64,000 nt of DNA. Source: Halopenitus malekzadehii. Its GTDB lineage: Archaea > Halobacteriota > Halobacteria > Halobacteriales > Haloferacaceae. A program made the translations under genes and the position numbers. Shown one piece after another: positions 1-64,000 of the stretch; position 1 is the first letter of the stretch; each line of letters begins with the position of its first letter. The stretch is taken from contig NZ_FNWU01000001.1 in the NCBI RefSeq assembly GCF_900108505.1, positions 186,001 to 250,000 of the forward strand. The letters run 5' to 3'. Under the pieces are notes generated by a model that was given only the letters and a program-made list of their open reading frames with translations, was not told where the DNA came from and ran no database searches.

Positions 1-432
1 AACCGTCTGTGCGGCCACGGCCGCGTTGTTAACGAAGCAGAACCCCATCGCGTCGTCGGTCACGGCGTGGTGACCCGGTGGACGGCCGATCGCGAACGGG
101 GTCTTTCGCCCGGTTGCTCCGTCGATCGCCTCCCGTGCTGCCCACTGGGCAAGGCCGGCGGAGGCGAGTGCCGCGTCCCACGTCTTCTCGCAGGCGACCG
201 TGTCGGGATCCCAGTTTCCGCCCCCGTCGGCACAGAACGCCTCGACGTCGTCGACGTACGTCTCGTCGTGGACGGCGGCGACCGCCGACCGACTTGCCGG
301 CGTCGCCTCGTGGTAGGAGACGTCGTGACGGTCCTGCAACCCCCGTCGGATCGCCCGGAGCCGATCCGGCGTTTCGGGGTGTCGATCGCCGGTGTCGTGC
401 TCGAGACAGACCTCGGAGTAGCCGAACTGCAT
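1..432 (-). CDS. Histone deacetylase/AcuC family protein (C-terminus beyond window)
   Basis: This is a class I/II-like zinc amidohydrolase of the histone deacetylase/AcuC superfamily, expected to remove acetyl groups from lysines or small acetylated substrates. Visible are the N-terminus MQFGYSEVCLEHDTG, the substrate-loop region, the histidine pair in RPPGHHA and the following GFCFVNNAAVAA block. The aspartate/histidine zinc ligands further on lie outside the window. The ATG at 432 begins 2 nt after the stop codon of the doublet histone gene, so the two are very likely co-transcribed and translationally coupled. The remaining ~200 residues are missing only because the window ends. Family assignment is firm; the substrate is not known from sequence. 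Confidence 0.9.
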   Translation of the reverse strand, partial: MQFGYSEVCLEHDTGDRHPETPDRLRAIRRGLQDRHDVSYHEATPASRSAVAAVHDETYVDDVEAFCADGGGNWDPDTVACEKTWDAALASAGLAQWAAREAIDGATGRKTPFAIGRPPGHHAVTDDAMGFCFVNNAAVAAQTV

Positions 433-433
433 A

Positions 434-865
434 CTAGTTGAACAACGCGAAGTAGGTCTCGATGTCTTCGGCCTGGATGGTCCGTCGGTCAGCGTGTCGC
501 GCGAGCGTCGCCGCCGCGCTGGCGACGTTATCGGCGTAATCCTCGAGGACGTCCGCCAACGCGATCCGCGCGTCCATCCCGACCCGATAGCGGTCGTCGA
601 TGCGCGACCGCGCGATCCGGTCGACCGGTGCGATCGGGAGCGTGAGATCCTCCCGGTCGATCACCTGCCCGACGTCGAAATCGGCGGCCATCAGCGTCTT
701 TCGCCCGTCTGCGGTTGCGCGCTCGGCGGCGTCCGCCGCCACCGATGCGCCGTGGTCCTGTACGCGGCGTGCCAGCGCCTCGGCCGCGTCCGCACTCACC
801 CTGAGGTCGCCAGCGTTCCGCCGGATGATCTGGTCGACCGGGGCGAACGGCAACTCGACACTCAT
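434..865 (-). CDS. Archaeal doublet histone (two fused histone folds)
   Basis: DNA-packaging histone of 143 residues with two histone folds in one chain, the usual haloarchaeal form. Fold 1 runs from LPFAPVDQIIRRNAG to about residue 65, and fold 2 starts at LPIAPVDRIARSR (about residue 76) and ends at the C-terminus FALFN. Each fold shows the alpha1-loop-alpha2-alpha3 pattern, and the second has an RRTIQAEDIE tail helix. A longer in-frame upstream extension exists, but the ATG at 865 puts the start directly before fold 1 and 27 bp from a TATA-like element, as in leaderless haloarchaeal genes. The histone deacetylase-like gene follows at once. Haloarchaeal histones act less as bulk packagers and more as regulators, so the co-transcribed deacetylase is interesting. 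Confidence 0.96.
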   Translation of the reverse strand: MSVELPFAPVDQIIRRNAGDLRVSADAAEALARRVQDHGASVAADAAERATADGRKTLMAADFDVGQVIDREDLTLPIAPVDRIARSRIDDRYRVGMDARIALADVLEDYADNVASAAATLARHADRRTIQAEDIETYFALFN

Positions 866-888
866 ACACACACTCGGGTCGGTCCGCC

Positions 889-894
889 GTATAA
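889..894 (-). promoter_or_regulatory. TATA-like box of the histone gene
   Basis: On the minus strand the sequence reads TTATAC, centred 27 bp before the ATG at 865. That is the spacing expected for a leaderless transcript and supports the internal start chosen for the histone over the longer open frame. Confidence 0.6.
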
Positions 895-1046
895 CGCTTT
901 CCGTTACCTCTCGTCTCCGTTTCCGGTAGCCGCTGTCGGGTGCGCTCGCGCCGCCATCCGGACGCTGCCCACGGTGGGAATCCGCATCGGTTCGCCGGGC
1001 ACCGACCGGGGATCGACCACGTCGATCGGCGTCGTCGACGGGACGC

Positions 1047-2594
1047 TCAAAAGACCTCTTCGGCGTCGATCCGGCCGTCCCGTTCGGGTCCACGAACAGT
1101 CACTTCCTCGCCGAGCCGGACGGTTTCGTCCGTCTGGACGCTCTTCGTCCGGTCCCCATCGTCGAGTACCACGGGGTTTCCGGCCTGGACGACCGTGCCG
1201 GTGAACTCGACCGGATCGTCGGCCGACTCCTCCACTTCCCGTGAATCGCCCGCCTCGGTGGCTCCCGACGCGTCCGCGGTCGCTGCGGCGGCGCCGCCGT
1301 CGGACTGAGCGCGTGTGGCCCCGCCGGTTCCGGCTGCAGTCCCGTCGTCCGTCCCGTTCGTTCCCGTTCCGCTCGATCCGTCGGCGAACGCGCCGAGGCT
1401 CTCACTTTCGGACCGTGCTCCCGTCGCTTCCGTGGAATCGCCGTCACCACGCGATCCATCCCGGGATCGATCGGTCGTGGACCCGTCGTCGATGACGCTG
1501 ACGGTCGACCGCCAGTTGGCCGACGCTTCGAGATCGTCTTGCCACCCGTCGGTGATCTCGACATCGGTGACCACGACCTCGTCGGCGAGGTCGATCTCGG
1601 CGTCGGCCTTCTCGCCCCACAGCGCGACACGGATCTCGCCCGTTTCGTCCTTGATCCGGACGTTTCGAACCTGTCCCTCGGAGCCGTCGTCGCGGTCGAA
1701 CGTCCGTTTCGGGTCCGTCTCGATCACGCCGCCGGCGATGTCGACGGTGGTGCCGATCTCGAGGTCGGCGATGGGCGTCGTCTCCGGGACGTAGTCGACG
1801 TCCTCGTCGACGCGTTCGATCGATCCGCGGTTCCCCACGTGTAACTCGAGGGCGTCGTCGCGCTCGCGGACGTAACCGTCGACGACTTCGACGACCTCCC
1901 CGGCGTCGAACTCCTCGGCCAGGTCGGCCCGGTCGTCCCACATCGTCACGCGGACGCGCCCCGTTTCGTCGCCGAGGGTGAGGTTCGCTACCCGCCCCTC
2001 GGAGCCGTCGTCGCGCGAGAACGTCCTGATGCCGCCCGCCTCGAGTACCTTCCCGACGAGCGTGACGTCGGAGGCGCCGAGCGTCAGGTCCTCGACCCGG
2101 TAGGTGTCGAGTATCTGGACGTCGACCGCCGCGTCCGCGTCGGGTTCGACCTTGTTCGCACTCACCTCGAGGCCGTTGTAGCCCTCCTTCGGGCGTCCCA
2201 TCACGCGCAACACGTCGCCGACCTCGAGCTTCTCGGCGGCGCCGGTCGCCATCTCGTCCCAGAGAGCGACCCTGACCGAGCCGGACTCGTCGGCGATCTC
2301 GACGTTGCAGACGCGCCCCTCCTCCCGGTCGTCGTCCTCATCGTCGCGGTCGAAGGTCCGGATCTCGCCGATCGAGGTGACCTTGCCGAGGAACTTCACC
2401 TCGTCCATCCCCGGTTCGATGTCCGCGATCGTCTCGGCCTCCTCGTCGCGAAGTTCGTGGGCGATGAGCATCGCGGCCGTCTCCTCGTCCGCGAGCCCGC
2501 CCATCTGTTCGACCTTGTCCTCGACCGCCGCCTCGAACGCGTCGAACTCGACGTCGGTCTCGAGGTCCTCGTAGACGTCCTCGATCACACCCAT
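1047..2594 (-). CDS. rpa2: Replication protein A / single-stranded DNA-binding protein (RPA2 type)
   Basis: Binds single-stranded DNA during replication and repair. The 515-residue protein has three OB folds, roughly residues 65-150, 165-260 and 275-360. Each carries a strand pair such as RTFDRDDGSEGQVRN and a VRVALWD/VRVTMWD/IRVALWG strand. A low-complexity acidic, Ser/Gly/Thr-rich linker of about 90 residues follows, then a short C-terminal beta module ending GRIDAEEVF. The N-terminus MGVIEDVYEDLETDVEFDAFE matches what I recall of haloarchaeal Rpa2. It lies next to the histone and deacetylase genes on the same strand with a 181-bp gap, an order I recall from Haloferax volcanii (HVO_0519-0522). 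No Rpa-associated protein gene follows, consistent with Rpa2 being a stand-alone gene. Confidence 0.92.
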   Translation of the reverse strand: MGVIEDVYEDLETDVEFDAFEAAVEDKVEQMGGLADEETAAMLIAHELRDEEAETIADIEPGMDEVKFLGKVTSIGEIRTFDRDDEDDDREEGRVCNVEIADESGSVRVALWDEMATGAAEKLEVGDVLRVMGRPKEGYNGLEVSANKVEPDADAAVDVQILDTYRVEDLTLGASDVTLVGKVLEAGGIRTFSRDDGSEGRVANLTLGDETGRVRVTMWDDRADLAEEFDAGEVVEVVDGYVRERDDALELHVGNRGSIERVDEDVDYVPETTPIADLEIGTTVDIAGGVIETDPKRTFDRDDGSEGQVRNVRIKDETGEIRVALWGEKADAEIDLADEVVVTDVEITDGWQDDLEASANWRSTVSVIDDGSTTDRSRDGSRGDGDSTEATGARSESESLGAFADGSSGTGTNGTDDGTAAGTGGATRAQSDGGAAAATADASGATEAGDSREVEESADDPVEFTGTVVQAGNPVVLDDGDRTKSVQTDETVRLGEEVTVRGPERDGRIDAEEVF

Positions 2595-2865
2595 AGTCGT
2601 ACCTCACGGAAGGGTGACTCGGCGGTTAAGCGTTGTCCTTGTCCCGATTCAGCCGCCGACCCGGTCGCGTTGGGGATCGGTTTCCGTCGTTCGGTCCGCC
2701 CGGATCGACGGTCCGGATCGGTGGTCGGTCCCGGCGTCCGCTCGGCTGTGGCAGTTCCCGACGGTCGTCCTGAGTGCCGTTCGGTCATCACTCACCGGTG
2801 GGGTCGGTATCGTATAAAAACGGTCGTGGACGTTCGCCACGGTCCAACGGCTCAGTACGGGTGGT

Positions 2866-3048
2866 TCACGCGTACGGATCCCAGCCACAGACGCGGCACT
2901 CGTTTGCCGACTCCTCGTGGAGGCCGCCACACTCGGGACACTGCTTTTTGTTATACGATCGCTCCCAGCGTACGATCTCGGTCTCGTGACCGCGGTCCTC
3001 AAGGAATTCGTCGAACAGACCGTCGCTCGTGCTGGGTGCTGACGACAT
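2866..3048 (-). CDS. Small zinc-ribbon protein
   Basis: A 60-residue protein with a compact zinc ribbon, CPECGG then CRVCGW, at its C-terminus. It is preceded by a charged segment, FDEFLEDRGHETEIVRWERSYNKKQ. It belongs to the many haloarchaeal very small two-CxxC proteins; I associate it with the HVO_0416 group, unchecked. The open frame extends upstream to about 3684, but that part is antisense to pyrE and has no family resemblance. The ATG at 3048 is preferred, with an inverted repeat 3-19 nt upstream of it. A T-rich run (minus strand, 2814-2820) after the gene may end transcription. Molecular role unknown. Confidence 0.8.
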   Translation of the reverse strand: MSSAPSTSDGLFDEFLEDRGHETEIVRWERSYNKKQCPECGGLHEESANECRVCGWDPYA

Positions 3049-3050
3049 AC

Positions 3051-3067
3051 ACGGTATGGTATACCGT
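3051..3067 (-). promoter_or_regulatory. 17-bp inverted repeat before the zinc-ribbon gene
   Basis: ACGGTAT-GGT-ATACCGT is a perfect inverted repeat with 7-bp arms and a 3-bp spacer. It lies between the start codon (3048) and an AT-richer stretch around 3071-3082 that could be the TATA region. A protein bound there would block initiation, so an operator is the simplest reading. I recognise no known regulator motif. Confidence 0.5.
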
Positions 3068-3147
3068 GACAGTACTTTAGTGTTTCCGATCGCACAGCCG
3101 GTCGGTCGGACCGTCTCACGGCCGCCACGTTCCGCCGTTTCGACCGG

Positions 3148-3154
3148 TTTATAC
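3148..3154 (+). promoter_or_regulatory. TATA box of pyrE
   Basis: TTTATAC centred 27 bp before the pyrE ATG at 3178, the leaderless-transcript spacing. It supports 3178 over later in-frame starts. Confidence 0.65.
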
Positions 3155-3177
3155 CTACGTGACCGCGCTACCGACGT

Positions 3178-3747
3178 ATGGACGACACGGAGACACCGTC
3201 CGGCGTGACGACGGAGACCGCCGAGATCATCGCCGCGCTGCGCGCGGCCGATGCCGTGCGATTCGGCGAGTTCGAACTCTCCCACGGTGGCACGAGCAAC
3301 TACTACGTCGACAAGTACCTCTTCGAGACCGATCCCGACTGCCTCCGGCTGGTCGCGGCCGCGTTCGCGGACCGACTGGCCGACGTCGACGCGAAACTCG
3401 CCGGCGTCGCCCTGGGCGCCGTCCCGCTCGTGGCCGTCACCGCGGCGGAGCTCGGTCGCCCCTACGTCATCGCGCGCAAGCAGGCCAAGGAGTACGGTAC
3501 CGGCAACCGGATCGAGGGTCGTCTCGACGACGGCGAGGAGGTCGTGGTCCTCGAGGATATCGCGACGACGGGCCAGTCCGCTCTCGACGCCGTCGAGGCG
3601 CTTCGTGAGGCGGGTGCGGCCGTCGACCGCGTGTTCGTCGTCGTTGATCGAGAGGAGGGTGCCCGGGAGCTGCTGGCGGACCACGGCATCGAACTCGAGT
3701 CGCTCGTGAGCGCTTCACAGTTGTTGGCCGACGCCGACCGCGATTAA
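3178..3747 (+). CDS. pyrE: Orotate phosphoribosyltransferase (PyrE2 type)
   Basis: Transfers a phosphoribosyl group from PRPP to orotate to give orotidine 5'-phosphate in UMP synthesis. The 189-residue protein has the orotate-side motif [16 protein letters not shown] near residue 30 and the catalytic-loop lysines in [11 protein letters not shown] (about residue 100). The PRPP-binding motif [14 protein letters not shown] is at about residues 120-133. It closely resembles the functional Haloferax PyrE2, the gene used as a uracil marker there. It starts at the ATG at 3178, which gives about 12 residues before the conserved core. It is a single-gene unit with its own promoter. Confidence 0.95.
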
Positions 3748-3821
3748 CGGTTCATTCGTCCAGCGCCATACTCAAAAAGGCGATCCCGAGGGCGGAACAC
3801 GCGCGGAGCGCCGCTGCCGAG

Positions 3822-4820
3822 CTAGGCCACCGGTGTGCGCTCGACGACGGTCCCGTCGACCGTCGGATACTGCTCGACGATCTCCCCCTCGTTGAGGTCC
3901 CCGTCCTCGATCATCTCCTCGAGAAGCCACCAGGCGATCTCGACGTGGTTCGATTTGACCGTATAGAACTCCTCGGGAACGCCCAGGGCATCGAAACGCT
4001 CCGGATCGGCGTGCGTTTTCCCGTAGACGAGCGTTCCATCGTCGGTGATCTCGTCGAACTCCCGGCGGACGTTCTTGGCCATCCGCTTGAGGCGGTTCCG
4101 GTGTTGAGCCGCGTCCTTGAACACGGAGGTACAGAAGTAGACCTGCTCGTGGCTCGCCATCTCCGCGACGATCGCCTCGTCTTTCGACCCCTTGACGGCG
4201 GACATATGGCCCTCCTGCAGCTCGAAGCCCTCCTCCTGCATCCGTCGATAGTTGCCGTCGCTCATCTCGAACTCGTTGACGTTGCAGAACTCGGCGGCGC
4301 CCTCATCGAGGAACTCGAGGAACTCCGGTTCCGCTCGGATTCCGGGGATCTCGAAGGCCGGCGTGAGGCCTTCCTCGCGGGCGATGTAGAGAATGTCCTC
4401 CCACTCGGTTCCGTGGAGGTCACCCCACAGCTCCAGCGGCGGGTGGAAGCGGATCTCGTCGAGGCCCGCCTCGCTCAGCCGGCGCATGTTCTCCCGTCCG
4501 CCGGGAATTCCGGTGTACAGGTGCGTGTGGTGGTCCTCCCCGAACTCGTCTTTCAACAGTCGCAGGTAGCGACAGGTCTTCTCGAGGGCTTCCTGGGGCT
4601 CTCCGCCCGTGATCGAGGTCCCCAGCGCGTCCATCCGTTTGGCCTCGGTGATGACGTCCTCGTCGTCCTCCACGAGGCGCTCGTTGGCGTAGACGTCAGT
4701 GACGTTCTTGCGCTTCTCACCGAGCGGACAGTAGAAACAGTCCCGCTGGTCGCAGTACCCGTAGACGAACAGGACCATCTTCCCGCCCTTGGCGCACTGT
4801 TCACAGCCCTTCGATATCAT
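3822..4820 (-). CDS. Radical SAM protein (COG2108-like)
   Basis: A 332-residue radical S-adenosylmethionine enzyme. After MISKGCEQCAKGGKMVLFVYGY comes the [4Fe-4S] motif CDQRDCFYC, then a GGEP motif (SITGGEPQEAL) that contacts SAM, and strands of a TIM-barrel half. Two further cysteines (CEQC) near the N-terminus could bind metal. The iron-sulfur triad is spaced CX4CX2C rather than the usual CX3CX2C, confirmed by reading the codons. The open frame reaches 5201, but the ATG at 4820 gives the compact family-like N-terminus. It resembles the archaeal proteins related to pyruvate formate-lyase activating enzyme; the substrate is unknown. The gene overlaps no neighbour and ends 74 bp from pyrE, convergent with it. 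Confidence 0.85.
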   Translation of the reverse strand: MISKGCEQCAKGGKMVLFVYGYCDQRDCFYCPLGEKRKNVTDVYANERLVEDDEDVITEAKRMDALGTSITGGEPQEALEKTCRYLRLLKDEFGEDHHTHLYTGIPGGRENMRRLSEAGLDEIRFHPPLELWGDLHGTEWEDILYIAREEGLTPAFEIPGIRAEPEFLEFLDEGAAEFCNVNEFEMSDGNYRRMQEEGFELQEGHMSAVKGSKDEAIVAEMASHEQVYFCTSVFKDAAQHRNRLKRMAKNVRREFDEITDDGTLVYGKTHADPERFDALGVPEEFYTVKSNHVEIAWWLLEEMIEDGDLNEGEIVEQYPTVDGTVVERTPVA

Positions 4821-5033
4821 CTGCTCACGAATAGCGGCTCGGGCCTCAAAAAGCGTCCGAACCGTCACGTCCCGTGTGGCGGGGTCGCGCACGGCGACCA
4901 ACCGTCTCGTCGTCGTCACCATCGTCGTCGTTCGATCGGCTTCTTCCGCGGTACCCCGATGCCGATCGACGGAGCGGTATCCCGACGTCGATCGACCGAA
5001 AGCATATGCCTGCCCGCATCGTAGCCGGGGACG

Positions 5034-6158
5034 ATGCTGCTCGTCCTCTGTGTCGACCTTGACGACGACCTCGGCCGGAAGACGGGAGCCGATACCCCCG
5101 TCGTCGGCCGCGACGCCGTCACCGATGCCGCGGTCGCGCTCGCGACGGTCGACCCGGAGGATTCCGACGTCAACGTCCTCTTTCAGGGAGTTACGGTCCA
5201 CGACGAGCTGGCCGCCACGAGCGACGAGGACGTCGCCGTCGCGGCCGTCACCGGGGTCGATGGCTCCGACATCCAGGCCAACCGCAAGGTCGGCGAGGAG
5301 GTCGACCGGGTGCTCGCGGAGATCTCGAGCCGCGAGGAGGTCCGTGCGATCGTCATCACCGACGGCGCCCAGGACGAGTCCGTCCTGCCGGTGATCCGCT
5401 CACGGCTTCCCGTCGACGGCGTTCGTCGGGTCGTCGTCCGGCAGGCGCAGAACCTCGAGTCGATGTACTACACGATGAAGCAGGTGCTTGCCGACCCGGA
5501 GACGCGCGGGACCATCCTCGTTCCGCTCGGCATCCTGCTGCTCATCTACCCGCTCGTCGTCCTGGCGAACCTCTTCGACGTCGCCGGGGCGATGGTGCTC
5601 GGGATCATCTCCGCGCTGTTGGGGTTGTACTCGCTGTTTCGCGGGCTGGGGCTGGAGTCGGCCGTTGACTCGACCGCCGACCGCCTCCGGAACGTGTTGT
5701 ACGCCGGTCGGGTGACGCTCATCACGTACGTCGTGGCGCTGGCGCTGTTGGTGATCGGCGGCGTCCAGGGCTATGAGACGCTGGAGACAGTTCGATCCAC
5801 GATCTCTCCGAACGACCCGATGGCCGTGGGCCCGGCGATCGCTGCGGTCGTCCACGGCGCCGTCCAGTGGGCCGCTGCCGCGGGCGTTACCTCCAGTCTC
5901 GGCCAAATAACCGACGAGTACCTCGCGGGACGCTTCCGGTGGCAGTACCTCAATGCGCCGGTCTACGTCGTGTCGATCGCGGCGGTGTTGTACGCGCTCT
6001 CGGGCTTTTTCCTCCCGGACGTCGCCGGCGTGCGATCGTTCCTGCTCGGTGACCTTGCGCTCGTGCTCACCGCCGGAACGCTGCTCGGCGTGTTGAGCAC
6101 GCTCACCTTCGCCGTCGCCGAGTCACGGACCGAGGACCGGCCCGCCGATCCGGCATAA
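5034..6158 (+). CDS. DUF373 family membrane protein
   Basis: A 374-residue protein of the archaeal DUF373/COG2237 family. The soluble N-terminal half (residues 1 to about 150) begins MLLVLCVDLDDDLGRK. The C-terminal half is a bundle of about six hydrophobic helices, for example ILVPLGILLLIYPLVVLANLF and VTLITYVVALALLVIGG. Function is unproven; a cytoplasmic sensor or enzyme domain anchored in the membrane fits the layout. The stop codon TAA overlaps the ATG of the YjbQ gene by one base (TAATG), so the two form an operon with coupled translation. Confidence 0.88.
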   Translation: MLLVLCVDLDDDLGRKTGADTPVVGRDAVTDAAVALATVDPEDSDVNVLFQGVTVHDELAATSDEDVAVAAVTGVDGSDIQANRKVGEEVDRVLAEISSREEVRAIVITDGAQDESVLPVIRSRLPVDGVRRVVVRQAQNLESMYYTMKQVLADPETRGTILVPLGILLLIYPLVVLANLFDVAGAMVLGIISALLGLYSLFRGLGLESAVDSTADRLRNVLYAGRVTLITYVVALALLVIGGVQGYETLETVRSTISPNDPMAVGPAIAAVVHGAVQWAAAAGVTSSLGQITDEYLAGRFRWQYLNAPVYVVSIAAVLYALSGFFLPDVAGVRSFLLGDLALVLTAGTLLGVLSTLTFAVAESRTEDRPADPA

Positions 6159-6538
6159 TGGCTATCTCCGTCGAAACGAACGGTCCCACCGCCGTTCACG
6201 CCGTCACTGACCGTATCGAGGCAGCGATCCCCGCGGACGTCGACGGGCTTGTGACCGTCTTCGTCCGGCACACGACCGCCGGCGTGGTCGTCAACGAACC
6301 GGAGTCACGGTTGCTTGAGGATTTCGAGACGTTCCTCGAGGATCTGGTCCCCGACGAGGGGTGGCAACACGACCGGCTCGACGGGAACGCGGACGCTCAC
6401 CTGCGCGCGACGCTGCTCGGCGAGAGCGTCACCGTCCCCGTCTCCGCGGGCGAACTCGATCTCGGCCGTTGGCAGGCGGTCCTGCTCGTGGAGTGTGACG
6501 GTCCGCGGACGCGGTCGATCGACGTCGTGGTTCACTGA
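6158..6538 (+). CDS. YjbQ/UPF0047 family protein
   Basis: A 126-residue single-domain protein of the YjbQ family. Bacterial members show weak thiamine-phosphate synthase activity, and the true role is unsettled. Visible family marks are the HTTAGV motif near residue 38, ending an FVRHTTAGVVVNE strand, HLRATLLGES in the middle, and the closing ELDLGRWQAVLLVECDGPRTRS segment. Translation is coupled to the upstream DUF373 gene through TAATG. Downstream lies a 212-bp spacer filled partly by an 18-bp tandem repeat. Confidence 0.92.
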   Translation: MAISVETNGPTAVHAVTDRIEAAIPADVDGLVTVFVRHTTAGVVVNEPESRLLEDFETFLEDLVPDEGWQHDRLDGNADAHLRATLLGESVTVPVSAGELDLGRWQAVLLVECDGPRTRSIDVVVH

Positions 6539-6600
6539 CGTCACCGTCGACGTCGAGGAAACGTCGTCTCCGTTCCGTGCTCGTTCCGTGCCTGTCCCGT

Positions 6601-6690
6601 GTTCGTGTCCGTTCCCGTGTTCGTGTCCGTTCCCGTGTTCGTGTCCGTTCCCGTGTTCGTGTCCGTTCCCGTGTTCGTGTCCGTTCTCGT
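6601..6690. repeat. Five 18-bp tandem repeats in an intergenic spacer
   Basis: Unit GTTCGTGTCCGTTCCCGT occurs five times without gaps (6601, 6619, 6637, 6655, 6673). Four copies are identical and the fifth has one change. Degenerate half-units continue on both sides from about 6574 to 6722. The tract sits between two convergent genes, yjbQ and the archaemetzincin gene. Frames opened through it (Asn-Gly-His-Glu-His-Gly repeats on the minus strand) run past real gene ends and are probably not translated. Confidence 0.9.
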
Positions 6691-6750
6691 TCCGTACCCG
6701 TTCCGTCCGTCCCGTATTCGTTCCAGTCAGCCGGTCAGCCAGTGACTCGG

Positions 6751-7272
6751 TCAGCGTATCGATCGCGAGCAGGAGCCGCAGAGGTTCTCCTCTTTGACGT
6801 CGACCTCGCGAACGGTCGGCGAAAAGGACATCACGCACTTGCTGTTGTCGCAGTGTTCCAACCCGAGGGTGTGACCGATCTCGTGGACGACCTCCTTGCG
6901 GACCCGGTCGTCGACGACCTCGCGTTGGGGCTTCGAGGTGATGCCGCCGTCCGAGGAGGTCTGGAGCCGGTAGGTCGAGATGACCGATCCGTTTCCGTTG
7001 AGGTATGCAAGCCCGAAGACGTAGTTCCGACGGCGGTAAAAGAGGTCCCGCGCGGTGATCCCGATGTTCTTCTCGCCGGTCCCGGCCTGGCTCACGGTCT
7101 CGATCAGGTCCTCCGCACGGTACTGATCGCGGCCGTCGTCGTAGGCGGACGCCGGGATCGACTGCTCGTCGTGTACCGTCACCTCACAGTCGTATACCGA
7201 CCGCAGCGCGCTCGAGGCCTCCCGTTTGACACGCGCGGAGACCTCACCCACCGGAACGATGTCCACGAGCAT
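6751..7272 (-). CDS. amzA: Archaemetzincin zinc metalloprotease
   Basis: A 173-residue metzincin-type protease of the archaemetzincin family. The active site reads HEIGHTLGLEHCDNSKCVM, giving three zinc-binding histidines and the two family cysteines. Two more cysteines (CGSC) near the C-terminus complete the second, structural zinc site typical of the family. The N-terminus MLVDIVPVGEVS at the ATG 7272 fits the family and lies 27 bp from a TATA-like CATTTATG; a start nine codons upstream is possible but would overlap that promoter. The gene is convergent with yjbQ and divergent from the UPF0146 gene. The natural peptide substrate is unknown. Confidence 0.94.
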   Translation of the reverse strand: MLVDIVPVGEVSARVKREASSALRSVYDCEVTVHDEQSIPASAYDDGRDQYRAEDLIETVSQAGTGEKNIGITARDLFYRRRNYVFGLAYLNGNGSVISTYRLQTSSDGGITSKPQREVVDDRVRKEVVHEIGHTLGLEHCDNSKCVMSFSPTVREVDVKEENLCGSCSRSIR

Positions 7273-7311
7273 GGAAGGCGTTATGCTCCCCCCTGGCATA
7301 AATGACCCGAC

Positions 7312-7791
7312 GTGACCCGATCCGACGCGCCGCCGATCGTCGCCGCCGTCGCCGAGGTTCTCGCTTCCGAGCGACCGCGCGCCGCGGGATGGACCACCGT
7401 CGAAGTCGGGATCGGTCGACGTCCCGAGGCAGCTCGCGCGCTCGTTGACGCTGGTCACGACGTGATCGCGATCGACGTGACCGAGCGCGACGTTCCGACC
7501 GATGTCACGTTCTACAGGGCGGACGTCCACGATCTCGCTGACGGGACCGCGACACTCGCGAGCGATGTGGGGAACGGCGGATCCGGACCACCGTCGTTCC
7601 CGGTGATCGACGCCGTGTATGCGCGGAACCTCCCGGCGGAGATCCAGCCCGCAACGGCCCGGTTCGCGAGCCGCGTCGACGCTCCGCTCGCGTTCACGAC
7701 GCTCGGGTTCGAGTCCCCCTCCCCGGCCCTCCCCCCGTCGATCGAACGCCGGGCGATCGGGACCGAGACCGTCTTCGTTCTCCCGGACTGA
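7312..7791 (+). CDS. UPF0146 family protein
   Basis: A 159-residue Rossmann-like protein of the archaeal UPF0146 family, which looks like a reduced methyltransferase fold: TVEVGIGRRPEAARALVDAGHDVIAIDVTE resembles a nucleotide-binding motif I with its acidic strand-2 residue. No activity has been shown. The start is a GTG at 7312, 40 bp from the divergent archaemetzincin start; an ATG at 7302 is out of frame. A low-complexity stretch, GNGGSGPPS, near residue 86 looks like a lineage-specific insert. Confidence 0.82.
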   Translation: MTRSDAPPIVAAVAEVLASERPRAAGWTTVEVGIGRRPEAARALVDAGHDVIAIDVTERDVPTDVTFYRADVHDLADGTATLASDVGNGGSGPPSFPVIDAVYARNLPAEIQPATARFASRVDAPLAFTTLGFESPSPALPPSIERRAIGTETVFVLPD

Positions 7792-7863
7792 GGCGTCCCG
7801 ATCGGCACGCCCCCGTCGGCGCCAGTCGGAACGGTTTTTCTCGCGCCCCCCGGATGTGGACGT

Positions 7864-8760
7864 ATGCAGGTCGACGCAGTCGTGCTGGACATCGACGGGG
7901 TGCTCGTGGACGTCGCCGACTCCTACCGGCGAGCGATCGTGGAGTCGATCGACCGCGTCTACGGCGCGACGATCGCCCGCGAGGACGTCCAGCCGTTCAA
8001 GGACGCCGGCGGGTTCAACAACGACTGGGAGCTGACCGACGCCGCGGCGCTGTACGTGCTCGCCGGCCGACAGACCGAGGGGATCGACCTCACGGTTCCC
8101 GCGTTCACCGACCGCGTCGCCGACGCCGGTGGCGGACTCGCGGGCGCGAAGACGGTGCTCGCGGACGCGCTCGCTCCCGAGACGTGGGACACGGTTCGCC
8201 AGGCCTGGGACTCCGAGCGGCTCCGGGACGTGTTTCAGGCGCTGTACCTCGGTACGGAGTTATACCGCGACCTCGAGGGCGGTGATCCGCCGGTCGAAAC
8301 GGACGGATACATCCACGACGAGCCGGTGCTCGTCGACCCCGAGACCATCGATGCCCTGCGGGAGCGGTTCGACGTCGGGGTGGTTACGGGCCGCCCGGCC
8401 GCCGAGGCCGAGATCGCGCTCGACCGGGTCGGGCTCGATCTGCCCGCGATCCACCGGTTCACGATGGACGACTGGGAGGAGGGCAAGCCACACCCCGCAG
8501 CGCTCGTCACGCTTGCCGACCGGTTCGAGACCACGACCGTGGCCTTCGTCGGCGACACGCTTGACGACGTCCGAACCGCTCGCAACGCCGAGGAGGCCGA
8601 CCCCGAGCGCGTCTACTACGGGATCGGTGTACTCACCGGCGGGCTGACCGGCGAGTCCGGGCGACGCGCATACGTCGACGCCGGCGCCGACGCCGTGGTC
8701 GCCGACGTGAACGAGCTCCTCGAGCTGCTCGAACGTGATGCGTCCCGGCCCGATGCGTGA
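7864..8760 (+). CDS. HAD superfamily hydrolase (TIGR01548-like, haloarchaeal)
   Basis: A 298-residue haloacid-dehalogenase-fold phosphatase. Motif I is [16 protein letters not shown], motif II the threonine in [13 protein letters not shown], motif III the lysine in EEGKPHP, and motif [16 protein letters not shown]. The helical cap between motifs I and II is about 150 residues, longer than in small HADs and as expected for the TIGR01548 group. The physiological substrate is unknown. The ATG at 7864 is the only sensible start before motif I. A 23-bp-period direct repeat lies just after the stop codon. Confidence 0.88.
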
Positions 8761-8777
8761 GACGACCCTGACGGCTT

Positions 8778-8817
8778 CGGTGATGCAACGGCTACGCCTC
8801 CGGTGACGCAACGGCTA
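8778..8817. repeat. Short tandem duplication after the HAD gene
   Basis: CGGTGATGCAACGGCTA at 8778-8794 recurs as CGGTGACGCAACGGCTA at 8801-8817: period 23 bp, 16 of 17 bases identical. It fills the gap between the HAD hydrolase and the F420-dependent reductase gene. Confidence 0.8.
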
Positions 8818-8842
8818 AGGCCCCGCCGTGACCACTCCCGAT

Positions 8843-9511
8843 ATGCGAATCTCCATCCTCGGCGGTACCGGTGACATCGGCGAAGGGCTGGCGCTCCGGT
8901 GGGCGTTCCACTCGAACCACGACGTCATCATCGGTTCGCGTGACGCCGAGAAGGCGCACACGAAGGCCGACGAGTACGAGACCGAACTCGACAGCCGCGG
9001 CGTCGACGTCACGATCAACGGCTTCGAGAACGGGATGGCGACCGACCGCGGCGACGTCATCGTCCTCGCCGTCCCCCCGTACCACGTCGGTGATACGGTC
9101 GAGTCGATCGCCGACCGACTCGACGAGGACGACGTACTCGTCTCCCCGGCCGTCGGAATGAAACGGGAGGAGGAGGGGTTCCGCTACCACCGTCCCGGGG
9201 CGGGCAGCGTCACGCGGATCGCGGCGGACGCCGCACCCGATGACGTGCCGGTCGTCGGCGCGTTCCACAACCTCCCCGCGGCCCGGCTCGCGAACCTCGA
9301 TGCCGGCCTCGGGATCGACACCCTGATCCTCGGCGACGACGAGGACGCGACGGACATCGTCCGGATGCTTGCCGAGGACATCGACGGGCTCCGCGCGCTT
9401 GACGCCGGCGGGATCGCCAACGCCCCCGAGGTCGAGTCGATCACGCCCCTGCTCGTTACCCTCGCGATGCACAACGACGGGCTCCACGATCTCGGCGTCC
9501 GGTTCTCCTGA
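8843..9511 (+). CDS. npdG: NADPH-dependent F420 reductase
   Basis: Moves hydride between coenzyme F420 and NADP. The 222-residue protein opens with the dinucleotide-binding motif SILGGTGDIGEGLALRW. It has the NADP-type IGSRDAEKA after strand 2, and the VVGAFHNLPAARL segment typical of F420H2:NADP oxidoreductases. An in-frame ATG five codons upstream exists, but the ATG at 8843 places the Rossmann strand at residue 2, as in the family. It stands alone, and the cofactor's biosynthesis genes are not in the window. Confidence 0.92.
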   Translation: MRISILGGTGDIGEGLALRWAFHSNHDVIIGSRDAEKAHTKADEYETELDSRGVDVTINGFENGMATDRGDVIVLAVPPYHVGDTVESIADRLDEDDVLVSPAVGMKREEEGFRYHRPGAGSVTRIAADAAPDDVPVVGAFHNLPAARLANLDAGLGIDTLILGDDEDATDIVRMLAEDIDGLRALDAGGIANAPEVESITPLLVTLAMHNDGLHDLGVRFS

Positions 9512-9613
9512 TCGGTTGGTCGGTCGTCGGTGGGTATCCGGTCCGGTCGTACCCAGCGAAGGGTTCTCTTGCCCCGAGATTTATTTTCGATGAACCGGAT
9601 CGTCCCACCGAGT

Positions 9614-10033
9614 ATGACGAAGCCGCTCAAGGTATCCGGATTCGTCGGGCTGGCTGTAATGATGGCGGTCGGCCTGCATCAGGCGATGATCCTCGCCGGC
9701 GGCGACGCCGTGCCGAGATGGATGATCGGCGGGCACGCCCACCTCGGCGTCCTGTCGATCCTCGCGATCGTGATGGGCTTTGCCGTCCCCGCGCTCGAGG
9801 TGACCGGGACCCTCCGGACCGCCGTCACCGGTCTCTTCATCGCGGGACAGTGGGGCGTCCCCGGCGTCGTCTGGCTCGGCGAGGGTCTCGGGCTCGCGTT
9901 CCTCGTTCCCACCACGCTGCTGTGGGGGAGCGCCCTGATCGTCGCGATGCTGATTATGGCGTACGTCGCCGCGACCCGGGATGCGACCGGATCGGGGTCG
10001 GGCCCGACCGGCGTCGCGCCGGCCGACGACTGA
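9614..10033 (+). CDS. Small four-helix membrane protein
   Basis: A 139-residue integral membrane protein with four hydrophobic helices, starting with VSGFVGLAVMMAVGLHQAMIL and ending with LIVAMLIMAYVAATR. It has histidines at helix ends (LHQ, GGHAHLG), a pattern seen in heme-copper oxidase-related and TIGR-type DUF membrane proteins, but no function can be named. The ATG at 9614 is preferred to the one at 9590, because TTTATTTT at 9580-9587 is 30 bp before 9614 and would overlap the start region of the longer form. It stands alone. Confidence 0.7.
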   Translation: MTKPLKVSGFVGLAVMMAVGLHQAMILAGGDAVPRWMIGGHAHLGVLSILAIVMGFAVPALEVTGTLRTAVTGLFIAGQWGVPGVVWLGEGLGLAFLVPTTLLWGSALIVAMLIMAYVAATRDATGSGSGPTGVAPADD

Positions 10034-10203
10034 TCGGCGTCGTAACCGACTGGTCGACGTCGCAACTGGACGGCACCGCCGCAACCGGACGGCGCCGCAA
10101 ATTCCCGGTTTCGCCGCCGGATCCGTTCCCTTGCCGGGGGACGAGTTGGCACGCAGGGGCGACGGACGATACGGTTATCCCCGTTCGGGGAGTAGTTTCG
10201 GAA

Positions 10204-10434
10204 ATGACGCCCTCCACTTCCACCACCGAGCGACAGCCGCCCGACAAGGCGACGCTCCACTGCTTTGCGTGCGGTCACGAAAGCCGCATTAACGGCGACT
10301 GGCTCATCCACGTACGCGCTGACTCCCTCACCTACGAATGTCCTGCGTGTGAAACGGTGATCGATTCCCGACGGAATCACGAGGCGTTGGCCGCGGGCAG
10401 TCGTGGATCGCTTGGCTTCCCGGTCGAGAACTGA
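10204..10434 (+). CDS. Small zinc-ribbon protein
   Basis: A 76-residue protein with two CxxC pairs, CFAC near residue 20 and CPAC near residue 46, that should fold as one zinc ribbon. The CxxC pairs are separated by GHESRINGDWLIHVRADSLTYE, a beta-hairpin pattern. The larger open frame from 9718 is a shadow of the membrane-protein gene, and the ATG at 10204 starts the conserved part. It ends 68 bp from the stop of the convergent large Tat protein. Role unknown. Confidence 0.78.
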   Translation: MTPSTSTTERQPPDKATLHCFACGHESRINGDWLIHVRADSLTYECPACETVIDSRRNHEALAAGSRGSLGFPVEN

Positions 10435-10450
10435 CGTCGGCTCACGGGGT

Positions 10451-10462
10451 TATTTATAAATA
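10451..10462. other. AT-only palindrome between convergent genes
   Basis: TATTTATAAATA, a 12-bp perfect palindrome in GC-rich surroundings, lies between the stop codons of the zinc-ribbon gene (10434) and the large Tat protein (10503). It could be part of bidirectional termination or a cryptic promoter; the sequence alone does not decide. Confidence 0.4.
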
Positions 10463-10502
10463 GACTGGCACCGAGCCGGGTCGTCGTCCGATCGTCGGGC
10501 CG

Positions 10503-13500
10503 TTACTCCGCCTCGGCGTCAGCGGACGCTTCGGCTGCGGATCCGCCTGCTGTTTCGGCTGCGGATCCGCCTGCTGCCCCGGATGCGGATCCTGATGCGC
10601 TGGATTCGCCCGTTGACGTCTCGGCACCCGACGACCTGGTTTCGGACGTCTCGCGGTCCGCGATCCGCGCCTCGTGGATCACTTCGTGCTCGCCGAACAG
10701 CACGAACGCGCGGTGAGGCTCTTGAGTCATCTCGATCGTGGTCGAATCGCCGTCCTGGACGGACCCTGTCGCCGCGTCACCGTCCCATGGTTCGGGCTCG
10801 CCCGGATCCGGCGTGACGACGACCGAGAGGTGCTCGGCGGCGATCGCCCCACCGCCGTCGTGGGTCACGGTAACGGCTTCTTCCTCGGCGTCGTAGTCGA
10901 CCGCGAAGTCGGCCGTCGGCGCGATCACGTGGCTACCGACTTCGATCGGTTCCGTCGGCGGCGTCCACTCCGCGGTGAACGTCGTCCCCGTATCGAACTC
11001 GCTGAGCGGGACCACGTCCCCGCGCTCGAGCACGTCGTGCTCGTCGGCTGGCTGCGTGTCGGCCGCCTCTCCGTCGACAAGCAGCCGGAACTCCCCGGCG
11101 TCGCGACTCACCGGATCGCGGTAGATCGCTGCGATGCCGTCGTCGGGAACGGCTTTCCGCTGGTCGGTCCCCGTTCCGGTCTCCCGGCCGTCAGTTCCGG
11201 TTCCGGCCTCCTGCTCCGAGCCGGACTGGAACGTGAATCCGTGTCGGGGCTCGGTCGGATAGTGGCCGACCGACCGCTCGCTCACCATGTTCGCCGTCTC
11301 GGTTCGGATGCTCACGGTCACGCGGTCGCCGATCCCGACGTCCGTGAGGGTGATCGTGTCTCCACTCGTCAGCTCGTCGTACTCCTCGGCCACCACGAGG
11401 GTCTCGCGCTCGCTGCCGCTCGGGCGACCGCTCGTGCGGTCGCTCGAGCCGTCCGCCGGCGAGTAGGTCGTGACCTGCAGCCCCTCGGGGTCGGCCGGCT
11501 GCGCCCCGACGTAGGTCAGTCGCATCTCCGCCGCGCCGGGGTCGTAGTGCGCCTTCAGCGCCTCGCGTGCGGTCGTGGTTCCGGCGAGGTGATGGTCCCG
11601 TTCGTCGTCCCTCTCGCCCGCCGCATCGTCGTCGGTCCCGCTCTCCGCGTCGTCGTCCGCGCCGACCCAGACGACCTCGACCTGGGCGAACGGCGGGACT
11701 TCGGCGGCCAGCGCGTCGCCGGGACCGAACTCCTCGTACTCGTCGGCCGGCTGCGTCCCGAGTGGCTCCCCGTCCGCCCGTATCCTCACGCGGTCGGCCG
11801 CCATCGCGTCGCCCTCGCGATGCTCGACCCGAACCGTCCCCGCCTCGGGGTCGTACTCGAGGTCGACGAACGCCTCCGGAACCACCTCGTGTTCGGCCAC
11901 GACGACCGGCTCCTCGGGGTCGAGCCACTCGATCGTGACCGTGCTGTCGACCGGGTGCTCGCCGAGCGGGATCTCGGTCCCTCTGGAGAGCGTTTCGACC
12001 TCGTCGGCGATCTGCCGGTCGGCCGGCTCGCCGTCAACGAGTACGCGGAACGCGGACGCGTCGTAGTCCTCCTCGCCGTGGTAGGTCGCGATGAGTCCCC
12101 GATCCGGATGGTCGTGAACGTGGATCCGCGGCGGCGTGACGCGGAACCGCTGCAGCGGGCGCCGGTGGACGCCCGGGATCGACGGGACGGTCAGGGTCAG
12201 GGAAACCACGTCGCCCATCCCGACGTCCTCGATCGTGACCGCGTCCCCGTTCGTGAGCGTTCCGCTCCCGGAATCGTTCCCGCCGTCACCTCCGTTCCCG
12301 AACGACGGGGCAGGGGTCCGGACCGTTCCGTCGTCCGACCGGTGCGTCACCGCCACCTTCCCGGCGTCGGCCTCGCGGTCGCCGACGTAGGTGATCGTGA
12401 CCGTCTCCGCCTCGACCTCGTGGTCGATCGCGAACGCCTCGGTGCCGATCGCCTCGTTCGCGTAGACGCGGTGGGCGTTGCGTTCCGCGTCGAACCAGCG
12501 GAGCACGACGCTCGCGAGGGGATCGGTCTCGACGGTCAGCGTGTCGCCCGGCTCGAACCGGTCCAGCCGGTCGGCCGGCTGGCGGTCGGCGAGCTCGCCG
12601 TCGACCCACAGCTGGAGCGCCTCGAGGGCGTCGCCCGTGACCGTCTCGCCGCCCCGGTGCTCGAGGGTGACGCCGCCCGTCTCCTGGCCACTCCCCGTCC
12701 CATCAGCTTCTCCGTCGCCCGACGTCCCGTCAGCTTCCCTGTCGACCGTCGTTCCGACTCGGATGTCGGGCGCGTTCTCGTGGTCGTGCTCCGGCGGCGC
12801 CTCGAGAACCGCGTCGACCCGGATCGTCTCCCCGGACCGGTCGATCGCGGTCTCCTCGACGATCCCGGTTCCGATCGCCTCGATCAGGGGGCGAACCGCC
12901 CGGTCGCCGGGCGTGCTGGGATCGTCGGTGAAAAACAGGTAGCGGTTCTCGGCGCGGTCGTCCGAGCCGTGGAGTCGCGCCGGATGGATCTCGAAGCCCC
13001 CGGCGAACGCGCGGATCGCTCCGGTTCCGACCGCGGAGGCGCCCGGGGTTTGAAAGCCGGACTCCGCGGCGTCCGGTGCGAACAGGACGGTGTCGAACGA
13101 CTCGACCAGCCCGAACGCCGACTCGGCGTCCGCGTTCGCATCCACGAGCCGATCGCCGTCTTCCCCGTCCGCCTCGCCCGCCGCCGCCGCGATCGCCCGC
13201 GCCGCCTCGACGCGGCCGGATCGGTCCTCGCCCGCGACGAACGCCGCGACGCCGTCGGTGCTGACGGTCGTCATCCCCTCGCGGTCCCCGTCGTCGGCGA
13301 CCCGCCAGTCGCCGACGGTCGTCAGCTCCTCGCCGCGGTCGAGCCGGTCGAAGGTGCCGGAAGCCACCGTGATCCGGCGCCGGTAGTCGTGGGTGATCGC
13401 CGTGACCACCGTCGAGAGGTCGGCCGCCGCGACGTCGAGCTCCCGCGTCACGACGCGAGCCTCGTGTGACAGGTCCTCGGCCACGTCCGCATCTGCCACG

Positions 13501-13715
13501 TTCGTCGTCACAACCAGTCGATACGAGAGATCGAGCGAACCGTCGTCGGGCAGCGCCGCGATCGCGCTCGCGGCCGAGTCGGACAGCTCGTCGAGGTTTC
13601 GCCGGTCGGTTGGCGTCGTCGAGTTGGCCACGCGGTCGGGATCGAGTGTTCCCGTGAGCGCGGCCAGCGTTAGGGCGCTTCCGCCGAGGAAGCCCCGTCT
13701 GGAGGGTCTCACCAT
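10503..13715 (-). CDS. Large Tat-exported multi-repeat surface protein
   Basis: A 1070-residue secreted protein. A twin-arginine signal, RRGFLGGSALTLAALTG, opens it. Residues ~25-330 form an unrecognised globular region. From about residue 345 to 1010 runs a series of about seven related beta modules. Two kinds alternate: one with a VDGELADRQPAD-like line followed by a GD.ipl strand and an EW/RWFD line, the other with an ITYVGDREAD- or VTHDGGGAI-like line. The latter resembles the extracellular part of archaeal type IV pilins. Acidic Gly/Ser/Asp linkers join them. The C-terminal 55 residues are low-complexity Ser/Ala/Glu, with no clear transmembrane or sorting signal. The start at 13715 is chosen over 13727 because it gives a standard Tat n-region. 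It is divergent from a metal-box-controlled operon. Likely a structural or adhesive cell-surface protein; this is inference. Confidence 0.8.
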   Translation of the reverse strand: MVRPSRRGFLGGSALTLAALTGTLDPDRVANSTTPTDRRNLDELSDSAASAIAALPDDGSLDLSYRLVVTTNVADADVAEDLSHEARVVTRELDVAAADLSTVVTAITHDYRRRITVASGTFDRLDRGEELTTVGDWRVADDGDREGMTTVSTDGVAAFVAGEDRSGRVEAARAIAAAAGEADGEDGDRLVDANADAESAFGLVESFDTVLFAPDAAESGFQTPGASAVGTGAIRAFAGGFEIHPARLHGSDDRAENRYLFFTDDPSTPGDRAVRPLIEAIGTGIVEETAIDRSGETIRVDAVLEAPPEHDHENAPDIRVGTTVDREADGTSGDGEADGTGSGQETGGVTLEHRGGETVTGDALEALQLWVDGELADRQPADRLDRFEPGDTLTVETDPLASVVLRWFDAERNAHRVYANEAIGTEAFAIDHEVEAETVTITYVGDREADAGKVAVTHRSDDGTVRTPAPSFGNGGDGGNDSGSGTLTNGDAVTIEDVGMGDVVSLTLTVPSIPGVHRRPLQRFRVTPPRIHVHDHPDRGLIATYHGEEDYDASAFRVLVDGEPADRQIADEVETLSRGTEIPLGEHPVDSTVTIEWLDPEEPVVVAEHEVVPEAFVDLEYDPEAGTVRVEHREGDAMAADRVRIRADGEPLGTQPADEYEEFGPGDALAAEVPPFAQVEVVWVGADDDAESGTDDDAAGERDDERDHHLAGTTTAREALKAHYDPGAAEMRLTYVGAQPADPEGLQVTTYSPADGSSDRTSGRPSGSERETLVVAEEYDELTSGDTITLTDVGIGDRVTVSIRTETANMVSERSVGHYPTEPRHGFTFQSGSEQEAGTGTDGRETGTGTDQRKAVPDDGIAAIYRDPVSRDAGEFRLLVDGEAADTQPADEHDVLERGDVVPLSEFDTGTTFTAEWTPPTEPIEVGSHVIAPTADFAVDYDAEEEAVTVTHDGGGAIAAEHLSVVVTPDPGEPEPWDGDAATGSVQDGDSTTIEMTQEPHRAFVLFGEHEVIHEARIADRETSETRSSGAETSTGESSASGSASGAAGGSAAETAGGSAAEASADAEAE

Positions 13716-13797
13716 ACGCGGACCCACACGGGTTCACCCAAAAGCGATTGTGATGGCTCAAACCCGCGTTTGTCCCATCCGCGTTCTCCTCCAATGA

Positions 13798-13811
13798 TTA
13801 GGTGTACCTAA
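13798..13811. promoter_or_regulatory. DtxR/IdeR-type box upstream of TATA
   Basis: TTAGG-TGTA-CCTAA, a perfect 5-4-5 inverted repeat, matches the half-site TTAGG...CCTAA of metal-dependent DtxR/IdeR/SirR repressors. It ends just before CTATTTACT (13814-13822), the TATA-like element 29 bp ahead of the start codon at 13847. A second related box covers the start site. Confidence 0.7.
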
Positions 13812-13831
13812 AACTATTTACTCCCCCGTGT

Positions 13832-13847
13832 TTTAGGACGACCTAAA
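13832..13847. promoter_or_regulatory. DtxR/IdeR-type box over the transcription/translation start
   Basis: TTTAGG-ACGA-CCTAAA, a perfect inverted repeat with 6-bp arms and a 4-bp spacer, whose last base is the A of the ATG at 13847. Its centre is 35 bp from that of the upstream box, so the two sit on either side of the TATA element. That is a typical repressor arrangement. Confidence 0.7.
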
Positions 13848-14191
13848 TGATGGAGGAGACGCTCGCCGACACCCGCCGGCGGATCGAATCGCTCGCCAGC
13901 GACGCCGGTCGGTACTACCTCGCCTGCGCCCGAACCGGCGATCGACCGACGCCCGTCGCGGGACTCGTCTTCGAGAGCCGCGAGGTCGCGGCTCGAGCCG
14001 CCCGGGCGTGCCAGCGATATCGGGAATCGCTCCGGCGGTACGACGACTCCGTCCCGTACCGGGACCTCGTCGTCCACGAACGCCGCGTTGCGACGTCCGC
14101 TGATCGCCGATCCGACGCAATCGATGTCGACGCTGGTGACGCTGGCGCAGTTGATGCCGACGCGACCGACACGGCCGGTGATCGGCTATGA
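13847..14191 (+). CDS. Uncharacterised haloarchaeal protein (DUF7552-like)
   Basis: A 114-residue protein. Residues 1-78 form a small alpha/beta domain: TLADTRRRIESLASDAGRYYLACARTGDRPTPVAGLVFESREVAARAARACQRY and onward. I associate this with the haloarchaeal family DUF7552, unchecked. The last 30 residues are an Ala/Asp-rich tail. The start is the ATG at 13847, overlapped by a DtxR-type box; an ATG at 13850 is equally possible. The next gene starts at 14188, overlapping by 4 bp, so the pair is an operon. Promoter structure suggests control by metal, probably iron or manganese. No enzyme motif is visible. Confidence 0.78.
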   Translation: MMEETLADTRRRIESLASDAGRYYLACARTGDRPTPVAGLVFESREVAARAARACQRYRESLRRYDDSVPYRDLVVHERRVATSADRRSDAIDVDAGDAGAVDADATDTAGDRL

Positions 14192-15090
14192 GCGTCGAGA
14201 CGGCGGTTCACGCGGCGCTCGACCGCGTCGACGCCGAGGCCGAGCGCGTCGATTCGCTCGCACCCGCGTTCGGTCGGTTCGACGCGGCGGTCCGCGACCT
14301 CGATCCGCTCGGCGGTCACGCTCCCTCGTCCGGGGAGCCGACGCGACTGGCCGACGGCGGGATCACCGCGGCGCATCACCACGATCGCCAGTCCGGTCGC
14401 CCCGGAACGCCCGACGGTGCCGCGGGAGTCACCGGAAGCGCAGGAGTCACCGGAGGTGCGGTGGCCGCCGACCGGACCGGGTCGGTTCGCGACGCGTTCG
14501 CGGAGACGGTGCTGTCCGCTCGCGACGAGGGGTCGAATGCGTCCGCCACGTCTGCCGCGTCCGCCGCGGCAGTCGTTCGGGCGATCCGCTCGGAGTTCGG
14601 CGACGAGATCGCGGTCGTCCTCGCGCCCGGCACCGACGCCGGGTTCACGCCCGCCGTCAAGCGGGCCGTTCGGTCGGCCATCGCGACGCGGCGTGCGGAG
14701 CTTCGCGCGCTCCGTGACGCCCTCGATCGGGAGCGCGAGTCGCTCCGATCGGCGCGGGGGGACGTTGACGCGATCGTCTCCTGGATCGCTCGTGCGGACG
14801 AGACGCCGCTGTCCGACCTGGGGTTCGAGGCGCTTCGGGACCGTCACGAGACCCTCGAACGCCACCGCGAACGCTGTGCTGAGCGTCTCGAATCCCGGCA
14901 GACGACGCTCGGATCCGCGACCGGCCACGGCGCGGACGCCGGCCTCACGCACCGCTCGCTCGTCGCTCACCTCTACGACGTTGCGGGCTTCCCGACGCCG
15001 TACCCGGTCGTTTCGACCGTCGTCCGGCTGATCGACTGCTGTGAGTCGTGCCAGCGCTCGGTTCGTGATCACCTCACACGACGGGTTTGA
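14188..15090 (+). CDS. Uncharacterised coiled-coil protein (DUF7260-like)
   Basis: A 300-residue, mostly helical protein. Residues ~10-50 and ~170-255 are predicted coiled coil (for example RAELRALRDALDRERESLRSARGDVDAIVSWI). The middle segment, VRDAFAETVLSAR...FGDEIAVVL, recalls the haloarchaeal DUF7260 family, unchecked. Near the C-terminus is LIDCCESCQRS, a CCxxC cluster that could bind metal or be redox active. An Ala/Gly-rich linker lies at about residues 75-95. It follows the DUF7552-like gene with a 4-bp overlap and shares its metal-box promoter. No function is known. Confidence 0.75.
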   Translation: MSVETAVHAALDRVDAEAERVDSLAPAFGRFDAAVRDLDPLGGHAPSSGEPTRLADGGITAAHHHDRQSGRPGTPDGAAGVTGSAGVTGGAVAADRTGSVRDAFAETVLSARDEGSNASATSAASAAAVVRAIRSEFGDEIAVVLAPGTDAGFTPAVKRAVRSAIATRRAELRALRDALDRERESLRSARGDVDAIVSWIARADETPLSDLGFEALRDRHETLERHRERCAERLESRQTTLGSATGHGADAGLTHRSLVAHLYDVAGFPTPYPVVSTVVRLIDCCESCQRSVRDHLTRRV

Positions 15091-15107
15091 TCGTTCGACC
15101 CCTGCTC

Positions 15108-15143
15108 GTTTCGCCGGTCGACTACCCTTGTTTCGCCGGTCGA

Positions 15144-15146
<3 letters not shown>
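15108..15146. repeat. Direct repeat spanning the copA stop codon
   Basis: GTTTCGCCGGTCGACTA occurs at 15108-15124 and 15130-15146, period 22 bp. The second copy ends in the copA stop codon (minus strand), the first is in the gap to the convergent operon. This looks like a recent tandem duplication. Confidence 0.8.
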
Positions 15147-17747
<2,601 letters not shown>

Positions 17748-17767
17748 TATTCGTATATACGGGGTCC

Positions 17768-17826
17768 GTATTCAACGGGGTTTCCCTTTTGAATATTCAA
17801 CTTTTTCGGCCCGCAACTTTCGAATA
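17768..17826. promoter_or_regulatory. Putative copA control region with TTGAATATTCAA palindrome
   Basis: Upstream of copA are a perfect 12-bp palindrome, TTGAATATTCAA (17789-17800), and two related pieces, GTATTCAAC (17768-17776) and TTTCGAATAC (17818-17826). Repeats of a shared GAATA/TATTC half-site at this position suggest a regulator-binding region. Haloarchaeal copper ATPases are controlled by an Lrp/AsnC protein with a TRASH domain (VNG1179C in Halobacterium), but its site is not known to me well enough to match. Confidence 0.45.
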
Positions 17827-17933
17827 CAAAGCGCGTCGCGCCCGGATCAACGACTACTGATCCGTCTCCCGACCGATCGCGATTCAATTGCGGTTTGGAG
17901 AACCCAACTGACCCCCGTTTCCGGTCGACGACC

Positions 17934-17963
17934 GATTTGATATCGCGGTATATAATTTATACC
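17934..17963 (+). repeat. 30-bp element, copy B (overlaps rio2 stop codon)
   Basis: One of two inverted copies of a 30-bp AT-rich element. Aligned with the reverse complement of 18926-18955, 26 of 30 bases match. It includes the core ATATCGCGGTAT, itself nearly palindromic, and a TATA-like TTTATA. The rio2 stop codon (17957-17959) lies inside it. Read on the plus strand it points into the 3' end of rio2. Confidence 0.75.
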
Positions 17964-18871
17964 TCCTCGAACGCCCGAACCGTCTCGAAGGATCCATCCT
18001 CGATCGCGTCGGCGATCGCCGATATCGAAACGGAATCCGGCGTTTGGTGGGGGTACTTCCGGGCGAAATACCGCGTGAGGTTATCGATATCGCGCTCAAG
18101 GAACTCCCGTGCGTTCTCGTGATCGGTTGGGACCGCCTGGGGCCAGTCGAAGATCGTGATACCGCTTTCGGCGATCGCCACGTTGTGTTCGGACATATCC
18201 GCGTGCACCCACCCGTCCTCGTAGGCAGTCGTCAGCTCCGCAAGCACCAGATCGAGTACGCCCACGACCTGTTCGGCGTCCAGCTTTGCGCGCGCGAGCT
18301 CGACGCCCTCGAACTTGTCCATCACGATCGCGTGCCGGTTCCAGTCGATCGGTCGCGGCACCGAAACGTCAGGATATAGGGTTTCAAGGGCCTCGTACTC
18401 CCGTTCTGCCGCCTGCCGGGCGGTGTACAGCCAGGAGACGTGTTGTCTGTCGGCCGTGTACTCGCGCTCCTTCATCACCTCGCGGAAGTTTGTGTACCCC
18501 TCACGGTGGAACTTCAACGCGAGCGGTTTGAACGATCGGGCCTCGTAGACATCGCTTTCCTTGCCGACGCCCAGCGGGGAACCAATCCCCTCGACGGTGT
18601 CTCGTTCGGCGAAGGTGCGCAACGCGAGCGCGTCGTACCCCTCGAAGGTCAGCTGGTACCCCTCGTACTGGATCGTCTTTCGCTCGATCAGCTCCTCGTC
18701 GAGACACCGGTCGATCCGGTAGTCGACCTCCTCGGCCGTGAGCTCGGAGTACTCCGGGAGCTTGTCGCGGCGGACCCACTCCGAGAAGCGCATCCCCTGC
18801 TCGACCCCCGAGAGGAGATAGAAGTCCTCGGGTTCGAGGTCGGCCATCAACCCCGCGATGTTCCTGACCAT
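17957..18871 (-). CDS. rio2: Rio2-type serine/threonine kinase
   Basis: Atypical protein kinase/ATPase needed for late maturation of the small ribosomal subunit. The 304-residue protein has the Rio2 N-terminal winged helix (residues 1 to about 90, with LTAEEVDYRIDRCLDEELIERK). The glycine-poor nucleotide loop is IGSPLGVGKESDVYEA, the ATP-binding lysine is in PLALKFHREGYTNF, and the catalytic loop is HADMSEHNVAI. The metal-binding aspartate is in ITIFDWPQAV. All key residues are present. It is transcribed alone, with inverted copies of a 30-bp element before the promoter region and over the stop codon. Confidence 0.95.
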   Translation of the reverse strand: MVRNIAGLMADLEPEDFYLLSGVEQGMRFSEWVRRDKLPEYSELTAEEVDYRIDRCLDEELIERKTIQYEGYQLTFEGYDALALRTFAERDTVEGIGSPLGVGKESDVYEARSFKPLALKFHREGYTNFREVMKEREYTADRQHVSWLYTARQAAEREYEALETLYPDVSVPRPIDWNRHAIVMDKFEGVELARAKLDAEQVVGVLDLVLAELTTAYEDGWVHADMSEHNVAIAESGITIFDWPQAVPTDHENAREFLERDIDNLTRYFARKYPHQTPDSVSISAIADAIEDGSFETVRAFEEV

Positions 18872-18925
18872 ACCGCCCGTACTCCGGCGACTCCTAAAAG
18901 GGCCGTGCGATCCGGACTTCTCCCT

Positions 18926-18955
18926 GGTATAAATCTCATACCGCGATATAAAATC
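18926..18955 (-). repeat. 30-bp element, copy A (rio2 promoter region)
   Basis: Second copy of the 30-bp element, inverted relative to that at 17934-17963, with 26 of 30 bases matching. On the minus strand it lies 55-84 bp before the rio2 ATG and carries two TATA-like stretches (TTTATA and ATTTTATA), so it probably contains the rio2 promoter. The shared core is ATACCGCGATAT. Confidence 0.75.
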
Positions 18956-19048
18956 AAAAGGCGGCGACCGCGCTCCCGACCACGAACGGCGTCGGCCACA
19001 TCTGGTCGGTTTGCGGCCGAGTCGAAGCTCGTTCGATCGGTCGGCGCG

Positions 19049-19483
19049 CTACTCGGCGGCCAACGCCTGGTCACGCAGCTGTTCGCCCTCCGACGTCGAG
19101 ACGGTGAGCTCGGGCACGGGAACCGGGGATCGGTCCTCATCGATCGCCACGAAGACGAAGTACGATTCCGTCGTCAGCTCTCGATCTCCGGTGAGGGGAT
19201 CCTCGCCGTAGACCCGAACGCGAACGCGAACGCTGGTTCGGCCGGCGGCGTAGACGTACGCCTCGATGAAGGCGATGTCGCCGAGCTCGAGCGGCAGCTC
19301 GAAGTCCACGGAGTTGATGTGGGCGGTGACGCAGGGTTCACTGGCGAACCGCATCGCGCTCATGCCGCCGACCTCGTCCATCCATCGCAGAATGTTCCCG
19401 CCGTGTGCGGTGCCGTGGTTGTTCGCGTGGTGCGGCTGGATCCGGTTCCGGTCCTCGATGAAGGTCTCGACCAAATCGACCAT
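19049..19483 (-). CDS. Acyl-CoA thioesterase (hotdog fold)
   Basis: A 144-residue single hotdog domain of the acyl-CoA thioesterase (YciA/Acot) type. The family signature RIQPHHANNHGTAHGGNILRWMDEVGG carries the catalytic Asp in WMDE. It also has TAHINSVDFELPLELGD and VRVRVYGEDPLTGDRELTTESYFVFVAIDE. It hydrolyses fatty-acyl-CoA thioesters; in archaea with isoprenoid lipids the in vivo acyl substrate is unclear. The ATG at 19483 gives the standard short N-terminus. No operon partner. Confidence 0.9.
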   Translation of the reverse strand: MVDLVETFIEDRNRIQPHHANNHGTAHGGNILRWMDEVGGMSAMRFASEPCVTAHINSVDFELPLELGDIAFIEAYVYAAGRTSVRVRVRVYGEDPLTGDRELTTESYFVFVAIDEDRSPVPVPELTVSTSEGEQLRDQALAAE

Positions 19484-19570
19484 ACCCCGGATTCGGTCGG
19501 CTCCCGTATGAAAACCACCGCCGAACGAGGTAGCGACGGACGGCGACCGGTGACGGTCAGCCGGTTCTCC

Positions 19571-19596
19571 TCACTCGTCGTCCGTCACTCGTCGTC
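19571..19596. repeat. Tandem duplication across a stop codon
   Basis: TCACTCGTCGTC occurs at 19571-19582 and again at 19585-19596, period 14 bp. The second copy supplies the stop codon of the glycine-zipper gene, and the first repeats that stop just downstream. Confidence 0.75.
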
Positions 19597-19794
19597 AGTC
19601 GTGGTCTCCACTTTCTCGGCGAGCAGGCTCGGCGTGAGGCCCTTTTCCCCGAGCGTCGCTCCGACGAGCGCGCCCAGCGCGCCCCCGCTGCTGGCGGTGC
19701 TTCGGCCGAACAGGCCGCCGATCCCGGCGCCGACGGCGGCGCCGATGGCGGCGTATTTCGCACGATTCACGGCTCGAATGATTCGAGATTTCAT
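19585..19794 (-). CDS. Small glycine-zipper membrane protein
   Basis: A 69-residue protein. Residues 12-30 and 38-50 are Gly/Ala-rich hydrophobic segments (AAIGAAVGAGIGGLFG, GGALGALVGATLG) with GxxxG spacing, the pattern of helices packing in a membrane. A basic N-terminus (MKSRIIRAVNRAKY) and acidic C-terminus (VETTTDDE) suggest a defined orientation. I know similar very small haloarchaeal proteins but no function. The ATG at 19794 follows an A/T-rich stretch. Confidence 0.7.
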   Translation of the reverse strand: MKSRIIRAVNRAKYAAIGAAVGAGIGGLFGRSTASSGGALGALVGATLGEKGLTPSLLAEKVETTTDDE

Positions 19795-19899
19795 ATCGTA
19801 TATAGGCGGCGAACGGGGTTAAGCCTGAGGTGTGTTTCCTCGTCGTGGGTCTCGGAGAACCGTCCGCTTCCCCCACGACACCGATGAGGAGGCCATTAA

Positions 19900-19913
19900 T
19901 TAGACTACTCTAA
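19900..19913. promoter_or_regulatory. DtxR/SirR-type box before the metal ABC importer
   Basis: TTAGA-CTAC-TCTAA, a perfect 5-4-5 inverted repeat, immediately precedes the TATA-like AAAATATAC (19914-19922) of the ABC operon. Its geometry equals that of the boxes at 13798 and 13832. In Halobacterium salinarum the metal-responsive repressor SirR controls the homologous Mn importer (zurA, zurM, ycdH), so a SirR-like site here is reasonable. A lone half-site TTAGG occurs at 19944-19948. Confidence 0.65.
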
Positions 19914-19968
19914 AAATATACTTCGATACAAAGAATTATCTAGTTAGGCGTGATACCCCGAAGCACGT

Positions 19969-21078
19969 ATGTCCAACACGGACTCGGAGCGGCAACGACG
20001 CCGGTTCTCACGGCGCGGCGCGCTCGCCGCCGGCGGAGGGCTCCTCACGGCCGGGCTCGCCGGCTGTGCCGGGAGCGCCGACCCCGGCGACCGCTCGGCA
20101 TCGCCCGACGCGACGACCGGCGGGATGGCGGGCACCACGACCGGGAACGACGACTCTCCGGTCGCGGTCGCGTCCTTCTTCAGCTTCTACGACTTCGCCC
20201 GTCACATCGCCGCGGGAACGCCGGTCGAGGTGCGGAACCTCGTTCCGACCGGCCTCCACGGCCACGGGTGGGAGCCGAACGCGCGGATCACCCGCAAGAT
20301 AATCGAGGCTGACGCGTTCATTCACGTCGGACCGGACTTCCAGCCGTGGGCCGACCGCGCGATCGAGACGATCGAGGCCGACGGGGTCGACACCGACCTC
20401 ATCAACGCCCGCGAGGGAATCGAGCTCGTCGGCCTGGCTGCCAGCCTCGACCGCGACGAGGAGGGAGTCGGCGAGCAGCGCGGCAAGGATCCGCATTTCT
20501 GGCTCGACCCGAACCGGGCGATGCAGTCGGTCGACACCATCGCCGACGGGCTCGCTCGGATCGCACCCGACCACGAGGACGCCCTCCGGGCGAACGCCGA
20601 CGCGTACAAGCGTGACGTCCTCGGGCGCATCGACGCGGAGTACCGGGCGATCTTCGAGGCCGCCGACCGCGACGTCGTGCAGCTTGCCGCCCACAACGCC
20701 TTCCAGTATCTCGGCGTCGCCTACGGCGTTCGGATGCGCCCGCTCGTGGTCAATCTGGCCGCGAGCGGCGACGTCAAGCCGACCGACATCACCGAGGCGA
20801 AGCGGGTCATCGACGACCACGACATCGAGTACATCGCCGCCGCCGTCTTCGAAACCCGACGACCGGCCCAACAGCTCCTCCGGGAAACGGCCGTCGAGGC
20901 CTACTTTCCGGTTACGCCCTACGCCGGCGTTCGCGAGGACTGGGTCGCCGCGGGCTGGGGATACGAGGAGATCGCCCGTCGGATAAACATACCGACCTTC
21001 GAGGTGGTCCTCGGGAACGCCGCCCCCGAAGCGGTCGGGCCCGACGGCTGGGCCGACGAATGGCGGAACTTCGAATGA
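19969..21078 (+). CDS. Metal ABC transporter substrate-binding lipoprotein (Mn/Zn type)
   Basis: Captures Mn(II) or Zn(II) outside the membrane and delivers it to the permease. The 369-residue protein has a Tat signal, RRFSRRGALAAGGGLLTAGL, ending in a lipobox LAGC, so it is a Tat-exported lipoprotein. Cluster A-I binding-protein ligand motifs follow: HGHGWEP (about residue 96), DPHFWLDPNRAM, AAHNAFQYLGVAYG, and the acidic C-terminal position in AVFETRRPA. It lacks the long His-rich loop of many Zn-specific ZnuA proteins, which with the SirR-type box makes manganese the better guess. First gene of a three-gene operon. Confidence 0.9.
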   Translation: MSNTDSERQRRRFSRRGALAAGGGLLTAGLAGCAGSADPGDRSASPDATTGGMAGTTTGNDDSPVAVASFFSFYDFARHIAAGTPVEVRNLVPTGLHGHGWEPNARITRKIIEADAFIHVGPDFQPWADRAIETIEADGVDTDLINAREGIELVGLAASLDRDEEGVGEQRGKDPHFWLDPNRAMQSVDTIADGLARIAPDHEDALRANADAYKRDVLGRIDAEYRAIFEAADRDVVQLAAHNAFQYLGVAYGVRMRPLVVNLAASGDVKPTDITEAKRVIDDHDIEYIAAAVFETRRPAQQLLRETAVEAYFPVTPYAGVREDWVAAGWGYEEIARRINIPTFEVVLGNAAPEAVGPDGWADEWRNFE

Positions 21079-21986
21079 CGATGCCGCATACGACCGCCGC
21101 CCCGGACGCCACGGATGTCACCCCGGACGCCACGGACGCCACCCCGGACGCGACCACCCATCCGGATCCGGTCATCGACCTGTCGACCGTCACGTTCGGC
21201 TACACGGCCACGCCGGTCCTCGAGGACGTCTCGCTCGCGGTCGATCCCGGCGAGTACGCCGCCGTGGTGGGACCGAACGGGTCCGGAAAGTCGACCCTCC
21301 TGAAGATCGTCCTCGGGCTGGTGACCCCTGACGCCGGGAGCGCACGACTCTTCGGCGAACCGTCCCGATCGTTCGATAACGGGGCGCGGATCGGCTACGT
21401 CCCGCAGCACGCCGACGCCGCGGTCGGGATGCCGATCACCGTCCGGGAGGTGGTCAAGATGGGCCGGTTTCCCCACGTCGGCGTTCGCGGCCTCTCCGAT
21501 GCGGACTGGGACGTCGTCGATGCGGCGATCGAGACGGTCGGAATGGCGGGATTCGCGACCCGCCGCATCGGGGAGCTCTCCGGCGGCCAGCGCCAACGTG
21601 CGTTCATCGCCCGCGCCCTGGCGGGAGAGGCCGACCTCCTCGTCCTCGACGAGCCGACGGTCGGGGTTGACGTCGAGTCAGTCGAGGCGTTCTATGACCT
21701 CCTGGACGCGCTCAACGAGGACGGGATGACGATCGTGCTCATCGAACACGACCTCGGCGCCGTCACCGACCACGCCGAGCGCGTCGTCTGTCTCAACCGG
21801 ACGGTCCGCTTCGACGGCCCGACGGAGGCGTTTCTCGGCAGCGACGCCTTCGCCCGGGCGTTCGGCGCGACGGTTGGCGGCATCGAGCGCGCCGCGTCCG
21901 GCGATGCGTCCGGCGGCGGCGATGCGTCCGGTGACGACGACGCGTCCTTTGAACGGACGGCTGCGTCGGGGGGTGACCGCGAGTGA
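21075..21986 (+). CDS. Metal ABC transporter ATP-binding protein
   Basis: ATPase of the Mn/Zn importer. The ABC core is complete: Walker A VGPNGSGKSTLLK, Q-loop in GYVPQHAD, signature LSGGQRQRAFIARAL, Walker B DLLVLDEPTVGVD, and the switch histidine in IEHDLG. The start at 21075 overlaps the upstream stop (ATGA), giving 303 residues. The first 35 residues are an Ala/Asp/Thr repeat (ATDVTPDATDATPDAT) and the C-terminus has Ala/Ser/Gly/Asp repeats, both low complexity and outside the core. Confidence 0.93.
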   Translation: MTMPHTTAAPDATDVTPDATDATPDATTHPDPVIDLSTVTFGYTATPVLEDVSLAVDPGEYAAVVGPNGSGKSTLLKIVLGLVTPDAGSARLFGEPSRSFDNGARIGYVPQHADAAVGMPITVREVVKMGRFPHVGVRGLSDADWDVVDAAIETVGMAGFATRRIGELSGGQRQRAFIARALAGEADLLVLDEPTVGVDVESVEAFYDLLDALNEDGMTIVLIEHDLGAVTDHAERVVCLNRTVRFDGPTEAFLGSDAFARAFGATVGGIERAASGDASGGGDASGDDDASFERTAASGGDRE

Positions 21987-22939
21987 TCGACCTCGTGTTC
22001 GCTCCGCTGTACCGCGTGCTCGAGCTGTGGTACTGGCTGATGATACAGCTCCACGGTCTCACGGGGATGGAGATCCTCGATCCGAGCTTCACCTTCCTCT
22101 ATCGGGCGATCCTGATGGGGCTGTGTATCGGGGTGATGGCCCCGCTCATCGGAACGTACCTGGTGCACCGGCGGCTCGCGCTCATCGGGGACGCGCTGGC
22201 CCACACCGCGTTCGCGGGTGTCGCCGTCGGCCTGTTCGTCAACGCGGTGCTGGATTTCGGGATCTCGCCGTACCTGACTGCGGTCGTCGTCGCGATGATC
22301 GCGGCGCTCGCGATCGAGCTGATCTCGGAGGCGACCGACGTCTACAACGACGTCTCGATGGCGATCGTCCTCTCGACGGGGTTCGCGCTCGGATCGACGC
22401 TCATCAGCCTCAACGCCGGCGGGCTCTCCGTGGGGATCGACCAGTACCTGTTCGGCAATCTCTCGACGGTCGCCCCCTTCGACGCAGTCGTCCTGCTGGC
22501 GCTCTGTCTGGTCGTCGTCGCGACGGTCGTCGTCGCCCGAAACCAACTCCTGTACGTGACCTTCGACGAGACCGCGGCGGCGGTTTCGGGGATCCCCGTG
22601 AACTGGTACAACCGGCTGCTTGTGGTGCTCACCGCGCTCGTCGTGGTCGGCGCGATGCAGATCCTCGGCGTGATCCTGGTCGCGGCGATGCTCGTCGTCC
22701 CCGTTGCGGGCGCGACCCAACTCGCGCGCAGCTTCACCGAGTCGATCCTGATCGCAGTCGTTCTCGCTGAGCTCGCCGTGGTCCTCGGGATCGCGGTCGC
22801 CTACTACGGCGGCGCGACCGGCGGCCCGGTCATCGTGCTCGTCGCGGTCGGGCTCTACGTCGTCGCGGCGGTCCTCGGCAAGCTGGGGGACGAGCTCACC
22901 GACTCGTCGGCTCCCGAGACGGACGCGATCGAGGGATGA
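21983..22939 (+). CDS. Metal ABC transporter permease
   Basis: Membrane subunit of the Mn/Zn importer, 318 residues. About eight or nine hydrophobic helices are visible. Typical ABC-3 family landmarks are GTYLVHRRLALIGDALAHTAFAGVA near residue 53 and the coupling-helix region QILGVILVAAMLVVPVAGA near residue 223. The GTG at 21983 overlaps the ATPase stop (GTGA), so all three genes are translationally coupled. No second permease is present, so it probably forms a homodimer. Confidence 0.92.
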   Translation: MIDLVFAPLYRVLELWYWLMIQLHGLTGMEILDPSFTFLYRAILMGLCIGVMAPLIGTYLVHRRLALIGDALAHTAFAGVAVGLFVNAVLDFGISPYLTAVVVAMIAALAIELISEATDVYNDVSMAIVLSTGFALGSTLISLNAGGLSVGIDQYLFGNLSTVAPFDAVVLLALCLVVVATVVVARNQLLYVTFDETAAAVSGIPVNWYNRLLVVLTALVVVGAMQILGVILVAAMLVVPVAGATQLARSFTESILIAVVLAELAVVLGIAVAYYGGATGGPVIVLVAVGLYVVAAVLGKLGDELTDSSAPETDAIEG

Positions 22940-22996
22940 CGATGACCGCGTTCGGCGGACCGCAACGGTTTTTCGGACACGATCCGAACGCGCGGT

Positions 22997-23818
22997 ATGG
23001 ACGCACCCGACGGCGACTGGCGACTCATCCGCGAGGAGGCCCGACCGGGGCCGATGCAGATGGCGCTCGACGAGGTCGCGGCTGACACCGCCGCCGAGGG
23101 CGGGCCCTGGACGGTCCGCGTCTATCGGTGGGACCCGAGCTGTCTCACGATGGGCTACCGGCAGGATCCCGACTCGGTCGACTGGGAGTGGTGTGGGGCC
23201 AACGGCGTCGACGTCACCCGGCGCCAGACCGGTGGCGGCGGCATCTACCACGACACGGTCGGCGACATCGCCTACTCGATCGCGGTTCCGGCCGACGTCG
23301 TTCCCGGCGAGCTGCTCGACTGTTACCACCAGCTCTGTGAGCCGATCCTCGAGTTCTTCTCCCGGATCGGCGTCGATGCCGACTACGTCTCGGAGTCCGT
23401 CCCGGAGATCCACCACCCGGCGTGTTACCTCCGGGAGTTGCACCCGGCCCACGACGTCGTGGCGGGGCCCGCTGACGACCGCCGAAAGATCGCCGGCAAC
23501 GCTCAGTACCGGCGCAACGACGCCGTGATCCAACACGGATCGCTGACGTTCAGCGTCGACGCCGAGCGCCATCTCGGCGTCTTCGACGACCCGCCGATCG
23601 ACCCGGAGGGGTTCCGCGATCGGGTCGTCGGGATGGACGAGCTCGTCGATCTCGATCGTGACGATGTCGTTGAAACGCTTGAGGAAACGCTCGCCGAGTG
23701 GGCCACGGCCAGCGAGGGGTCGTGGACGGACGCCGAGCTCTCGCAGGCACGCGAACGTGCGGACGAGAAGTATCGATCCGACTCGTGGGTGCACGAGCAG
23801 CCCGGGTCACGGTCGTAA
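22997..23818 (+). CDS. Lipoate-protein ligase A family protein
   Basis: A 273-residue biotin/lipoate ligase-fold protein, probably attaching lipoyl groups to 2-oxoacid dehydrogenase or glycine cleavage proteins. Motifs are [18 protein letters not shown], the lipoyl-AMP loop [12 protein letters not shown], and the lysine in [12 protein letters not shown]. It is near the short LplA N-terminal domain length; no accessory C-terminal domain is evident, so a separate partner may be needed, as in other archaea. It stands 57 bp after the metal ABC operon but is not functionally tied to it. Confidence 0.85.
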
Positions 23819-23924
23819 GGCCCCCGTTCGTTTCGTCTCCTCCCGTCCGGGTCGCGACCGTCCCGGTTCCCGACGCCACGGCGCGTTCCGAAGCGGCTTT
23901 GGCCCGCGATCCCCTGCTTTCGGT

Positions 23925-24764
23925 ATGACACTCCGGATCGGCGCCCACGTCTCGATCGCGGGCGGGGTCGACAACGCGATCGACAACCAGCTCGAGGTCG
24001 GCGGCAACTGCGGACAGATCTTCACTCACTCCCCACAGGTCTGGAAGGACCCGAACATCGGCGACGAGGAGGCCGAGCGCTTCCGTGCGGGAACGACCGA
24101 GAACCTCGCGGGCCCGTGGGTGGTCCACACCTCCTACCTCGTGAACCTCTGTACGCCCAAGGAGGACCTTCGCGAGAAGTCCCGCGAGTCGATGCAGGCG
24201 GAGCTTGACGCCGCCGCGGCCCTCGACATCCCGTACGTGAACGTCCACCTCGGCGCCCACACCGGCGCGGGCGTCGAGGCCGGCCTCGAGAACGCGGCCG
24301 GCGTCCTCGACTCCCTCGACGTCCCCGACGGGGTCACGATCCTGATCGAGTCCGATGCCGGATCCGGGACGAAGCTCGGCGGGCAGTTCGAACACCTCGC
24401 GACGGTTCTCGACCTCGCCGAGACGGACCTCGACGTCTGTCTCGATACGGCTCACACCTTCGCGGCCGGCTATGACCTCTCGACGAGGCGGGGCGTCGAC
24501 GAGACGATCGCGGAGTTCGACGACGTCGTCGGGCTCGAACACCTCCGGTGTCTCCACCTCAACGACTCCAAACACGACTGCGGGACCAACAAGGACGAAC
24601 ACGCCCACATCGGCGAGGGTCACATCGGCGATGCGGGGATGGAGCGGATCGTCACTCACCCCGACCTCCGGGAGCTTCCATTCGTTCTCGAGACGCCGAC
24701 CGAGGACGGCCGGAGCTACGCGTGGAACGTCGACCGGGTCCGACAGCTCCGATCTGCAGAGTGA
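23925..24764 (+). CDS. nfo: Deoxyribonuclease IV (endonuclease IV, Nfo)
   Basis: Apurinic/apyrimidinic endonuclease for base-excision repair. The 279-residue TIM-barrel has the family zinc ligands in [11 protein letters not shown] (His), [67 protein letters not shown] and [11 protein letters not shown]. The open frame continues upstream to 23658 through sequence rich in Arg/Pro antisense codons. The ATG at 23925 begins directly before the first conserved strand. Confidence 0.95.
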
Positions 24765-24834
24765 GGTGGTCCCCTGCTGGTCCGGTGTCTCCACAGGGGG
24801 CGGATTTTTGTAGCTGCTGACCGTCGTTCGGATC

Positions 24835-25311
24835 GTGGTCACCACCGAATCGCTGCTGTTCGGCGAGGGACGCCGCAGGGGTCTGTCGCTGATCGGCGGG
24901 TTCGCCGCCCTCACAGCGGTCATCCTCCTCGCCGTGTTGATGCTCGAGTATGTGTCTCCATCACACCCACTCACCCGGTTTTTGGCCGATGGCGCGCTCC
25001 CCTCGGTTCTGCTGTACGTTCCCGCCCCGGTGGCGGCCGTCGGGGCGTACGCGCGATGCGGGGCGCCGGCGTGTCTGTCGGCCGGCGTCGTTCCCGGCGT
25101 CGTCTTCGGCGCCATCGTCGTGATCGGCGGACTGCTCGGTATCCCCGGTACGGGGGCCGACGCCGCGGGCCTTGGACTCTCGATCGGGCTCTCCGTCGGG
25201 TTCTCGATCGTCGGCCTCTCCAGCGCGTTCGTCGGCTACTGCACCGGCGTTACCGCCGTTCTCGCGCTTGACGCGTTTCGTGAGAGCGGCGGTCAGAGTG
25301 CCGATGGCTAG
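24835..25311 (+). CDS. Four-helix membrane protein, unknown
   Basis: A 158-residue protein with four hydrophobic helices: LIGGFAALTAVILLAVLML, ALPSVLLYVPAPVAAVGAYA, VVPGVVFGAIVVIGGLLGI and LGLSIGLSVGFSIVGLSSAFVGYC. The start is GTG at 24835. Gly-rich helices, together with two cysteine residues, give no family clue. It is followed 49 bp later by a methyltransferase gene on the same strand. Confidence 0.6.
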   Translation: MVTTESLLFGEGRRRGLSLIGGFAALTAVILLAVLMLEYVSPSHPLTRFLADGALPSVLLYVPAPVAAVGAYARCGAPACLSAGVVPGVVFGAIVVIGGLLGIPGTGADAAGLGLSIGLSVGFSIVGLSSAFVGYCTGVTAVLALDAFRESGGQSADG

Positions 25312-25360
25312 TCCGGGGCACACTCGACACTTGTTAATCCCCTCGTGACGAACTCCCGCC

Positions 25361-26272
25361 GTGCGACGGTTCAGCCCCGAATACCTCGACCGGACGCGTC
25401 GTGGGATGTGGGACGACGACCGGGAGGCGCTGTCCCCGCTTCGGCTCCCGGAGCGCGACCGCGTTCTCGACGTGGGCTGTGGGACCGGGGAGCTGACGCG
25501 CGTTCTCGCGGCGGAGACGTCGCCGGACGCGACCGTTCTGGGGACGGATGCGGACCGGGAACTGCTTCGGGCCGCGCAAGCGCGCGAGCACGCGAACGAT
25601 GCTGACATCGCTCCTGATGCTCCTCCCGCTCCCGACGACACTCATACCGATCCCGACGCCGGTTTCGATGCTCCCAACGCCACGGCCACTCCGGCCTACT
25701 TGGCCGGCGACGCGGCGCGACTGCCCGTCGCCGACGCGGCGGTCGATCTCGTCGTCTGCCAGGCGCTGCTCATCAACCTGCCCGAGCCGCGGGCGGCGAT
25801 CCGCGAGTTCCGGCGCGTCTCGAGTGACCTCGTGGCGGCCATCGAGCCCAACAACGCCGACGTCGGCGTCTCCTCGACGGTTGACGCCGAGGAACGGCTG
25901 GAGCGCGAGGCGCGAACCGCCTACCTCGACGGCGTCGGGACGAACGTCGCGCTGGGCGACCGGGTCCGGGAGCTGTTCCGGCGTGAGGGGATCGAGTCGG
26001 TTACGACCCGCCGTTACTACCACGAGAAACGGATCGAGCCGCCGTATTCCGAGCAGTCGGTTTCCGCTGCGGCCCGCAAGGCTAGCGGCGCCGGTCTCGC
26101 CGACCACCGCGCCGAGCTCGAGGCGGCGCTGTCGCCGGCGGAATACGATGACCTGCGATCACGCTGGCGGTCGATGGGGCGGGACGTCGTCGCGGCGATG
26201 CGCGACCGCGAGTACGAGCGCGTCGAGGTCGTCCCCTTCGACGTGACCGTCGGCCGCGTCGGCTCGGCGTGA
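25361..26272 (+). CDS. SAM-dependent methyltransferase
   Basis: A 303-residue class I methyltransferase. Motif I is VLDVGCGTGELTRVL (about residue 34), with the acidic strand-2 residue in LGTDADRELL, then DAARLPVADAAVDLVVCQALLINLPEP typical of UbiE/COQ5-like enzymes. A linker with Asp/Pro/Thr repeats (residues ~86-110) separates motif I from motif II and looks like a haloarchaeal insert. The start is GTG at 25361. The substrate is unknown. Its stop codon lies in a 25-bp direct repeat. Confidence 0.85.
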   Translation: MRRFSPEYLDRTRRGMWDDDREALSPLRLPERDRVLDVGCGTGELTRVLAAETSPDATVLGTDADRELLRAAQAREHANDADIAPDAPPAPDDTHTDPDAGFDAPNATATPAYLAGDAARLPVADAAVDLVVCQALLINLPEPRAAIREFRRVSSDLVAAIEPNNADVGVSSTVDAEERLEREARTAYLDGVGTNVALGDRVRELFRREGIESVTTRRYYHEKRIEPPYSEQSVSAAARKASGAGLADHRAELEAALSPAEYDDLRSRWRSMGRDVVAAMRDREYERVEVVPFDVTVGRVGSA

Positions 26273-26303
26273 GGGTCGGCCGGTCGGGTCGGCGTGACGG
26301 TCG
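26264..26303. repeat. Duplication across the methyltransferase stop codon
   Basis: TCGGCGTGAGGGTCG (26264-26278) recurs as TCGGCGTGACGGTCG (26289-26303), period 25 bp, 14 of 15 bases identical. The TGA in the first copy is the stop codon (26270-26272). Confidence 0.7.
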
Positions 26304-26320
26304 ACGACGTCATCCGTCTC

Positions 26321-26983
26321 TCACACCACGTCGCCGCGTACCGACGACCCCGTCGATCGGTTTCGTTCGCGCCGCATCGTCTCGGCGGCCTCGGCGGCGA
26401 CGGCCTCCTCGGCACCCAACATCGACAGCGCCGCCTCGAGCGTCGGCATCGCGAAGGAACTCTCCCGAAGCCGATCGAGCGCGTCGGCGTCGCGTTCCCC
26501 GTCGACCCACAGGCAGACTCCACGCGGGTCGAGGACCTCCGTGTACGTTTCGCGGGCCACGGCGCCGTTGAGACGCTGGGTGACGTTCCGGTCGAACCCC
26601 GTGTTACAGACTTCCAGATGCACCGGTTCATCGGCCGGGAGAAGGTGGGCAGCCAGACACTTTTCGGGCGCCGCATACCCGTTTGCGTTCGTCCGCACCA
26701 GATCGGGATGCTGACGGGCCCACTCCGCACGAACGGTCGAGCCGATCCCGCGGATCCCCTCGAGAGCATCCGGAACCGATCCGGTCTCGGTGTTCGGATC
26801 CCCGTCCCGTCCCTCGCCGAGGAGGACGTCCTTCGTGACGTAGACGTCGAGACGGTCGATCGGGTCCAGTCCCACGGCGACGTCGCCGTAGACCCACACC
26901 TCCCGAACCGGGACCGGCATCGTGTCGGCCTCGACGGTCTCCAGGATCGTTTCCACCCGGTCGATCGCGGCAGTACGCTCCAT
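26321..26983 (-). CDS. Uncharacterised haloarchaeal protein (DUF7095-like)
   Basis: A 220-residue soluble protein. Conserved-looking parts are the N-terminal VETILETVEADTMPVPVREVWVYGDVAVGLDPIDRLDVYVTKD, the middle VHLEVCNTGFDRNVTQRLNGAVARE, and an Ala/Glu-rich C-terminal helix. I associate it with the haloarchaeal DUF7095 family, from memory. The DPIDRLDVYVTKD line resembles a nucleotidyltransferase-type acidic motif only faintly, too weakly to call. It is on the same strand as and 32 bp downstream of the glycosyltransferase gene, so they may be one transcript. Confidence 0.72.
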   Translation of the reverse strand: MERTAAIDRVETILETVEADTMPVPVREVWVYGDVAVGLDPIDRLDVYVTKDVLLGEGRDGDPNTETGSVPDALEGIRGIGSTVRAEWARQHPDLVRTNANGYAAPEKCLAAHLLPADEPVHLEVCNTGFDRNVTQRLNGAVARETYTEVLDPRGVCLWVDGERDADALDRLRESSFAMPTLEAALSMLGAEEAVAAEAAETMRRERNRSTGSSVRGDVV

Positions 26984-27015
26984 CGTCGGCCGTTCGGCGG
27001 CCGCGGTGAAACCGG

Positions 27016-27972
27016 TTACGTCCCCGCGATATCCGCCGCGGAGGCATCCTCGGCGTCACCACGCCGATCGTATTTCGCAACCGCTCTGTCGGCCCGTTTC
27101 GAGAGCCCGTACGGGTTCCGCGTCGAGGTCCGATCACGTGCGCGGGCAACCATTCCGTCGGAAAATCCCGTCGTCGTCCCAAGGAGGACGTCGCGGCCGT
27201 TCGCGATCCAGCCGGTCGGCGTCGCGGCACCCGTAATGACGTCCCGCGCGACGGACGTCGAGTCGCCGAACGCGTGTGCGGCGATCCGGCGGATCACGGT
27301 CGGTCGGAGGCCGTAGTTCTTCGCGAGCCGATAGGCCAAGGCCCGATATTTCCAGCCCCAATCGCGGTCGGGTCGGCCCCCGTCCGCGGCCGGCGATGCG
27401 TCCGCGTCCCGTTCGACCGAGAGGGCGGACTCCCACCCCACCTCGTAGCCGAGTCCCGCCAGACGATGGGCGGCGTCGCGTGCGCCGCCGATCTCGAGAT
27501 ATTCGTCGAAGCCGTCCAGCTCCTCGAGGGCGTCCGATCGAAACACGACGTTGCCGCCGGCGAAGTAGGTCACGTTTCGCCCGGCGATCCGTCGTCGTTC
27601 GGCGCTATCCGCCGTCTGCCCGGCACGAAGCGGGCGCGCGACGGGACCGGTGACGACGCCGGCGTGTTCGAGTCCCGCCCGAACGCCCTCGATCCACTCG
27701 GGATCGATCCGGTTGTCGTAATCGACGAGCGCGATCACCTCGCCGGTTGCCACCTCGATGCCGGCGTTCCGAGCGACGGTGACGCTCCGGTCGGAGATCT
27801 CCACGAGCACGTCGACGTCCTCGCGGTCGCGAACCATTCCGGTGGTTCCGTCGGCGGAGGGTCCGTTGACGACGATCACCTCGGCCGCGGGCGCGTGGGC
27901 GGACAACGCATCCAGTCCGTCCGCCAGTTGGTCCCGTCCGTTGAGCGTGGGGACCACGACCGAGATGTTCAT
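27016..27972 (-). CDS. Family 2 glycosyltransferase
   Basis: A 318-residue GT-A glycosyltransferase. The sugar-nucleotide fold opens with ISVVVPTLNGRDQLADGLDAL. The nucleotide/metal acidic site is in VIALVDYDNRIDPEW, a DxD-like DYD, with the acceptor-side FAGGNVVFRSDALEELDGFDE and a following GARDAAHRL acidic helix. The C-terminal ~110 residues are basic with only moderate hydrophobicity, so it may be peripheral to the membrane. Donor and acceptor are not deducible. A role in surface glycan or glycolipid assembly is a generic inference. Confidence 0.87.
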   Translation of the reverse strand: MNISVVVPTLNGRDQLADGLDALSAHAPAAEVIVVNGPSADGTTGMVRDREDVDVLVEISDRSVTVARNAGIEVATGEVIALVDYDNRIDPEWIEGVRAGLEHAGVVTGPVARPLRAGQTADSAERRRIAGRNVTYFAGGNVVFRSDALEELDGFDEYLEIGGARDAAHRLAGLGYEVGWESALSVERDADASPAADGGRPDRDWGWKYRALAYRLAKNYGLRPTVIRRIAAHAFGDSTSVARDVITGAATPTGWIANGRDVLLGTTTGFSDGMVARARDRTSTRNPYGLSKRADRAVAKYDRRGDAEDASAADIAGT

Positions 27973-28077
27973 ACCTCGACCCGTACGACACGCCGCCTAA
28001 AAGACTCTTCGTGAAGCGATCGGGTCGAGCCGCGGACGAGCGGCGTCAGGGTCGGGCGGCGTCGCGGACGAACGGAA

Positions 28078-28350
28078 TCACGTTCGGAGGTAATAGACCT
28101 GCTTGCGTGCGTCCTTGAAGCTGTACCGGGAGTCGACGATCTCCGACTCCTCGAGCCGGTTGAGCGCGTACCGGACCGTCCTGTCGGGCAGCAGCGACTC
28201 CTCGGCGAGCTGTCCCTGCGAGAGCGGTGCGTCAGTCTCGAGAACCTTCGCGACGAGCTTCGCGCTTGGGGGGAGCTCACGGAGACGATCGCGATACTCC
28301 GATTCGGTCAGGATCGTGGGGTCGTGGGTCTCCGCGGAACGAGTGCTCAT
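28078..28350 (-). CDS. Winged-helix transcriptional regulator (MarR/TrmB-like)
   Basis: A 90-residue DNA-binding protein with a single winged helix. Helices run from SEYRDRLRELPPSAKLVAKVLE, then LSQGQLAEESLLPDRTVRYALNRLEESEIV as the helix-turn-helix. The wing is DSRYSFKDARKQVYYL. The ATG at 28350 is chosen over the upstream ATG at 28374 because the longer form would extend into the AT-rich promoter region. It has no ligand domain and probably binds as a dimer. It is divergent from a methyltransferase gene, with a 197-bp AT-rich region between that holds candidate operators. Confidence 0.85.
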   Translation of the reverse strand: MSTRSAETHDPTILTESEYRDRLRELPPSAKLVAKVLETDAPLSQGQLAEESLLPDRTVRYALNRLEESEIVDSRYSFKDARKQVYYLRT

Positions 28351-28386
28351 ATCGGGTGGGTGCCATCGATCCATCGTAAAGGTTGG

Positions 28387-28424
28387 CTATATATAGGGGA
28401 ATTCTATATCGACAATATAATGTC
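28387..28424. promoter_or_regulatory. AT-rich promoter/operator region between wHTH and methyltransferase genes
   Basis: Two symmetrical pieces lie here: the palindrome CTATATATAG (28387-28396), probably the TATA region of the wHTH gene, and GACAATATAATGTC (28411-28424), symmetrical at 12 of 14 positions. Between them sits GAATTC flanked by CTATATC. The wHTH protein may bind GACA-N6-TGTC and control itself. The rest of the 197-bp gap (28425-28547) shows nothing distinct. Confidence 0.5.
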
Positions 28425-28547
28425 TTAATATATCTCTCGGCGCCCCGTCCGCCGACACCTGCCGACCCACAGCGGGGGCCGACCCGCCGCAGTCCCGGTT
28501 CGATATCCAGTACGGTTTTGTCGTTCGGGGCGTGAGGACATCCTAGT

Positions 28548-29264
28548 GTGAAAGGACAGGATTGGTACCAGGCGGACGACGTCGCGGAGCAGTACGACGA
28601 CATCCGGTTCGCCGACGGCGGACGCGTCATCGACCGCCGGGAGAAGGAGGCGGTGTTGTCGTCTTTGGCTCCCATCGAGGGGAAACGCGTCCTTGAGGTG
28701 GCCTGTGGAACCGGCCGATTCACCACGATGCTTGCCGACCAAGGAGCCGACATCGTCGGACTCGACATCTCCCGCGAGATGCTCGAACAGGGGCGCCGAA
28801 AGGTTCGTGACGCCGGGATCGACGACCACGTCGAGTTCCTTCGTGGCGACGCCTCGCGGCTCCCGTTTCCGGACGACCACTTCGATACCGTCCTCGCGAT
28901 GCGGTTTTTCCACCTGATGGACGACCCGATCCCGTTCCTTTCGGAGCTGGCTCGGGTGAGCGCCGACCAGATCGTCTTCGACACGTTCAACCGCCGGAGC
29001 GCGCGCGTCCTGTACACCTGGCTGCTGCCGATGGGATCGCGGCTCTACTCGGAGGACCAGGTCGTCTCGATGCTCTCCGCGGCCGACCTCTCTCTCGCCG
29101 GGGAGGAACACGACTTCGTCCTCCCGTACGGCTTTTACCGGAACCTGCCCGGCGCCGTCGCGAGGGGATTCCGCGTCGTCGACGAGGCGATCGGCCGAAC
29201 GATCCCGGGCGATTACGTCGCCTCGGTTTCCTACTGGGACGCCCGCGTTTCCGACAACGAGTGA
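28548..29264 (+). CDS. SAM-dependent methyltransferase
   Basis: A 238-residue class I methyltransferase of the UbiE/Methyltransf_11 type. Motif I is VLEVACGTGRFTTMLADQG, strand 2 VGLDISREMLEQ, motif II/III FLRGDASRLPFPDDHFDTVLAMRFFHLM, and the C-terminal half has a VVSMLSAADLSLAG helix typical of those enzymes. The start is GTG at 28548, followed by MKGQDWYQADDVAEQYDD, the usual substrate-entry helix. The acceptor is unknown. It is divergent from the wHTH regulator gene and may be its target. Confidence 0.87.
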   Translation: MKGQDWYQADDVAEQYDDIRFADGGRVIDRREKEAVLSSLAPIEGKRVLEVACGTGRFTTMLADQGADIVGLDISREMLEQGRRKVRDAGIDDHVEFLRGDASRLPFPDDHFDTVLAMRFFHLMDDPIPFLSELARVSADQIVFDTFNRRSARVLYTWLLPMGSRLYSEDQVVSMLSAADLSLAGEEHDFVLPYGFYRNLPGAVARGFRVVDEAIGRTIPGDYVASVSYWDARVSDNE

Positions 29265-29285
29265 CGCCCGTCACCCGTCCCGTCG

Positions 29286-29693
29286 TTAGACGTCCTCGTC
29301 GACGATCTCGCCGACCGCGAAGTTCGATTTGACCTCGGTGACCTCGATCTTTACGCGCTCCCCGACGTCGCCGCCCGGCACGATGATCACGTAGCCGCGT
29401 TCGACACGAGCGATCCCGTCGCCCTGTTTCCCGATGTCCTCGATCTCGACGTACCGCATCTCGCCGGGCTCGACGGGCGGTTGGGGGCCCTCGCCGGTCT
29501 CGGCGTTCGCCTCGCCGATCTCGCCGTCGTAATCGTCCTCGCCGGCGCCGGCGATGAGCGCGACCCGATACGTGTCGCCGACGTCGACCGTGCCGGTCTC
29601 GACCTCGCGTTTCGGTACCTCGACGACGTAGGAATCGTCCGTTTCTCGAACGTCCGCACTGAACAGACAGAGGAGTTTCTCCGAAATTTCCAT
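29286..29693 (-). CDS. TRAM domain protein
   Basis: A 135-residue protein. Residues ~75-135 form a TRAM domain, a small beta-barrel that binds RNA, with the conserved line VEIEDIGKQGDGIARVERGYVIIVPGGDVGERVKIEV. The N-terminal half (residues 1-60) is a separate acidic beta-rich segment, FSADVRETDDSYVVEVPKREVETGTVDVGDTYRVALI. Stand-alone TRAM proteins are common in archaea, where some act as RNA chaperones or translation-associated factors. The ATG at 29693 is the natural start. It is transcribed away from the YkgJ gene's 3' end. Confidence 0.9.
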   Translation of the reverse strand: MEISEKLLCLFSADVRETDDSYVVEVPKREVETGTVDVGDTYRVALIAGAGEDDYDGEIGEANAETGEGPQPPVEPGEMRYVEIEDIGKQGDGIARVERGYVIIVPGGDVGERVKIEVTEVKSNFAVGEIVDEDV

Positions 29694-29757
29694 ATGTAGA
29701 CCTCTATCGGGTACTCACGACCGAGAATAATAGGTGTACCGCCAGCGGATCGCGGTC

Positions 29758-29779
29758 GACCCGGTCCGCGGACCGGGTC
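29758..29779. terminator. 22-bp perfect palindrome downstream of the YkgJ gene
   Basis: A 22-bp perfect palindrome centred on CCGCGG (outer bases GACCCGG...CCGGGTC) lies 63-84 bp after the YkgJ stop codon on the minus strand. The stem is all but two G-C pairs, so it could form a very stable hairpin. Archaeal termination usually needs T-runs, which are absent here, so a terminator role is uncertain; it may be an RNA-stability element or a protein site. Confidence 0.4.
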
Positions 29780-29788
29780 AGCGTTCGG

Positions 29789-29866
29789 GTCACCGTTTCC
29801 GGTCGGCGATCCCGCTCACCGTTTCCGGTCAGCGGTCCTGCTCACCGTTCCCGGTCGGCGTCCGCA
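29789..29866. repeat. Three 26-bp tandem repeats across the YkgJ stop codon
   Basis: Three adjacent 26-bp units (29789, 29815, 29841) share CTCACCGTTTCCGGTCGGCG-like sequence. The third unit holds the stop codon of the YkgJ gene (29842-29844), and the first two are the same region copied into the spacer. Units differ at a few positions each. Confidence 0.85.
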
Positions 29867-30675
29867 CCGTCGATCGGGGTTCCGTCCGGCCGCTTTTGAC
29901 CCTCGGAGTCGTGGATGACGACGCCATCGACGCCGGTCGACGGGCGATAGGCGTCTCGAACGGCGATCGCCTCCTCGAGCTCCCGAACCGCCCGCCGTTT
30001 CAATGCGCCCGCCAGTTCCTCGGCCTCGTCCCGGGAGATATCCCGGCCGAGTCCCTCACACTCGTGAGCCCGAACCAGTCCGGCCTCGTCGACTGCCTCG
30101 CCCATCGGTTGGGTCGTGCCGCCGAGCGCGACGCTGAACGGGTATGTCCGACACACGAGCGGGCGGTCATCGTGGACGGTACAGGCGCCCTGGCCGTCCG
30201 TTTCCCGATAGAACGTGCAGTCGCCACACGAATCCGTCTGGAGGGCCCACTCGAACGTTTCGCCGACAGGATCCCCGTCCGGCGTCTCCTCGAGGCCGTA
30301 CGGCATCGGACGAGCGACATCGCGCCAGTCGTAGCTCTCGACTGCCTCGCCGTCGTCTCCGTCAGCCGCCGCTCTCGCGGCGTCGTCTCCGGCTGCTTCC
30401 GGTGTGCCGTCTTCCCCGTTCTCGGTCGGTTGGTCGCCGGTGTGCCGTTCGTCCTCGAGCGCCGCGAGCAACTCCCGGGCCTCGTCGGGGAAGACCGTCG
30501 CCGTGTGTGGTTCCGTGTCCGGTTCGGACGCGGCGTCATCGTCCCCATCGGGGACATATCCCCGACAGCAGGCCCCACAGCGCGTACACTCGAACCCGAT
30601 CGACTCGATCGCGTCCGCGAGGCCGTCCACCGCGAGATCGCGGGCGTGGTCGAGTTCGGCTTCGAGACTCTCCAT
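29842..30675 (-). CDS. YkgJ-type cysteine cluster protein
   Basis: A 277-residue protein with the Zn- or Fe-binding cysteine cluster of the YkgJ/UPF0153 family. It contains FECTRCGACCRGYVP near residue 29, then DSCGDCTFYRETDGQGACTVHDDRPLVCRTYPF further on, completing the cluster. An acidic insert with Asp/Ala repeats (residues ~75-125) splits it, longer than in bacteria. The ATG at 30675 fits, and upstream sequence belongs to a divergent gene. Function unknown; some members are suspected in metal or redox handling. Confidence 0.85.
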   Translation of the reverse strand: MESLEAELDHARDLAVDGLADAIESIGFECTRCGACCRGYVPDGDDDAASEPDTEPHTATVFPDEARELLAALEDERHTGDQPTENGEDGTPEAAGDDAARAAADGDDGEAVESYDWRDVARPMPYGLEETPDGDPVGETFEWALQTDSCGDCTFYRETDGQGACTVHDDRPLVCRTYPFSVALGGTTQPMGEAVDEAGLVRAHECEGLGRDISRDEAEELAGALKRRAVRELEEAIAVRDAYRPSTGVDGVVIHDSEGQKRPDGTPIDGADADRER

Positions 30676-30754
30676 ACGTTCCCTCGCGTCTCCACGCGGT
30701 AAACCACGACGATCGGACGACAGAGCGAAGTGGCCGGAACCGCTGTGTGCGCGT

Positions 30755-31189
30755 GTGAAGGAGTATCGCCGCAAACAGCTGCTCGAACGGGTCAACCGGG
30801 AGGCGGCGACGATCGGGGCCTCGATCCCCGAAACGATCGAGGTGCAAGGCGAGCCGATCGACCTCCAGGAGTTCGTCTTCGAGATCAAACGACGCGACGC
30901 CGTCCCGCCGGGCGAGCGTGAGCGCGTCGAGCGGGCGAAACGGAACCTCCGGCGCGAGCGGATCGAGCGTCTCGGCCGCATCGAGACGGGGGAGGTGTCC
31001 TACGAGACCGGCGTCGAGCTGGCGGACGCGATCATCGGCATCGACCGGGCGCTCGATGCACTCGAATCCCTCGATCCCGCAGACCTCGAGACGGAGGCCA
31101 GACGGCAGGACGCCGTCGACACGAAACGCTGGATGAACTTCCTCAAGCAGGCGCTCGGCCGCGAGGACGCATCCTCGGGACGAACCTGA
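30755..31189 (+). CDS. DUF5788 family protein
   Basis: A 144-residue, mostly helical haloarchaeal protein, KEYRRKQLLERVNREAATIGASIPETIEVQGEPIDLQEFVFEIKR, followed by two long charged helices with RRERIERLGRIETGEVSYETGVELADAIIGIDRALDALESL. I recognise it as DUF5788 from memory. The start is GTG at 30755, the only start directly before the conserved KEY motif. It is divergent from the YkgJ gene with a 79-bp gap. No function is known. Confidence 0.8.
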   Translation: MKEYRRKQLLERVNREAATIGASIPETIEVQGEPIDLQEFVFEIKRRDAVPPGERERVERAKRNLRRERIERLGRIETGEVSYETGVELADAIIGIDRALDALESLDPADLETEARRQDAVDTKRWMNFLKQALGREDASSGRT

Positions 31190-31233
31190 TTCTGGACCCC
31201 CCGTTCCGTTCCCGCGCTCCGACCAGCTGTGCG

Positions 31234-32409
31234 TCACACGTCGCCGGCCATCGCCCGAAACAACGCCGCCGAGAGTGCGTCGCGGTCGACGGCTTCCTCG
31301 ATCGAGTCGTCCGTCGGATCGACGTCGGGCGTGATCCGGCCGCCTCCCATTCGGGCGTGGCCCCCGCCGTCGCCGTTCGGAACGTCCGCGAGCGCCTCCT
31401 CGATCGCCTTCCCCATATGGACCCGATCGTCGCGCGATCGTCCCGAGAGGTGGATCGTACCGTCCCGCTCGCCGACGATCACGACGGCGGTGACGCCCTC
31501 GAGTTGGATCAGCTCGTCGGCCGCCTGTGGGATCGCGTCGACGTTGTTGACCGATCCGACGTCGGCGACGGCGAACGACCCCTCGACCTGCCGACCCGCG
31601 ATCGCTCGCGCCTTCACCTCGAGGACCTCGGCGTCGACCGCCGGGTTCGCGATCCGATCGAGTCGGTCCTGGTCGACGCCCGGATACAGGTAGCTGGCCG
31701 CCGCGAAGTCGGCCTCGCTCGCGCCGACGGTGAGGTGATTCGTGTCGGCGAGGATCCCGTACAATAGTCCAGTTGCCGCGCTGGTGGGGAGGGTGTAGCT
31801 CCCGTCGGTTTCGCTCGCGTGCCTATCAGGCGGCACCGGGGTCGCGTCGTTGTCCTCGAAGTACTCCGCGACGATCGACGCGGTCGCACCGTAGTCGGTC
31901 CGGACGTCCGTGAACTCCTCGCCCGCCCCGTCACCGGGATGATGGTCGATCACCGCCAGCGGGAGAATGCCGTCAGTGCCGCCGAACCCGCGCGCCTCGT
32001 TGTGGTCGACGAGAACGACCGACTCGGACGCGAGATCGGTGACGTGGTCGATCTGGTCAAGCTCCAGGTCGAGAACCGTCCGGAACGCGCGGTTCTCCTG
32101 ATGGCGGATCTGCCCCGGGTACTGGATCGTCGCGTCGACGTCGACCTGGGCAGCCAACTCGACGACGCCGACCGCGGCCGCCATCGCGTCGGGATCGGGA
32201 TTCGGATGCATCAGCACCGTCAGCTCGTCGGCATCGGCGATCAGTCGGCGGAACCGGACGCCGTGCGCCCGGCGCAGCCGAACGAACGCGTACAGGCTTC
32301 CGAGCACGACCACGACGGCGATAGCCGTCGCCACCGTCAGCTCGGGGTTCTCGCGGATGAACGGCTCGACGGCGGCGAACCACTCCTCGCCCGCGGTGAC
32401 CTGTCCCAT
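31234..32409 (-). CDS. DHH family phosphoesterase with N-terminal membrane anchor
   Basis: A 391-residue protein. Residues 24-43 are one membrane helix (LTVATAIAVVVVLGSLYAFV). The DHH domain follows with HPNPDPDAMAAAVG, VVLVDHNEARG, and VIDHHPGDGA, all Mn-binding motifs. The DHHA1 domain at the C-terminus carries the GGGHARMGGG substrate motif. This resembles membrane-anchored GdpP/NrnA-like phosphodiesterases, so a cyclic dinucleotide or nanoRNA substrate is possible but unproven. The ATG at 32409 gives a short cytoplasmic lead before the helix. Confidence 0.88.
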   Translation of the reverse strand: MGQVTAGEEWFAAVEPFIRENPELTVATAIAVVVVLGSLYAFVRLRRAHGVRFRRLIADADELTVLMHPNPDPDAMAAAVGVVELAAQVDVDATIQYPGQIRHQENRAFRTVLDLELDQIDHVTDLASESVVLVDHNEARGFGGTDGILPLAVIDHHPGDGAGEEFTDVRTDYGATASIVAEYFEDNDATPVPPDRHASETDGSYTLPTSAATGLLYGILADTNHLTVGASEADFAAASYLYPGVDQDRLDRIANPAVDAEVLEVKARAIAGRQVEGSFAVADVGSVNNVDAIPQAADELIQLEGVTAVVIVGERDGTIHLSGRSRDDRVHMGKAIEEALADVPNGDGGGHARMGGGRITPDVDPTDDSIEEAVDRDALSAALFRAMAGDV

Positions 32410-32495
32410 ACACCACCTCACACCGGCTCGGCCTACAAGAAACCCCCAGACGGTTTTCGTTCTCGGTGGCGGCCGTCACTCACCCATCGTGACAG

Positions 32496-33389
32496 TCAGA
32501 TTTCACTCCGGTAGTCCGCGATCGCTTCCCGGTAGCCCTCCCGATGGGTCGGATACGCGAGTTCGTACCCGAGCTCCCGAAGGCGGTCGTTCGTACAGCG
32601 TTTGCTCGTCCGGACACGACGTGCGACACGGTCCGATATTTCCGGATCGGACAGCCGCTCGGCTTTCGACCGTTTCGGCGGTCGATCGACGCCACACTCG
32701 TCGGCCAGCCAGTCGGCAAAGGCGTGTTTCGCGATCGGCTCGTCGTCGGTGACGAGCACGACCGAGCCACGTCCCTGGTTCGTTTCGAGAAGGTGTCGGA
32801 TCGCCCCCGCGGCGTCGTCACGGTGGACCATGTTCAGGTAGCCCTCGGTCACCGGCCCCTCGAGGTATCGCTCGAGGCGATATCGGTCCGGGCCGTACAG
32901 TCCGGAAAATCGGGTGACGGTCCCGTCGATCCCGACACCGGTGCTCGTCCCGAGCGCGACGCGTTCGGCCGCGGCCAGGACACGGGTCTTCTCCGTTTGC
33001 GGGTCGATCGGGGTCGACTCGTCCACCCAGTCGCCGTCGTGGTCGCCGTAGACGCCAGTCGAGGAGGTGTAGACGAGCCGATCGGGAACGGTCTCGCGGG
33101 AGCCGTACTCGGCGATCACGTTCTCGAGTCCCGTGACGTAGACCGATCGTGCAGCGGACGCGTCACGGCCGCCGGAACTGGCCGCGAAGACGACCGCGTC
33201 GACGTCGGGAAGCACGCCTAGCGAGTCCGGATCGGTGACGTCCGCTCGGACCGACACGAGCCCGGCTGCCTCGACCGCACTCGCGCCGTCCGCCGATCGA
33301 CGGACGCCCCAGATGTCGTGGCCGTTCCCGGCGAGGCCGCGGCCGAGTTCCAGTCCGACGTAGCCACACCCCACGATGGCGACGCGCAT
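32496..33389 (-). CDS. NAD-dependent epimerase/dehydratase family protein (extended SDR)
   Basis: A 297-residue Rossmann-fold protein: VAIVGCGYVGLELGRGLAGNGHDIWGVRRS, with GxGxxG-type binding and an Arg after strand 2 (NADP preference). It continues with AVVFAASSGG, VYTSSTGVYGDHDGDWVDE (serine, then Y in VYG in place of the usual YxxxK), and VTRFSGLYGPDRYRLERYL. It lacks a clear YxxxK catalytic pair, so it may be an atypical SDR (YeeZ-like). It starts 1 bp before the stop of the DUF5791 gene, so the two are an operon. Confidence 0.85.
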   Translation of the reverse strand: MRVAIVGCGYVGLELGRGLAGNGHDIWGVRRSADGASAVEAAGLVSVRADVTDPDSLGVLPDVDAVVFAASSGGRDASAARSVYVTGLENVIAEYGSRETVPDRLVYTSSTGVYGDHDGDWVDESTPIDPQTEKTRVLAAAERVALGTSTGVGIDGTVTRFSGLYGPDRYRLERYLEGPVTEGYLNMVHRDDAAGAIRHLLETNQGRGSVVLVTDDEPIAKHAFADWLADECGVDRPPKRSKAERLSDPEISDRVARRVRTSKRCTNDRLRELGYELAYPTHREGYREAIADYRSEI

Positions 33390-33818
33390 CTACGGGCTCC
33401 GATCCTCGAGCGCCGCGCTGATCTGCGCCAGCTGTCCGAGCGTCATCCGGGTACGCCCTTCGAGCGCCTGCTGGAGCTCCTGTCCCGTGAGATCGGCGTC
33501 GATCGCCCCCGCGAGCGTGTCGACGTCGACGACCGCGGTCGTCATCCCCATCAGGAGGTGATCTCGGAGTTCATACACGATCGCGTCCGGATCCCGGTCG
33601 GTCCCGACCGCGAGGATCGACGCCGCCTCCTCGACCGAGAGGTCGGTGACGCCGCCCGCCGCGATCTCCTCGAGACGGTCGCCGTCAACCGCCGTCTCGA
33701 TCCGTACCGTTTCGACGCCCGCCGAATCGAGTGATTCCCGCAGGACCTGCCGATAGGCGTCGAGTATCGCGTCGGCGCCGGTGTCGGCCCCCTCGGCCGG
33801 CGTGACTTCGTGAAGCAT
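33390..33818 (-). CDS. DUF5791 family protein
   Basis: A 142-residue acidic helical protein. N-terminal alpha/beta segment LHEVTPAEGADTGADAILDAYRQVLRESLDSAGVETVRIET, then VTDLSVEEAASILAVGTDRDPDAIVYELRDHLLMGMTTAVVDVDTLAGAI and a final helix QELQQALEGRTRMTLGQLAQISAAL. I recognise it as haloarchaeal DUF5791, from memory. Its stop directly abuts the start of the SDR gene. No known function. Confidence 0.8.
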   Translation of the reverse strand: MLHEVTPAEGADTGADAILDAYRQVLRESLDSAGVETVRIETAVDGDRLEEIAAGGVTDLSVEEAASILAVGTDRDPDAIVYELRDHLLMGMTTAVVDVDTLAGAIDADLTGQELQQALEGRTRMTLGQLAQISAALEDRSP

Positions 33819-33872
33819 ACTGATCCTCGGCCGTCGGCGCTGAAAACGACTGCGGTCGGAGCGGTCCGGGTC

Positions 33873-36800
33873 TCATCCCGATCCGGCCGAACACTCCCGT
33901 CGTTCCGGGCCGGGACAGGGCCAGCCGGGCGACCGTTCACTCCACGTCCCATCCACGTCGCCGACGCCGGGCGGTCCAGGCGGGACCGCGACGACCACAG
34001 TCGTTCCCGTTTCGAACCGGATCGGGTCGGTGTATCCAAGCGTCACTCGCTCGCCATCGACCGCGACGGTCGATCGCCCCGACTCCCGAACGTACTCGAA
34101 CGGTTTGCCGGGTGGGCCCGTGTCCGACCGGAGCACGAATCGGGGATACGTCCCCGCGACGTCCACGTGCCACACGTTCACCGTCGCGTACCAGTATCCC
34201 GGAACCGGTGCGACCGGCAGGCCCGCCCCGACCTGTGTGGTCACCTCGGTTGCCCACTCGTGTTCCTCGCCGAGCCGGTCGACCGCCTCGCCGCTCGTTC
34301 GCCGCAGCTCGTCCTCGACCGCCGATTCGATCCGTTTGCGAGCCACTTTTCGGGTGATCTCGCCCGCGCTGGTGACGCGGGATTTCGAGACGCTCGTTCG
34401 GCCCGAGGCGATCGCCGACCGCAGCGTCGTCCGGGTCTCGGCAGCCAGACGCGCCCGTTCACCGTCCGTGAGGGTCGTTCGATGTGCCACCTCCGCGACG
34501 ATCGTCTCCGCGTACTGTCCGTTCCCCACCGCGGCCGCAAGCGATCCCGTCGTCGCGTAGTGATCACCAGCCGCATCGACGACGGCCCGCCGTTCGGACC
34601 CGGAGAGATCGGTAACTCCACCGAGCCGATGTTCGACGCGGCGTTCGACCCGCTCGACCGATCCGGCAACGTCCGACTCCAGACGGTCGTGTGATCGACG
34701 CAGCTCCTCGGAATGGTCGTCGGTCTCCCGAAGCGTCCGCTCGGTCGCCGCGAGCGTCCGCCCCGCCTGCGGGAGCGGGACGCGGGATCCGAGATCGAGG
34801 ACCTCATCCACGATCCCGCCGGCGACGTCCCCGTACGGGACGGTGAAGACGTTCACGTTCCGCGTCACGAGGGGCCGGGTTTGGCTACCGGGATCGGCGG
34901 CTGGCGATGCTGCGTCGATCGTCGTCCGTGGTAGGTATCCCGGCGATCCGGCCGGTTGAAACGAGACGGCACCGCCCGGCCCGGACTCCCCGATCTCGTA
35001 CGGGTCCGTGTCGGTCGTCCGTCCGCTTGCCGCGATGTACTCACCGAGCGACGATCCGTCGGCAGTACTGGCGTCCCCATCATTCCGTGTTTCCGTCGCC
35101 GCCGCCTCCTCGGCGTCGGCGTGTACCTCCCGGGCCGTTCGTGCACGTTGTTCGAGCTTCGCGATCGTCGCGTCGACGTACGCGCGTCGAGCTGCCACCC
35201 GGGCACGGTCGGCAGCTCCATCGTACGTTCGGGGCGCATCGATCAGCTGGTGGCGCTTCGCCCGAACCGTCGCCGCCAACTCCCCGTAGGGATTCGCCTC
35301 GCCGGCGGCGACCTCGCGCATTTCGACCGTGGTTTCGACTCCGCGGACGGTTTCGTGTACCACCGCGATGTCGTCACGCATCCACGCTCCGAGGTCCGCG
35401 GGACGATCCCCGTACACCACGGTTCGTCGCGGCGTCTCGACGCCGGACTCGACCGCCCGTTCGGTGATCGAGTCCACGGTCGTCGCGTCGAGATCGCGGC
35501 GGGCGGCTGTGGGTGTGTCGCGCAGGTTCGGACCGTCGATCGCGCCACCACGCTCGAACGTCGGTGATGTCGGCCGATCGGGAGCGCCGGCCGACGGCGC
35601 GTACCGACCGTCAACCGCCACGGTGACCCGATATCGCTGGCTCCACCGAACCGTCGTCGTCCGCTGGCTCGATCCGTCCGTCCAGTAGCGTGTCGTGCGG
35701 TGATCAACCGTCACCCGTCTCGTCGCCGTCTCGAACCCGTCCTCGCCACCGGACCCGCTTGCGTCCGCCGTGCTCGTGGTTCGATCGCCGACGTACGTCC
35801 AGTTCGCTCCGGGCGATCGGCGTGACGGTGGAGACGGCTGCCCACCGATCCGGTCGGTGCGGACTTCCCGCGTTGCTTCCACCCGATAGGCGGACTTGGC
35901 GATCGAGCCCGTCCGGTCGAGGGTCTCGACCAGTGCGGCGTCCGCGGCCGGACCGGCGGTTACGGTTTCGGTCGTCTCGTCCGCGTCGGCTGCGTCGTTC
36001 ACACCGGTCGCGTCGGCGATGCCGTTCGTGCCGGCCGCATCGGTTGCGTCGTCGCCGCTCGTGCCGGACACGTTCCCATCGCCCATCACCGTTGCGGCGG
36101 TCCCGGAGGCCGTCTCCGTGGCGTCGTCCGGATCGGGGACCGACGTCTCGAGAACGAACCGGCTCCACTCGCCCTCGTCGAGACTGGTCGGTTCCAGGAG
36201 GTCCGTGAGGCCGGTTCGAACCGCGGCACGTCTGACGCCCGCACTCGCGTTCGGATCCGCCGCCCCGAACGTCTCTCGTTGCACCGCCGTAACTCCGGCG
36301 TTGGTCGACAGCTCGACGTGGCGGTTCCCAACGACGTTCTGGACCGGTGTGCCGAACCGTTGTGCGTACCCTCGTGCCCAGGCGATCGCGTAGAGCCGGC
36401 CGGTGAGCTGCCGGCCGAGGCCCGGTCCCTCAAGCGCGCCACGGTTCAGCACGCGCTCGAAGCGCTCGGTCCGCTCGTGGGCCGCCAGCACCGGAACCGG
36501 GACCACGACCGTGACGTCACGAGTTCGCTCTCCGACGATCCGTCCGTTCCGCCGTGCGGTGGTCGTCACGTTGTGGACGGTTGCCGCCAGCGCGGTTCCG
36601 TTCGCCGCCGGCGCGATCGTCACGCCGTCGCGAACCTCCGCGAGGGTCGCCACATCGTCTTTCGGGGGGTCGATGGTGTCGTGAGCCGGAGGAACCGGAT
36701 CGTCGAACGACACCGTGGTCGTGGCGTGTACGTCTCCCGCCCGAGCAGTCGCCGTATCGATGGATTCGACGACCGCGAGTCCGATCCGGACCCGGAGCGC

Positions 36801-37103
36801 GTCCTCGAAGGCGGACTCGTTCCGGATCACGGTTCCGGCGAGCGCCGGATCGGGACGCGTCACCGGTTGTGCGGCCGCCGTTCGCGCTGCCTCGGCGGTC
36901 GCGCTCCGGAGCGTCGGCGTCAGGTCGGCGCTCGCGCGATCCATCGCCCACTCGACTGACCGGTCGACCGTGACGCCGGTCGTCGCGAGCCCGCTCGCGT
37001 ACGCCGTGCTCGAGACGAGCAGCAACACTCCGACGAGCGCGAACGGAACCCGCCCGCGTCGATCCTCGGCGATCGAGATGGCGGGCCGATCAGACGCTCG
37101 CAC
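33873..37103 (-). CDS. Large membrane-anchored protein of the Tad-like locus (DUF7286-like)
   Basis: A 1076-residue protein with one N-terminal membrane helix (RGRVPFALVGVLLLVSSTAYASGLA). A very large, probably extracellular region rich in Thr/Ala/Arg follows, with long helical heptad stretches (ATERTLRETDDHSEELRRSHDRLESDVAGSVERVERRVEHRL) and repeated beta strands. The GTG at 37103 (MRASDRPAIS) gives an N-terminus like TadE/G-type pseudopilins: a short basic lead, then the helix. It overlaps the previous gene by 14 bp. Last gene of the DUF7283-7285-7284-7286 unit, and by size the likely main extracellular part of the machine. Names are from memory; function is inferred from the locus. Confidence 0.8.
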   Translation of the reverse strand: MRASDRPAISIAEDRRGRVPFALVGVLLLVSSTAYASGLATTGVTVDRSVEWAMDRASADLTPTLRSATAEAARTAAAQPVTRPDPALAGTVIRNESAFEDALRVRIGLAVVESIDTATARAGDVHATTTVSFDDPVPPAHDTIDPPKDDVATLAEVRDGVTIAPAANGTALAATVHNVTTTARRNGRIVGERTRDVTVVVPVPVLAAHERTERFERVLNRGALEGPGLGRQLTGRLYAIAWARGYAQRFGTPVQNVVGNRHVELSTNAGVTAVQRETFGAADPNASAGVRRAAVRTGLTDLLEPTSLDEGEWSRFVLETSVPDPDDATETASGTAATVMGDGNVSGTSGDDATDAAGTNGIADATGVNDAADADETTETVTAGPAADAALVETLDRTGSIAKSAYRVEATREVRTDRIGGQPSPPSRRSPGANWTYVGDRTTSTADASGSGGEDGFETATRRVTVDHRTTRYWTDGSSQRTTTVRWSQRYRVTVAVDGRYAPSAGAPDRPTSPTFERGGAIDGPNLRDTPTAARRDLDATTVDSITERAVESGVETPRRTVVYGDRPADLGAWMRDDIAVVHETVRGVETTVEMREVAAGEANPYGELAATVRAKRHQLIDAPRTYDGAADRARVAARRAYVDATIAKLEQRARTAREVHADAEEAAATETRNDGDASTADGSSLGEYIAASGRTTDTDPYEIGESGPGGAVSFQPAGSPGYLPRTTIDAASPAADPGSQTRPLVTRNVNVFTVPYGDVAGGIVDEVLDLGSRVPLPQAGRTLAATERTLRETDDHSEELRRSHDRLESDVAGSVERVERRVEHRLGGVTDLSGSERRAVVDAAGDHYATTGSLAAAVGNGQYAETIVAEVAHRTTLTDGERARLAAETRTTLRSAIASGRTSVSKSRVTSAGEITRKVARKRIESAVEDELRRTSGEAVDRLGEEHEWATEVTTQVGAGLPVAPVPGYWYATVNVWHVDVAGTYPRFVLRSDTGPPGKPFEYVRESGRSTVAVDGERVTLGYTDPIRFETGTTVVVAVPPGPPGVGDVDGTWSERSPGWPCPGPERRECSAGSG

Positions 37104-37617
37104 GACCCCACCTCCGTACCACGAGACGTGTCGTCGCGTTGCCCTCCCCGATCGGGACGTCGACGACCGCGGTCCACACACGAGCCGTCGACGGTGGCTC
37201 CCCGCCGACGGCCATTGCGGTCCGGCGATCGATCCCGCCGTCCTCGGAACCAGAGTCTTCGGCCGCGGATGGCACACGAACCGTGACCGCGGTTCGCGGG
37301 TCGAGTCGTCGCTCGACGGCCGCCGAAACCTCGTCTCGGTACGTTCGTTCCGAGCGACGTTCGATCTCGTCCTCGCTTTCGCTCTCGGGAACGATCGCTG
37401 CGAGGGCCAGGTGTTCGGCGAGCGTTGCGTGGTGACGGCGCTCGTGGCCGGCATCCGTGTCGTAGCTGATCGTCGCCGTCTCCGTCGCGATCCGATCCGC
37501 GAGGTCGTCGACGTGTGGGTCCGGATCGGTCCCGATCGGTACGACACCCGTGACGGTCCCCACGCTCGCGGAGACGCACAGGAGAAACAGCCCGACGTCG
37601 AGGACGGTGCTCGTCAT
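37090..37617 (-). CDS. TadE-like membrane protein of the secretion locus (DUF7284-like)
   Basis: A 175-residue protein with one N-terminal hydrophobic helix (VLDVGLFLLCVSASVGTVTGV) and a soluble domain with His/Arg-rich helix (GHERRHHATLAEHLALAAIVPE) and beta strands. The ATG at 37617 overlaps the upstream stop codon (ATGA), so translation is coupled. Orientation and size match minor-pilin or TadE/TadF-type parts. The family name DUF7284 is from memory. Confidence 0.78.
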   Translation of the reverse strand: MTSTVLDVGLFLLCVSASVGTVTGVVPIGTDPDPHVDDLADRIATETATISYDTDAGHERRHHATLAEHLALAAIVPESESEDEIERRSERTYRDEVSAAVERRLDPRTAVTVRVPSAAEDSGSEDGGIDRRTAMAVGGEPPSTARVWTAVVDVPIGEGNATTRLVVRRWGRASV

Positions 37618-38066
37618 CGGCCGACCACCACCCGGAGTTCGCCTCGTCGCTGCTGGCCCGGTGCGGACCGAACGCTTACCGACCGTCGTGCGACGTCGGT
37701 GTCGGGTGGGTACGGTCGTGTCGCGGGGCGCTCGCCCACGTGCCAGCGCCGCTCCGCGGTCTCGATCACGATCCCGACCCGCCTCCGGTCGATCCCGGAC
37801 TCGGCCGGCACCGCCAGCCGGTCCGGATGTGCGACGCCGGCCACGACGACCCGATCGTGGACGCGGTCGAGGACGATATCCGCGGTGGCACGACGATCGG
37901 TTCCCGGATCGGCGTCCGCGATCACGCCGGCATACAGCGCCAACCCGACGCCGACCGCAAGCAACGCGACGAGCGCGGCGATCGGTTCCGTCTGTCCGCG
38001 CTCGCGTCCGGGTTTCGGAGGCCATCCCGGCCCACGGCTGCGGCAGTCAGCCGACGAGCGTGACAC
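37614..38066 (-). CDS. Pilin-like protein (DUF7285-like)
   Basis: A 150-residue protein whose N-terminus looks like an archaeal type III signal. A basic lead (GWPPKPGRERGQTEPI) runs into a hydrophobic helix IAALVALLAVGVGLALYAGV with an acidic residue just before it (QTEP), as in archaeal pilins. The rest is a beta-rich head. The start is the GTG at 38066, overlapping the upstream gene by 20 bp; no later start precedes the helix. It may be a pseudopilin of the Tad-like machine. DUF7285 is from memory. Confidence 0.78.
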   Translation of the reverse strand: MSRSSADCRSRGPGWPPKPGRERGQTEPIAALVALLAVGVGLALYAGVIADADPGTDRRATADIVLDRVHDRVVVAGVAHPDRLAVPAESGIDRRRVGIVIETAERRWHVGERPATRPYPPDTDVARRSVSVRSAPGQQRRGELRVVVGR

Positions 38067-38532
38067 GCAGTCCCTCCCAGTGGATCGATCGAACGCGGAG
38101 CCGATTCGGTGCCCGTTCCCATCGCGGGTTTCGGTCGTACCGTCCCCGTGAGACGGTCGCCGCGCGATCCAACGCGTCGGGTGAGTCGAAGACGCGCTGT
38201 GGGGGCTCGCCGTGGAGCACTCGACGAAGGCGATCGTCGCTTTCGGCGTTCGTGGCCGGAGTTACCGGCCCGAACCGGATCGGCGCCGTCGTTGACCCGC
38301 CCGGGCCGCGCAGGGAGACACGAGTCGGGGATAGCCGGATCCGATCGGCCGCGATCCCGTGTTCGGCCGTCGCCGGGAACTCGTCGGCAGCGACCCGGTC
38401 GATGGTGTCCGCGACGCCGTTTGCGTCGGGTGTTGGTCCGGACGGGATCCCCACGGCCGTTCCCAGGGCCAGGACGCTGACGGCCGCGATCCCCAGCCAC
38501 GTATACCACGTTTCGATCGGTGCATCGATCAT
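38047..38532 (-). CDS. Small membrane protein of the secretion locus (DUF7283-like)
   Basis: A 161-residue protein with a short N-terminal lead, one hydrophobic helix (WYTWLGIAAVSVLALGTAVGI), and a soluble beta-rich head containing RVSLRGPGGSTTAPIRFGPVTPA. The ATG at 38532 lies 26 bp from a TTTATAT box, giving this operon its own leaderless promoter. A CCCGGG-TGGT-CCCGGG inverted repeat sits between the two. Fits minor pilin shape. DUF7283 is from memory. Confidence 0.78.
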   Translation of the reverse strand: MIDAPIETWYTWLGIAAVSVLALGTAVGIPSGPTPDANGVADTIDRVAADEFPATAEHGIAADRIRLSPTRVSLRGPGGSTTAPIRFGPVTPATNAESDDRLRRVLHGEPPQRVFDSPDALDRAATVSRGRYDRNPRWERAPNRLRVRSIHWEGLRVTLVG

Positions 38533-38534
38533 AC

Positions 38535-38562
38535 CCCGGGTGGTCCCGGGATGCGATATAAA
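38535..38562 (-). promoter_or_regulatory. Promoter and inverted repeat of the pilin-like operon
   Basis: On the minus strand TTTATATC (38555-38562) is centred 26 bp before the ATG at 38532. CCCGGG-TGGT-CCCGGG (38535-38550) fills the space to the start. The inverted repeat so close to the start is a plausible repressor site. Confidence 0.6.
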
Positions 38563-38565
38563 CCT

Positions 38566-40383
38566 TCACAGCACGAGCCCCGCGCCGACGAACGCGGCGA
38601 TGTAGGTCCCCGTCGCCGTCGGCACCGCAATGCCGATCCGGTACGCGATGAGGGTCGTATCGAGCCCGCTCGAAATGGTGGTCGACAGGCCGGTCAGGAT
38701 GGCCGACAGCAAGAGCACGTACGTTCCGACGATCCGGCCCAACACCGGGACCGGTATCGGCTCGACGATCGGTGCTGCACCCGTGCTCGTCGCTGTCCCC
38801 GACCCGGCTGTGGCGGCTGCCGCCGATGCGCCGGCACCGGCCCCCGTAGCCGACGTCCCCGACAACATCGATCCCATCGCGGGGTCCAGCCCGCCACTGC
38901 CGGCGATCGCCCCGCCGTCCATCCCGGCCGCGAGTGCGACCGTCGCACCCCCGACCAGCGGTCCGAACACGGTTGCGGTGTTCGACAGCGTTCGAGTGAC
39001 GGTTTGTAGCTGCCTGGTCGCGTCCCGCTCGAGCGATCGCAGCTCCTCGAGCTGGTCGGCGTGTTCGATGACCACGTCGCCCGTCGGCTGCCCCTCGCGT
39101 GCAGCGATCGACAGCAGCGCGACCGCTCCCTGAACGCGGGGGCTCGGCACGTCGGCGAACGGTCCCTCCTCGCCGACCAGCGCCGACTCGACGTCGACCC
39201 GCAACGTTCGACTCCGCCGGCCGGCCGCGGCGAACGCCGCACCGGCCGGCCCGTCCATCGTCTCCCCGACGTGTCGGACCGCCCGTTCAACCGCGACCCC
39301 GTCGGCGACGGCACCGCCAATGCTCGAGAGCGCGTCCGGGAGCGCCGTCTCGATCGATCGAATCCGACTGAGGACGCGGCGTCGCGGCAGCGCGAACAGG
39401 CCGATACCGACCCCGCTGCCGAGTCCGATGGCAACGATCGGTGCACTCCACGGAACCACCGCTCCGCCGATGATCCATCCCCCGATCCCTGCAAGTACCC
39501 CGGCACCGATCGGACGCCCGTATCCGGCCGGTACGTCGGGATGATTCGGTCCGATACGTGGCGGCGGGAACGCGACCGGACGACGCAACAGGAGCCACCC
39601 GCTTGCCGCCAGCAGCACCGACGGGAGCACGAGAACGTACACCACGCCCATCGTCCAAGCACCGACCGGAAGCCCGGTCGCCCGCGCGGCCGGCAGCAGG
39701 GCGATCAGCGCCAGCGGAAGCAGGACGCCGAAGGCGTAGATCCCCGACACCGGTGCCTGGACGTCCCCGATGAACGCGGCCATCCGATCCGTCGTTCCCG
39801 CGGTGACCGCCTCGAGGGCGCGATCGAGCCCCCGTTCACGTCGCTCCCTGGGTGCTGATGCGGCGGCCCGGATCCGCGTCCCGGCGCGTTCGAGCGCGGG
39901 GAACCACGGCGTCCACTCCTCGGCGAACGTTCGAAGCCCGGATCCCGGGTTCGATCTGGAGCGGGCGGCCGCCGCTGTGAGGCTCTCCGCGAGGGGCCCG
40001 GATCCGGTCGCGGCGGCGAACTCGACCGCGCGCTCGGTCGACGGTTCCAACCGCATCCGGAGCACGATCCGCCCGACGATACCTGGGGCAGCTCCCAGGG
40101 CACGCGTTCGCCGGAGGGCGGCGAGCCAGCGGGGACTTCGACGGCGACCCTCGTAGGCCGCCCAGCCGATCGCCGCCGCGATCGGAATCCCACCGATGCC
40201 GCCGGTCGTCGCAATGCCGATCAGGGATCCGAGACACCCGATGAGCAGCCCCATCCGTCGTGCGCTCCGCTCGATGTCCGCGGCCGTCCGTTCGTCATCC
40301 AGGAACCTGAGCGCCCGCGCAAGCTCCGTGTCAGTTGGTTTCGAATCGTCGATCCGGCACGTCTCCAGCCGATCGCCGTTCAT
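38566..40383 (-). CDS. TadC/GspF-type membrane protein of a type IV pilus-like machine
   Basis: Inner-membrane platform protein, 605 residues. Two T2SSF-like halves are visible: ALRFLDDERTAADIERSARRMGLLIGCLGSLIGIA and helices to about residue 260, then RRRVLSRIRSIETALPDALSSIGGAVADGVAVERAVRHVGETM, a typical F-domain helical bundle. Membrane helices close both halves. It overlaps the stop of the ATPase gene by 4 bp (ATGA), so the pair is coupled. An Ala/Gly/Thr-rich stretch near residue 495 is unlike usual GspF and is probably an extracellular loop or linker. Confidence 0.9.
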   Translation of the reverse strand: MNGDRLETCRIDDSKPTDTELARALRFLDDERTAADIERSARRMGLLIGCLGSLIGIATTGGIGGIPIAAAIGWAAYEGRRRSPRWLAALRRTRALGAAPGIVGRIVLRMRLEPSTERAVEFAAATGSGPLAESLTAAAARSRSNPGSGLRTFAEEWTPWFPALERAGTRIRAAASAPRERRERGLDRALEAVTAGTTDRMAAFIGDVQAPVSGIYAFGVLLPLALIALLPAARATGLPVGAWTMGVVYVLVLPSVLLAASGWLLLRRPVAFPPPRIGPNHPDVPAGYGRPIGAGVLAGIGGWIIGGAVVPWSAPIVAIGLGSGVGIGLFALPRRRVLSRIRSIETALPDALSSIGGAVADGVAVERAVRHVGETMDGPAGAAFAAAGRRSRTLRVDVESALVGEEGPFADVPSPRVQGAVALLSIAAREGQPTGDVVIEHADQLEELRSLERDATRQLQTVTRTLSNTATVFGPLVGGATVALAAGMDGGAIAGSGGLDPAMGSMLSGTSATGAGAGASAAAATAGSGTATSTGAAPIVEPIPVPVLGRIVGTYVLLLSAILTGLSTTISSGLDTTLIAYRIGIAVPTATGTYIAAFVGAGLVL

Positions 40384-42425
40384 CGTCGACGACCCCCATC
40401 ACCGTTCGTGTCGGACGACCGCCTACTCCCGCCACTGATCGCGTCCGGTGTCGTTCGCCCGGCGTCGACGTGTGCAGCGATGGTCGCGGAGCGCTCCCTG
40501 ATCGCCGCTCGTACGTCTGCGTACGATTCTGAACCGCAGGCCAGGCCGTTCACGAGTCGGCTCGTTCCCCGATCGATCCGGCCCGTTGCGACCAGCTCGT
40601 CGCCGTCCCGCTCGAACAGCGGATCGAAGACGACCCCATCCCGTCCGGATCGAACCTCAACGATGGTGACCACGCGGTGTGAATCGAGGAGTACGATGAG
40701 GTCGGTGCTCGCGAAGGCGGTCGGCGGGACTCCGAGATCGGTGACGACCCGTTCCCGAACCGCTTCCGGATCGGTTCCGTGGATGGTCCCCAAAACCGTT
40801 TCACCGCTGGCACCGACGCGCATCGCTTCGTAGAGGGCGGCTGCCTCCTCGCCACGAACCTCACCGACCACGATCGCCCCGTCCCCGAGGCGAAGCGCGG
40901 TGTGTACTGCATCCGCCGGGGAGAGTTCGCGTCCGTCCCCGACCGAGAGCCGTTGTACGTCACGGCCGCCATCCTGCAGCCGATCGACCGGCAACTCCGG
41001 CGTGTCTTCGATCAGTATCCCCCGGGTCGACGCCGGAAGCTCCCACAGCAACGCACCGAGCGTCGACGTTTTCCCCGCTCCGCGACCGCCGGCGACGAGC
41101 CCGGCGACGCCGCGTTCGATCGCGACCGACAGGAGTCCGGCGGCCGCGGGGGGCAGCGTCCCGGCATCCACGAGCCGGGGCAGCGTCCACGCAGTCGTCC
41201 CACCGCGGCGAAACGTGAACCCGTAGCCGTCGCTTGCGGGCCGCGTCGTCGCCGCGACACGAACCGGTCCGTGCTCGGTCTCGAGGGTCGCATCGAGCGT
41301 CGGCGACGCCCGTGAGAACCCCTCACCCGACACGCGACGAAGCCGGGAGGCCAGCGTTCCGGCGCCCCGTGGCGGCAGCCGTACGTTCGTCGGGAATCGC
41401 TCGCCATCCACGACGACCCGGAGCGGCGTCTCCGCCACGGGCGGGGTCAGAAACGCGTCCGAGACGCGATCGTCCGCGAAGACGTCCTCCAATACGCCGT
41501 AGCCCCGTGTGTGTCGCCGTAGAACGTTTGCAAGCTCCCGCTCGTTGTCCATCCGGACGTCGTACTCTCGGCCGATCGCCCTGATCGCCCGGACCGGTTC
41601 ACGCGCGTCATCACCGCCCCGCTCGAGAAGCCGACGTCTGGCTGCGGTCACGATCTCCAGCTCCCGTCCCGTGAGCGACGTTTCCGACGGCGTGAGGTGA
41701 TACGTTCTGAACGCGCCCTCGTGGTCGTATATCCGGACCGTCGCTCCGGTGTCCGTCGTCCACCGGTCAGCGAGCTGAGCTCCGGGCGGTGGCTGGAGCG
41801 TGAGTTCGGCGGTCGCAATCGCGGGCGAGACGGACGGTCGAAGGGCCTCCTCGTATCCCGAAACCGATCGCGCCGTCTCGATGAGTCCCGTTTCGGCCGC
41901 CGCTTCGACGACCGGGCCGGCGCGGCCGATCGCATCGTGTGCGGCTCGAAGCGGGTCCCGTGCGGCCACGTCGGCCGTTCCCGGTTCGATCCCGGAGATC
42001 CGATCGTAAAACCGCCCCGCCGCCAGCAACAGCGCAAGCGATCGGTCGCGGTAGCTGCAGCGCCGACCCCGGGACCGAACACGAACGACGTCGACGTCGC
42101 GTTTTGCGAGCGCACGAACCACGGTCGATCGACACGCCGGTTCGGCGGACAGCGCCCCATCGCCCGGACAGGATCGGGCGTCGACCGCCAGAATCGTCCG
42201 ATCGGATCGGGTGCCCGGTTCCGACTCGGGAACCGTCACCCGGCAGGTACACCCCTCGCTTGCGGGAACGATCGACCCTGCGTCGTCCGTCTGATCGGTC
42301 AGTCTCCGCTGAACAGCTGTGAGACCGTCGATGACGCGATCGGGAAGGTGTGACTCGAAACCGTCCGCGAGTGCGGAATCGAGGCGATCCGAACGGCGGT
42401 CGTCGACCCGCTCACCCGGTGACAT
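40380..42425 (-). CDS. Type II/IV secretion ATPase (TadA/GspE-like)
   Basis: Hexameric ATPase that powers pilus or secretion assembly, 681 residues. N-terminal ~300 residues are a lineage-specific domain with a cysteine pair region (EGCTCRVTV, CPGDGALSAEPAC). The motor core has Walker A AGGRGAGKTSTLGALL, the Asp box ILIEDTPELP, Walker B GAIVVGEVRGEEAAALYEAMRVG, and the His box TVLGTIHG. All motifs are intact. Its own TATA-like TTTAAATAC is centred 25 bp before the ATG. It is followed by the TadC-type gene in an overlap. Confidence 0.92.
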   Translation of the reverse strand: MSPGERVDDRRSDRLDSALADGFESHLPDRVIDGLTAVQRRLTDQTDDAGSIVPASEGCTCRVTVPESEPGTRSDRTILAVDARSCPGDGALSAEPACRSTVVRALAKRDVDVVRVRSRGRRCSYRDRSLALLLAAGRFYDRISGIEPGTADVAARDPLRAAHDAIGRAGPVVEAAAETGLIETARSVSGYEEALRPSVSPAIATAELTLQPPPGAQLADRWTTDTGATVRIYDHEGAFRTYHLTPSETSLTGRELEIVTAARRRLLERGGDDAREPVRAIRAIGREYDVRMDNERELANVLRRHTRGYGVLEDVFADDRVSDAFLTPPVAETPLRVVVDGERFPTNVRLPPRGAGTLASRLRRVSGEGFSRASPTLDATLETEHGPVRVAATTRPASDGYGFTFRRGGTTAWTLPRLVDAGTLPPAAAGLLSVAIERGVAGLVAGGRGAGKTSTLGALLWELPASTRGILIEDTPELPVDRLQDGGRDVQRLSVGDGRELSPADAVHTALRLGDGAIVVGEVRGEEAAALYEAMRVGASGETVLGTIHGTDPEAVRERVVTDLGVPPTAFASTDLIVLLDSHRVVTIVEVRSGRDGVVFDPLFERDGDELVATGRIDRGTSRLVNGLACGSESYADVRAAIRERSATIAAHVDAGRTTPDAISGGSRRSSDTNGDGGRRR

Positions 42426-42445
42426 ACGCCGAGTGCCGCGGTATT

Positions 42446-42454
42446 GTATTTAAA
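42446..42454 (-). promoter_or_regulatory. TATA box of the tadA-tadC unit
   Basis: Minus-strand TTTAAATAC centred about 25 bp before the ATG at 42425. This gives the ATPase-platform pair its own promoter within the locus. Confidence 0.6.
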
Positions 42455-42518
42455 CCGTTGGCCGAGATGGTCGCACGCGTCCATCGGTCTCCGTGGCCGG
42501 TTCGGCCGGCGTCCGGTC

Positions 42519-43007
42519 TCACGCGAGCGGGGCCAGTTCGACCGTCGCCGTGTTACCACGACGAACGTACCGAAGCTGGATGGCCGTTCCCGCCGTGGTC
42601 ACCTCGATCGCCGAGACCTCGGGTGCAAGCGTCGCGTCCGGAATGGCGTGTGTGTCGATCGTGGATCCACGGAGTCGATACGCGAACGTCAATCGGCAGT
42701 CCGCTCCGGGGCGACTGTCCGACTCGAGGGCGGGGACGATGTCCCGTCGACAACCGATCCGTGCCCACTCGATCGGTGCCGACCCGAACCCGGACGGGAG
42801 CCCGATCGTCACGGTCGTCCGTGCCGCAAGCGACGGCTCGGTGCTGGCCGTCGAGTCGGTCGCCAGTCCGGTCGCGATCCGATCCAGCTGCTCCGCAACG
42901 GTCTCGAGTTCGGTCCGTGTCGTCTGGTGTTGTGCGTCCGCAAACGCCGGCGACGCGGTCGCGAGGAGCCCGACGGCGACGACGACCGCGAGCACCGTTC
43001 GGATCAC
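42519..43007 (-). CDS. Exported protein of the secretion locus (DUF7311-like)
   Basis: A 162-residue protein with a cleavable signal peptide MIRTVLAVVVAVGLLATASPAFA and a small soluble domain (TTVTIGLPSGFGSAPIEWARIGC, a later CRLTFAYRLRGS). The two cysteines could form a disulfide. Its ATG overlaps the stop of the DUF7310-like gene by 4 bp. It may be a periplasmic-equivalent or surface component of the pilus-like machine. The family name is from memory. Confidence 0.75.
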   Translation of the reverse strand: MIRTVLAVVVAVGLLATASPAFADAQHQTTRTELETVAEQLDRIATGLATDSTASTEPSLAARTTVTIGLPSGFGSAPIEWARIGCRRDIVPALESDSRPGADCRLTFAYRLRGSTIDTHAIPDATLAPEVSAIEVTTAGTAIQLRYVRRGNTATVELAPLA

Positions 43008-43876
43008 AGGACGTCTCGAAGCCGCGCGAGAACACCTGACTCGGGGGTCTCACGCGTGTCGTCCGCCAGATCCGGAACCCGTCCGACCTCGTCGGCGTCC
43101 GGAACCGCTGCCGCGGCTGCCGGCGGATAGCTCGGATCGGACTGGCCGCCGTCCGTTCGTTTGACGCCGGTTCGTTTGACGTCGGGTCGATCCGGGCGGC
43201 TGTCGGTCGCTTCGCGGGCCGTCTCGGTCGACTCGGTGACAGCGGTTTCGCCGTCGTCGGGCTCGCTCCAGCGGCTCGTGGGTTCACTTCCGTCGGTGTC
43301 CGTCGATCCGGTGGTGGCCGTCTTTCGGTTGGTCGCGGTGTGGCGAGTCGATGTGTGTGGTTCCCCGGTTGGGGCCGTCTCCCGGGGTCGTTTCGGTCCG
43401 GTCTGGCCCTCCTCCAGGCGGGTCGCCTTCGCCAGTGCGAGATCGGCCCGGCTCTCGATCTCGCGATCGACGGCGCGAACGCCGCCGACGTATCCACGGA
43501 CCGCCTGGGTCGCCGCATCGAGCTCCTCGAGACGCTGCTCGATCGTGTCGATCGTCCCTTCGAGCGCCACAACCCGTGACTCCAGTGCACCCCGTGACTC
43601 CAACGCGGCTCGGTCGCCGCGGTCGACATCGGCGTCGTCCCCCGTGATGGCGCGCTCGATCGCGTCGACGCGCTCGGCGAGGCGATCAGTGCTCTCGTCG
43701 CCAGCATCGCCATCACCGCCACCGCCGCCACCATTACCGACATCGCCGCCGCCGGCGAATCCCCCGGTCCCAGTTATCACGCCCCCGTTTCCGCCACCGT
43801 CGCCATCGACCGTCGATCCCGTCCCGACACTGGTGGTTTCGCTCCGTCCGGGTCTCGCCGGGTCACGTTCGGACAT
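43004..43876 (-). CDS. Coiled-coil protein of the secretion locus (DUF7310-like)
   Basis: A 290-residue protein. Residues ~60-140 form a coiled coil (TDRLAERVDAIERAITGDDADVDRGDRAALESRGALESRVVALEGTIDTIEQRLEEL). Before it is a Gly/Asp-rich stretch with GGGGGGDGDAG runs, after it an acidic Thr/Ser-rich tail. No signal peptide is evident, so it is probably cytoplasmic. The ATG at 43876 is chosen because it lies 25 bp from TTTATATAT. First gene of the locus; divergent from cetZ. Confidence 0.75.
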   Translation of the reverse strand: MSERDPARPGRSETTSVGTGSTVDGDGGGNGGVITGTGGFAGGGDVGNGGGGGGDGDAGDESTDRLAERVDAIERAITGDDADVDRGDRAALESRGALESRVVALEGTIDTIEQRLEELDAATQAVRGYVGGVRAVDREIESRADLALAKATRLEEGQTGPKRPRETAPTGEPHTSTRHTATNRKTATTGSTDTDGSEPTSRWSEPDDGETAVTESTETAREATDSRPDRPDVKRTGVKRTDGGQSDPSYPPAAAAAVPDADEVGRVPDLADDTRETPESGVLARLRDVL

Positions 43877-43896
43877 AGGGTCGCTGTGTCGGATCC

Positions 43897-43905
43897 ATAT
43901 ATAAA
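43897..43905 (-). promoter_or_regulatory. TATA box starting the secretion locus
   Basis: Minus-strand TTTATATAT centred 25 bp before the ATG at 43876, in the spacer shared with cetZ. The cetZ side has only a weak TATA-like GTTGATAC near 43974. Confidence 0.6.
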
Positions 43906-44002
43906 CCTCCGGCGGCGACACGCCGTCGACGACGTGGCCGCGTTCGATCGCTCGCGGTGTCGTCGGGGAAACGTTGATACGCTGGTGTGTGGATCATTCC
44001 GT

Positions 44003-45091
44003 ATGAAGGCCGTCCTCGTCGGCGTCGGACAGGCGGGCGGAAAGGTCACGACCGCCCTGGCCGAGTTCGACGCCGAGATGGGATTCAGTGCGGTACGGGG
44101 CGCCCTCGCGGTCAACACCGCGTCGACGGATCTCGATCCCCTGCCGATCGACACCTGCCTGATCGGCCAGTCCCGTGTCAACGGACACGGCGTCGGCGGC
44201 GACAACGAGCTCGGCGCGACGGTGATGGACGAGGACGTGGTCGAAGTTCTCGACGCGTTGTCGGGGCGGATCACCGCCGAGGCGGAGGCGATCATCGTCG
44301 TCGCGGGGCTGGGCGGCGGCACCGGATCGGGTGGTTCGCCGGTGCTCGTGCGTGAACTCAGCCGTGTCTACGACGTTCCCGTCTACGCCCTCGGCGTGCT
44401 TCCCGCACGGAACGAGGGGGCACTGTACCAGGTGAACGCGGGGCGATCACTGAAAACGCTCATCCGGGAAGCCGACGCCACTCTCCTCCTCGATAACGAC
44501 GCGTGGCGGGCGGCCGACGACAGCGTCGAGGGAGGATACGAGAGTCTCAACCGGAAGCTGGCCAAGCGTATTGGATTGCTGTTGGCCGCCGGCGAGGCGA
44601 CCGAGGGCGTGGGGGAGTCCGTCGTCGACACGAGCGAGGTGATCAACACCCTCGGAGCCGGCGGGATCGCGGCGGTCGGGTACGCGAGTGCCCTCGCGTC
44701 CGAGGACCCGGCGGAGAACATCACCGCGCTACTGAGTACGACGCGAAAGGCGGTGACCACCGGACTCAGCGTTCCCGAAGCGACGAACGCCGATCGCGCG
44801 CTGTTGATCGCGACCGGCGATATCGACCGAATCCCACGCAAGGGCGTCGAGAAGTCACGACGGTGGCTCGAGGACGAGACCGGATCGATGGAGGTTCGCG
44901 GCGGCGACTTCCCGCTTCAGTCCGATCGGCTCGCGGCGATCGTCCTTCTCGGCGGTATTCAACGGTCCGGTCGCGTGGAAACCTTCCTCGAACGCGCCAG
45001 ACAGGCGGCCGCCGAGACGGAGACCGAGGATCGCGATCGGAGCGATCCGGCCGCCGCGTTCGATAACGAGGACCTGGACGGGTTGTTGTGA
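44003..45091 (+). CDS. CetZ-family tubulin-like GTPase
   Basis: Cytoskeletal GTPase of the archaeal CetZ group, 362 residues. GTPase landmarks are VLVGVGQAGGKVTTAL, GHGVGGDNELGA, the tubulin signature GLGGGTGSGGSPV, LGVLPARNEGALYQVNAGRSL, and the C-terminal domain with LEDETGSMEVRGGDFP, which matches CetZ. It is not FtsZ: FtsZ2 is present elsewhere. Haloarchaea have several CetZ paralogs, some for cell shape and motility (CetZ1). Which one this is cannot be told. The ATG at 44003 excludes an upstream open stretch. It faces the pilus-like locus. Confidence 0.9.
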   Translation: MKAVLVGVGQAGGKVTTALAEFDAEMGFSAVRGALAVNTASTDLDPLPIDTCLIGQSRVNGHGVGGDNELGATVMDEDVVEVLDALSGRITAEAEAIIVVAGLGGGTGSGGSPVLVRELSRVYDVPVYALGVLPARNEGALYQVNAGRSLKTLIREADATLLLDNDAWRAADDSVEGGYESLNRKLAKRIGLLLAAGEATEGVGESVVDTSEVINTLGAGGIAAVGYASALASEDPAENITALLSTTRKAVTTGLSVPEATNADRALLIATGDIDRIPRKGVEKSRRWLEDETGSMEVRGGDFPLQSDRLAAIVLLGGIQRSGRVETFLERARQAAAETETEDRDRSDPAAAFDNEDLDGLL

Positions 45092-45092
45092 C

Positions 45093-45359
45093 CTAGACCG
45101 CGAGGTCGCCTTTCGCTTTGATGACGTCGAGATCCTCGGCCTCGATCGACTCGGTCTCCAGCCAGTGTGGGACGTACTCTCGTTTCGCGTACGTCTCGTA
45201 CTCATCCTCAGTGCCGATCGTACACCACAGTTGGGGTTCGTCGGGGCCGTGCCAGTCGCCCTGTCGGTTCACCGAAAAGCAGATCATCTCCTGGCCGTCG
45301 TAGTTGATCACCGCGTCTCGGCGGATCCCGGGATCGCCACGGATGATGAGGTGCTGCAT
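45093..45359 (-). CDS. Small haloarchaeal protein (HAH_0734-like)
   Basis: An 88-residue beta-rich protein: QHLIIRGDPGIRRDAVINYDGQEMICFSVNRQGDWHGPDEPQLWCTIGTEDEYETYAKREYVPHWLETESIEAEDL. I recognise the family as the small protein named HAH_0734 in databases, from memory. No catalytic motif. The start at 45359 replaces the longer open frame, which is rich in Arg antisense codons. It is convergent with cetZ, separated by 1 bp from its stop. Confidence 0.75.
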   Translation of the reverse strand: MQHLIIRGDPGIRRDAVINYDGQEMICFSVNRQGDWHGPDEPQLWCTIGTEDEYETYAKREYVPHWLETESIEAEDLDVIKAKGDLAV

Positions 45360-45414
45360 AGGCCTCGGTTCGCGTGTCCGCCGCTTAATCGCTTCGATAG
45401 GCCGGTTGCTTCGA

Positions 45415-45482
45415 CCGTGCCTTCGGTCCAACCGTGTCTTCGGTTCGACCGCGCCTTCCGTTCGACCGCGCCTTCCGTTCGA
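45415..45482. repeat. Four 17-bp tandem repeats upstream of rhomboid
   Basis: Unit CCGCGCCTTCCGTTCGA occurs at 45415, 45432, 45449 and 45466. The last two are identical; the first two have about four changes each. The tract lies in the spacer between the small HAH_0734-like gene and the rhomboid promoter. Confidence 0.85.
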
Positions 45483-45548
45483 TCCCGATCTCTCATCGTC
45501 GTCGTCGAGGCCAAACCGCTTTACCCGCGCCGCCACAACGTCACGGTA

Positions 45549-46496
45549 ATGGCGACGTGCGACGTGTGTGGTGCCTACGAGAACCTCCCGTACCAGTGTC
45601 ACCGGTGCGGACGAACGTTCTGTGCGGACCACCGGCTGCCGGAGAACCACGACTGTCCCGGACTCAGCGAGTGGGACGATCCCTCCGGGGTGTTCGAAAG
45701 CGGGTTCGGCGACTCCCCGTCGGGCGAGACACGGTCGTCGCGATCCGGTTCAACGGCCGACCGAGTCCGGGCACGCGTTGCCCGTCTGACGTCGACGGGC
45801 GGATTCCTCGGGTACTTCCGCGGGAACCTGACGTTCCTGTTCCTCGGGTTGATGTGGACGACGTTCCTGCTTCAGGTCCTCGTCAGCGGGTTCATCAGCC
45901 AGGAGTTGTCTCGGTCGCTTTTCGTGCTCCGTCCCGATCGGCTGGAGTACGTCTGGACCTGGATCACCGCGGTCTTTGCACACGGGAACTTCCCGCACAT
46001 CGCGCTCAACTCGATCGTCCTCTACTTCTTCGGGCCGGCCGTCGAGGACCGTATCGGCTCGAAGCGGTTCGCGCTGCTGTTTCTCGGTGCCGGCGCTCTC
46101 GCCGGACTCGCCCAGATCGGCATGGGCTTTCTGATCGGTCCGGTCGGCCCCGGCGTCGTCGGCGCTTCCGGTGCGATTATGGCGATTATGGGGGTACTTA
46201 CCGTCTTGAACCCGAAACTCCGTGTGTATCTCTACTTCTTCATCCCGATGCCGCTGTGGCTGTTGACGATCGGCTTCGCCGTCGTCAGCGTCTTCTTCGG
46301 CCTCGGCGGCGCCGCCGGTGGGGTCGCTCACTGGGCCCATCTCGCGGGGCTTCTGGTCGGACTCGCGTACGGGAAACACGTCAAGGACGAGATGCGTGCG
46401 CCGACCCAGCTCCAGTTCGGTGGTCCTGGCGGTCCCGGCGGGCGAGGCGGTCCCGGAGGTCCTGGCGGACCAGGCGGTCCCGGCCGTCGGCGGTGA
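45549..46496 (+). CDS. Rhomboid intramembrane protease with AN1-type zinc finger
   Basis: A 315-residue membrane protease. Residues 1-45 are a zinc finger of AN1 type: CDVCGAYENLPYQCHRCGRTFCADHRLPENHDC. Then six hydrophobic helices. Rhomboid marks are HIALNSIVLYFFG (helix 2), the catalytic serine in VGASGAIMAIMG, and the partner histidine in HWAHLAGLLVGL. The C-terminus is a Gly/Pro repeat (GGPGGPGGRGGPGG). The AN1 finger on a rhomboid is a haloarchaeal-typical combination. TTTACC near 45520 is its promoter. Coupled by GTGA to the next gene. Confidence 0.93.
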   Translation: MATCDVCGAYENLPYQCHRCGRTFCADHRLPENHDCPGLSEWDDPSGVFESGFGDSPSGETRSSRSGSTADRVRARVARLTSTGGFLGYFRGNLTFLFLGLMWTTFLLQVLVSGFISQELSRSLFVLRPDRLEYVWTWITAVFAHGNFPHIALNSIVLYFFGPAVEDRIGSKRFALLFLGAGALAGLAQIGMGFLIGPVGPGVVGASGAIMAIMGVLTVLNPKLRVYLYFFIPMPLWLLTIGFAVVSVFFGLGGAAGGVAHWAHLAGLLVGLAYGKHVKDEMRAPTQLQFGGPGGPGGRGGPGGPGGPGGPGRRR

Positions 46497-47479
46497 TCGT
46501 CGTGGCGCCATCGGACTCACACGACGACCCATTCGGGGACGGTCGTCCCCGAACCACGCTCGATCTCGATCGTTCCGAATTCGTTCCGGATCCCGAGCTG
46601 TCCCGCGAGGAGATGGAGGATCTCCAGCGCGAGATCGCTGCCGCCGCCGTCTTCACGGACGACCTTCCCGACGGATTCGGCGGCTCCGCCGTTCCGGACT
46701 CGATCGCGATCGACGAGGCCACCGATCTCACCGACGGCGTTCCGGAACCGGGTCACGACACCGTTCAGGAACGGTTCGGTTCCGCCACCGGATCGTGCAC
46801 CTCTTCCCCCTCTTTCACCTCTACCTCTTCTTCCACCTCTTCCTCCGATCCCCCGATCGTCGTCGGCATCGATCAGGCGTTCCTCGAGGACGCCGTCGTC
46901 TCGGCGGTCGTCGCGTTTCGCGGTGGCCGGCTCGTTGAGCGGACCCACGCCGTCTCGCCGCTTTCGATCCCGTACATCCCGGGGCTGCTCGCGTTTCGCG
47001 AGGGCGGGCCGATCCTGGATGCGCTCGCGACGCTGTCCGTCGATCCGGACCTCGCGGTTCTCGACGGATCGGGCCGGATCCACTTCCGGCAGGCGGGGAT
47101 CGCGACCCACATCGGCGTCGTGCTCGACCTGCCGAGCGTCGGCGTCGCCAAGAGTCTCCTCTGTGGCACGCCCGATACGGACGTCGACGGGCGCCCCGAG
47201 GGATGGTCGACCCCGATCCGCGCCGATGGGCGTGTGGAAGCCCCAGCGGGACGCACCGATGCGGTCGATGGGACCGTGATCGGTCACGCGTTCCAGTCGC
47301 GCCAGTATCCGAACAGCCGGCGGGTGAATCCCCTGTACGTCAGCCCGGGCCACCGTGTCTCCGCCGCGACCACGGTGGACATCGTCGACGCGCTGTGCGC
47401 CGGATACAAGCTGCCGGAACCGACCCGGGTTGCCGACGCGTACGCGGACGCGGTCAAGCGGACGATCGTCGATTCCTGA
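46493..47479 (+). CDS. nfi: Endonuclease V
   Basis: Repair endonuclease acting on deaminated DNA (inosine) and possibly RNA. The 328-residue protein has the family residues: the metal-binding Asp in GIDQAF, Glu in AFREGG, Asp in VLDGSGRIHFR with the nearby His in HFRQAGIATHIG, and Lys in SVGVAKSLL. The open frame before about residue 115 is unusual. A 70-residue acidic N-terminal region (LSREEMEDLQREIA) is followed by a Ser/Thr-rich tract coded by a pyrimidine-rich repeat, so it is longer than typical EndoV (220-270 residues). The GTG at 46493 overlaps the rhomboid stop. Confidence 0.9.
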   Translation: MIVVAPSDSHDDPFGDGRPRTTLDLDRSEFVPDPELSREEMEDLQREIAAAAVFTDDLPDGFGGSAVPDSIAIDEATDLTDGVPEPGHDTVQERFGSATGSCTSSPSFTSTSSSTSSSDPPIVVGIDQAFLEDAVVSAVVAFRGGRLVERTHAVSPLSIPYIPGLLAFREGGPILDALATLSVDPDLAVLDGSGRIHFRQAGIATHIGVVLDLPSVGVAKSLLCGTPDTDVDGRPEGWSTPIRADGRVEAPAGRTDAVDGTVIGHAFQSRQYPNSRRVNPLYVSPGHRVSAATTVDIVDALCAGYKLPEPTRVADAYADAVKRTIVDS

Positions 47480-47588
47480 GGCCGATCGGCGTGGGGTCCT
47501 GTCCTGTTCCTTCCTTCCCCGTCCAACGATCGTGGCTACGGGGCGGAACGGTGGGCGGATGGAGTCCGCGGACGGAACGGTGGAAGTT

Positions 47589-48500
47589 ATGCCGCTCCCG
47601 TACGAGGACACGGGTGTGCAACGGACGGTACTCATCACGGGGTGCTCGTCGGGAATCGGGCGTGCGACGGCGCGCGCGTTCCTCGAGGAGGACTGGACCG
47701 TGTATGCGACGGCGCGGAACCCGGCCGATATCCAGACGCTCGGCGAGGAGGGATGTGAGCTTGCGACCCTGGACGTGACCGACGGCGACGACATCGACCG
47801 CGTCGTCGACCGGATCCTTGACGAGGAGGGCGCGATCGACTGCCTCGTGAACAATGCCGGGTACGGGCAGTTCGGTCCCCTCGAGGACGTTCCCACGGAC
47901 CGGGTCCACGACCAGTTCGACGTGAACGTCTACGGCCCCCACCGGCTCATCAGGGCCGTACTCCCCTCGATGCGTCGGGAGCGTGACGGCACGATCATCA
48001 ACGTCTCTTCGGTTCTCGGCCGGATCGCGCTCCCCGGCACCGGCGTCTACGCCGGCTCGAAACACGCGATCGAGGCGATGTCGGACGCGCTCCGGAACGA
48101 GGTTGCCGAGTACGACGTCGACGTCGTGGTCGTCGAACCCGGTCCCGTCCGAACGAACTTTTCGGACCGCGCCACCCGGGAGGTCGCTGATGGGGACGGG
48201 GTGGAACCGGACGGAGGCGAGCAGAGCGCGAACGAGGAGAACGAAGACAGCATCGACCGATCGGGCGCCTACGAGGAGTTCTACCGGGTTTTCGAGGACA
48301 CCCAGCTCGTCGCCGGCGACGGCCCCGGCTCGGTCGAACCCGAGGTGGTCGCCGACGCCATCTGTAACGCCGCAAGCGCAACGCAGCCGCCCGCCCGCGT
48401 CCAGCCGGGGACGCTGCCCCGGGTCGCGGTTCTCGGGCGGTTCCTGCCGGACCCGCTGCTGGATGCCGCCTACGACTTCCTCACCAAGGTAACAAAGTAG
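47589..48500 (+). CDS. Short-chain dehydrogenase/reductase
   Basis: A 303-residue classical SDR: the NAD(P) motif TVLITGCSSGIGRATAR, NNAGYG, the catalytic Ser in INVSSVLG, YAGSKHA (Tyr and Lys), and PGPVRTNF. The reductase substrate is not predictable; the C-terminal extension with a Glu/Asp-rich insert (GVEPDGGEQSANEENEDS) resembles haloarchaeal members. The start is placed at the ATG 47589; an ATG at 47559 is also in frame. It ends 43 bp from the convergent Get3-like gene. Confidence 0.88.
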   Translation: MPLPYEDTGVQRTVLITGCSSGIGRATARAFLEEDWTVYATARNPADIQTLGEEGCELATLDVTDGDDIDRVVDRILDEEGAIDCLVNNAGYGQFGPLEDVPTDRVHDQFDVNVYGPHRLIRAVLPSMRRERDGTIINVSSVLGRIALPGTGVYAGSKHAIEAMSDALRNEVAEYDVDVVVVEPGPVRTNFSDRATREVADGDGVEPDGGEQSANEENEDSIDRSGAYEEFYRVFEDTQLVAGDGPGSVEPEVVADAICNAASATQPPARVQPGTLPRVAVLGRFLPDPLLDAAYDFLTKVTK

Positions 48501-48542
48501 GCGGCTCCTCTCCCTGCTGCGACCGTCTCGGCCGGCGATGGA

Positions 48543-49643
48543 TCACTCGAGGCAGGCGGCCACGACCCGAAGCGCCGCGTCCCCGCGGACCGCATCCCCC
48601 AGCAGCGGGACGCGTTTCACCTCGCGGCCGCGGAACAGGTCGCTCGCCCGTTCCAGGGCGTTCTGCTGGACCTGCCAGCGTCGCTGACAGAACGCACAGT
48701 CCTCGAGGTTCGGGGCAACGACCCACTCCGGATCGACGTCGGCGACGTTCGCGAGGTTCTCCATCACCCGGTTGACGACGATCGTCTCGACCGGAATCCC
48801 GAACGCTCCGAGTTGGTCTCGGAGCCGCTCGGACTCCACCACGCTCATCTCCTCGGGGATCATCACGATGCGGAAATCGGTTCGATCGGGATCACGGAGG
48901 ACGTCCCGCAGACGTTCGATCCGCTCGCGGAGTGCGTCGAGATCCTCGCTCGGGTCGGGGTCGTCGCCGTCCCCGCCGAACAGCCCCGTGAGGCCGTCCA
49001 TCATTCCGGAAAACTGCTGTCGGAGTTTCATCACTCGGCCGATCATCGAGTCCATCAGCTCGGGAAGTTCCAGCAGCCGGAGCGTGTGTCCCGTCGGCGC
49101 GGTGTCGACGATCACGCGGTCGAACCGCGGGTCGTCGAGATACTCGAGCAGTTGGCGCATCGCCGCCGCCTCGTCGGCGCCGGGCATCGTTCCATCGAGC
49201 AGCCCGCCGGCTGATCCGTCGGCAGGATCGCCGAGGCCATCGTGATCGCCACCGGCCCCGCCGGCCATCTCGCCGAGGTCGCCAAGCCCGCCGAGCGGGT
49301 CGCCATCGGTTCCGAACAGTCCCTCCTCCATGGCGTCGTCGGGATCGATCTCGGCGGCGTACAACGGGACGTCCTCGCGGATCCGGGCGGGCTTCGCGGG
49401 CACGTCGACGCCGTAGGTATCCGACAGCGAGTGGGCAGGGTCCGTCGAGACGACGAGCGTGTCGACCCCGCCAGCGGCCGAGGAGAGGCCCGTTGCCGCC
49501 GCCATCGTCGTCTTTCCGACACCGCCTTTGCCCCCGTAGAGAACGTATTCGGGGGCGTCGATCCCGGCCGGGAGGTCGGCGTCGACGTCGGTTCGTGATC
49601 CCGCATCGACGCTGTCGACCGGCTCGACGTCGATTTCGTCCAT
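48543..49643 (-). CDS. ArsA/Get3-like ATPase
   Basis: A 366-residue P-loop ATPase of the ArsA/Get3 family. Walker A is [18 protein letters not shown], the switch I region is [14 protein letters not shown], switch [20 protein letters not shown], and the A-loop region has [14 protein letters not shown] pair in [11 protein letters not shown] matches the zinc-linked dimer motif of Get3. It carries a Gly/Asp-rich insert (residues ~130-180) and an amphipathic, Met-rich helical segment, [22 protein letters not shown], like a Get3 client-binding site. In archaea it probably targets tail-anchored or membrane proteins rather than arsenite. No ars genes are near. Confidence 0.88.
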
Positions 49644-49771
49644 ACGGGCGCCTGTGCGCGCCGGCTTTGTCAGCCCGTCGGTGTGGATACGTGCCGTCGT
49701 CACCCCGCAAGCCGGATCCGCGAGGGCAACTCGTAGCCTTTTTACTCGTGCTGGCTGTATCAAGCGGTACT

Positions 49772-50038
49772 ATGGCTGAGCAGAAGGCACGATCGACCGG
49801 GAGTTCGGGTCGTTTCGGCGCACGATACGGCCGCGTCGCACGGAAGCGCGTTCAGGAGATCGAGGCGGATATGCGCAATGCGACCGTCGACGGCGACGAC
49901 GTCACCCGGATCGGAACCGGCATCTGGGTCAACGAGGAGACGGGCGAGACGTTCGCCGGTGGCGCCTACCGGCCCGAAACGCCCGGCGGACGCACCGTTC
50001 GGCGGTCGATCCGCGCGGCACTCGCGGACGAGGAATAA
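49772..50038 (+). CDS. rpl37ae: Ribosomal protein L37Ae, cysteine-free
   Basis: Large-subunit ribosomal protein of the L37Ae/L43e family, 88 residues: [26 protein letters not shown] and [25 protein letters not shown] match closely. In family members I recall, such as the Haloarcula marismortui one, a zinc ribbon of four cysteines (CPNCG then CxxC) sits between these parts. Here that segment reads [26 protein letters not shown], with no cysteine anywhere in the protein; the codons were checked. It is a zinc-independent version. TTTTTACT about 30 bp upstream is its promoter. The stop overlaps the RpoP start (TAATG). Confidence 0.93.
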
Positions 50039-50172
50039 TGAGTTACCGGTGTTCCCGCTGTAAGCGCGACGTCACGCTCGATGAGTACGGCGGCGTCCGC
50101 TGCCCCTACTGCGGTCACCGCGTGCTCTTGAAGGAACGCGGCGGCGACGTCAAGGAAGTCACCGTCGAATAG
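50038..50172 (+). CDS. rpoP: DNA-directed RNA polymerase subunit P (Rpo12)
   Basis: A 44-residue zinc-ribbon subunit of RNA polymerase (eukaryotic Rpb12 counterpart): [10 protein letters not shown] then [16 protein letters not shown], two CxxC pairs binding one zinc. Translation is coupled to L37Ae by TAATG, as in other haloarchaea. The gene is too short for ordinary gene finders, but the motif and neighbour are clear. Confidence 0.95.
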
Positions 50173-50238
50173 TCGCTGCCCGTTTCTCCCCGCTTGTCGA
50201 GCCGGTGACTCGCGGTCGCTTTCGATCCTGACTCCATA

Positions 50239-50625
50239 ATGCCAACTGATGCCGAGATCGACGCTGATGCCGAGATCGACGCTGATGCCGAGATCGACGC
50301 TGATGCCGAGATCGACGCTGATGCCGAGATCGACGATCACCAACCCGGTGCGGAATCGCCATACGCTCACGCGGTCACGCTCCGGTTCCGGTATTCATCC
50401 GTGGATCGAGCACGGACGATCGCGAACGCCCTCACGCCCGAGATCGACGGCGTCGACGATCCCCGATCACGGGTCCGACTCGCTCGGAAGGATGCGACCG
50501 TGATCGTTCGGGTGCTCGCCCGGGATCTGACCGCGTTGCGCGCCGGGACCAACAGTTGGATCCGGCTCGTCGACGTCGCGGAAGCGGCAGCCGAAACGGC
50601 CGTCACGCGGCGTTCGACGGCGTGA
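50239..50625 (+). CDS. pcc1: KEOPS complex subunit Pcc1 with acidic N-terminal repeats
   Basis: Pcc1 is the dimerising subunit of KEOPS, which makes the tRNA t6A modification. Residues ~41-128 are the Pcc1 domain: AVTLRFRYSSVDRARTIANALTPEIDGVDDPRSRVRLARKDATVIVRVLARDLTALRAGTNSWIRLVDVAE. Residues 4-33 are five copies of DAEIDA coded by an 18-bp tandem repeat, not part of the usual protein. The ATG at 50239 puts the repeat in frame; a start after it is not available before the domain core, so the repeat is probably translated. Confidence 0.9.
   Translation: MPTDAEIDADAEIDADAEIDADAEIDADAEIDDHQPGAESPYAHAVTLRFRYSSVDRARTIANALTPEIDGVDDPRSRVRLARKDATVIVRVLARDLTALRAGTNSWIRLVDVAEAAAETAVTRRSTA
50248..50337 (+). 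repeat. Five 18-bp tandem repeats in the pcc1 5' end
   Basis: Unit GATGCCGAGATCGACGCT occurs five times in frame (50248, 50266, 50284, 50302, 50320); the last differs by one base. It codes Asp-Ala-Glu-Ile-Asp-Ala repeats at the start of Pcc1. Copy number may vary between strains. Confidence 0.95.
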
Positions 50626-50691
50626 TCCGGGGGATCGTCCCTGCGGGACGAAGAACGTGGGTTTTTCAGTCCGGGACGTGTCCTCCCGTTT

Positions 50692-51087
50692 ATGCAGGGC
50701 AATATGCCGCCGGAGGCACAGGAGAAGATCGAGGAGCTGCAGGACCTACAGGAGACGGCCCAACAGGTCGCCCAGCAGAAGGAGCAGTCCCAGTCGGCGC
50801 TCAACGACTCGAAGACCGCCCTCGAGGCGCTCGAGGACGTCGACGAGGGCGCCACGATGTACCGCGAGGTCGGCGAGATTCTCGTCGAGACGGACTACGA
50901 GAGCGCTCACGAGGACCTTGACGAAAAGGTCGACTCCCTCGAGGTCCGCGTCGAGCAGCTCAAAAAGCAGGAGGAGCGCGTCCAACAGCAGTTCGAGAGC
51001 CTCCAGGAGGAGCTCCAGCAGCTCCTACAGGGTGGCGCCGGCGGCGGCCCGATGGGTCCCGGCGGTCCGGGCGCGGGCGGCGCGTAA
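50692..51087 (+). CDS. pfdB: Prefoldin subunit beta
   Basis: Beta subunit of the prefoldin chaperone that hands unfolded proteins to the thermosome. The 131-residue protein is two coiled-coil helices ([41 protein letters not shown] and [30 protein letters not shown]) around a beta-hairpin ([15 protein letters not shown]). The C-terminus is a Gly/Pro tail ([18 protein letters not shown]). Start [10 protein letters not shown] is typical. Its stop is directly followed by the next gene. Confidence 0.94.
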
Positions 51088-51357
51088 ATGACCGACCGAG
51101 ACGACGCGGACGGGTCGTCGGATCCGACCGATGACGAAGTGGTTCGGACCGCCGCCCGGGCGGCAGAAGGCGTCGTCTTCGCCCAGTATCGCCAGTCGGA
51201 CGTCGAGGACCTCGACGTTACGGTGACCTTCGAGGACGACGTCCTCGACGTCGACGTCTACCTCAACGCGCCCGACGACGAGGCCGATCCCGAGGCGGTC
51301 GCCGAGGAGGCCGTCGCGGCAGCTGCCGACGCCGTCGACGACCTCTTCGAAGCCTGA
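51088..51357 (+). CDS. DUF3194 family protein
   Basis: An 89-residue acidic archaeal protein next to prefoldin beta, DUF3194. It has a short N-terminal acidic lead, then DDEVVRTAARAAEGVVFAQYRQSDVEDLDVTVTFEDDVLDVDVYLNAPDD and an Ala-rich C-terminal helix. The gene directly abuts pfdB, a conserved archaeal arrangement that hints at a link to prefoldin, but no function is shown. Confidence 0.88.
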   Translation: MTDRDDADGSSDPTDDEVVRTAARAAEGVVFAQYRQSDVEDLDVTVTFEDDVLDVDVYLNAPDDEADPEAVAEEAVAAAADAVDDLFEA

Positions 51358-51454
51358 TCGCGTTTTCGGCCGTTTTTCGACGTCTTATCCCCCCTCATCG
51401 ATGCGACCGATCCCACCGGTACGTATTTCCCCTTCGAGTGTTAATTGGTAACAT

Positions 51455-51652
51455 ATGTCTGGGAAAGCGATCGGAACGACGGCGCTCGACCGGCTGCGGG
51501 ACCGGCTCGACAGGACGAGCCACGTCTGTAGTTCCTGTGGATACGTGCATTCGGATCCGTCCTGGAAGGCAGTCACGACCGGAAGCCAGGTGCAGTACCG
51601 GCGCACGTGTGACAGCTGTGGGGCCGTCGCTCAGCGGACCTATCAGCTGTAG
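51455..51652 (+). CDS. Small zinc-finger protein (HVO_0649-like)
   Basis: A 65-residue protein with CSSCGYVHSD and CDSCGAVAQ, two CxxC pairs of a zinc ribbon, flanked by basic ends. I associate it with the HVO_0649 family of haloarchaeal microproteins, from memory. The ATG at 51455 follows AT-rich sequence. The preceding gene order (L37Ae, RpoP, Pcc1, PfdB, DUF3194) matches that in other haloarchaea. Role unknown. Confidence 0.82.
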   Translation: MSGKAIGTTALDRLRDRLDRTSHVCSSCGYVHSDPSWKAVTTGSQVQYRRTCDSCGAVAQRTYQL

Positions 51653-51698
51653 GGCGCGAGCGGATCGACCGTGAGAAACGCCTTGTCGTGACCGTCGA

Positions 51699-52253
51699 TC
51701 AGCGCGACTCGCAGACCTCGATGAAGTTCTCGAAGACCTCCTCGCCCCGTTCGGTGTGTGCGACCTCGGGATGCCACTGGACCCCGTAGCGGTCGGTCTC
51801 GGCGTTCGCGATCGCCTCGATCGAACAGACGTCCGAGCGGGCGGTTCGAGTGAAGCCCTCGGGGACCGTCTTCACCTCGTCGGCGTGTGAGGCCCACACC
51901 CGTGTTTCTGGAGCCAGCGTCCCGACGAGCGGGTCCGTCGTGTCGGTGATCTCCACATCGACGTCGGCGTAGCCGCCGTATTCACCCCCGCCCACGGTGC
52001 CCCCCAGCTCGTCGGCGATGATCTGCATTCCGAGACAGATCCCGAAGATCGGCACGTCCAGATCGAGGTAGTCGGGGCAGCGACCGATGCGGTCGATGTC
52101 GGGGCCGCCCGAGAGCACGATGCCGTCGGCGTCGATGTCGGCAGGCCGGGTGTCGTTATCTATCAACTCGGTATCCACGCCGAGATCCCGGAGGGCACGC
52201 CGTTCTAGGTGTGTGAACTGTCCGTGGTTGTCAACCACGACGATACGGGTCAT
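51699..52253 (-). CDS. guaAA: GMP synthase glutaminase subunit A
   Basis: Glutamine amidotransferase half of GMP synthase, releasing ammonia for XMP amination. The 184-residue class I GATase has the nucleophile in FGICLGMQII, the oxyanion line SGGPDIDRIG, and the catalytic His-Glu in GVQWHPEVAHTERGEE. Archaea encode the synthetase half (GuaAB) separately; it is not in this window. The start at 52253, MTRIVVVDNHGQFTH, fits the family. Confidence 0.93.
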   Translation of the reverse strand: MTRIVVVDNHGQFTHLERRALRDLGVDTELIDNDTRPADIDADGIVLSGGPDIDRIGRCPDYLDLDVPIFGICLGMQIIADELGGTVGGGEYGGYADVDVEITDTTDPLVGTLAPETRVWASHADEVKTVPEGFTRTARSDVCSIEAIANAETDRYGVQWHPEVAHTERGEEVFENFIEVCESR

Positions 52254-52368
52254 ACCTCGGATAGGGACGAGCGACTCAAAAGCGGATCGGAACCCGACAC
52301 AGGAACGTGTCCTATTCGTTCGATCATACGGCTACTTGATCCACATATCTGGATCGATACCGGGGATC

Positions 52369-53199
52369 TCACAGATCCGCTCCGGCCGCCAGCCCCGGAA
52401 TCACCCGTGACGGGTTCTTCGTGAACACGCGTCGCATGAAGTCCTCGGAGACGTCGAGGGTGAGGATCTCCATCACCGCCACGTTCGGGTGGACGTCCGG
52501 CACGCCGCTCCCGAAGAGGATCCGGTCGGGGTGTTCGAGCAGTCCCGTCTCCAGGACGTCCCGGAACCGGACCGCGCTGGTGTCGAGATAGAGCTGGTCG
52601 TACTTCTGGAGGTGCTCGAAGGACGACCGCATCATCGACTCCCGGAGCGGATACCCGCCAAAGCTCCCGAGCACCACCGGGAACCCGTACGGGAGCAGCG
52701 TCTCCGCGAGCCGATCCGGGGAAAACGACGTCCCGCCGTCGACGAGCACCGGCTGGTCCGCCTTTGCGAGCCGTTCGAGGACGTCATCCTCCGGGATCCC
52801 GTCCACGGCGGGTGCCAGCATAAAGCCGTGAAACCGATCGTCGTAGGCGTATTGCTCGACGTCGTCGGGACGGGTGTGGTGATCGTCGCGTTCGGTCCGC
52901 AGGTTTCGCAGTTTTCCGATCGGCGTCGATCCCGGGTCGCGGGGGCCGTTGAGGCGGGCGAACGCAAGGAACGGTCGCTCGACGCTCAGCCGGGCGACGG
53001 CGTTGTTCACGCGCAGGTAGCTCTCCCCGTCCGGTCGTTTTCCCGGGGAGACGATCGCGCGGACGACGCCGGCCTGGTGCATCTCCCGTTCGAGCCGCTC
53101 GGGCGTGATGTCGCGGCCGTGGGCCGCGACCGACTCCTCGTCCGGATCGAGCGTCGCGTGGACGTCGACGATCCGGAACCCGTGTTCCAACCCGAGCAT
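52369..53199 (-). CDS. Amidohydrolase family protein
   Basis: A 276-residue TIM-barrel metallo-hydrolase (amidohydrolase_2 type). It starts IVDVHATLDPDEE, where DVH replaces the usual HxH, and ends with a FMRRVFTKNPSRVIPG motif (family FxxNAxR). Between are VRAIVSPGKRPDG, FHGFMLAPAVDG, and RILFGSGVPDVHPN, with the Asp/Ser end of barrel strand 8. The partly missing first HxH suggests altered metal binding. Substrate unknown. It lies alone between guaAA and ftsZ2. Confidence 0.8.
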   Translation of the reverse strand: MLGLEHGFRIVDVHATLDPDEESVAAHGRDITPERLEREMHQAGVVRAIVSPGKRPDGESYLRVNNAVARLSVERPFLAFARLNGPRDPGSTPIGKLRNLRTERDDHHTRPDDVEQYAYDDRFHGFMLAPAVDGIPEDDVLERLAKADQPVLVDGGTSFSPDRLAETLLPYGFPVVLGSFGGYPLRESMMRSSFEHLQKYDQLYLDTSAVRFRDVLETGLLEHPDRILFGSGVPDVHPNVAVMEILTLDVSEDFMRRVFTKNPSRVIPGLAAGADL

Positions 53200-53363
53200 C
53201 GTCCGTACGTCCGGCCCCGGATACCTGTGTCTGTCGATCGTTCACGTGGGTGACTGGCGGCAAAAAACGGGTGTCGGGCGGCACGTCCATCGCGTGGTGA
53301 CCCGAAACGGGTTCTATGGCCCGAGCGAGTGTGGTCGCTCGGGTCGTTTCGACCGAATGCGGG

Positions 53364-54563
53364 CTATCGGATGACGTCGAGTCCGTTCTGCTTCTCGGTC
53401 GGCTCGGTGCCGCCGTCGGACTCCCAGCTTGCGGCGTCGGCGCTGCCGGTCGCGCTCGTTCCGCCTGCTCCACCGGGCCCGTCGTTGGCGTTCGTACCGT
53501 CGAGACTGGCACGGGAGCGGTCGGCCTGCTTCTGGGTCGAGGGACCCAGTACCTGTGCGCTCTGAACGCCGGTCATAATCGCCATCACGCGAACCTTCCC
53601 CTTGTACTCCTCCTGGATGCGCGCGCCCCAGATGACGTTGGCGCTGGCCTCCAGGCGTTCGGTGATGTTGTTCGCGATCCCTTCGGCCTCCTTGAGCGTT
53701 AGGTCCGGACCGCCAGTGATGTGGACCAGCCCGCCCGAGGCGCCGCGGTAGTCGACGTCCAACAGGGGGTGGTTCATCGCGTCGTTGACGACCTCCTGGG
53801 TCTTGTTCTTGTCCTGGGTCTCGCCGACGAGCATCACCGCGACGCCGCCCTGGTTCATGATCGTGGACATATCTGCGTAGTCCAGATTGATGAGCGACGG
53901 CTGGGTGATCGTTTCGGAGATTCCCTTGACGGTTTCGGCGATGATTTGGTCCATCACCGAGAACGCTTTCCCGATCGGCAGGTTCGGGACGTAGTCGAGG
54001 AGGCGGTTGTTGTCCAGTACGATGATCGAGTCGGCCTCGTTACGGAGCTCCTCAAGGCCCTCCTCGGCCTTGACGGTCCGGGCACGCTCGACGTTGAACG
54101 GGGTCGAGACCATCCCGACCACGATCGCGCCCTGCTCTTTCGCGATCTTCGAGACGACCGGCGCGGCGCCGGTCCCGGTCCCGCCGCCCATCCCGGCGGT
54201 GACGAACACGAGGTCCGCGTCGCCGAGGACGTCCTTGATCGTCCCCTGGGCCATCTCGGTTGCGCGCTCGCCCATCTTGGGGTCGCCGCCCGCACCGAGC
54301 CCCTGGGTGAGGGACTTGCCGACGAGGATCTTCGTGTCGGCCTCGATCATCTTCAGGTGCTGTTTGTCGGTGTTGATGGCGACGGTGTCGGCGCCGTCCA
54401 CGCCGATGTTGTACAGCCGGTTGATCGTGTTGTTCCCGGCTCCGCCGGCGCCGACGATGACGATCCGCGGATCGCCGAACTCGTCGTCCTCGTCGGCGTC
54501 GACGTCCATCTCACGCTGTTCGGATTCCGCGTTGGCGAGGGCGTCCTGAACGATGTCCTGCAT
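53364..54563 (-). CDS. ftsZ2: Cell division protein FtsZ2
   Basis: Polymerising GTPase of the division ring, in haloarchaea acting with FtsZ1 and SepF. The 399-residue protein has an acidic N-terminal tail, [27 protein letters not shown], the tubulin signature [13 protein letters not shown], the T7-type synergy segment with NLDYADM, and a C-terminal tail ending QKNGLDVIR. The gene follows cdrS by 2 bp on the same strand, the known cdrS-ftsZ2 operon of haloarchaea; with FtsZ1 elsewhere, this is the FtsZ2 type. Confidence 0.95.
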
Positions 54564-54565
54564 CG

Positions 54566-54748
54566 TTACACCTTCGCCCAGCTGCGCTCAGTGCGCCGAC
54601 GGCTGTTGTATTCGCCGTCCTGTTCGTTCAACATCTCACGGACCGCCGACCGGATCGCCTCGCTCCGGTTCGGGAACTCGCCCGTTTCGACCATCTGTTC
54701 GACCTCCTCTATCTGCTGTTTCGGGATTCGTAGTGTCACACGCTCCAT
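54566..54748 (-). CDS. cdrS: Cell division regulator CdrS (ribbon-helix-helix)
   Basis: Small DNA-binding regulator of 60 residues. [42 protein letters not shown] is a ribbon-helix-helix domain: N-terminal strand, then two helices. The start at 54748 is preferred to 54754 on alignment with other CdrS. In Haloferax, CdrS controls cell-division and morphology genes and is co-transcribed with ftsZ2. The region before it carries several GTAAGAC elements, candidates for CdrL or CdrS binding. Confidence 0.93.
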
Positions 54749-54761
54749 TGTCATTCCCCCG

Positions 54762-54916
54762 GTAAGACGGTGACATCGCGTGTCATTGGGTCTTACACAC
54801 GTAAACCGCCGGACGGCGAGTCGATCGCCGCCGCGGCGGCCGTCTGTAAGACGACCGTCTTACGCAGATGAACGCACAGATGGAAGATACTTAAAAGTAC
54901 CGCCCGTTGTAAGACG
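54762..54916. promoter_or_regulatory. GTAAGAC site array in the cdrS-ftsZ2 promoter
   Basis: Four GTAAGAC sites lie in the 217-bp gap between cdrL and cdrS. They are GTAAGACGG (54762-54770), its inverse GTCTTAC (54790-54796), a perfect 18-bp inverted repeat GTAAGACGACCGTCTTAC (54846-54863), and GTAAGACG (54909-54916). Between the last two lies TACTTAAAAGTA (54888-54899), whose minus-strand TTTTAA is the probable TATA. So sites bracket the promoter and reach the start codon region. CdrL binds this promoter in Haloferax, so these are candidate CdrL/CdrS sites. Confidence 0.65.
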
Positions 54917-54965
54917 TCATCGGAAAAACGGCGTATACGAGCCGAACAACCCTGTTTACACCGTC

Positions 54966-55613
54966 CTAGGGGTTATCGAGGACGTCGGCCGCAGGGGTTC
55001 TTCGGCCACAGCCGGGACAGAACGCCCAATCCGACCGGATCTCGTCGCCGCATTCACAGAACACGCGATGCGATCGCTTTTCCCCGCAATTCGGACAGTA
55101 AACGTGGTCTTCCGGCATTTCATCACCACAGCTTGCGCACGTTTTACGGTCCGTTTGCGCACGTTCAGCCGACTCATCCCCGTGTGTCATACGCTCGTCG
55201 GTCATCGTCGATCGGTCGGCGTCCTCGTCGGTTTCGACGGCCGACTCGTCGGCACGAACCCCGTCGAGTGTGACGTTTACGCTGATCTCGGACCCGCTCG
55301 CGGGCGTATACGCGCCGTGATCGGGTGTGGCCGGTCGACCGAGTCGGTCGTCGAGTGCCGCATCCAGCCGATCGGCGATCAACTCGTCGACACGGTCGGC
55401 GATCGTGGCGTCGATCCCGCTTGCGGTCTCCGAGCTCTCCCCCGTCGACGATCCGGATCCTGCAGTCACGTCCCGTCCGGGCTCCCCGTCGGCCGGCTCG
55501 GCCGACTCGAGATAGGTGCGCAACGCCTCGCGCATCACCTCGCTTTTGGAGGCGTCGTACTCCTCCAACCGCTCGACGAGGTCGTCGGCGGCGCGGAACG
55601 TGATCTTGCTCAT
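54966..55613 (-). CDS. cdrL: Cell division regulator CdrL (RHH with zinc ribbons)
   Basis: Regulator of 215 residues. The N-terminal ribbon-helix-helix MSKITFRAADDLVERLEEYDASKSEVMREALRTYLES binds DNA. A helical linker (IADRVDELIADRLDAALDDRLG) may dimerise. The C-terminus carries two zinc ribbons: CASCGDEMPEDHVYCPNCGE and CECGDEIRSDWAFCPGCG. In Haloferax CdrL controls the cdrS-ftsZ2 operon. The ATG at 55613 begins before the RHH and lies 29 bp from the TATA-like ACTTATAG, so it is leaderless. It is upstream of cdrS on the same strand, 217 bp apart. Confidence 0.93.
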   Translation of the reverse strand: MSKITFRAADDLVERLEEYDASKSEVMREALRTYLESAEPADGEPGRDVTAGSGSSTGESSETASGIDATIADRVDELIADRLDAALDDRLGRPATPDHGAYTPASGSEISVNVTLDGVRADESAVETDEDADRSTMTDERMTHGDESAERAQTDRKTCASCGDEMPEDHVYCPNCGEKRSHRVFCECGDEIRSDWAFCPGCGRRTPAADVLDNP

Positions 55614-55622
55614 CGCTCGAAT

Positions 55623-55679
55623 ACGGATATCCGTGGGTCCTATAAGTATCTTCCTCCGTGTCTGACGGTCGTCCGTCAG
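55623..55679 (-). promoter_or_regulatory. cdrL promoter with two inverted repeats
   Basis: TATA-like CTTATAG (55640-55646 on the plus strand as ctataag) is centred about 29 bp before the ATG at 55613. A perfect palindrome ACGGATATCCGT (55623-55634) lies between TATA and start. A second inverted repeat, CTGACGG-TCGT-CCGTCAG (55662-55679), lies upstream of it. Neither matches GTAAGAC. Confidence 0.55.
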
Positions 55680-55835
55680 CCGCCATACGAGCGTCGGACA
55701 GCCCGATCGATCGGGACGGTCCGTTCGACCCGGCGTCCGTGATCGGTGGCTTCGAAAACGCACCGATCGACCGACCGGAACGCACCGGATCGACGAACCC
55801 GGAAACGCTTTCCGTCACGGCCGTCTCCCGACTGT

Positions 55836-56441
55836 ATGGACTACCAGGCCAGTCTCGACCGCGCGATCGACGAGTTGCCGGATCTCGGCGGCTCGGACGA
55901 GCGCCTCGAGGTCCCGGACCCGACTGCTCAGAAGGACGGTGCCTTCACCCGATTGACAAACCTCTCGGCGATCGCCGACGCGCTCTCGCGTGACCCCGAG
56001 CACGTCCACTCCAACATCCAGCGCGAACTGGGGACCGCCGGCCAGTACGAAAACGGCGTCGCTCGCTACAACGGCAACTTCCGAGCCGACGACTTTCAGT
56101 CGGCCCTCGACGCCTACATCGCCTCCTACGTGACCTGCTCGGAGTGTGGCCTCCCGGACACGCGCCTTGTCACCGAAGACCGCACGCCGATGCTTCGCTG
56201 TGAGGCGTGTGGTGCCTTCCGCCCCGTCGCCAAGCAGACGTCCACGACCCAGCGCCGCTCCGAGACCGTCGAGGAGGGAACCACCTACGAGGTCGAGATC
56301 GTCGGCACCGGCCGGAAGGGCGACGGCGTCGCCGAACGCGGCGACTACACGATCTTCGTCCCCGGCGCCCAGGAGGGCGACACCGTCCGCGCCTACATCG
56401 AGAACGTCTCGGGGAACCTCGCGTTCGCTCGACAGGTCTAG
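55836..56441 (+). CDS. eif2b: Translation initiation factor aIF2 beta with C-terminal TRAM domain
   Basis: Beta subunit of the ternary factor that brings initiator tRNA to the ribosome. The 201-residue protein has an N-terminal helix, the core alpha/beta domain (residues ~30-105, RLTNLSAIADALSRDPEHVHSNIQRELGTAGQYENGVARYNGNFRADDFQSALDAYI), and a zinc ribbon (CSECGLPDTRLVTEDRTPMLRCEACGAF). A TRAM domain follows, EVEIVGTGRKGDGVAERGDYTIFVPGAQEGDTVRAYIENV. The TRAM fusion is usual in haloarchaea. The start is the ATG at 55836. Confidence 0.94.
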   Translation: MDYQASLDRAIDELPDLGGSDERLEVPDPTAQKDGAFTRLTNLSAIADALSRDPEHVHSNIQRELGTAGQYENGVARYNGNFRADDFQSALDAYIASYVTCSECGLPDTRLVTEDRTPMLRCEACGAFRPVAKQTSTTQRRSETVEEGTTYEVEIVGTGRKGDGVAERGDYTIFVPGAQEGDTVRAYIENVSGNLAFARQV

Positions 56442-56565
56442 CCGTCCGGGGGTAGACGCCCGAGCGTCTCGATCGGACGGGCTCCGTGCCGTTTCGATCG
56501 GACCGCTTCCAGCCGATCGAACCGACCGACAGGTTCAATCCGATCCTCGTCGTACGGCCGCCAAC

Positions 56566-57186
56566 GTGGCTCTCACTTTCGATCTCTTCGGAACGCTCGT
56601 CGACATCGACTACCCGATCGATCCCGCGGAGGCGGTCGCCCGCGAACTCGAATCGCGCGGGGTTCGAGTCCCGGACGATTGGCACGTCGCCTACGGCGAG
56701 GTTCACATCGACGCCCCAGAGGGTGCCGAGGTGCCGCTGCCGGCACACGTCGCCGCCGCGTTGGACTCCCGTGAGGTCGACGTGTCCGACAACGCCGCCC
56801 GGCACGCGGTCGTTGCCGCCTTCGACCCCGACGTGACCCGCCGGGATGGTGCCCTGGAGGCGATCCGAGCCGCCGACGATCGCGGTCCGGTCGGGATACT
56901 CTCCAACTGTTCGGTTCCGGAACTCGTTCCCCGAACGCTCATCCGCAGCGGACTTCGCGGGGAGTTCGATGCCGTGACGACGAGCATCGGTTGTGGCTGG
57001 CGAAAGCCCGATTCTCGTGCCTTCGAGGTGGCCGCCGAGGCGCTCGGGACGACCGCCGCCGACCTCACACACGTCGGCGACGATCCGGCCGTTGATGGAG
57101 CTATCGAGTCGGCCGGCGGACGGTTCATCGACGTCACCGAGACCTCGCTCACGGAGCTCCCGACCCGGCTGGAGGCCAGGCGGTGA
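56566..57186 (+). CDS. HAD superfamily hydrolase coupled to cbiB
   Basis: A 206-residue HAD-family phosphatase: motif I TFDLFGTLVDIDYPID, a Ser in VGILSNCSVPEL as motif II, the motif III lysine in WRKPDSRAFE, and the motif IV acidic pair THVGDDPAVDGA. The GTG at 56566 begins right before motif I. Its stop overlaps the cbiB start (GTGA). It opens a cobamide operon with no recognisable alpha-ribazole-phosphate phosphatase, so it may supply that step. That is an inference from position. Confidence 0.85.
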   Translation: MALTFDLFGTLVDIDYPIDPAEAVARELESRGVRVPDDWHVAYGEVHIDAPEGAEVPLPAHVAAALDSREVDVSDNAARHAVVAAFDPDVTRRDGALEAIRAADDRGPVGILSNCSVPELVPRTLIRSGLRGEFDAVTTSIGCGWRKPDSRAFEVAAEALGTTAADLTHVGDDPAVDGAIESAGGRFIDVTETSLTELPTRLEARR

Positions 57187-58202
57187 TCCGGGCGGCCGCC
57201 CTCGCGGTGCTCGTGGCGGCCGCCCTCGATTCGACGATCGCCGAACCGCCGGCACGTGTCCATCCGGTCGCCGTTCTCGGATCCATCGTCGACCGGATCG
57301 ATCGGACGCTTCCCGACACCCGGTCGGTCGGCGTCGTGATCGCCGTCCTCGTTCCTGCCGGGTTCGCCGCCGTCGTCGCCGCGGTCCCCGTGGTGGTGGC
57401 AGGATGGGTCGATCCCCTGCTGGGGAGCGTTCTCGCCGGGGTTGTTCTGTACACGTGTCTCAGTCGGCGACTGCTCATTGAGACCGCCGAACGCGTCGTC
57501 TCGCTTGCCGACTCCGACGCGGATCTCCCGGCCGCCCGCGAGGCACTGCGCGCACTTGCCGGACGCGATGCGGACACGCTGTCGGCGGCCCACGTTCGAT
57601 CCGCCGCGGTCGAAAGCGCTGCCGAGAACCTCGCAGATGGGCTGATCGCCCCTCTCACCGCGTTCACGGCCGCCGCCGCGGTTATGGGTGTGATAGCGGT
57701 GGTGGCGTCCGTCGCGGACGTTACCACGGGTGCACTCACGACCGGCTCCGTCCTCGCCGTCGCGACCGGTGCCGCGGCGTGGGTGAAGGGGGTCAACACC
57801 CTCGACTCGATGCTCGGCTACCGCCCGCGCCGGGCCGGCTGGGCTCCGGCACGCCTCGACGATCTCGTGATGTGGATCCCCGCGCGGCTGTCGGCGCTCG
57901 TGCTCGCGGTCGCGGCCGGACGCCCGACGTCGCTGCTCGCGGCTCGCCGGTGGGCGCGTCGTCCCGACTCGCCCAACTCGGGGTGGCCGATGGCGACGAT
58001 CGCGTCGGTCCTGGACGTTCGGCTCGAGAAGCCGGGGACGTACGTCCTCCGTCCGGCCGCCGATCTGCCGACTGCAGCGGCGGCGCGGCGTGGCATCCGA
58101 CTCGTGAATCGCGCAGCCTGGCTCGGCATCGTGAGTGCGGTCGGCTGCTGTCTGGCTCTCGACGTGTACGTTGCGGGAACGGGGGTGGTGACCGCCGGAT
58201 GA
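57183..58202 (+). CDS. cbiB: Adenosylcobinamide-phosphate synthase CbiB
   Basis: Membrane enzyme attaching the aminopropanol phosphate arm to adenosylcobyric acid. The 339-residue protein has family motifs ALDSTIAEPPARVHPVAVLGSIVDRIDR, VESAAENLADGLIAPL, VNTLDSMLGYRPRRAGWAPARLDD and NSGWPMATIASVLDVRLEKPGTYVLRPA, with about six membrane helices. The GTG at 57183 overlaps the HAD stop; the stop overlaps the cobS ATG. Confidence 0.94.
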   Translation: MIRAAALAVLVAAALDSTIAEPPARVHPVAVLGSIVDRIDRTLPDTRSVGVVIAVLVPAGFAAVVAAVPVVVAGWVDPLLGSVLAGVVLYTCLSRRLLIETAERVVSLADSDADLPAAREALRALAGRDADTLSAAHVRSAAVESAAENLADGLIAPLTAFTAAAAVMGVIAVVASVADVTTGALTTGSVLAVATGAAAWVKGVNTLDSMLGYRPRRAGWAPARLDDLVMWIPARLSALVLAVAAGRPTSLLAARRWARRPDSPNSGWPMATIASVLDVRLEKPGTYVLRPAADLPTAAAARRGIRLVNRAAWLGIVSAVGCCLALDVYVAGTGVVTAG

Positions 58203-59020
58203 CGTCGTCGACACGAGGCCCGATACGTCGCCGGATCGGTGCGGTTCGCGGCGCCGTCACGTTCCTGACCCGGCTCCCGATCTCCGGTGGCCGCCGGAGC
58301 GACTGGGACGACTTTCGGACGTCCCCGTGGACGATCCCCGTCGTCGGGTGGGTCATCGGGATCGCGCTTGCCGCGTTCGTCCTGTCCGCCGGGCTCGCGT
58401 CGATACCCTGGCCGACCATCGTCGCGGGCTATCTCTGTCTCCTGTACGCCCTTTCGGGCGTCACCCACGCCGACGGAGTGGCGGATCTGGGCGACGCGGT
58501 CGCGGCTCACGACCCGGACCGCCGCCGTGCGGTGTTGGCGGACGCCGATCTCGGCGTCGGCGGCGTCCTCCTTCTCGGGGTGACGCTGCTCGTGACCACG
58601 CTTGGCGCCGCCGCGATCGCGCTCCCGACGATGAATCCCCTCGTGGCCGCCGGTATCATCCTCGCGGCCGAGGTCGGGGCGAAGCTCGGGATGGCGCTTG
58701 CGGTCTGTTTCGGAACCGCAGCTCACGAGGGATTAGGGTCCGGTCTTGCGGATCCGGCGACCCCAGCCGATTCGCTCCCGGTCGTCACGGTCGCTCTTCC
58801 GGCTGTCGTCATCGCACTTCCGGTCCTGTTCGACGTCCCGGCGGGGACGCTACTCGCCGTCCTCGCCGCGCTGTGTGCCGGCCCGGCGGTCGCGCTGGTG
58901 GTCGTCCATCGGACGCGGTCGTGGCTCGGCGGCGTCAGCGGGGACGTCTTCGGCGCGATCAACGAGGTCGGCCGCGCCCTGGCGCTGCACGCGGGGGTGA
59001 TCGCGTGGGCGATCGTGTAG
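58199..59020 (+). CDS. cobS: Adenosylcobinamide-GDP ribazoletransferase CobS
   Basis: Cobamide synthase, joining adenosylcobinamide-GDP with alpha-ribazole (or its phosphate). The 273-residue membrane protein has the family start AVTFLTRLPISGGRRSDWDDFRTSPWTIPVVGWVIGI, the catalytic-site acidic motif THADGVADLGDAVAAHDPDRRRAVLADADLGVGGVL, and several membrane helices. ATG at 58199 overlaps the cbiB stop (ATGA). The following cobY gene starts 16 nt inside its 3' end. Confidence 0.93.
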   Translation: MTSSTRGPIRRRIGAVRGAVTFLTRLPISGGRRSDWDDFRTSPWTIPVVGWVIGIALAAFVLSAGLASIPWPTIVAGYLCLLYALSGVTHADGVADLGDAVAAHDPDRRRAVLADADLGVGGVLLLGVTLLVTTLGAAAIALPTMNPLVAAGIILAAEVGAKLGMALAVCFGTAAHEGLGSGLADPATPADSLPVVTVALPAVVIALPVLFDVPAGTLLAVLAALCAGPAVALVVVHRTRSWLGGVSGDVFGAINEVGRALALHAGVIAWAIV

Positions 59021-59745
59021 CTGCGGACGGTCACGATATCGCGGACGATCACGTCGACGTTCCCGCGATCGTCCTGTGCGGCGGCCGAGGGACCCGGCTC
59101 GCCGGCGAGCCGACGGTTGATGCGATCGCGGAGAAGCCTCTGGTTCGCGTCGGCGGCGAACCGATGGTCGATCGAGTCGTCCGGGCACTTCGACGGTCCG
59201 ATGCGGTCGACGCGATCCACGCCGTCGCGTCACCGCACACCCCCGAGACGCTCGCACATCTTCGATCGAGGGTTGACTGCCTCGACGGCCCCGATGGCGG
59301 CGACGGCCTCGACCGTCCCGTGGACCGGGACGATCGTCCCGCCCTGACCGTTCGGGAGAGATCGGGGGACGGCTACGTCGCCGACCTGCAGGCGGCACTC
59401 GAGAACGTCGATCCGCCGGCGATCACCGCCGTGGCCGATCTTCCGTTGCTTCGTCCGGACCACGTCTCTGCGGCGGTCGACCACGCGACCCGGCGATCCG
59501 ACGGCGAGTCGCTCACCGTCTGCGTCCCGGCTTCAACGAAACACGACCTCGGCGTCAGTGCGGATACCACGATGACGGTCGATGGAATGCAGGTCGCGCC
59601 GACCGGGTTGAACGTGGTCGGCAGCGAGGACGCACCTGAGACCGTTCGGGTCGTCGACGATCCGGCCCTCGCGATCAACGTCAACCGTCCCGGTGACCTC
59701 CGGATCGCTCGAAAGCGGGTCGCATCGTCTCCCGACGGCTGCTGA
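59005..59745 (+). CDS. cobY: GTP:adenosylcobinamide-phosphate guanylyltransferase CobY
   Basis: Archaeal guanylyltransferase that activates adenosylcobinamide phosphate with GTP, replacing bacterial CobU. The 246-residue protein has the nucleotidyltransferase motif AIVLCGGRGTRL near residue 20, EKPLVRVGGEPMVDRVVRALRRS, AVADLPLLRPDHV, and a C-terminal VDDPALAINVNRPGDLRIA. A Gly/Asp-rich insert (GPDGGDGLDRPVDRDD) is lineage specific. The GTG at 59005 overlaps cobS by 16 nt. Confidence 0.92.
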   Translation: MGDRVAADGHDIADDHVDVPAIVLCGGRGTRLAGEPTVDAIAEKPLVRVGGEPMVDRVVRALRRSDAVDAIHAVASPHTPETLAHLRSRVDCLDGPDGGDGLDRPVDRDDRPALTVRERSGDGYVADLQAALENVDPPAITAVADLPLLRPDHVSAAVDHATRRSDGESLTVCVPASTKHDLGVSADTTMTVDGMQVAPTGLNVVGSEDAPETVRVVDDPALAINVNRPGDLRIARKRVASSPDGC

Positions 59746-59839
59746 CTGCTCACCCTCGTCGCCGTCCCCGCCATCTCCGCCGTCTCCTCGCCGTCTCCGC
59801 GAACGGAACCTTTGTGTCCGCGGCGTCGGTTCCGGACGT

Positions 59840-60856
59840 ATGGACCGCGACGCCCTCACACGGACCGATCGCGTCCCACACGGCGGGACGAACGATCGGT
59901 CGGTCGTCGACTTCAGCGCCAATACCAACCCGGAGTCCCCCGCCGGGGTCACGCCGGTGTACGACGCCGCCCGCGCCGCCGCACGCCGGTACCCGTCCGA
60001 CGGCTATGCCGAGTTCCGGACGGCGGCCGGCGAGTATCTGGATTGTGACTCCCAACAGGTGGTTCCGACCGCCGGCGCGCTGGCCGGGATCCGCCTCGTT
60101 TGTGCGATCGCCGTCGATCCGGGCGACCGCGTCCTCCTCCCGGAACCCTCCTTCGGCGAGTACGCCCGGGAGGTTCGACTGCAGGGCGGGACGCCCGAGT
60201 TCGTTCCCCACGACACCATCTTCGAGGCCGATCCGACTGGCTACGCGCTCGCGATCGTCTGCACTCCGAATAACCCGACCGGCGAGCTCCCGGGACGCTG
60301 CGAGCGCGAAGCGTTCGCCGCCCGGTGCCGATCCGCCGACACGCCGCTGCTCGTTGACGAGGCGTTCCTCGATTTCACCGACGCCTCGAGCCTCGGCTCC
60401 CAGTCGGGCGTGATCGTCGCTCGATCGCTGACGAAGGTGTTCGGGCTTCCCGGACTCCGGGCCGGCTTTCTCGTCGCGACCGACGAGTGGCGGGAGGCCC
60501 TGGAAACCGCGCGACCGGCGTGGGGACTCGCGACGCCCGCCGCGGCGGTCGGCGCGCACTGTCTCGAGTGCACCGACTTCCTCGATCGGACGCGCGAGCG
60601 CGTCGCGAGCGAGCGAGACCGGATGGCCGACCGGCTCGGATCGCGGTTCACCGTCCACCCCTCCGACGCGCCGTTCCTCCTCGTCGACGTCTCGAGCGCC
60701 GACGATGTGGGTGTTGACGCGCTCCTCGAAACTGCCCGGGAAGCCGGGTACGCGATCCGTGATGCCCGCACGTTCCGGACGCTCGAGAGCCACGTCCGGA
60801 TCGCCGTCCGACGACCTGCGGAGAACGACGGACTTCTCGAGGCGCTCGATGTCTGA
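59840..60856 (+). CDS. cobD: L-threonine-phosphate decarboxylase CobD
   Basis: PLP enzyme making (R)-1-aminopropan-2-yl phosphate, the CbiB substrate. The 338-residue class I aminotransferase fold has VVDFSANTNPESP, YPSDGYAEFRTAAGEY, CTPNNPTGE, the strand LLVDEAFLDFT, and the PLP lysine in ARSLTKVFGLPGLRAGF. In an operon with cbiB and cobS it is CobD, not histidinol-phosphate aminotransferase. It starts at the ATG 59840; its end overlaps cbiZ by 8 nt. Confidence 0.92.
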   Translation: MDRDALTRTDRVPHGGTNDRSVVDFSANTNPESPAGVTPVYDAARAAARRYPSDGYAEFRTAAGEYLDCDSQQVVPTAGALAGIRLVCAIAVDPGDRVLLPEPSFGEYAREVRLQGGTPEFVPHDTIFEADPTGYALAIVCTPNNPTGELPGRCEREAFAARCRSADTPLLVDEAFLDFTDASSLGSQSGVIVARSLTKVFGLPGLRAGFLVATDEWREALETARPAWGLATPAAAVGAHCLECTDFLDRTRERVASERDRMADRLGSRFTVHPSDAPFLLVDVSSADDVGVDALLETAREAGYAIRDARTFRTLESHVRIAVRRPAENDGLLEALDV

Positions 60857-61814
60857 TCGTCCCTCGACGTCGGGCGGATCCCCTCCGGAGTCGGCGACCG
60901 ACCCCCATCCGGCGTCACCGGCTGCTCCCGTTCCCGTCTTCGAGACGACCGTCTCGGACGGCGTCTGTCGGCTGGTACGGCCGGGGACGCGGTTCCTCTC
61001 GACCGGCTTCGACGGCGGACGACGGGTCGCCGACGCCGCCTACAACGTCACCGTACCCACGGGGTTCGACGCTCGCGACCTGCGGGCATATGTCGCTGAC
61101 CGGCTCGACCGCGCGGACTTCGATGGGGAGGTCGGGCCGGACGCGGCTCCAGCACTTCTCACCGGCGTCGATCAGTCCTATGCCCGGATCGCGCGGGCTG
61201 GGTCGGTCGCGGTCCTCGCGACCGCCGGGATATCCAACCCGGCTGCCCTCCCGATCGACGGGCGTCGCGACGCCGCTGGAGCTGGGTGCGCCGACGAAGC
61301 CGCCGCCGATCGCCGGCACGACGCCGATTCGCGTCACGCCAACGACCGACGGCACGACGTCGACCCGCGCCACGCTCCCGACCGCCACCACGCCGGCACC
61401 GTCAATCTCGTCGCGGGCACCACGCGATCGCTTTCGGACGGCGCGCTCGCGAACCTGCTCACGGTCGTCGCCGAGGCGAAAGCGGCGACGCTGCTCGCGC
61501 TGACCGGGTTCCCGGGAACGACCTCCGACGCGGTCATCGTCGCCGACGACCCCGACGGTGAGCCGGCGACCTTCTCGGGCAGCGCCACGCCGGTCGGGCG
61601 GGCGACGCGCGTTTGCGTGCGCGATGCGGTCACAGCGTCGCTTCGATCGCGATATGGCGAGGTGGCTACGGGTTCCGATATGTCCGGAAATTCCGACGGT
61701 TCGAACGACGGGATCCCGACCGACGTCGCGGACGCGGACCACGGGGTCGTGGCTGACGGCCGTGCGACGGTCACGCGTGTCGAGACGGACGCCGATCCGG
61801 GAGGGGATTTATAG
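60849..61814 (+). CDS. cbiZ: Adenosylcobinamide amidohydrolase CbiZ
   Basis: Salvage enzyme that cleaves the aminopropanol arm of adenosylcobinamide to give adenosylcobyric acid, which CbiB then uses. The 321-residue protein has family lines RFLSTGFDGGRRVADAAYNVTVP, LTGVDQSYARIARAGSVAVLATAGISNPA, VNLVAGTTRSLSDGALANLLTVVAEAKAATLLAL and TSDAVIVADD. Residues ~155-190 are a His/Asp/Arg-rich insert (RRHDADSRHANDRRHDVDP) not usual in CbiZ. Start ATG 60849 lies inside cobD. Confidence 0.92.
   Translation: MSDRPSTSGGSPPESATDPHPASPAAPVPVFETTVSDGVCRLVRPGTRFLSTGFDGGRRVADAAYNVTVPTGFDARDLRAYVADRLDRADFDGEVGPDAAPALLTGVDQSYARIARAGSVAVLATAGISNPAALPIDGRRDAAGAGCADEAAADRRHDADSRHANDRRHDVDPRHAPDRHHAGTVNLVAGTTRSLSDGALANLLTVVAEAKAATLLALTGFPGTTSDAVIVADDPDGEPATFSGSATPVGRATRVCVRDAVTASLRSRYGEVATGSDMSGNSDGSNDGIPTDVADADHGVVADGRATVTRVETDADPGGDL
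61808..61813 (+). promoter_or_regulatory. TATA box of the downstream membrane-protein gene
   Basis: TTTATA centred about 29 bp before the ATG at 61840, overlapping the cbiZ stop codon. It gives this gene its own leaderless promoter. Confidence 0.6.
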
Positions 61815-61839
61815 GTGGTGGCGAAAACACCGAACCGGA

Positions 61840-62364
61840 ATGTCCGCCCGGTTCCCCGTCGCTTCGCCTCTCCAGACCTGCAAGCTCGCCGCCGTCCTGG
61901 TGACCGGTCTCGCCACGATCGCAGCGCTGACCGGCCTCACCCCCGTCGGACTGCTTCGCACTCTCCTGATCGTCGCCTTCCTCGGCCCGCTCCTCGGTCT
62001 CGTGGTGCTCGTGGAGACCGTGGTCGTCGGCTACCGAGTGCTGGCGACCGACGACGCGCCGTTGGGTCGATTCGGTGACCGGCCGGTGTACGTCGTCGTC
62101 CGTGTGCTTGAGGTGGTACTCACCGTGACCGCCGGCGGCGCCTTCGTCGTCCTGATCGCGACCCTGCCGGAGGACCTGCCCGGGCCGGGCGCGATCGGCG
62201 TCCTGTTCGTCGGCGTCGCGCTCGGGGGGCTCGTCCTCGTGGCCGTCCTCGTCAGAACCATCCTCGAGTACGTCCTCCATCGTCGACATCCCGATCCGGG
62301 CGATTCGGACGATCCGGACGCGGATCCGCAGTCCGCGTCCCGGTCCGTCGACGCCGGGGAGTGA
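61840..62364 (+). CDS. Membrane protein, unknown
   Basis: A 174-residue protein with four hydrophobic helices (CKLAAVLVTGLATIAALTGL, LLIVAFLGPLLGLVVLVETVVVGY, VVVRVLEVVLTVTAGGAFVVLIATL and AIGVLFVGVALGGLVLVAVLVRTILEYVL) and an acidic C-terminal tail. It follows the cobamide operon but has its own promoter. No functional motif; a transport or scaffold role would be guesswork. Confidence 0.68.
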   Translation: MSARFPVASPLQTCKLAAVLVTGLATIAALTGLTPVGLLRTLLIVAFLGPLLGLVVLVETVVVGYRVLATDDAPLGRFGDRPVYVVVRVLEVVLTVTAGGAFVVLIATLPEDLPGPGAIGVLFVGVALGGLVLVAVLVRTILEYVLHRRHPDPGDSDDPDADPQSASRSVDAGE

Positions 62365-62386
62365 TGTCGATCGGGCTCGCCGCGCG

Positions 62387-63253
62387 TCACGGGATCCGGG
62401 CCCGCCACTCGTCGCCGATGCGGCCCTCAGCGAGGAGCTTCTCGAGGTGGGCACGAACGGTCGCACGGGCGAGGTCGGCCACGCCCGTGAGGTCCTTCTC
62501 GTACGCGGCATCAACCACGGCGTCCACGTCGCGTGCGCCGGTCTCCACCGCCTCGAGGACCGCCGTCTCCCGATCGAGCCGGTGGTCGATCAGTCGATCG
62601 AGGGCCGCCGTGACCGCCTCCGAACCCTCGATGGCGGGGCCGTGTCCGGGGTACAGGGCGGTCGGGGTGCGGTCGCGAAGCCGCCGAAGGCTCTCGAGGT
62701 ACGCGATCAGTCCGCCGCCGCCCGGGCCGACCACGACGCTGCCCTCGGCGACGGCGAGGTCTCCGCAGAGGATCGCCTCGCCGGCTTCGTGACGCCGGTG
62801 GTCCGGGACCGCGAACGCGACGTGGTCGACCGCGTGGCCGGGCGTCTCCAGCGCGGTCGGTCCGTCCTCACCAAGCGTGTCGCCGTCGGTAAACGTCGCG
62901 TTGGGGGCCACGCCGGTCGCGTCGGCAACCCGGTCAGCGAACGCCGCGGGCGCCCAGACCGTCGCGTCCGCACGGTCGGCGTAGTCGGCGACCGCGCCGA
63001 CGTGGTCGGCGTGCGTGTGCGTGACGGCGACGTGGTCGATCCGCCCGGAATCGGCGAGGCGGTCGAGTTCGGGGTCCTCGGCAGCGGGGTCGACGAGGAG
63101 GTCGTCGACGAGGTACGCGTTGGTCGCGCCGCTCGGCGCACGCGTCGGCACCTCGAGGGAGATCCGTCGGATCGGCTCCGTTGTGTCGGTCGCGCCCGAT
63201 GACTGACCGTCCGACGCGTCGGACGACCGACCGTCAGCGGCGTCCCGAGCCAT
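62387..63253 (-). CDS. MBL-fold metallo-hydrolase
   Basis: A 288-residue metallo-beta-lactamase-fold protein. The metal motif is VAVTHTHADHVGAVADYA, with further ligands H in LETPGHAVDHVAFAV, D in LCGDLAVAEGSVV, and H in LYPGHGPAI. A C-terminal winged-helix-like segment, LARATVRAHLEKLLAEGRIGDEW, matches the LACTB2-type (MBL fold with C-terminal helix domain). The start at 63253 includes a 25-residue acidic Ser/Asp lead. It follows the radical SAM gene by 2 bp on the same strand. Confidence 0.88.
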   Translation of the reverse strand: MARDAADGRSSDASDGQSSGATDTTEPIRRISLEVPTRAPSGATNAYLVDDLLVDPAAEDPELDRLADSGRIDHVAVTHTHADHVGAVADYADRADATVWAPAAFADRVADATGVAPNATFTDGDTLGEDGPTALETPGHAVDHVAFAVPDHRRHEAGEAILCGDLAVAEGSVVVGPGGGGLIAYLESLRRLRDRTPTALYPGHGPAIEGSEAVTAALDRLIDHRLDRETAVLEAVETGARDVDAVVDAAYEKDLTGVADLARATVRAHLEKLLAEGRIGDEWRARIP

Positions 63254-63255
63254 CG

Positions 63256-64000
63256 TTAGTCGCTCCTGCCGGCGGCCGGATTCCCCGGTTCCTCCAGTCC
63301 GGGGATCGTCGCCGGGTCGGAGTCGGTTGCGACGCAGTATGCCGAGAGGTCGATCGTTTCCACGGGGACCTCCTCGAGGCTCGCGTGGGGGCGCTCGACC
63401 ACGACGTCGCCGGCGGTGGACCGTGCGATCCCCGGGATCGTCGTCAACTCGTCCATCGAGGCCGCGTTCACGTCCAGCGGGTAGGGGACGCCGGTGACCG
63501 ACCGGTAGCCGTGGTCGACGATCGCGACGTCCATCGTCCGACCGAGTTCGCGCTCGCCGGGGATCCCGACGAGCAGCGCGTACGTCCCGATCTGCCGGCC
63601 GAAGGTCATCCCGTCCTGGTGGTACTCTAGGTGGACGTCCGGTAGGACCGTCCCGCGAGGAACGACGCGTTCGAGCATCGGGTTGTCGATCGTTTCACGG
63701 ACCTCCTGTTTGTACTGTTTGAACTGCCGTTTGTGGTCCTCGGCGATCTCGGCGCCCGTCTCCGACATCTCCGTGCCCGCGAACGCCATCACCTGCCGGA
63801 TGTTGATCCGGCGGAGCAGTAGTCCCTCGTCGTAGACGCGCTGCAGGAATCGCCGGTTATGTTCGAAGGTCTCCTCGCGCTCCCCCTGCAACCCGTGGAC
63901 GAGGTTGATCCCCGGTAACAGCTTCGGGAGCCGTGGCGATGCGTTCGGTCCGGTCGAGGGACCGCGGACGCGGTCGTCGCCCCCGGGCGTCGTCCCGGGC
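63256..64000 (-). CDS. Radical SAM protein with helix-hairpin-helix (N-terminus beyond window)
   Basis: C-terminal ~247 residues of a radical SAM protein, probably COG1031. The visible part includes LLPGINLVHGLQGEREETFEHNRRFLQRVYDEGLLLRRINIRQVMAF, typical of the last part of the radical SAM barrel, then a TRAM-like beta segment and a helix-hairpin-helix (LDVNAASMDELTTIPGIARSTAGDVVV). The iron-sulfur cysteine motif lies upstream, outside the window. The frame is open to the window edge. Its gene end is 2 bp from the MBL hydrolase start, so they are an operon. Confidence 0.85.
   Translation of the reverse strand, partial: PGTTPGGDDRVRGPSTGPNASPRLPKLLPGINLVHGLQGEREETFEHNRRFLQRVYDEGLLLRRINIRQVMAFAGTEMSETGAEIAEDHKRQFKQYKQEVRETIDNPMLERVVPRGTVLPDVHLEYHQDGMTFGRQIGTYALLVGIPGERELGRTMDVAIVDHGYRSVTGVPYPLDVNAASMDELTTIPGIARSTAGDVVVERPHASLEEVPVETIDLSAYCVATDSDPATIPGLEEPGNPAAGRSD

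Follow-up and report, generated by a model that had tools for sequence, protein, structure and literature searches.

The closest described systems are those of two haloarchaeal proteins, CdrL and CdrS. CdrL is termed an RHH protein, is confined to haloarchaea and gave one reproducible ChIP-seq site in Halobacterium salinarum, located in the region upstream of cdrS-ftsZ2 (PMC7439475). Neither a motif nor a palindrome or inverted repeat is mentioned in the text of that paper, and the H. salinarum CdrL peak has no published motif. The ChIP available for Haloferax is that of CdrS, with 18 sites, and the promoter of cdrS itself is not among them (PMC8406309). The initial annotation of the present region, made from the letters alone, took CdrL to be known to act on this promoter in Haloferax; the organism in which this was seen is H. 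salinarum. The regulation of archaeal division genes is poorly known. A full-text search of open-licence papers for GTAAGAC together with archaea returned nothing relevant, and a search of the same literature for later CdrL papers found none. As far as we found, the cis-acting code of this central haloarchaeal division operon is new relative to the open-licence literature, and a description that we have not seen is possible.

The window analysed here is a 64-kb stretch of the Halopenitus malekzadehii genome. The identities of cdrL, cdrS and ftsZ2 (Table 1) are secure from their profile matches. The cdrL product matches the Pfam profiles CdrL_M (E=9e-8), DZR (E=3e-7) and Zn_Ribbon_1 (E=1e-8), and in the CdrL alignment the N-terminal segment is conserved and shows the RHH pattern. 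RHH proteins are encoded at or near the site, by cdrS and by the N-terminus of cdrL. The second ATG of cdrS, at 54748, gives the start MERVTLRIP, which is shared by 146 of 146 relatives. In RHH proteins generally, alternate residues of the strand face the DNA. Here they read K-T-R in CdrL and R-T-R in CdrS, one residue differing; the position before ITFR/VTFR is K in 138 of 138 CdrL sequences and that before VTLR is R in 146 of 146 CdrS sequences. In one genome of Haloferax, another FtsZ2-like gene is present in addition to ftsZ2 (L261, G116:C19:12177-13277), with 80% identity to the FtsZ2 of the window, at a locus devoid of GTAAGAC.

Table 1. Genes and sequence elements of the cdrL-cdrS-ftsZ2 locus (positions in the window; a point marks an element without strand)
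Feature	Position	Strand	Remarks
ftsZ2	53364..54563	-	directly downstream of cdrS; Tubulin E=2.7e-44, FtsZ_C E=1e-35
cdrS	54566..54754	-	62-aa RHH protein; RHH_1 E=2.9e-8, above cut-off
Leader box 2	54762..54768	+	GTCTTAC in gene direction; just before Shine-Dalgarno-like GGGGGA
Leader box 1, GTAAGAC	54790..54796	-	5' untranslated region; position common to Halorubrum, Haloferax and others
Core inverted pair, GTAAGAC-N4-GTCTTAC	54846..54863	.	about +4 to +21 from predicted start (~54866, minus strand)
Core box 2	54846..54852	+	GTCTTAC in gene direction; sequence match, promoter alignment
Core box 1, GTAAGAC	54857..54863	-	sequence match, promoter alignment
TATA box, TTTTAA	54891..54896	-	TTTTATA-type element in aligned promoters
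Upstream box	54909..54915	-	GTCTTAC in gene direction, GTAAGAC on +; about -49 from predicted start, ~20 bp before TATA box
cdrL	54966..55613	-	RHH domain (MSKITFR...), linker, double zinc ribbon
Second intragenic box, GTAAAAC	55141..55147	-	degenerate, weak; R-K-T beside zinc ribbon
Distal intragenic box, GTATGAC	55186..55192	-	in cdrL, encodes R-M-T; GTAAGAC encoding R-K-T in relatives

The gap between cdrL and cdrS (54755-54965), flanked by minus-strand genes, contains five GTAAGAC boxes, and these are all the GTAAGAC sequences of the window on both strands. Four had been counted initially, in a description that itself sums to five, and a sixth box lies inside cdrL. The perfect 18-bp inverted repeat that had been reported is present as two perfect 7-bp arms; the 4-bp spacer (GACC) is itself not symmetric. 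With 51 copies of GTAAGAC in the 3.14-Mb genome, 0.0033 would be expected in 206 bp, and the probability of at least five is approximately 3.5e-15. A shuffle test of the 64 kb (5 found, 2.6 expected) would miss the array because the signal is the clustering. This weak test is the sole point in favour of a chance or compositional clustering of boxes, an explanation that is refuted by the probability above together with class-wide conservation and to which we give practically no credence.

The exact palindrome GTAAGACNNNNGTCTTAC is found in 121 of 148 genomes of the family and in 233 of 292 haloarchaeal genomes of the class (63 of 77 genera). A sample of the phylum has it in 24 of 33 haloarchaea and in none of 164 non-haloarchaeal genomes, which parallels the distribution of CdrL. 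The control, the palindrome read backwards, gave 0 matches in the family, class and phylum searches. Each matching genome carries a single copy, at cdrS-ftsZ2, except for G082 and G071. The former has the sole second exact palindrome of the class sample (L179, G082:C1:32069-32086), which is intergenic with no cdrL or cdrS nearby and may be due to chance. G071 has two cdrL-cdrS loci (L180, L181), each with the full array, and is possibly an assembly of two strains.

Promoter architecture was compared in 146 distinct cdrS upstream sequences, which are not phylogenetically independent, many being from Halorubrum and Haloferax. Core pairs with exact arms are separated by N4 (110 sequences), N5 (23) or another spacer between N2 and N6 (5). 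The second box of the remaining 8 is mostly GTATGAC or GTCATAC, in some of them in direct orientation. When the box is relaxed to GTA-N-GAC, a short pseudo-palindrome with a variable central base, the core pair is present in 144 of the 146, and its boxes are spaced by about one helical turn (start to start 11 bp in 110, 12 bp in 26 and another distance of 9-13 bp in 8). At least five GTA-N-GAC boxes occur in 113 of 146 promoters, and 144 have a box 19-32 nt ahead of the MERV ATG. Loci with the array include named Haloferax, Halorubrum, Haloarcula, Halovivax, Halorussus and Actinarchaeum, and the array of Haloferax marinum (L135) is complete. The sites are thus conserved throughout the class; a lack of conservation had been named at the outset as grounds for rejecting the operator. 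In two Haloarcula-type leaders (L114, L119), GTAAAC repeats stand where others have leader box 1, and these are perhaps decayed or altered boxes.

The boxes flank the conserved TATA box on both sides, in agreement with the operator array that the initial annotation had placed in the cdrS-ftsZ2 promoter; the TTTTAA it had put near 54892 on the minus strand is located at 54896-54891. Across 138 aligned promoters, a TTTTATA element occupies positions -32 to -26 relative to the core pair (first three columns 93-97%), and a near-invariant GC sits just before the pair. The usual distance from TATA box to start is approximately 26 bp. Combined with the position of the TATA box, this distance predicts a transcription start near -3 from the core pair. 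The strongest site, which had been proposed to sit at the start, would be located just downstream of it. As the predicted transcript starts just before the inverted repeat, the pair could also be read as a hairpin that the cdrS-ftsZ2 mRNA forms at its 5' end, and not as a DNA site. However, the second box is in direct orientation at 10 bp in three promoters (L109, L160, L162), no compensatory changes are seen in the arms, and the 7-mer is also found singly, both upstream of the start and within cdrL. The inverted orientation is not kept throughout, and the hairpin is largely refuted; we regard it as extremely improbable.

Upstream of the TATA box, 118 boxes, from most lineages, have an offset of -52 ± 1 from the core, five helical turns from the pair. 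Boxes with another offset tend to be displaced by one or more whole turns, and the clusters of all upstream boxes are near -42, -52, -63, -74, -85, -94 and -114. The distinct offsets fit a period of 10.5 bp (R=0.71, p ~3e-5). Adjacent offsets are in part dependent on each other, some matches may be due to chance, and the phase relative to the core is inseparable from that relative to the TATA box. Helical phasing was not found for the leader boxes (p 0.5) or the intragenic box (p 0.3). The spacing of the pair by about one turn and the phasing of the upstream box favour the possible cooperative binding that the initial annotation had named.

The promoters of the CdrS targets ftsZ1 and hisB contain GTC-N-GAC-N4-GTC-N-GAC, one base per box from the array; we derived this motif from the two promoters and not from the published logo. 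The ftsZ1 pair is consistent with the published -50 distance, and ftsZ1 in the window's own genome carries a GTC-N-GAC pair too (L288). For dacZ, footprinting within Haloferax revealed a block in which a single GTCAGAC box stands close to the published position; footprinting in the family as a whole yielded no clear motif. The ftsZ1 and hisB pairs suggest that RHH dimers of the CdrS/CdrL group read such boxes, and their identical N4 spacing suggests that the array consists of CdrS-like boxes in which C is replaced by A. The core pair of the window has the geometry of the ftsZ1 pair, and position 3 is A in all five intergenic boxes. These boxes may therefore be weak sites for CdrS, which would act in negative autoregulation when it is abundant. 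In favour of this are the shared geometry with a single base difference, the presence of CdrS in 29 of the 30 genomes in which it was sought, its invariant RHH strand, the location of the upstream box where CdrS activates, and the survival of the array in genomes with no detected CdrL. This reading conflicts with the absence of the cdrS promoter from the ChIP sites of CdrS (PMC8406309), though the N-terminal tag used adjoins the DNA-binding strand. It also conflicts with the promoters themselves, since 118 of 146 contain no GTC-N-GAC whatever, so that the A seems to be under active maintenance. We consider CdrS, second to CdrL, a possible, although rather unlikely, main reader.

Sites of the CdrS type were also seen at other genes. 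In Haloferax marinum (L282, G123, 1501-1518), GTCCGAC-N4-GTCGGAC precedes an Orc1/Cdc6-like gene (Cdc6 lid and AAA domains), which hints that such sites may also touch replication initiation. A pair (GTCCGAC-N4-GTCTGAC) is located upstream of a CetZ gene in G016 (L281; CetZ_C E=1e-82). In the genome of the window, a pair of the CdrS type is accompanied at about 50 bp by one GTAAGAC (L280, G000:C21:21469-21531), upstream of a carB-like gene that by appearance encodes the large subunit of carbamoyl-phosphate synthase.

The reading we prefer is a multi-box RHH operator for cdrS-ftsZ2 that is read mainly by CdrL, to which we assign a probability of roughly 0.55. A palindrome that is nearly unique in each genome fits the single CdrL ChIP site (PMC7439475). 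The Pfam profile CdrL_M matched 234 of 292 genomes and misses true CdrL proteins, so absence of CdrL was not judged from it. No CdrL was detected by a CdrL profile (E≤1e-5) or by the RHH peptide (E≤1) in G016 (genus g16; 3 contigs, 99% complete) or in two Actinarchaeum genomes (L145, L146), and in none of the three does a cdrL adjoin cdrS. Their arrays are intact, and the array is thus not restricted to genomes in which cdrL is found. CdrL could have diverged beyond detection in these genomes. Among 15 non-haloarchaeal genomes of the phylum, the CdrL profile was negative in 9 and matched only the zinc-ribbon part in 6. The proposal that the array is the recognition sequence of CdrL holds as regards the operator; that CdrL is the binder is plausible but not secured, given the intact arrays of G016 and the two Actinarchaeum genomes, where CdrL was not detected, and given that the CdrS sites share the geometry of the array with one base changed per box. 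Lineages of this kind are natural tests of the reader.

The same genomes could point to a third haloarchaeal regulator that reads the array and recruits CdrL, as the CdrL ChIP signal could be indirect. However, a pseudo-palindromic box is already explained by the two RHH proteins of the locus, and no further candidate was found; we regard a third regulator as improbable. CdrS and CdrL might instead act jointly, as mixed or alternating dimers on hybrid boxes with one triplet each. The box does consist of one GTA and one GTC triplet, midway between the GTC/GTC box of CdrS and a GTA/GTA box. RHH heterodimers are, as far as we know, rare, and the array is retained where CdrL is not detected, so joint reading would be a distinctly remote prospect. 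One triplet of each box is GAC, half of a CdrS-like box, so CdrS could bind it, which counts against the preferred reading by CdrL.

Beyond the gap, GTAAGAC recurs mainly at one spot in cdrL, approximately 280-373 bp before the core. This intragenic box has a single orientation and is read in one frame in 105 of 107 cases, as CGT-AAG-ACx (Arg-Lys-Thr). It is located in the unconserved linker of CdrL, ahead of the zinc ribbon. The Arg codon is CGT in 107 of 108 cases, compared with 15.5% for Arg elsewhere in these genes (Fisher 2e-80, uncorrected for phylogeny). CGT before Lys is rare in other genes (1 of 104 in 400 kb of G016 and 6 of 60 in flanking genes). The near-invariance of this codon and its rarity before Lys elsewhere point to selection on the DNA. 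The window and a locus of the same genus (L065) differ in the residue (R-M-T with GTATGAC and R-K-T with GTAAGAC, respectively) and both retain GTA-N-GAC. About one quarter of loci have no intragenic box; in several of these, an additional box stands in the intergenic region instead, near -103 to -115. The array predicts a control box inside a gene and under selection at the coding level, and as far as we found this box in cdrL is undescribed.

We propose that the gap is a multi-box operator for RHH dimers that would govern the cdrS-ftsZ2 promoter throughout haloarchaea. Each 7-bp GTA-N-GAC box, a pseudo-palindrome of GTA and GTC triplets around a free central base, probably binds one RHH dimer. 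The core pair has its boxes 11-12 bp apart and lies just past the predicted start, where its occupancy would obstruct the transcription complex and so repress. cdrS is reportedly highly transcribed in Haloferax, so this repression cannot be constant. The upstream box, located where CdrS sits at ftsZ1 and in phase with the core, could serve in activation or form a bridge to the core. The leader boxes and the distal cdrL box would be extra docking points, perhaps for looping. CdrL as the most likely reader would place the division operon under homeostatic control, with CdrS kept at lower affinity by the change from C to A in each box. What the sequences show directly is the boxes, how these are conserved, spaced and phased, and the selection at codon level; the binding protein, the start position, repression and looping are deduced. 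We also consider, as a speculation that is probably wrong, a code with two keys: CdrS would read GTC-N-GAC genome-wide, CdrL and CdrS, as mixed or competing dimers, would read GTA-N-GAC at their own operon, and the box embedded in cdrL, dictating an otherwise needless Arg-Lys-Thr, would loop to the core promoter. If this were true, one base per box would separate a local switch from a global regulon. The array provides the exact bases to mutate.

Intragenic operators that act by looping are known from lac O2 and gal. The cdrL box resembles these in its location inside a coding region, hundreds of base pairs from the core operator. It differs in being archaeal and inside the gene of its own presumed regulator, with looping putative. 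NikR of Escherichia coli, which is among the PDB matches of CdrS, is an RHH protein whose operator (GTATGA-N16-TCATAC) has a half-site resembling the GTATGAC variant; its spacer is 16 bp, and the protein has a nickel-binding tetramer domain, of which no equivalent was found in CdrS or CdrL (PMC7055735). aCcr1 of Saccharolobus is likewise an RHH regulator of an archaeal division gene, as it represses cdvA, but it belongs to another lineage with ESCRT-type division (PMC7617429). The CdrL binding region of H. salinarum is the same promoter and a single genomic site; there it is known as a ChIP peak only, whereas an operator at the level of boxes is proposed here from sequence (PMC7439475). The CdrS regulon motif of Haloferax volcanii (PMC8406309), in the form derived above, shares with the array two 7-bp pseudo-palindromic boxes 11 bp apart and an RHH reader, and at ftsZ1 also the box ~20 bp before the TATA box. 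It has C at the third base where the array has A, and many sites per genome in contrast to one exact pair. The array, in addition, extends across the start and includes boxes in the leader, farther upstream and within cdrL.
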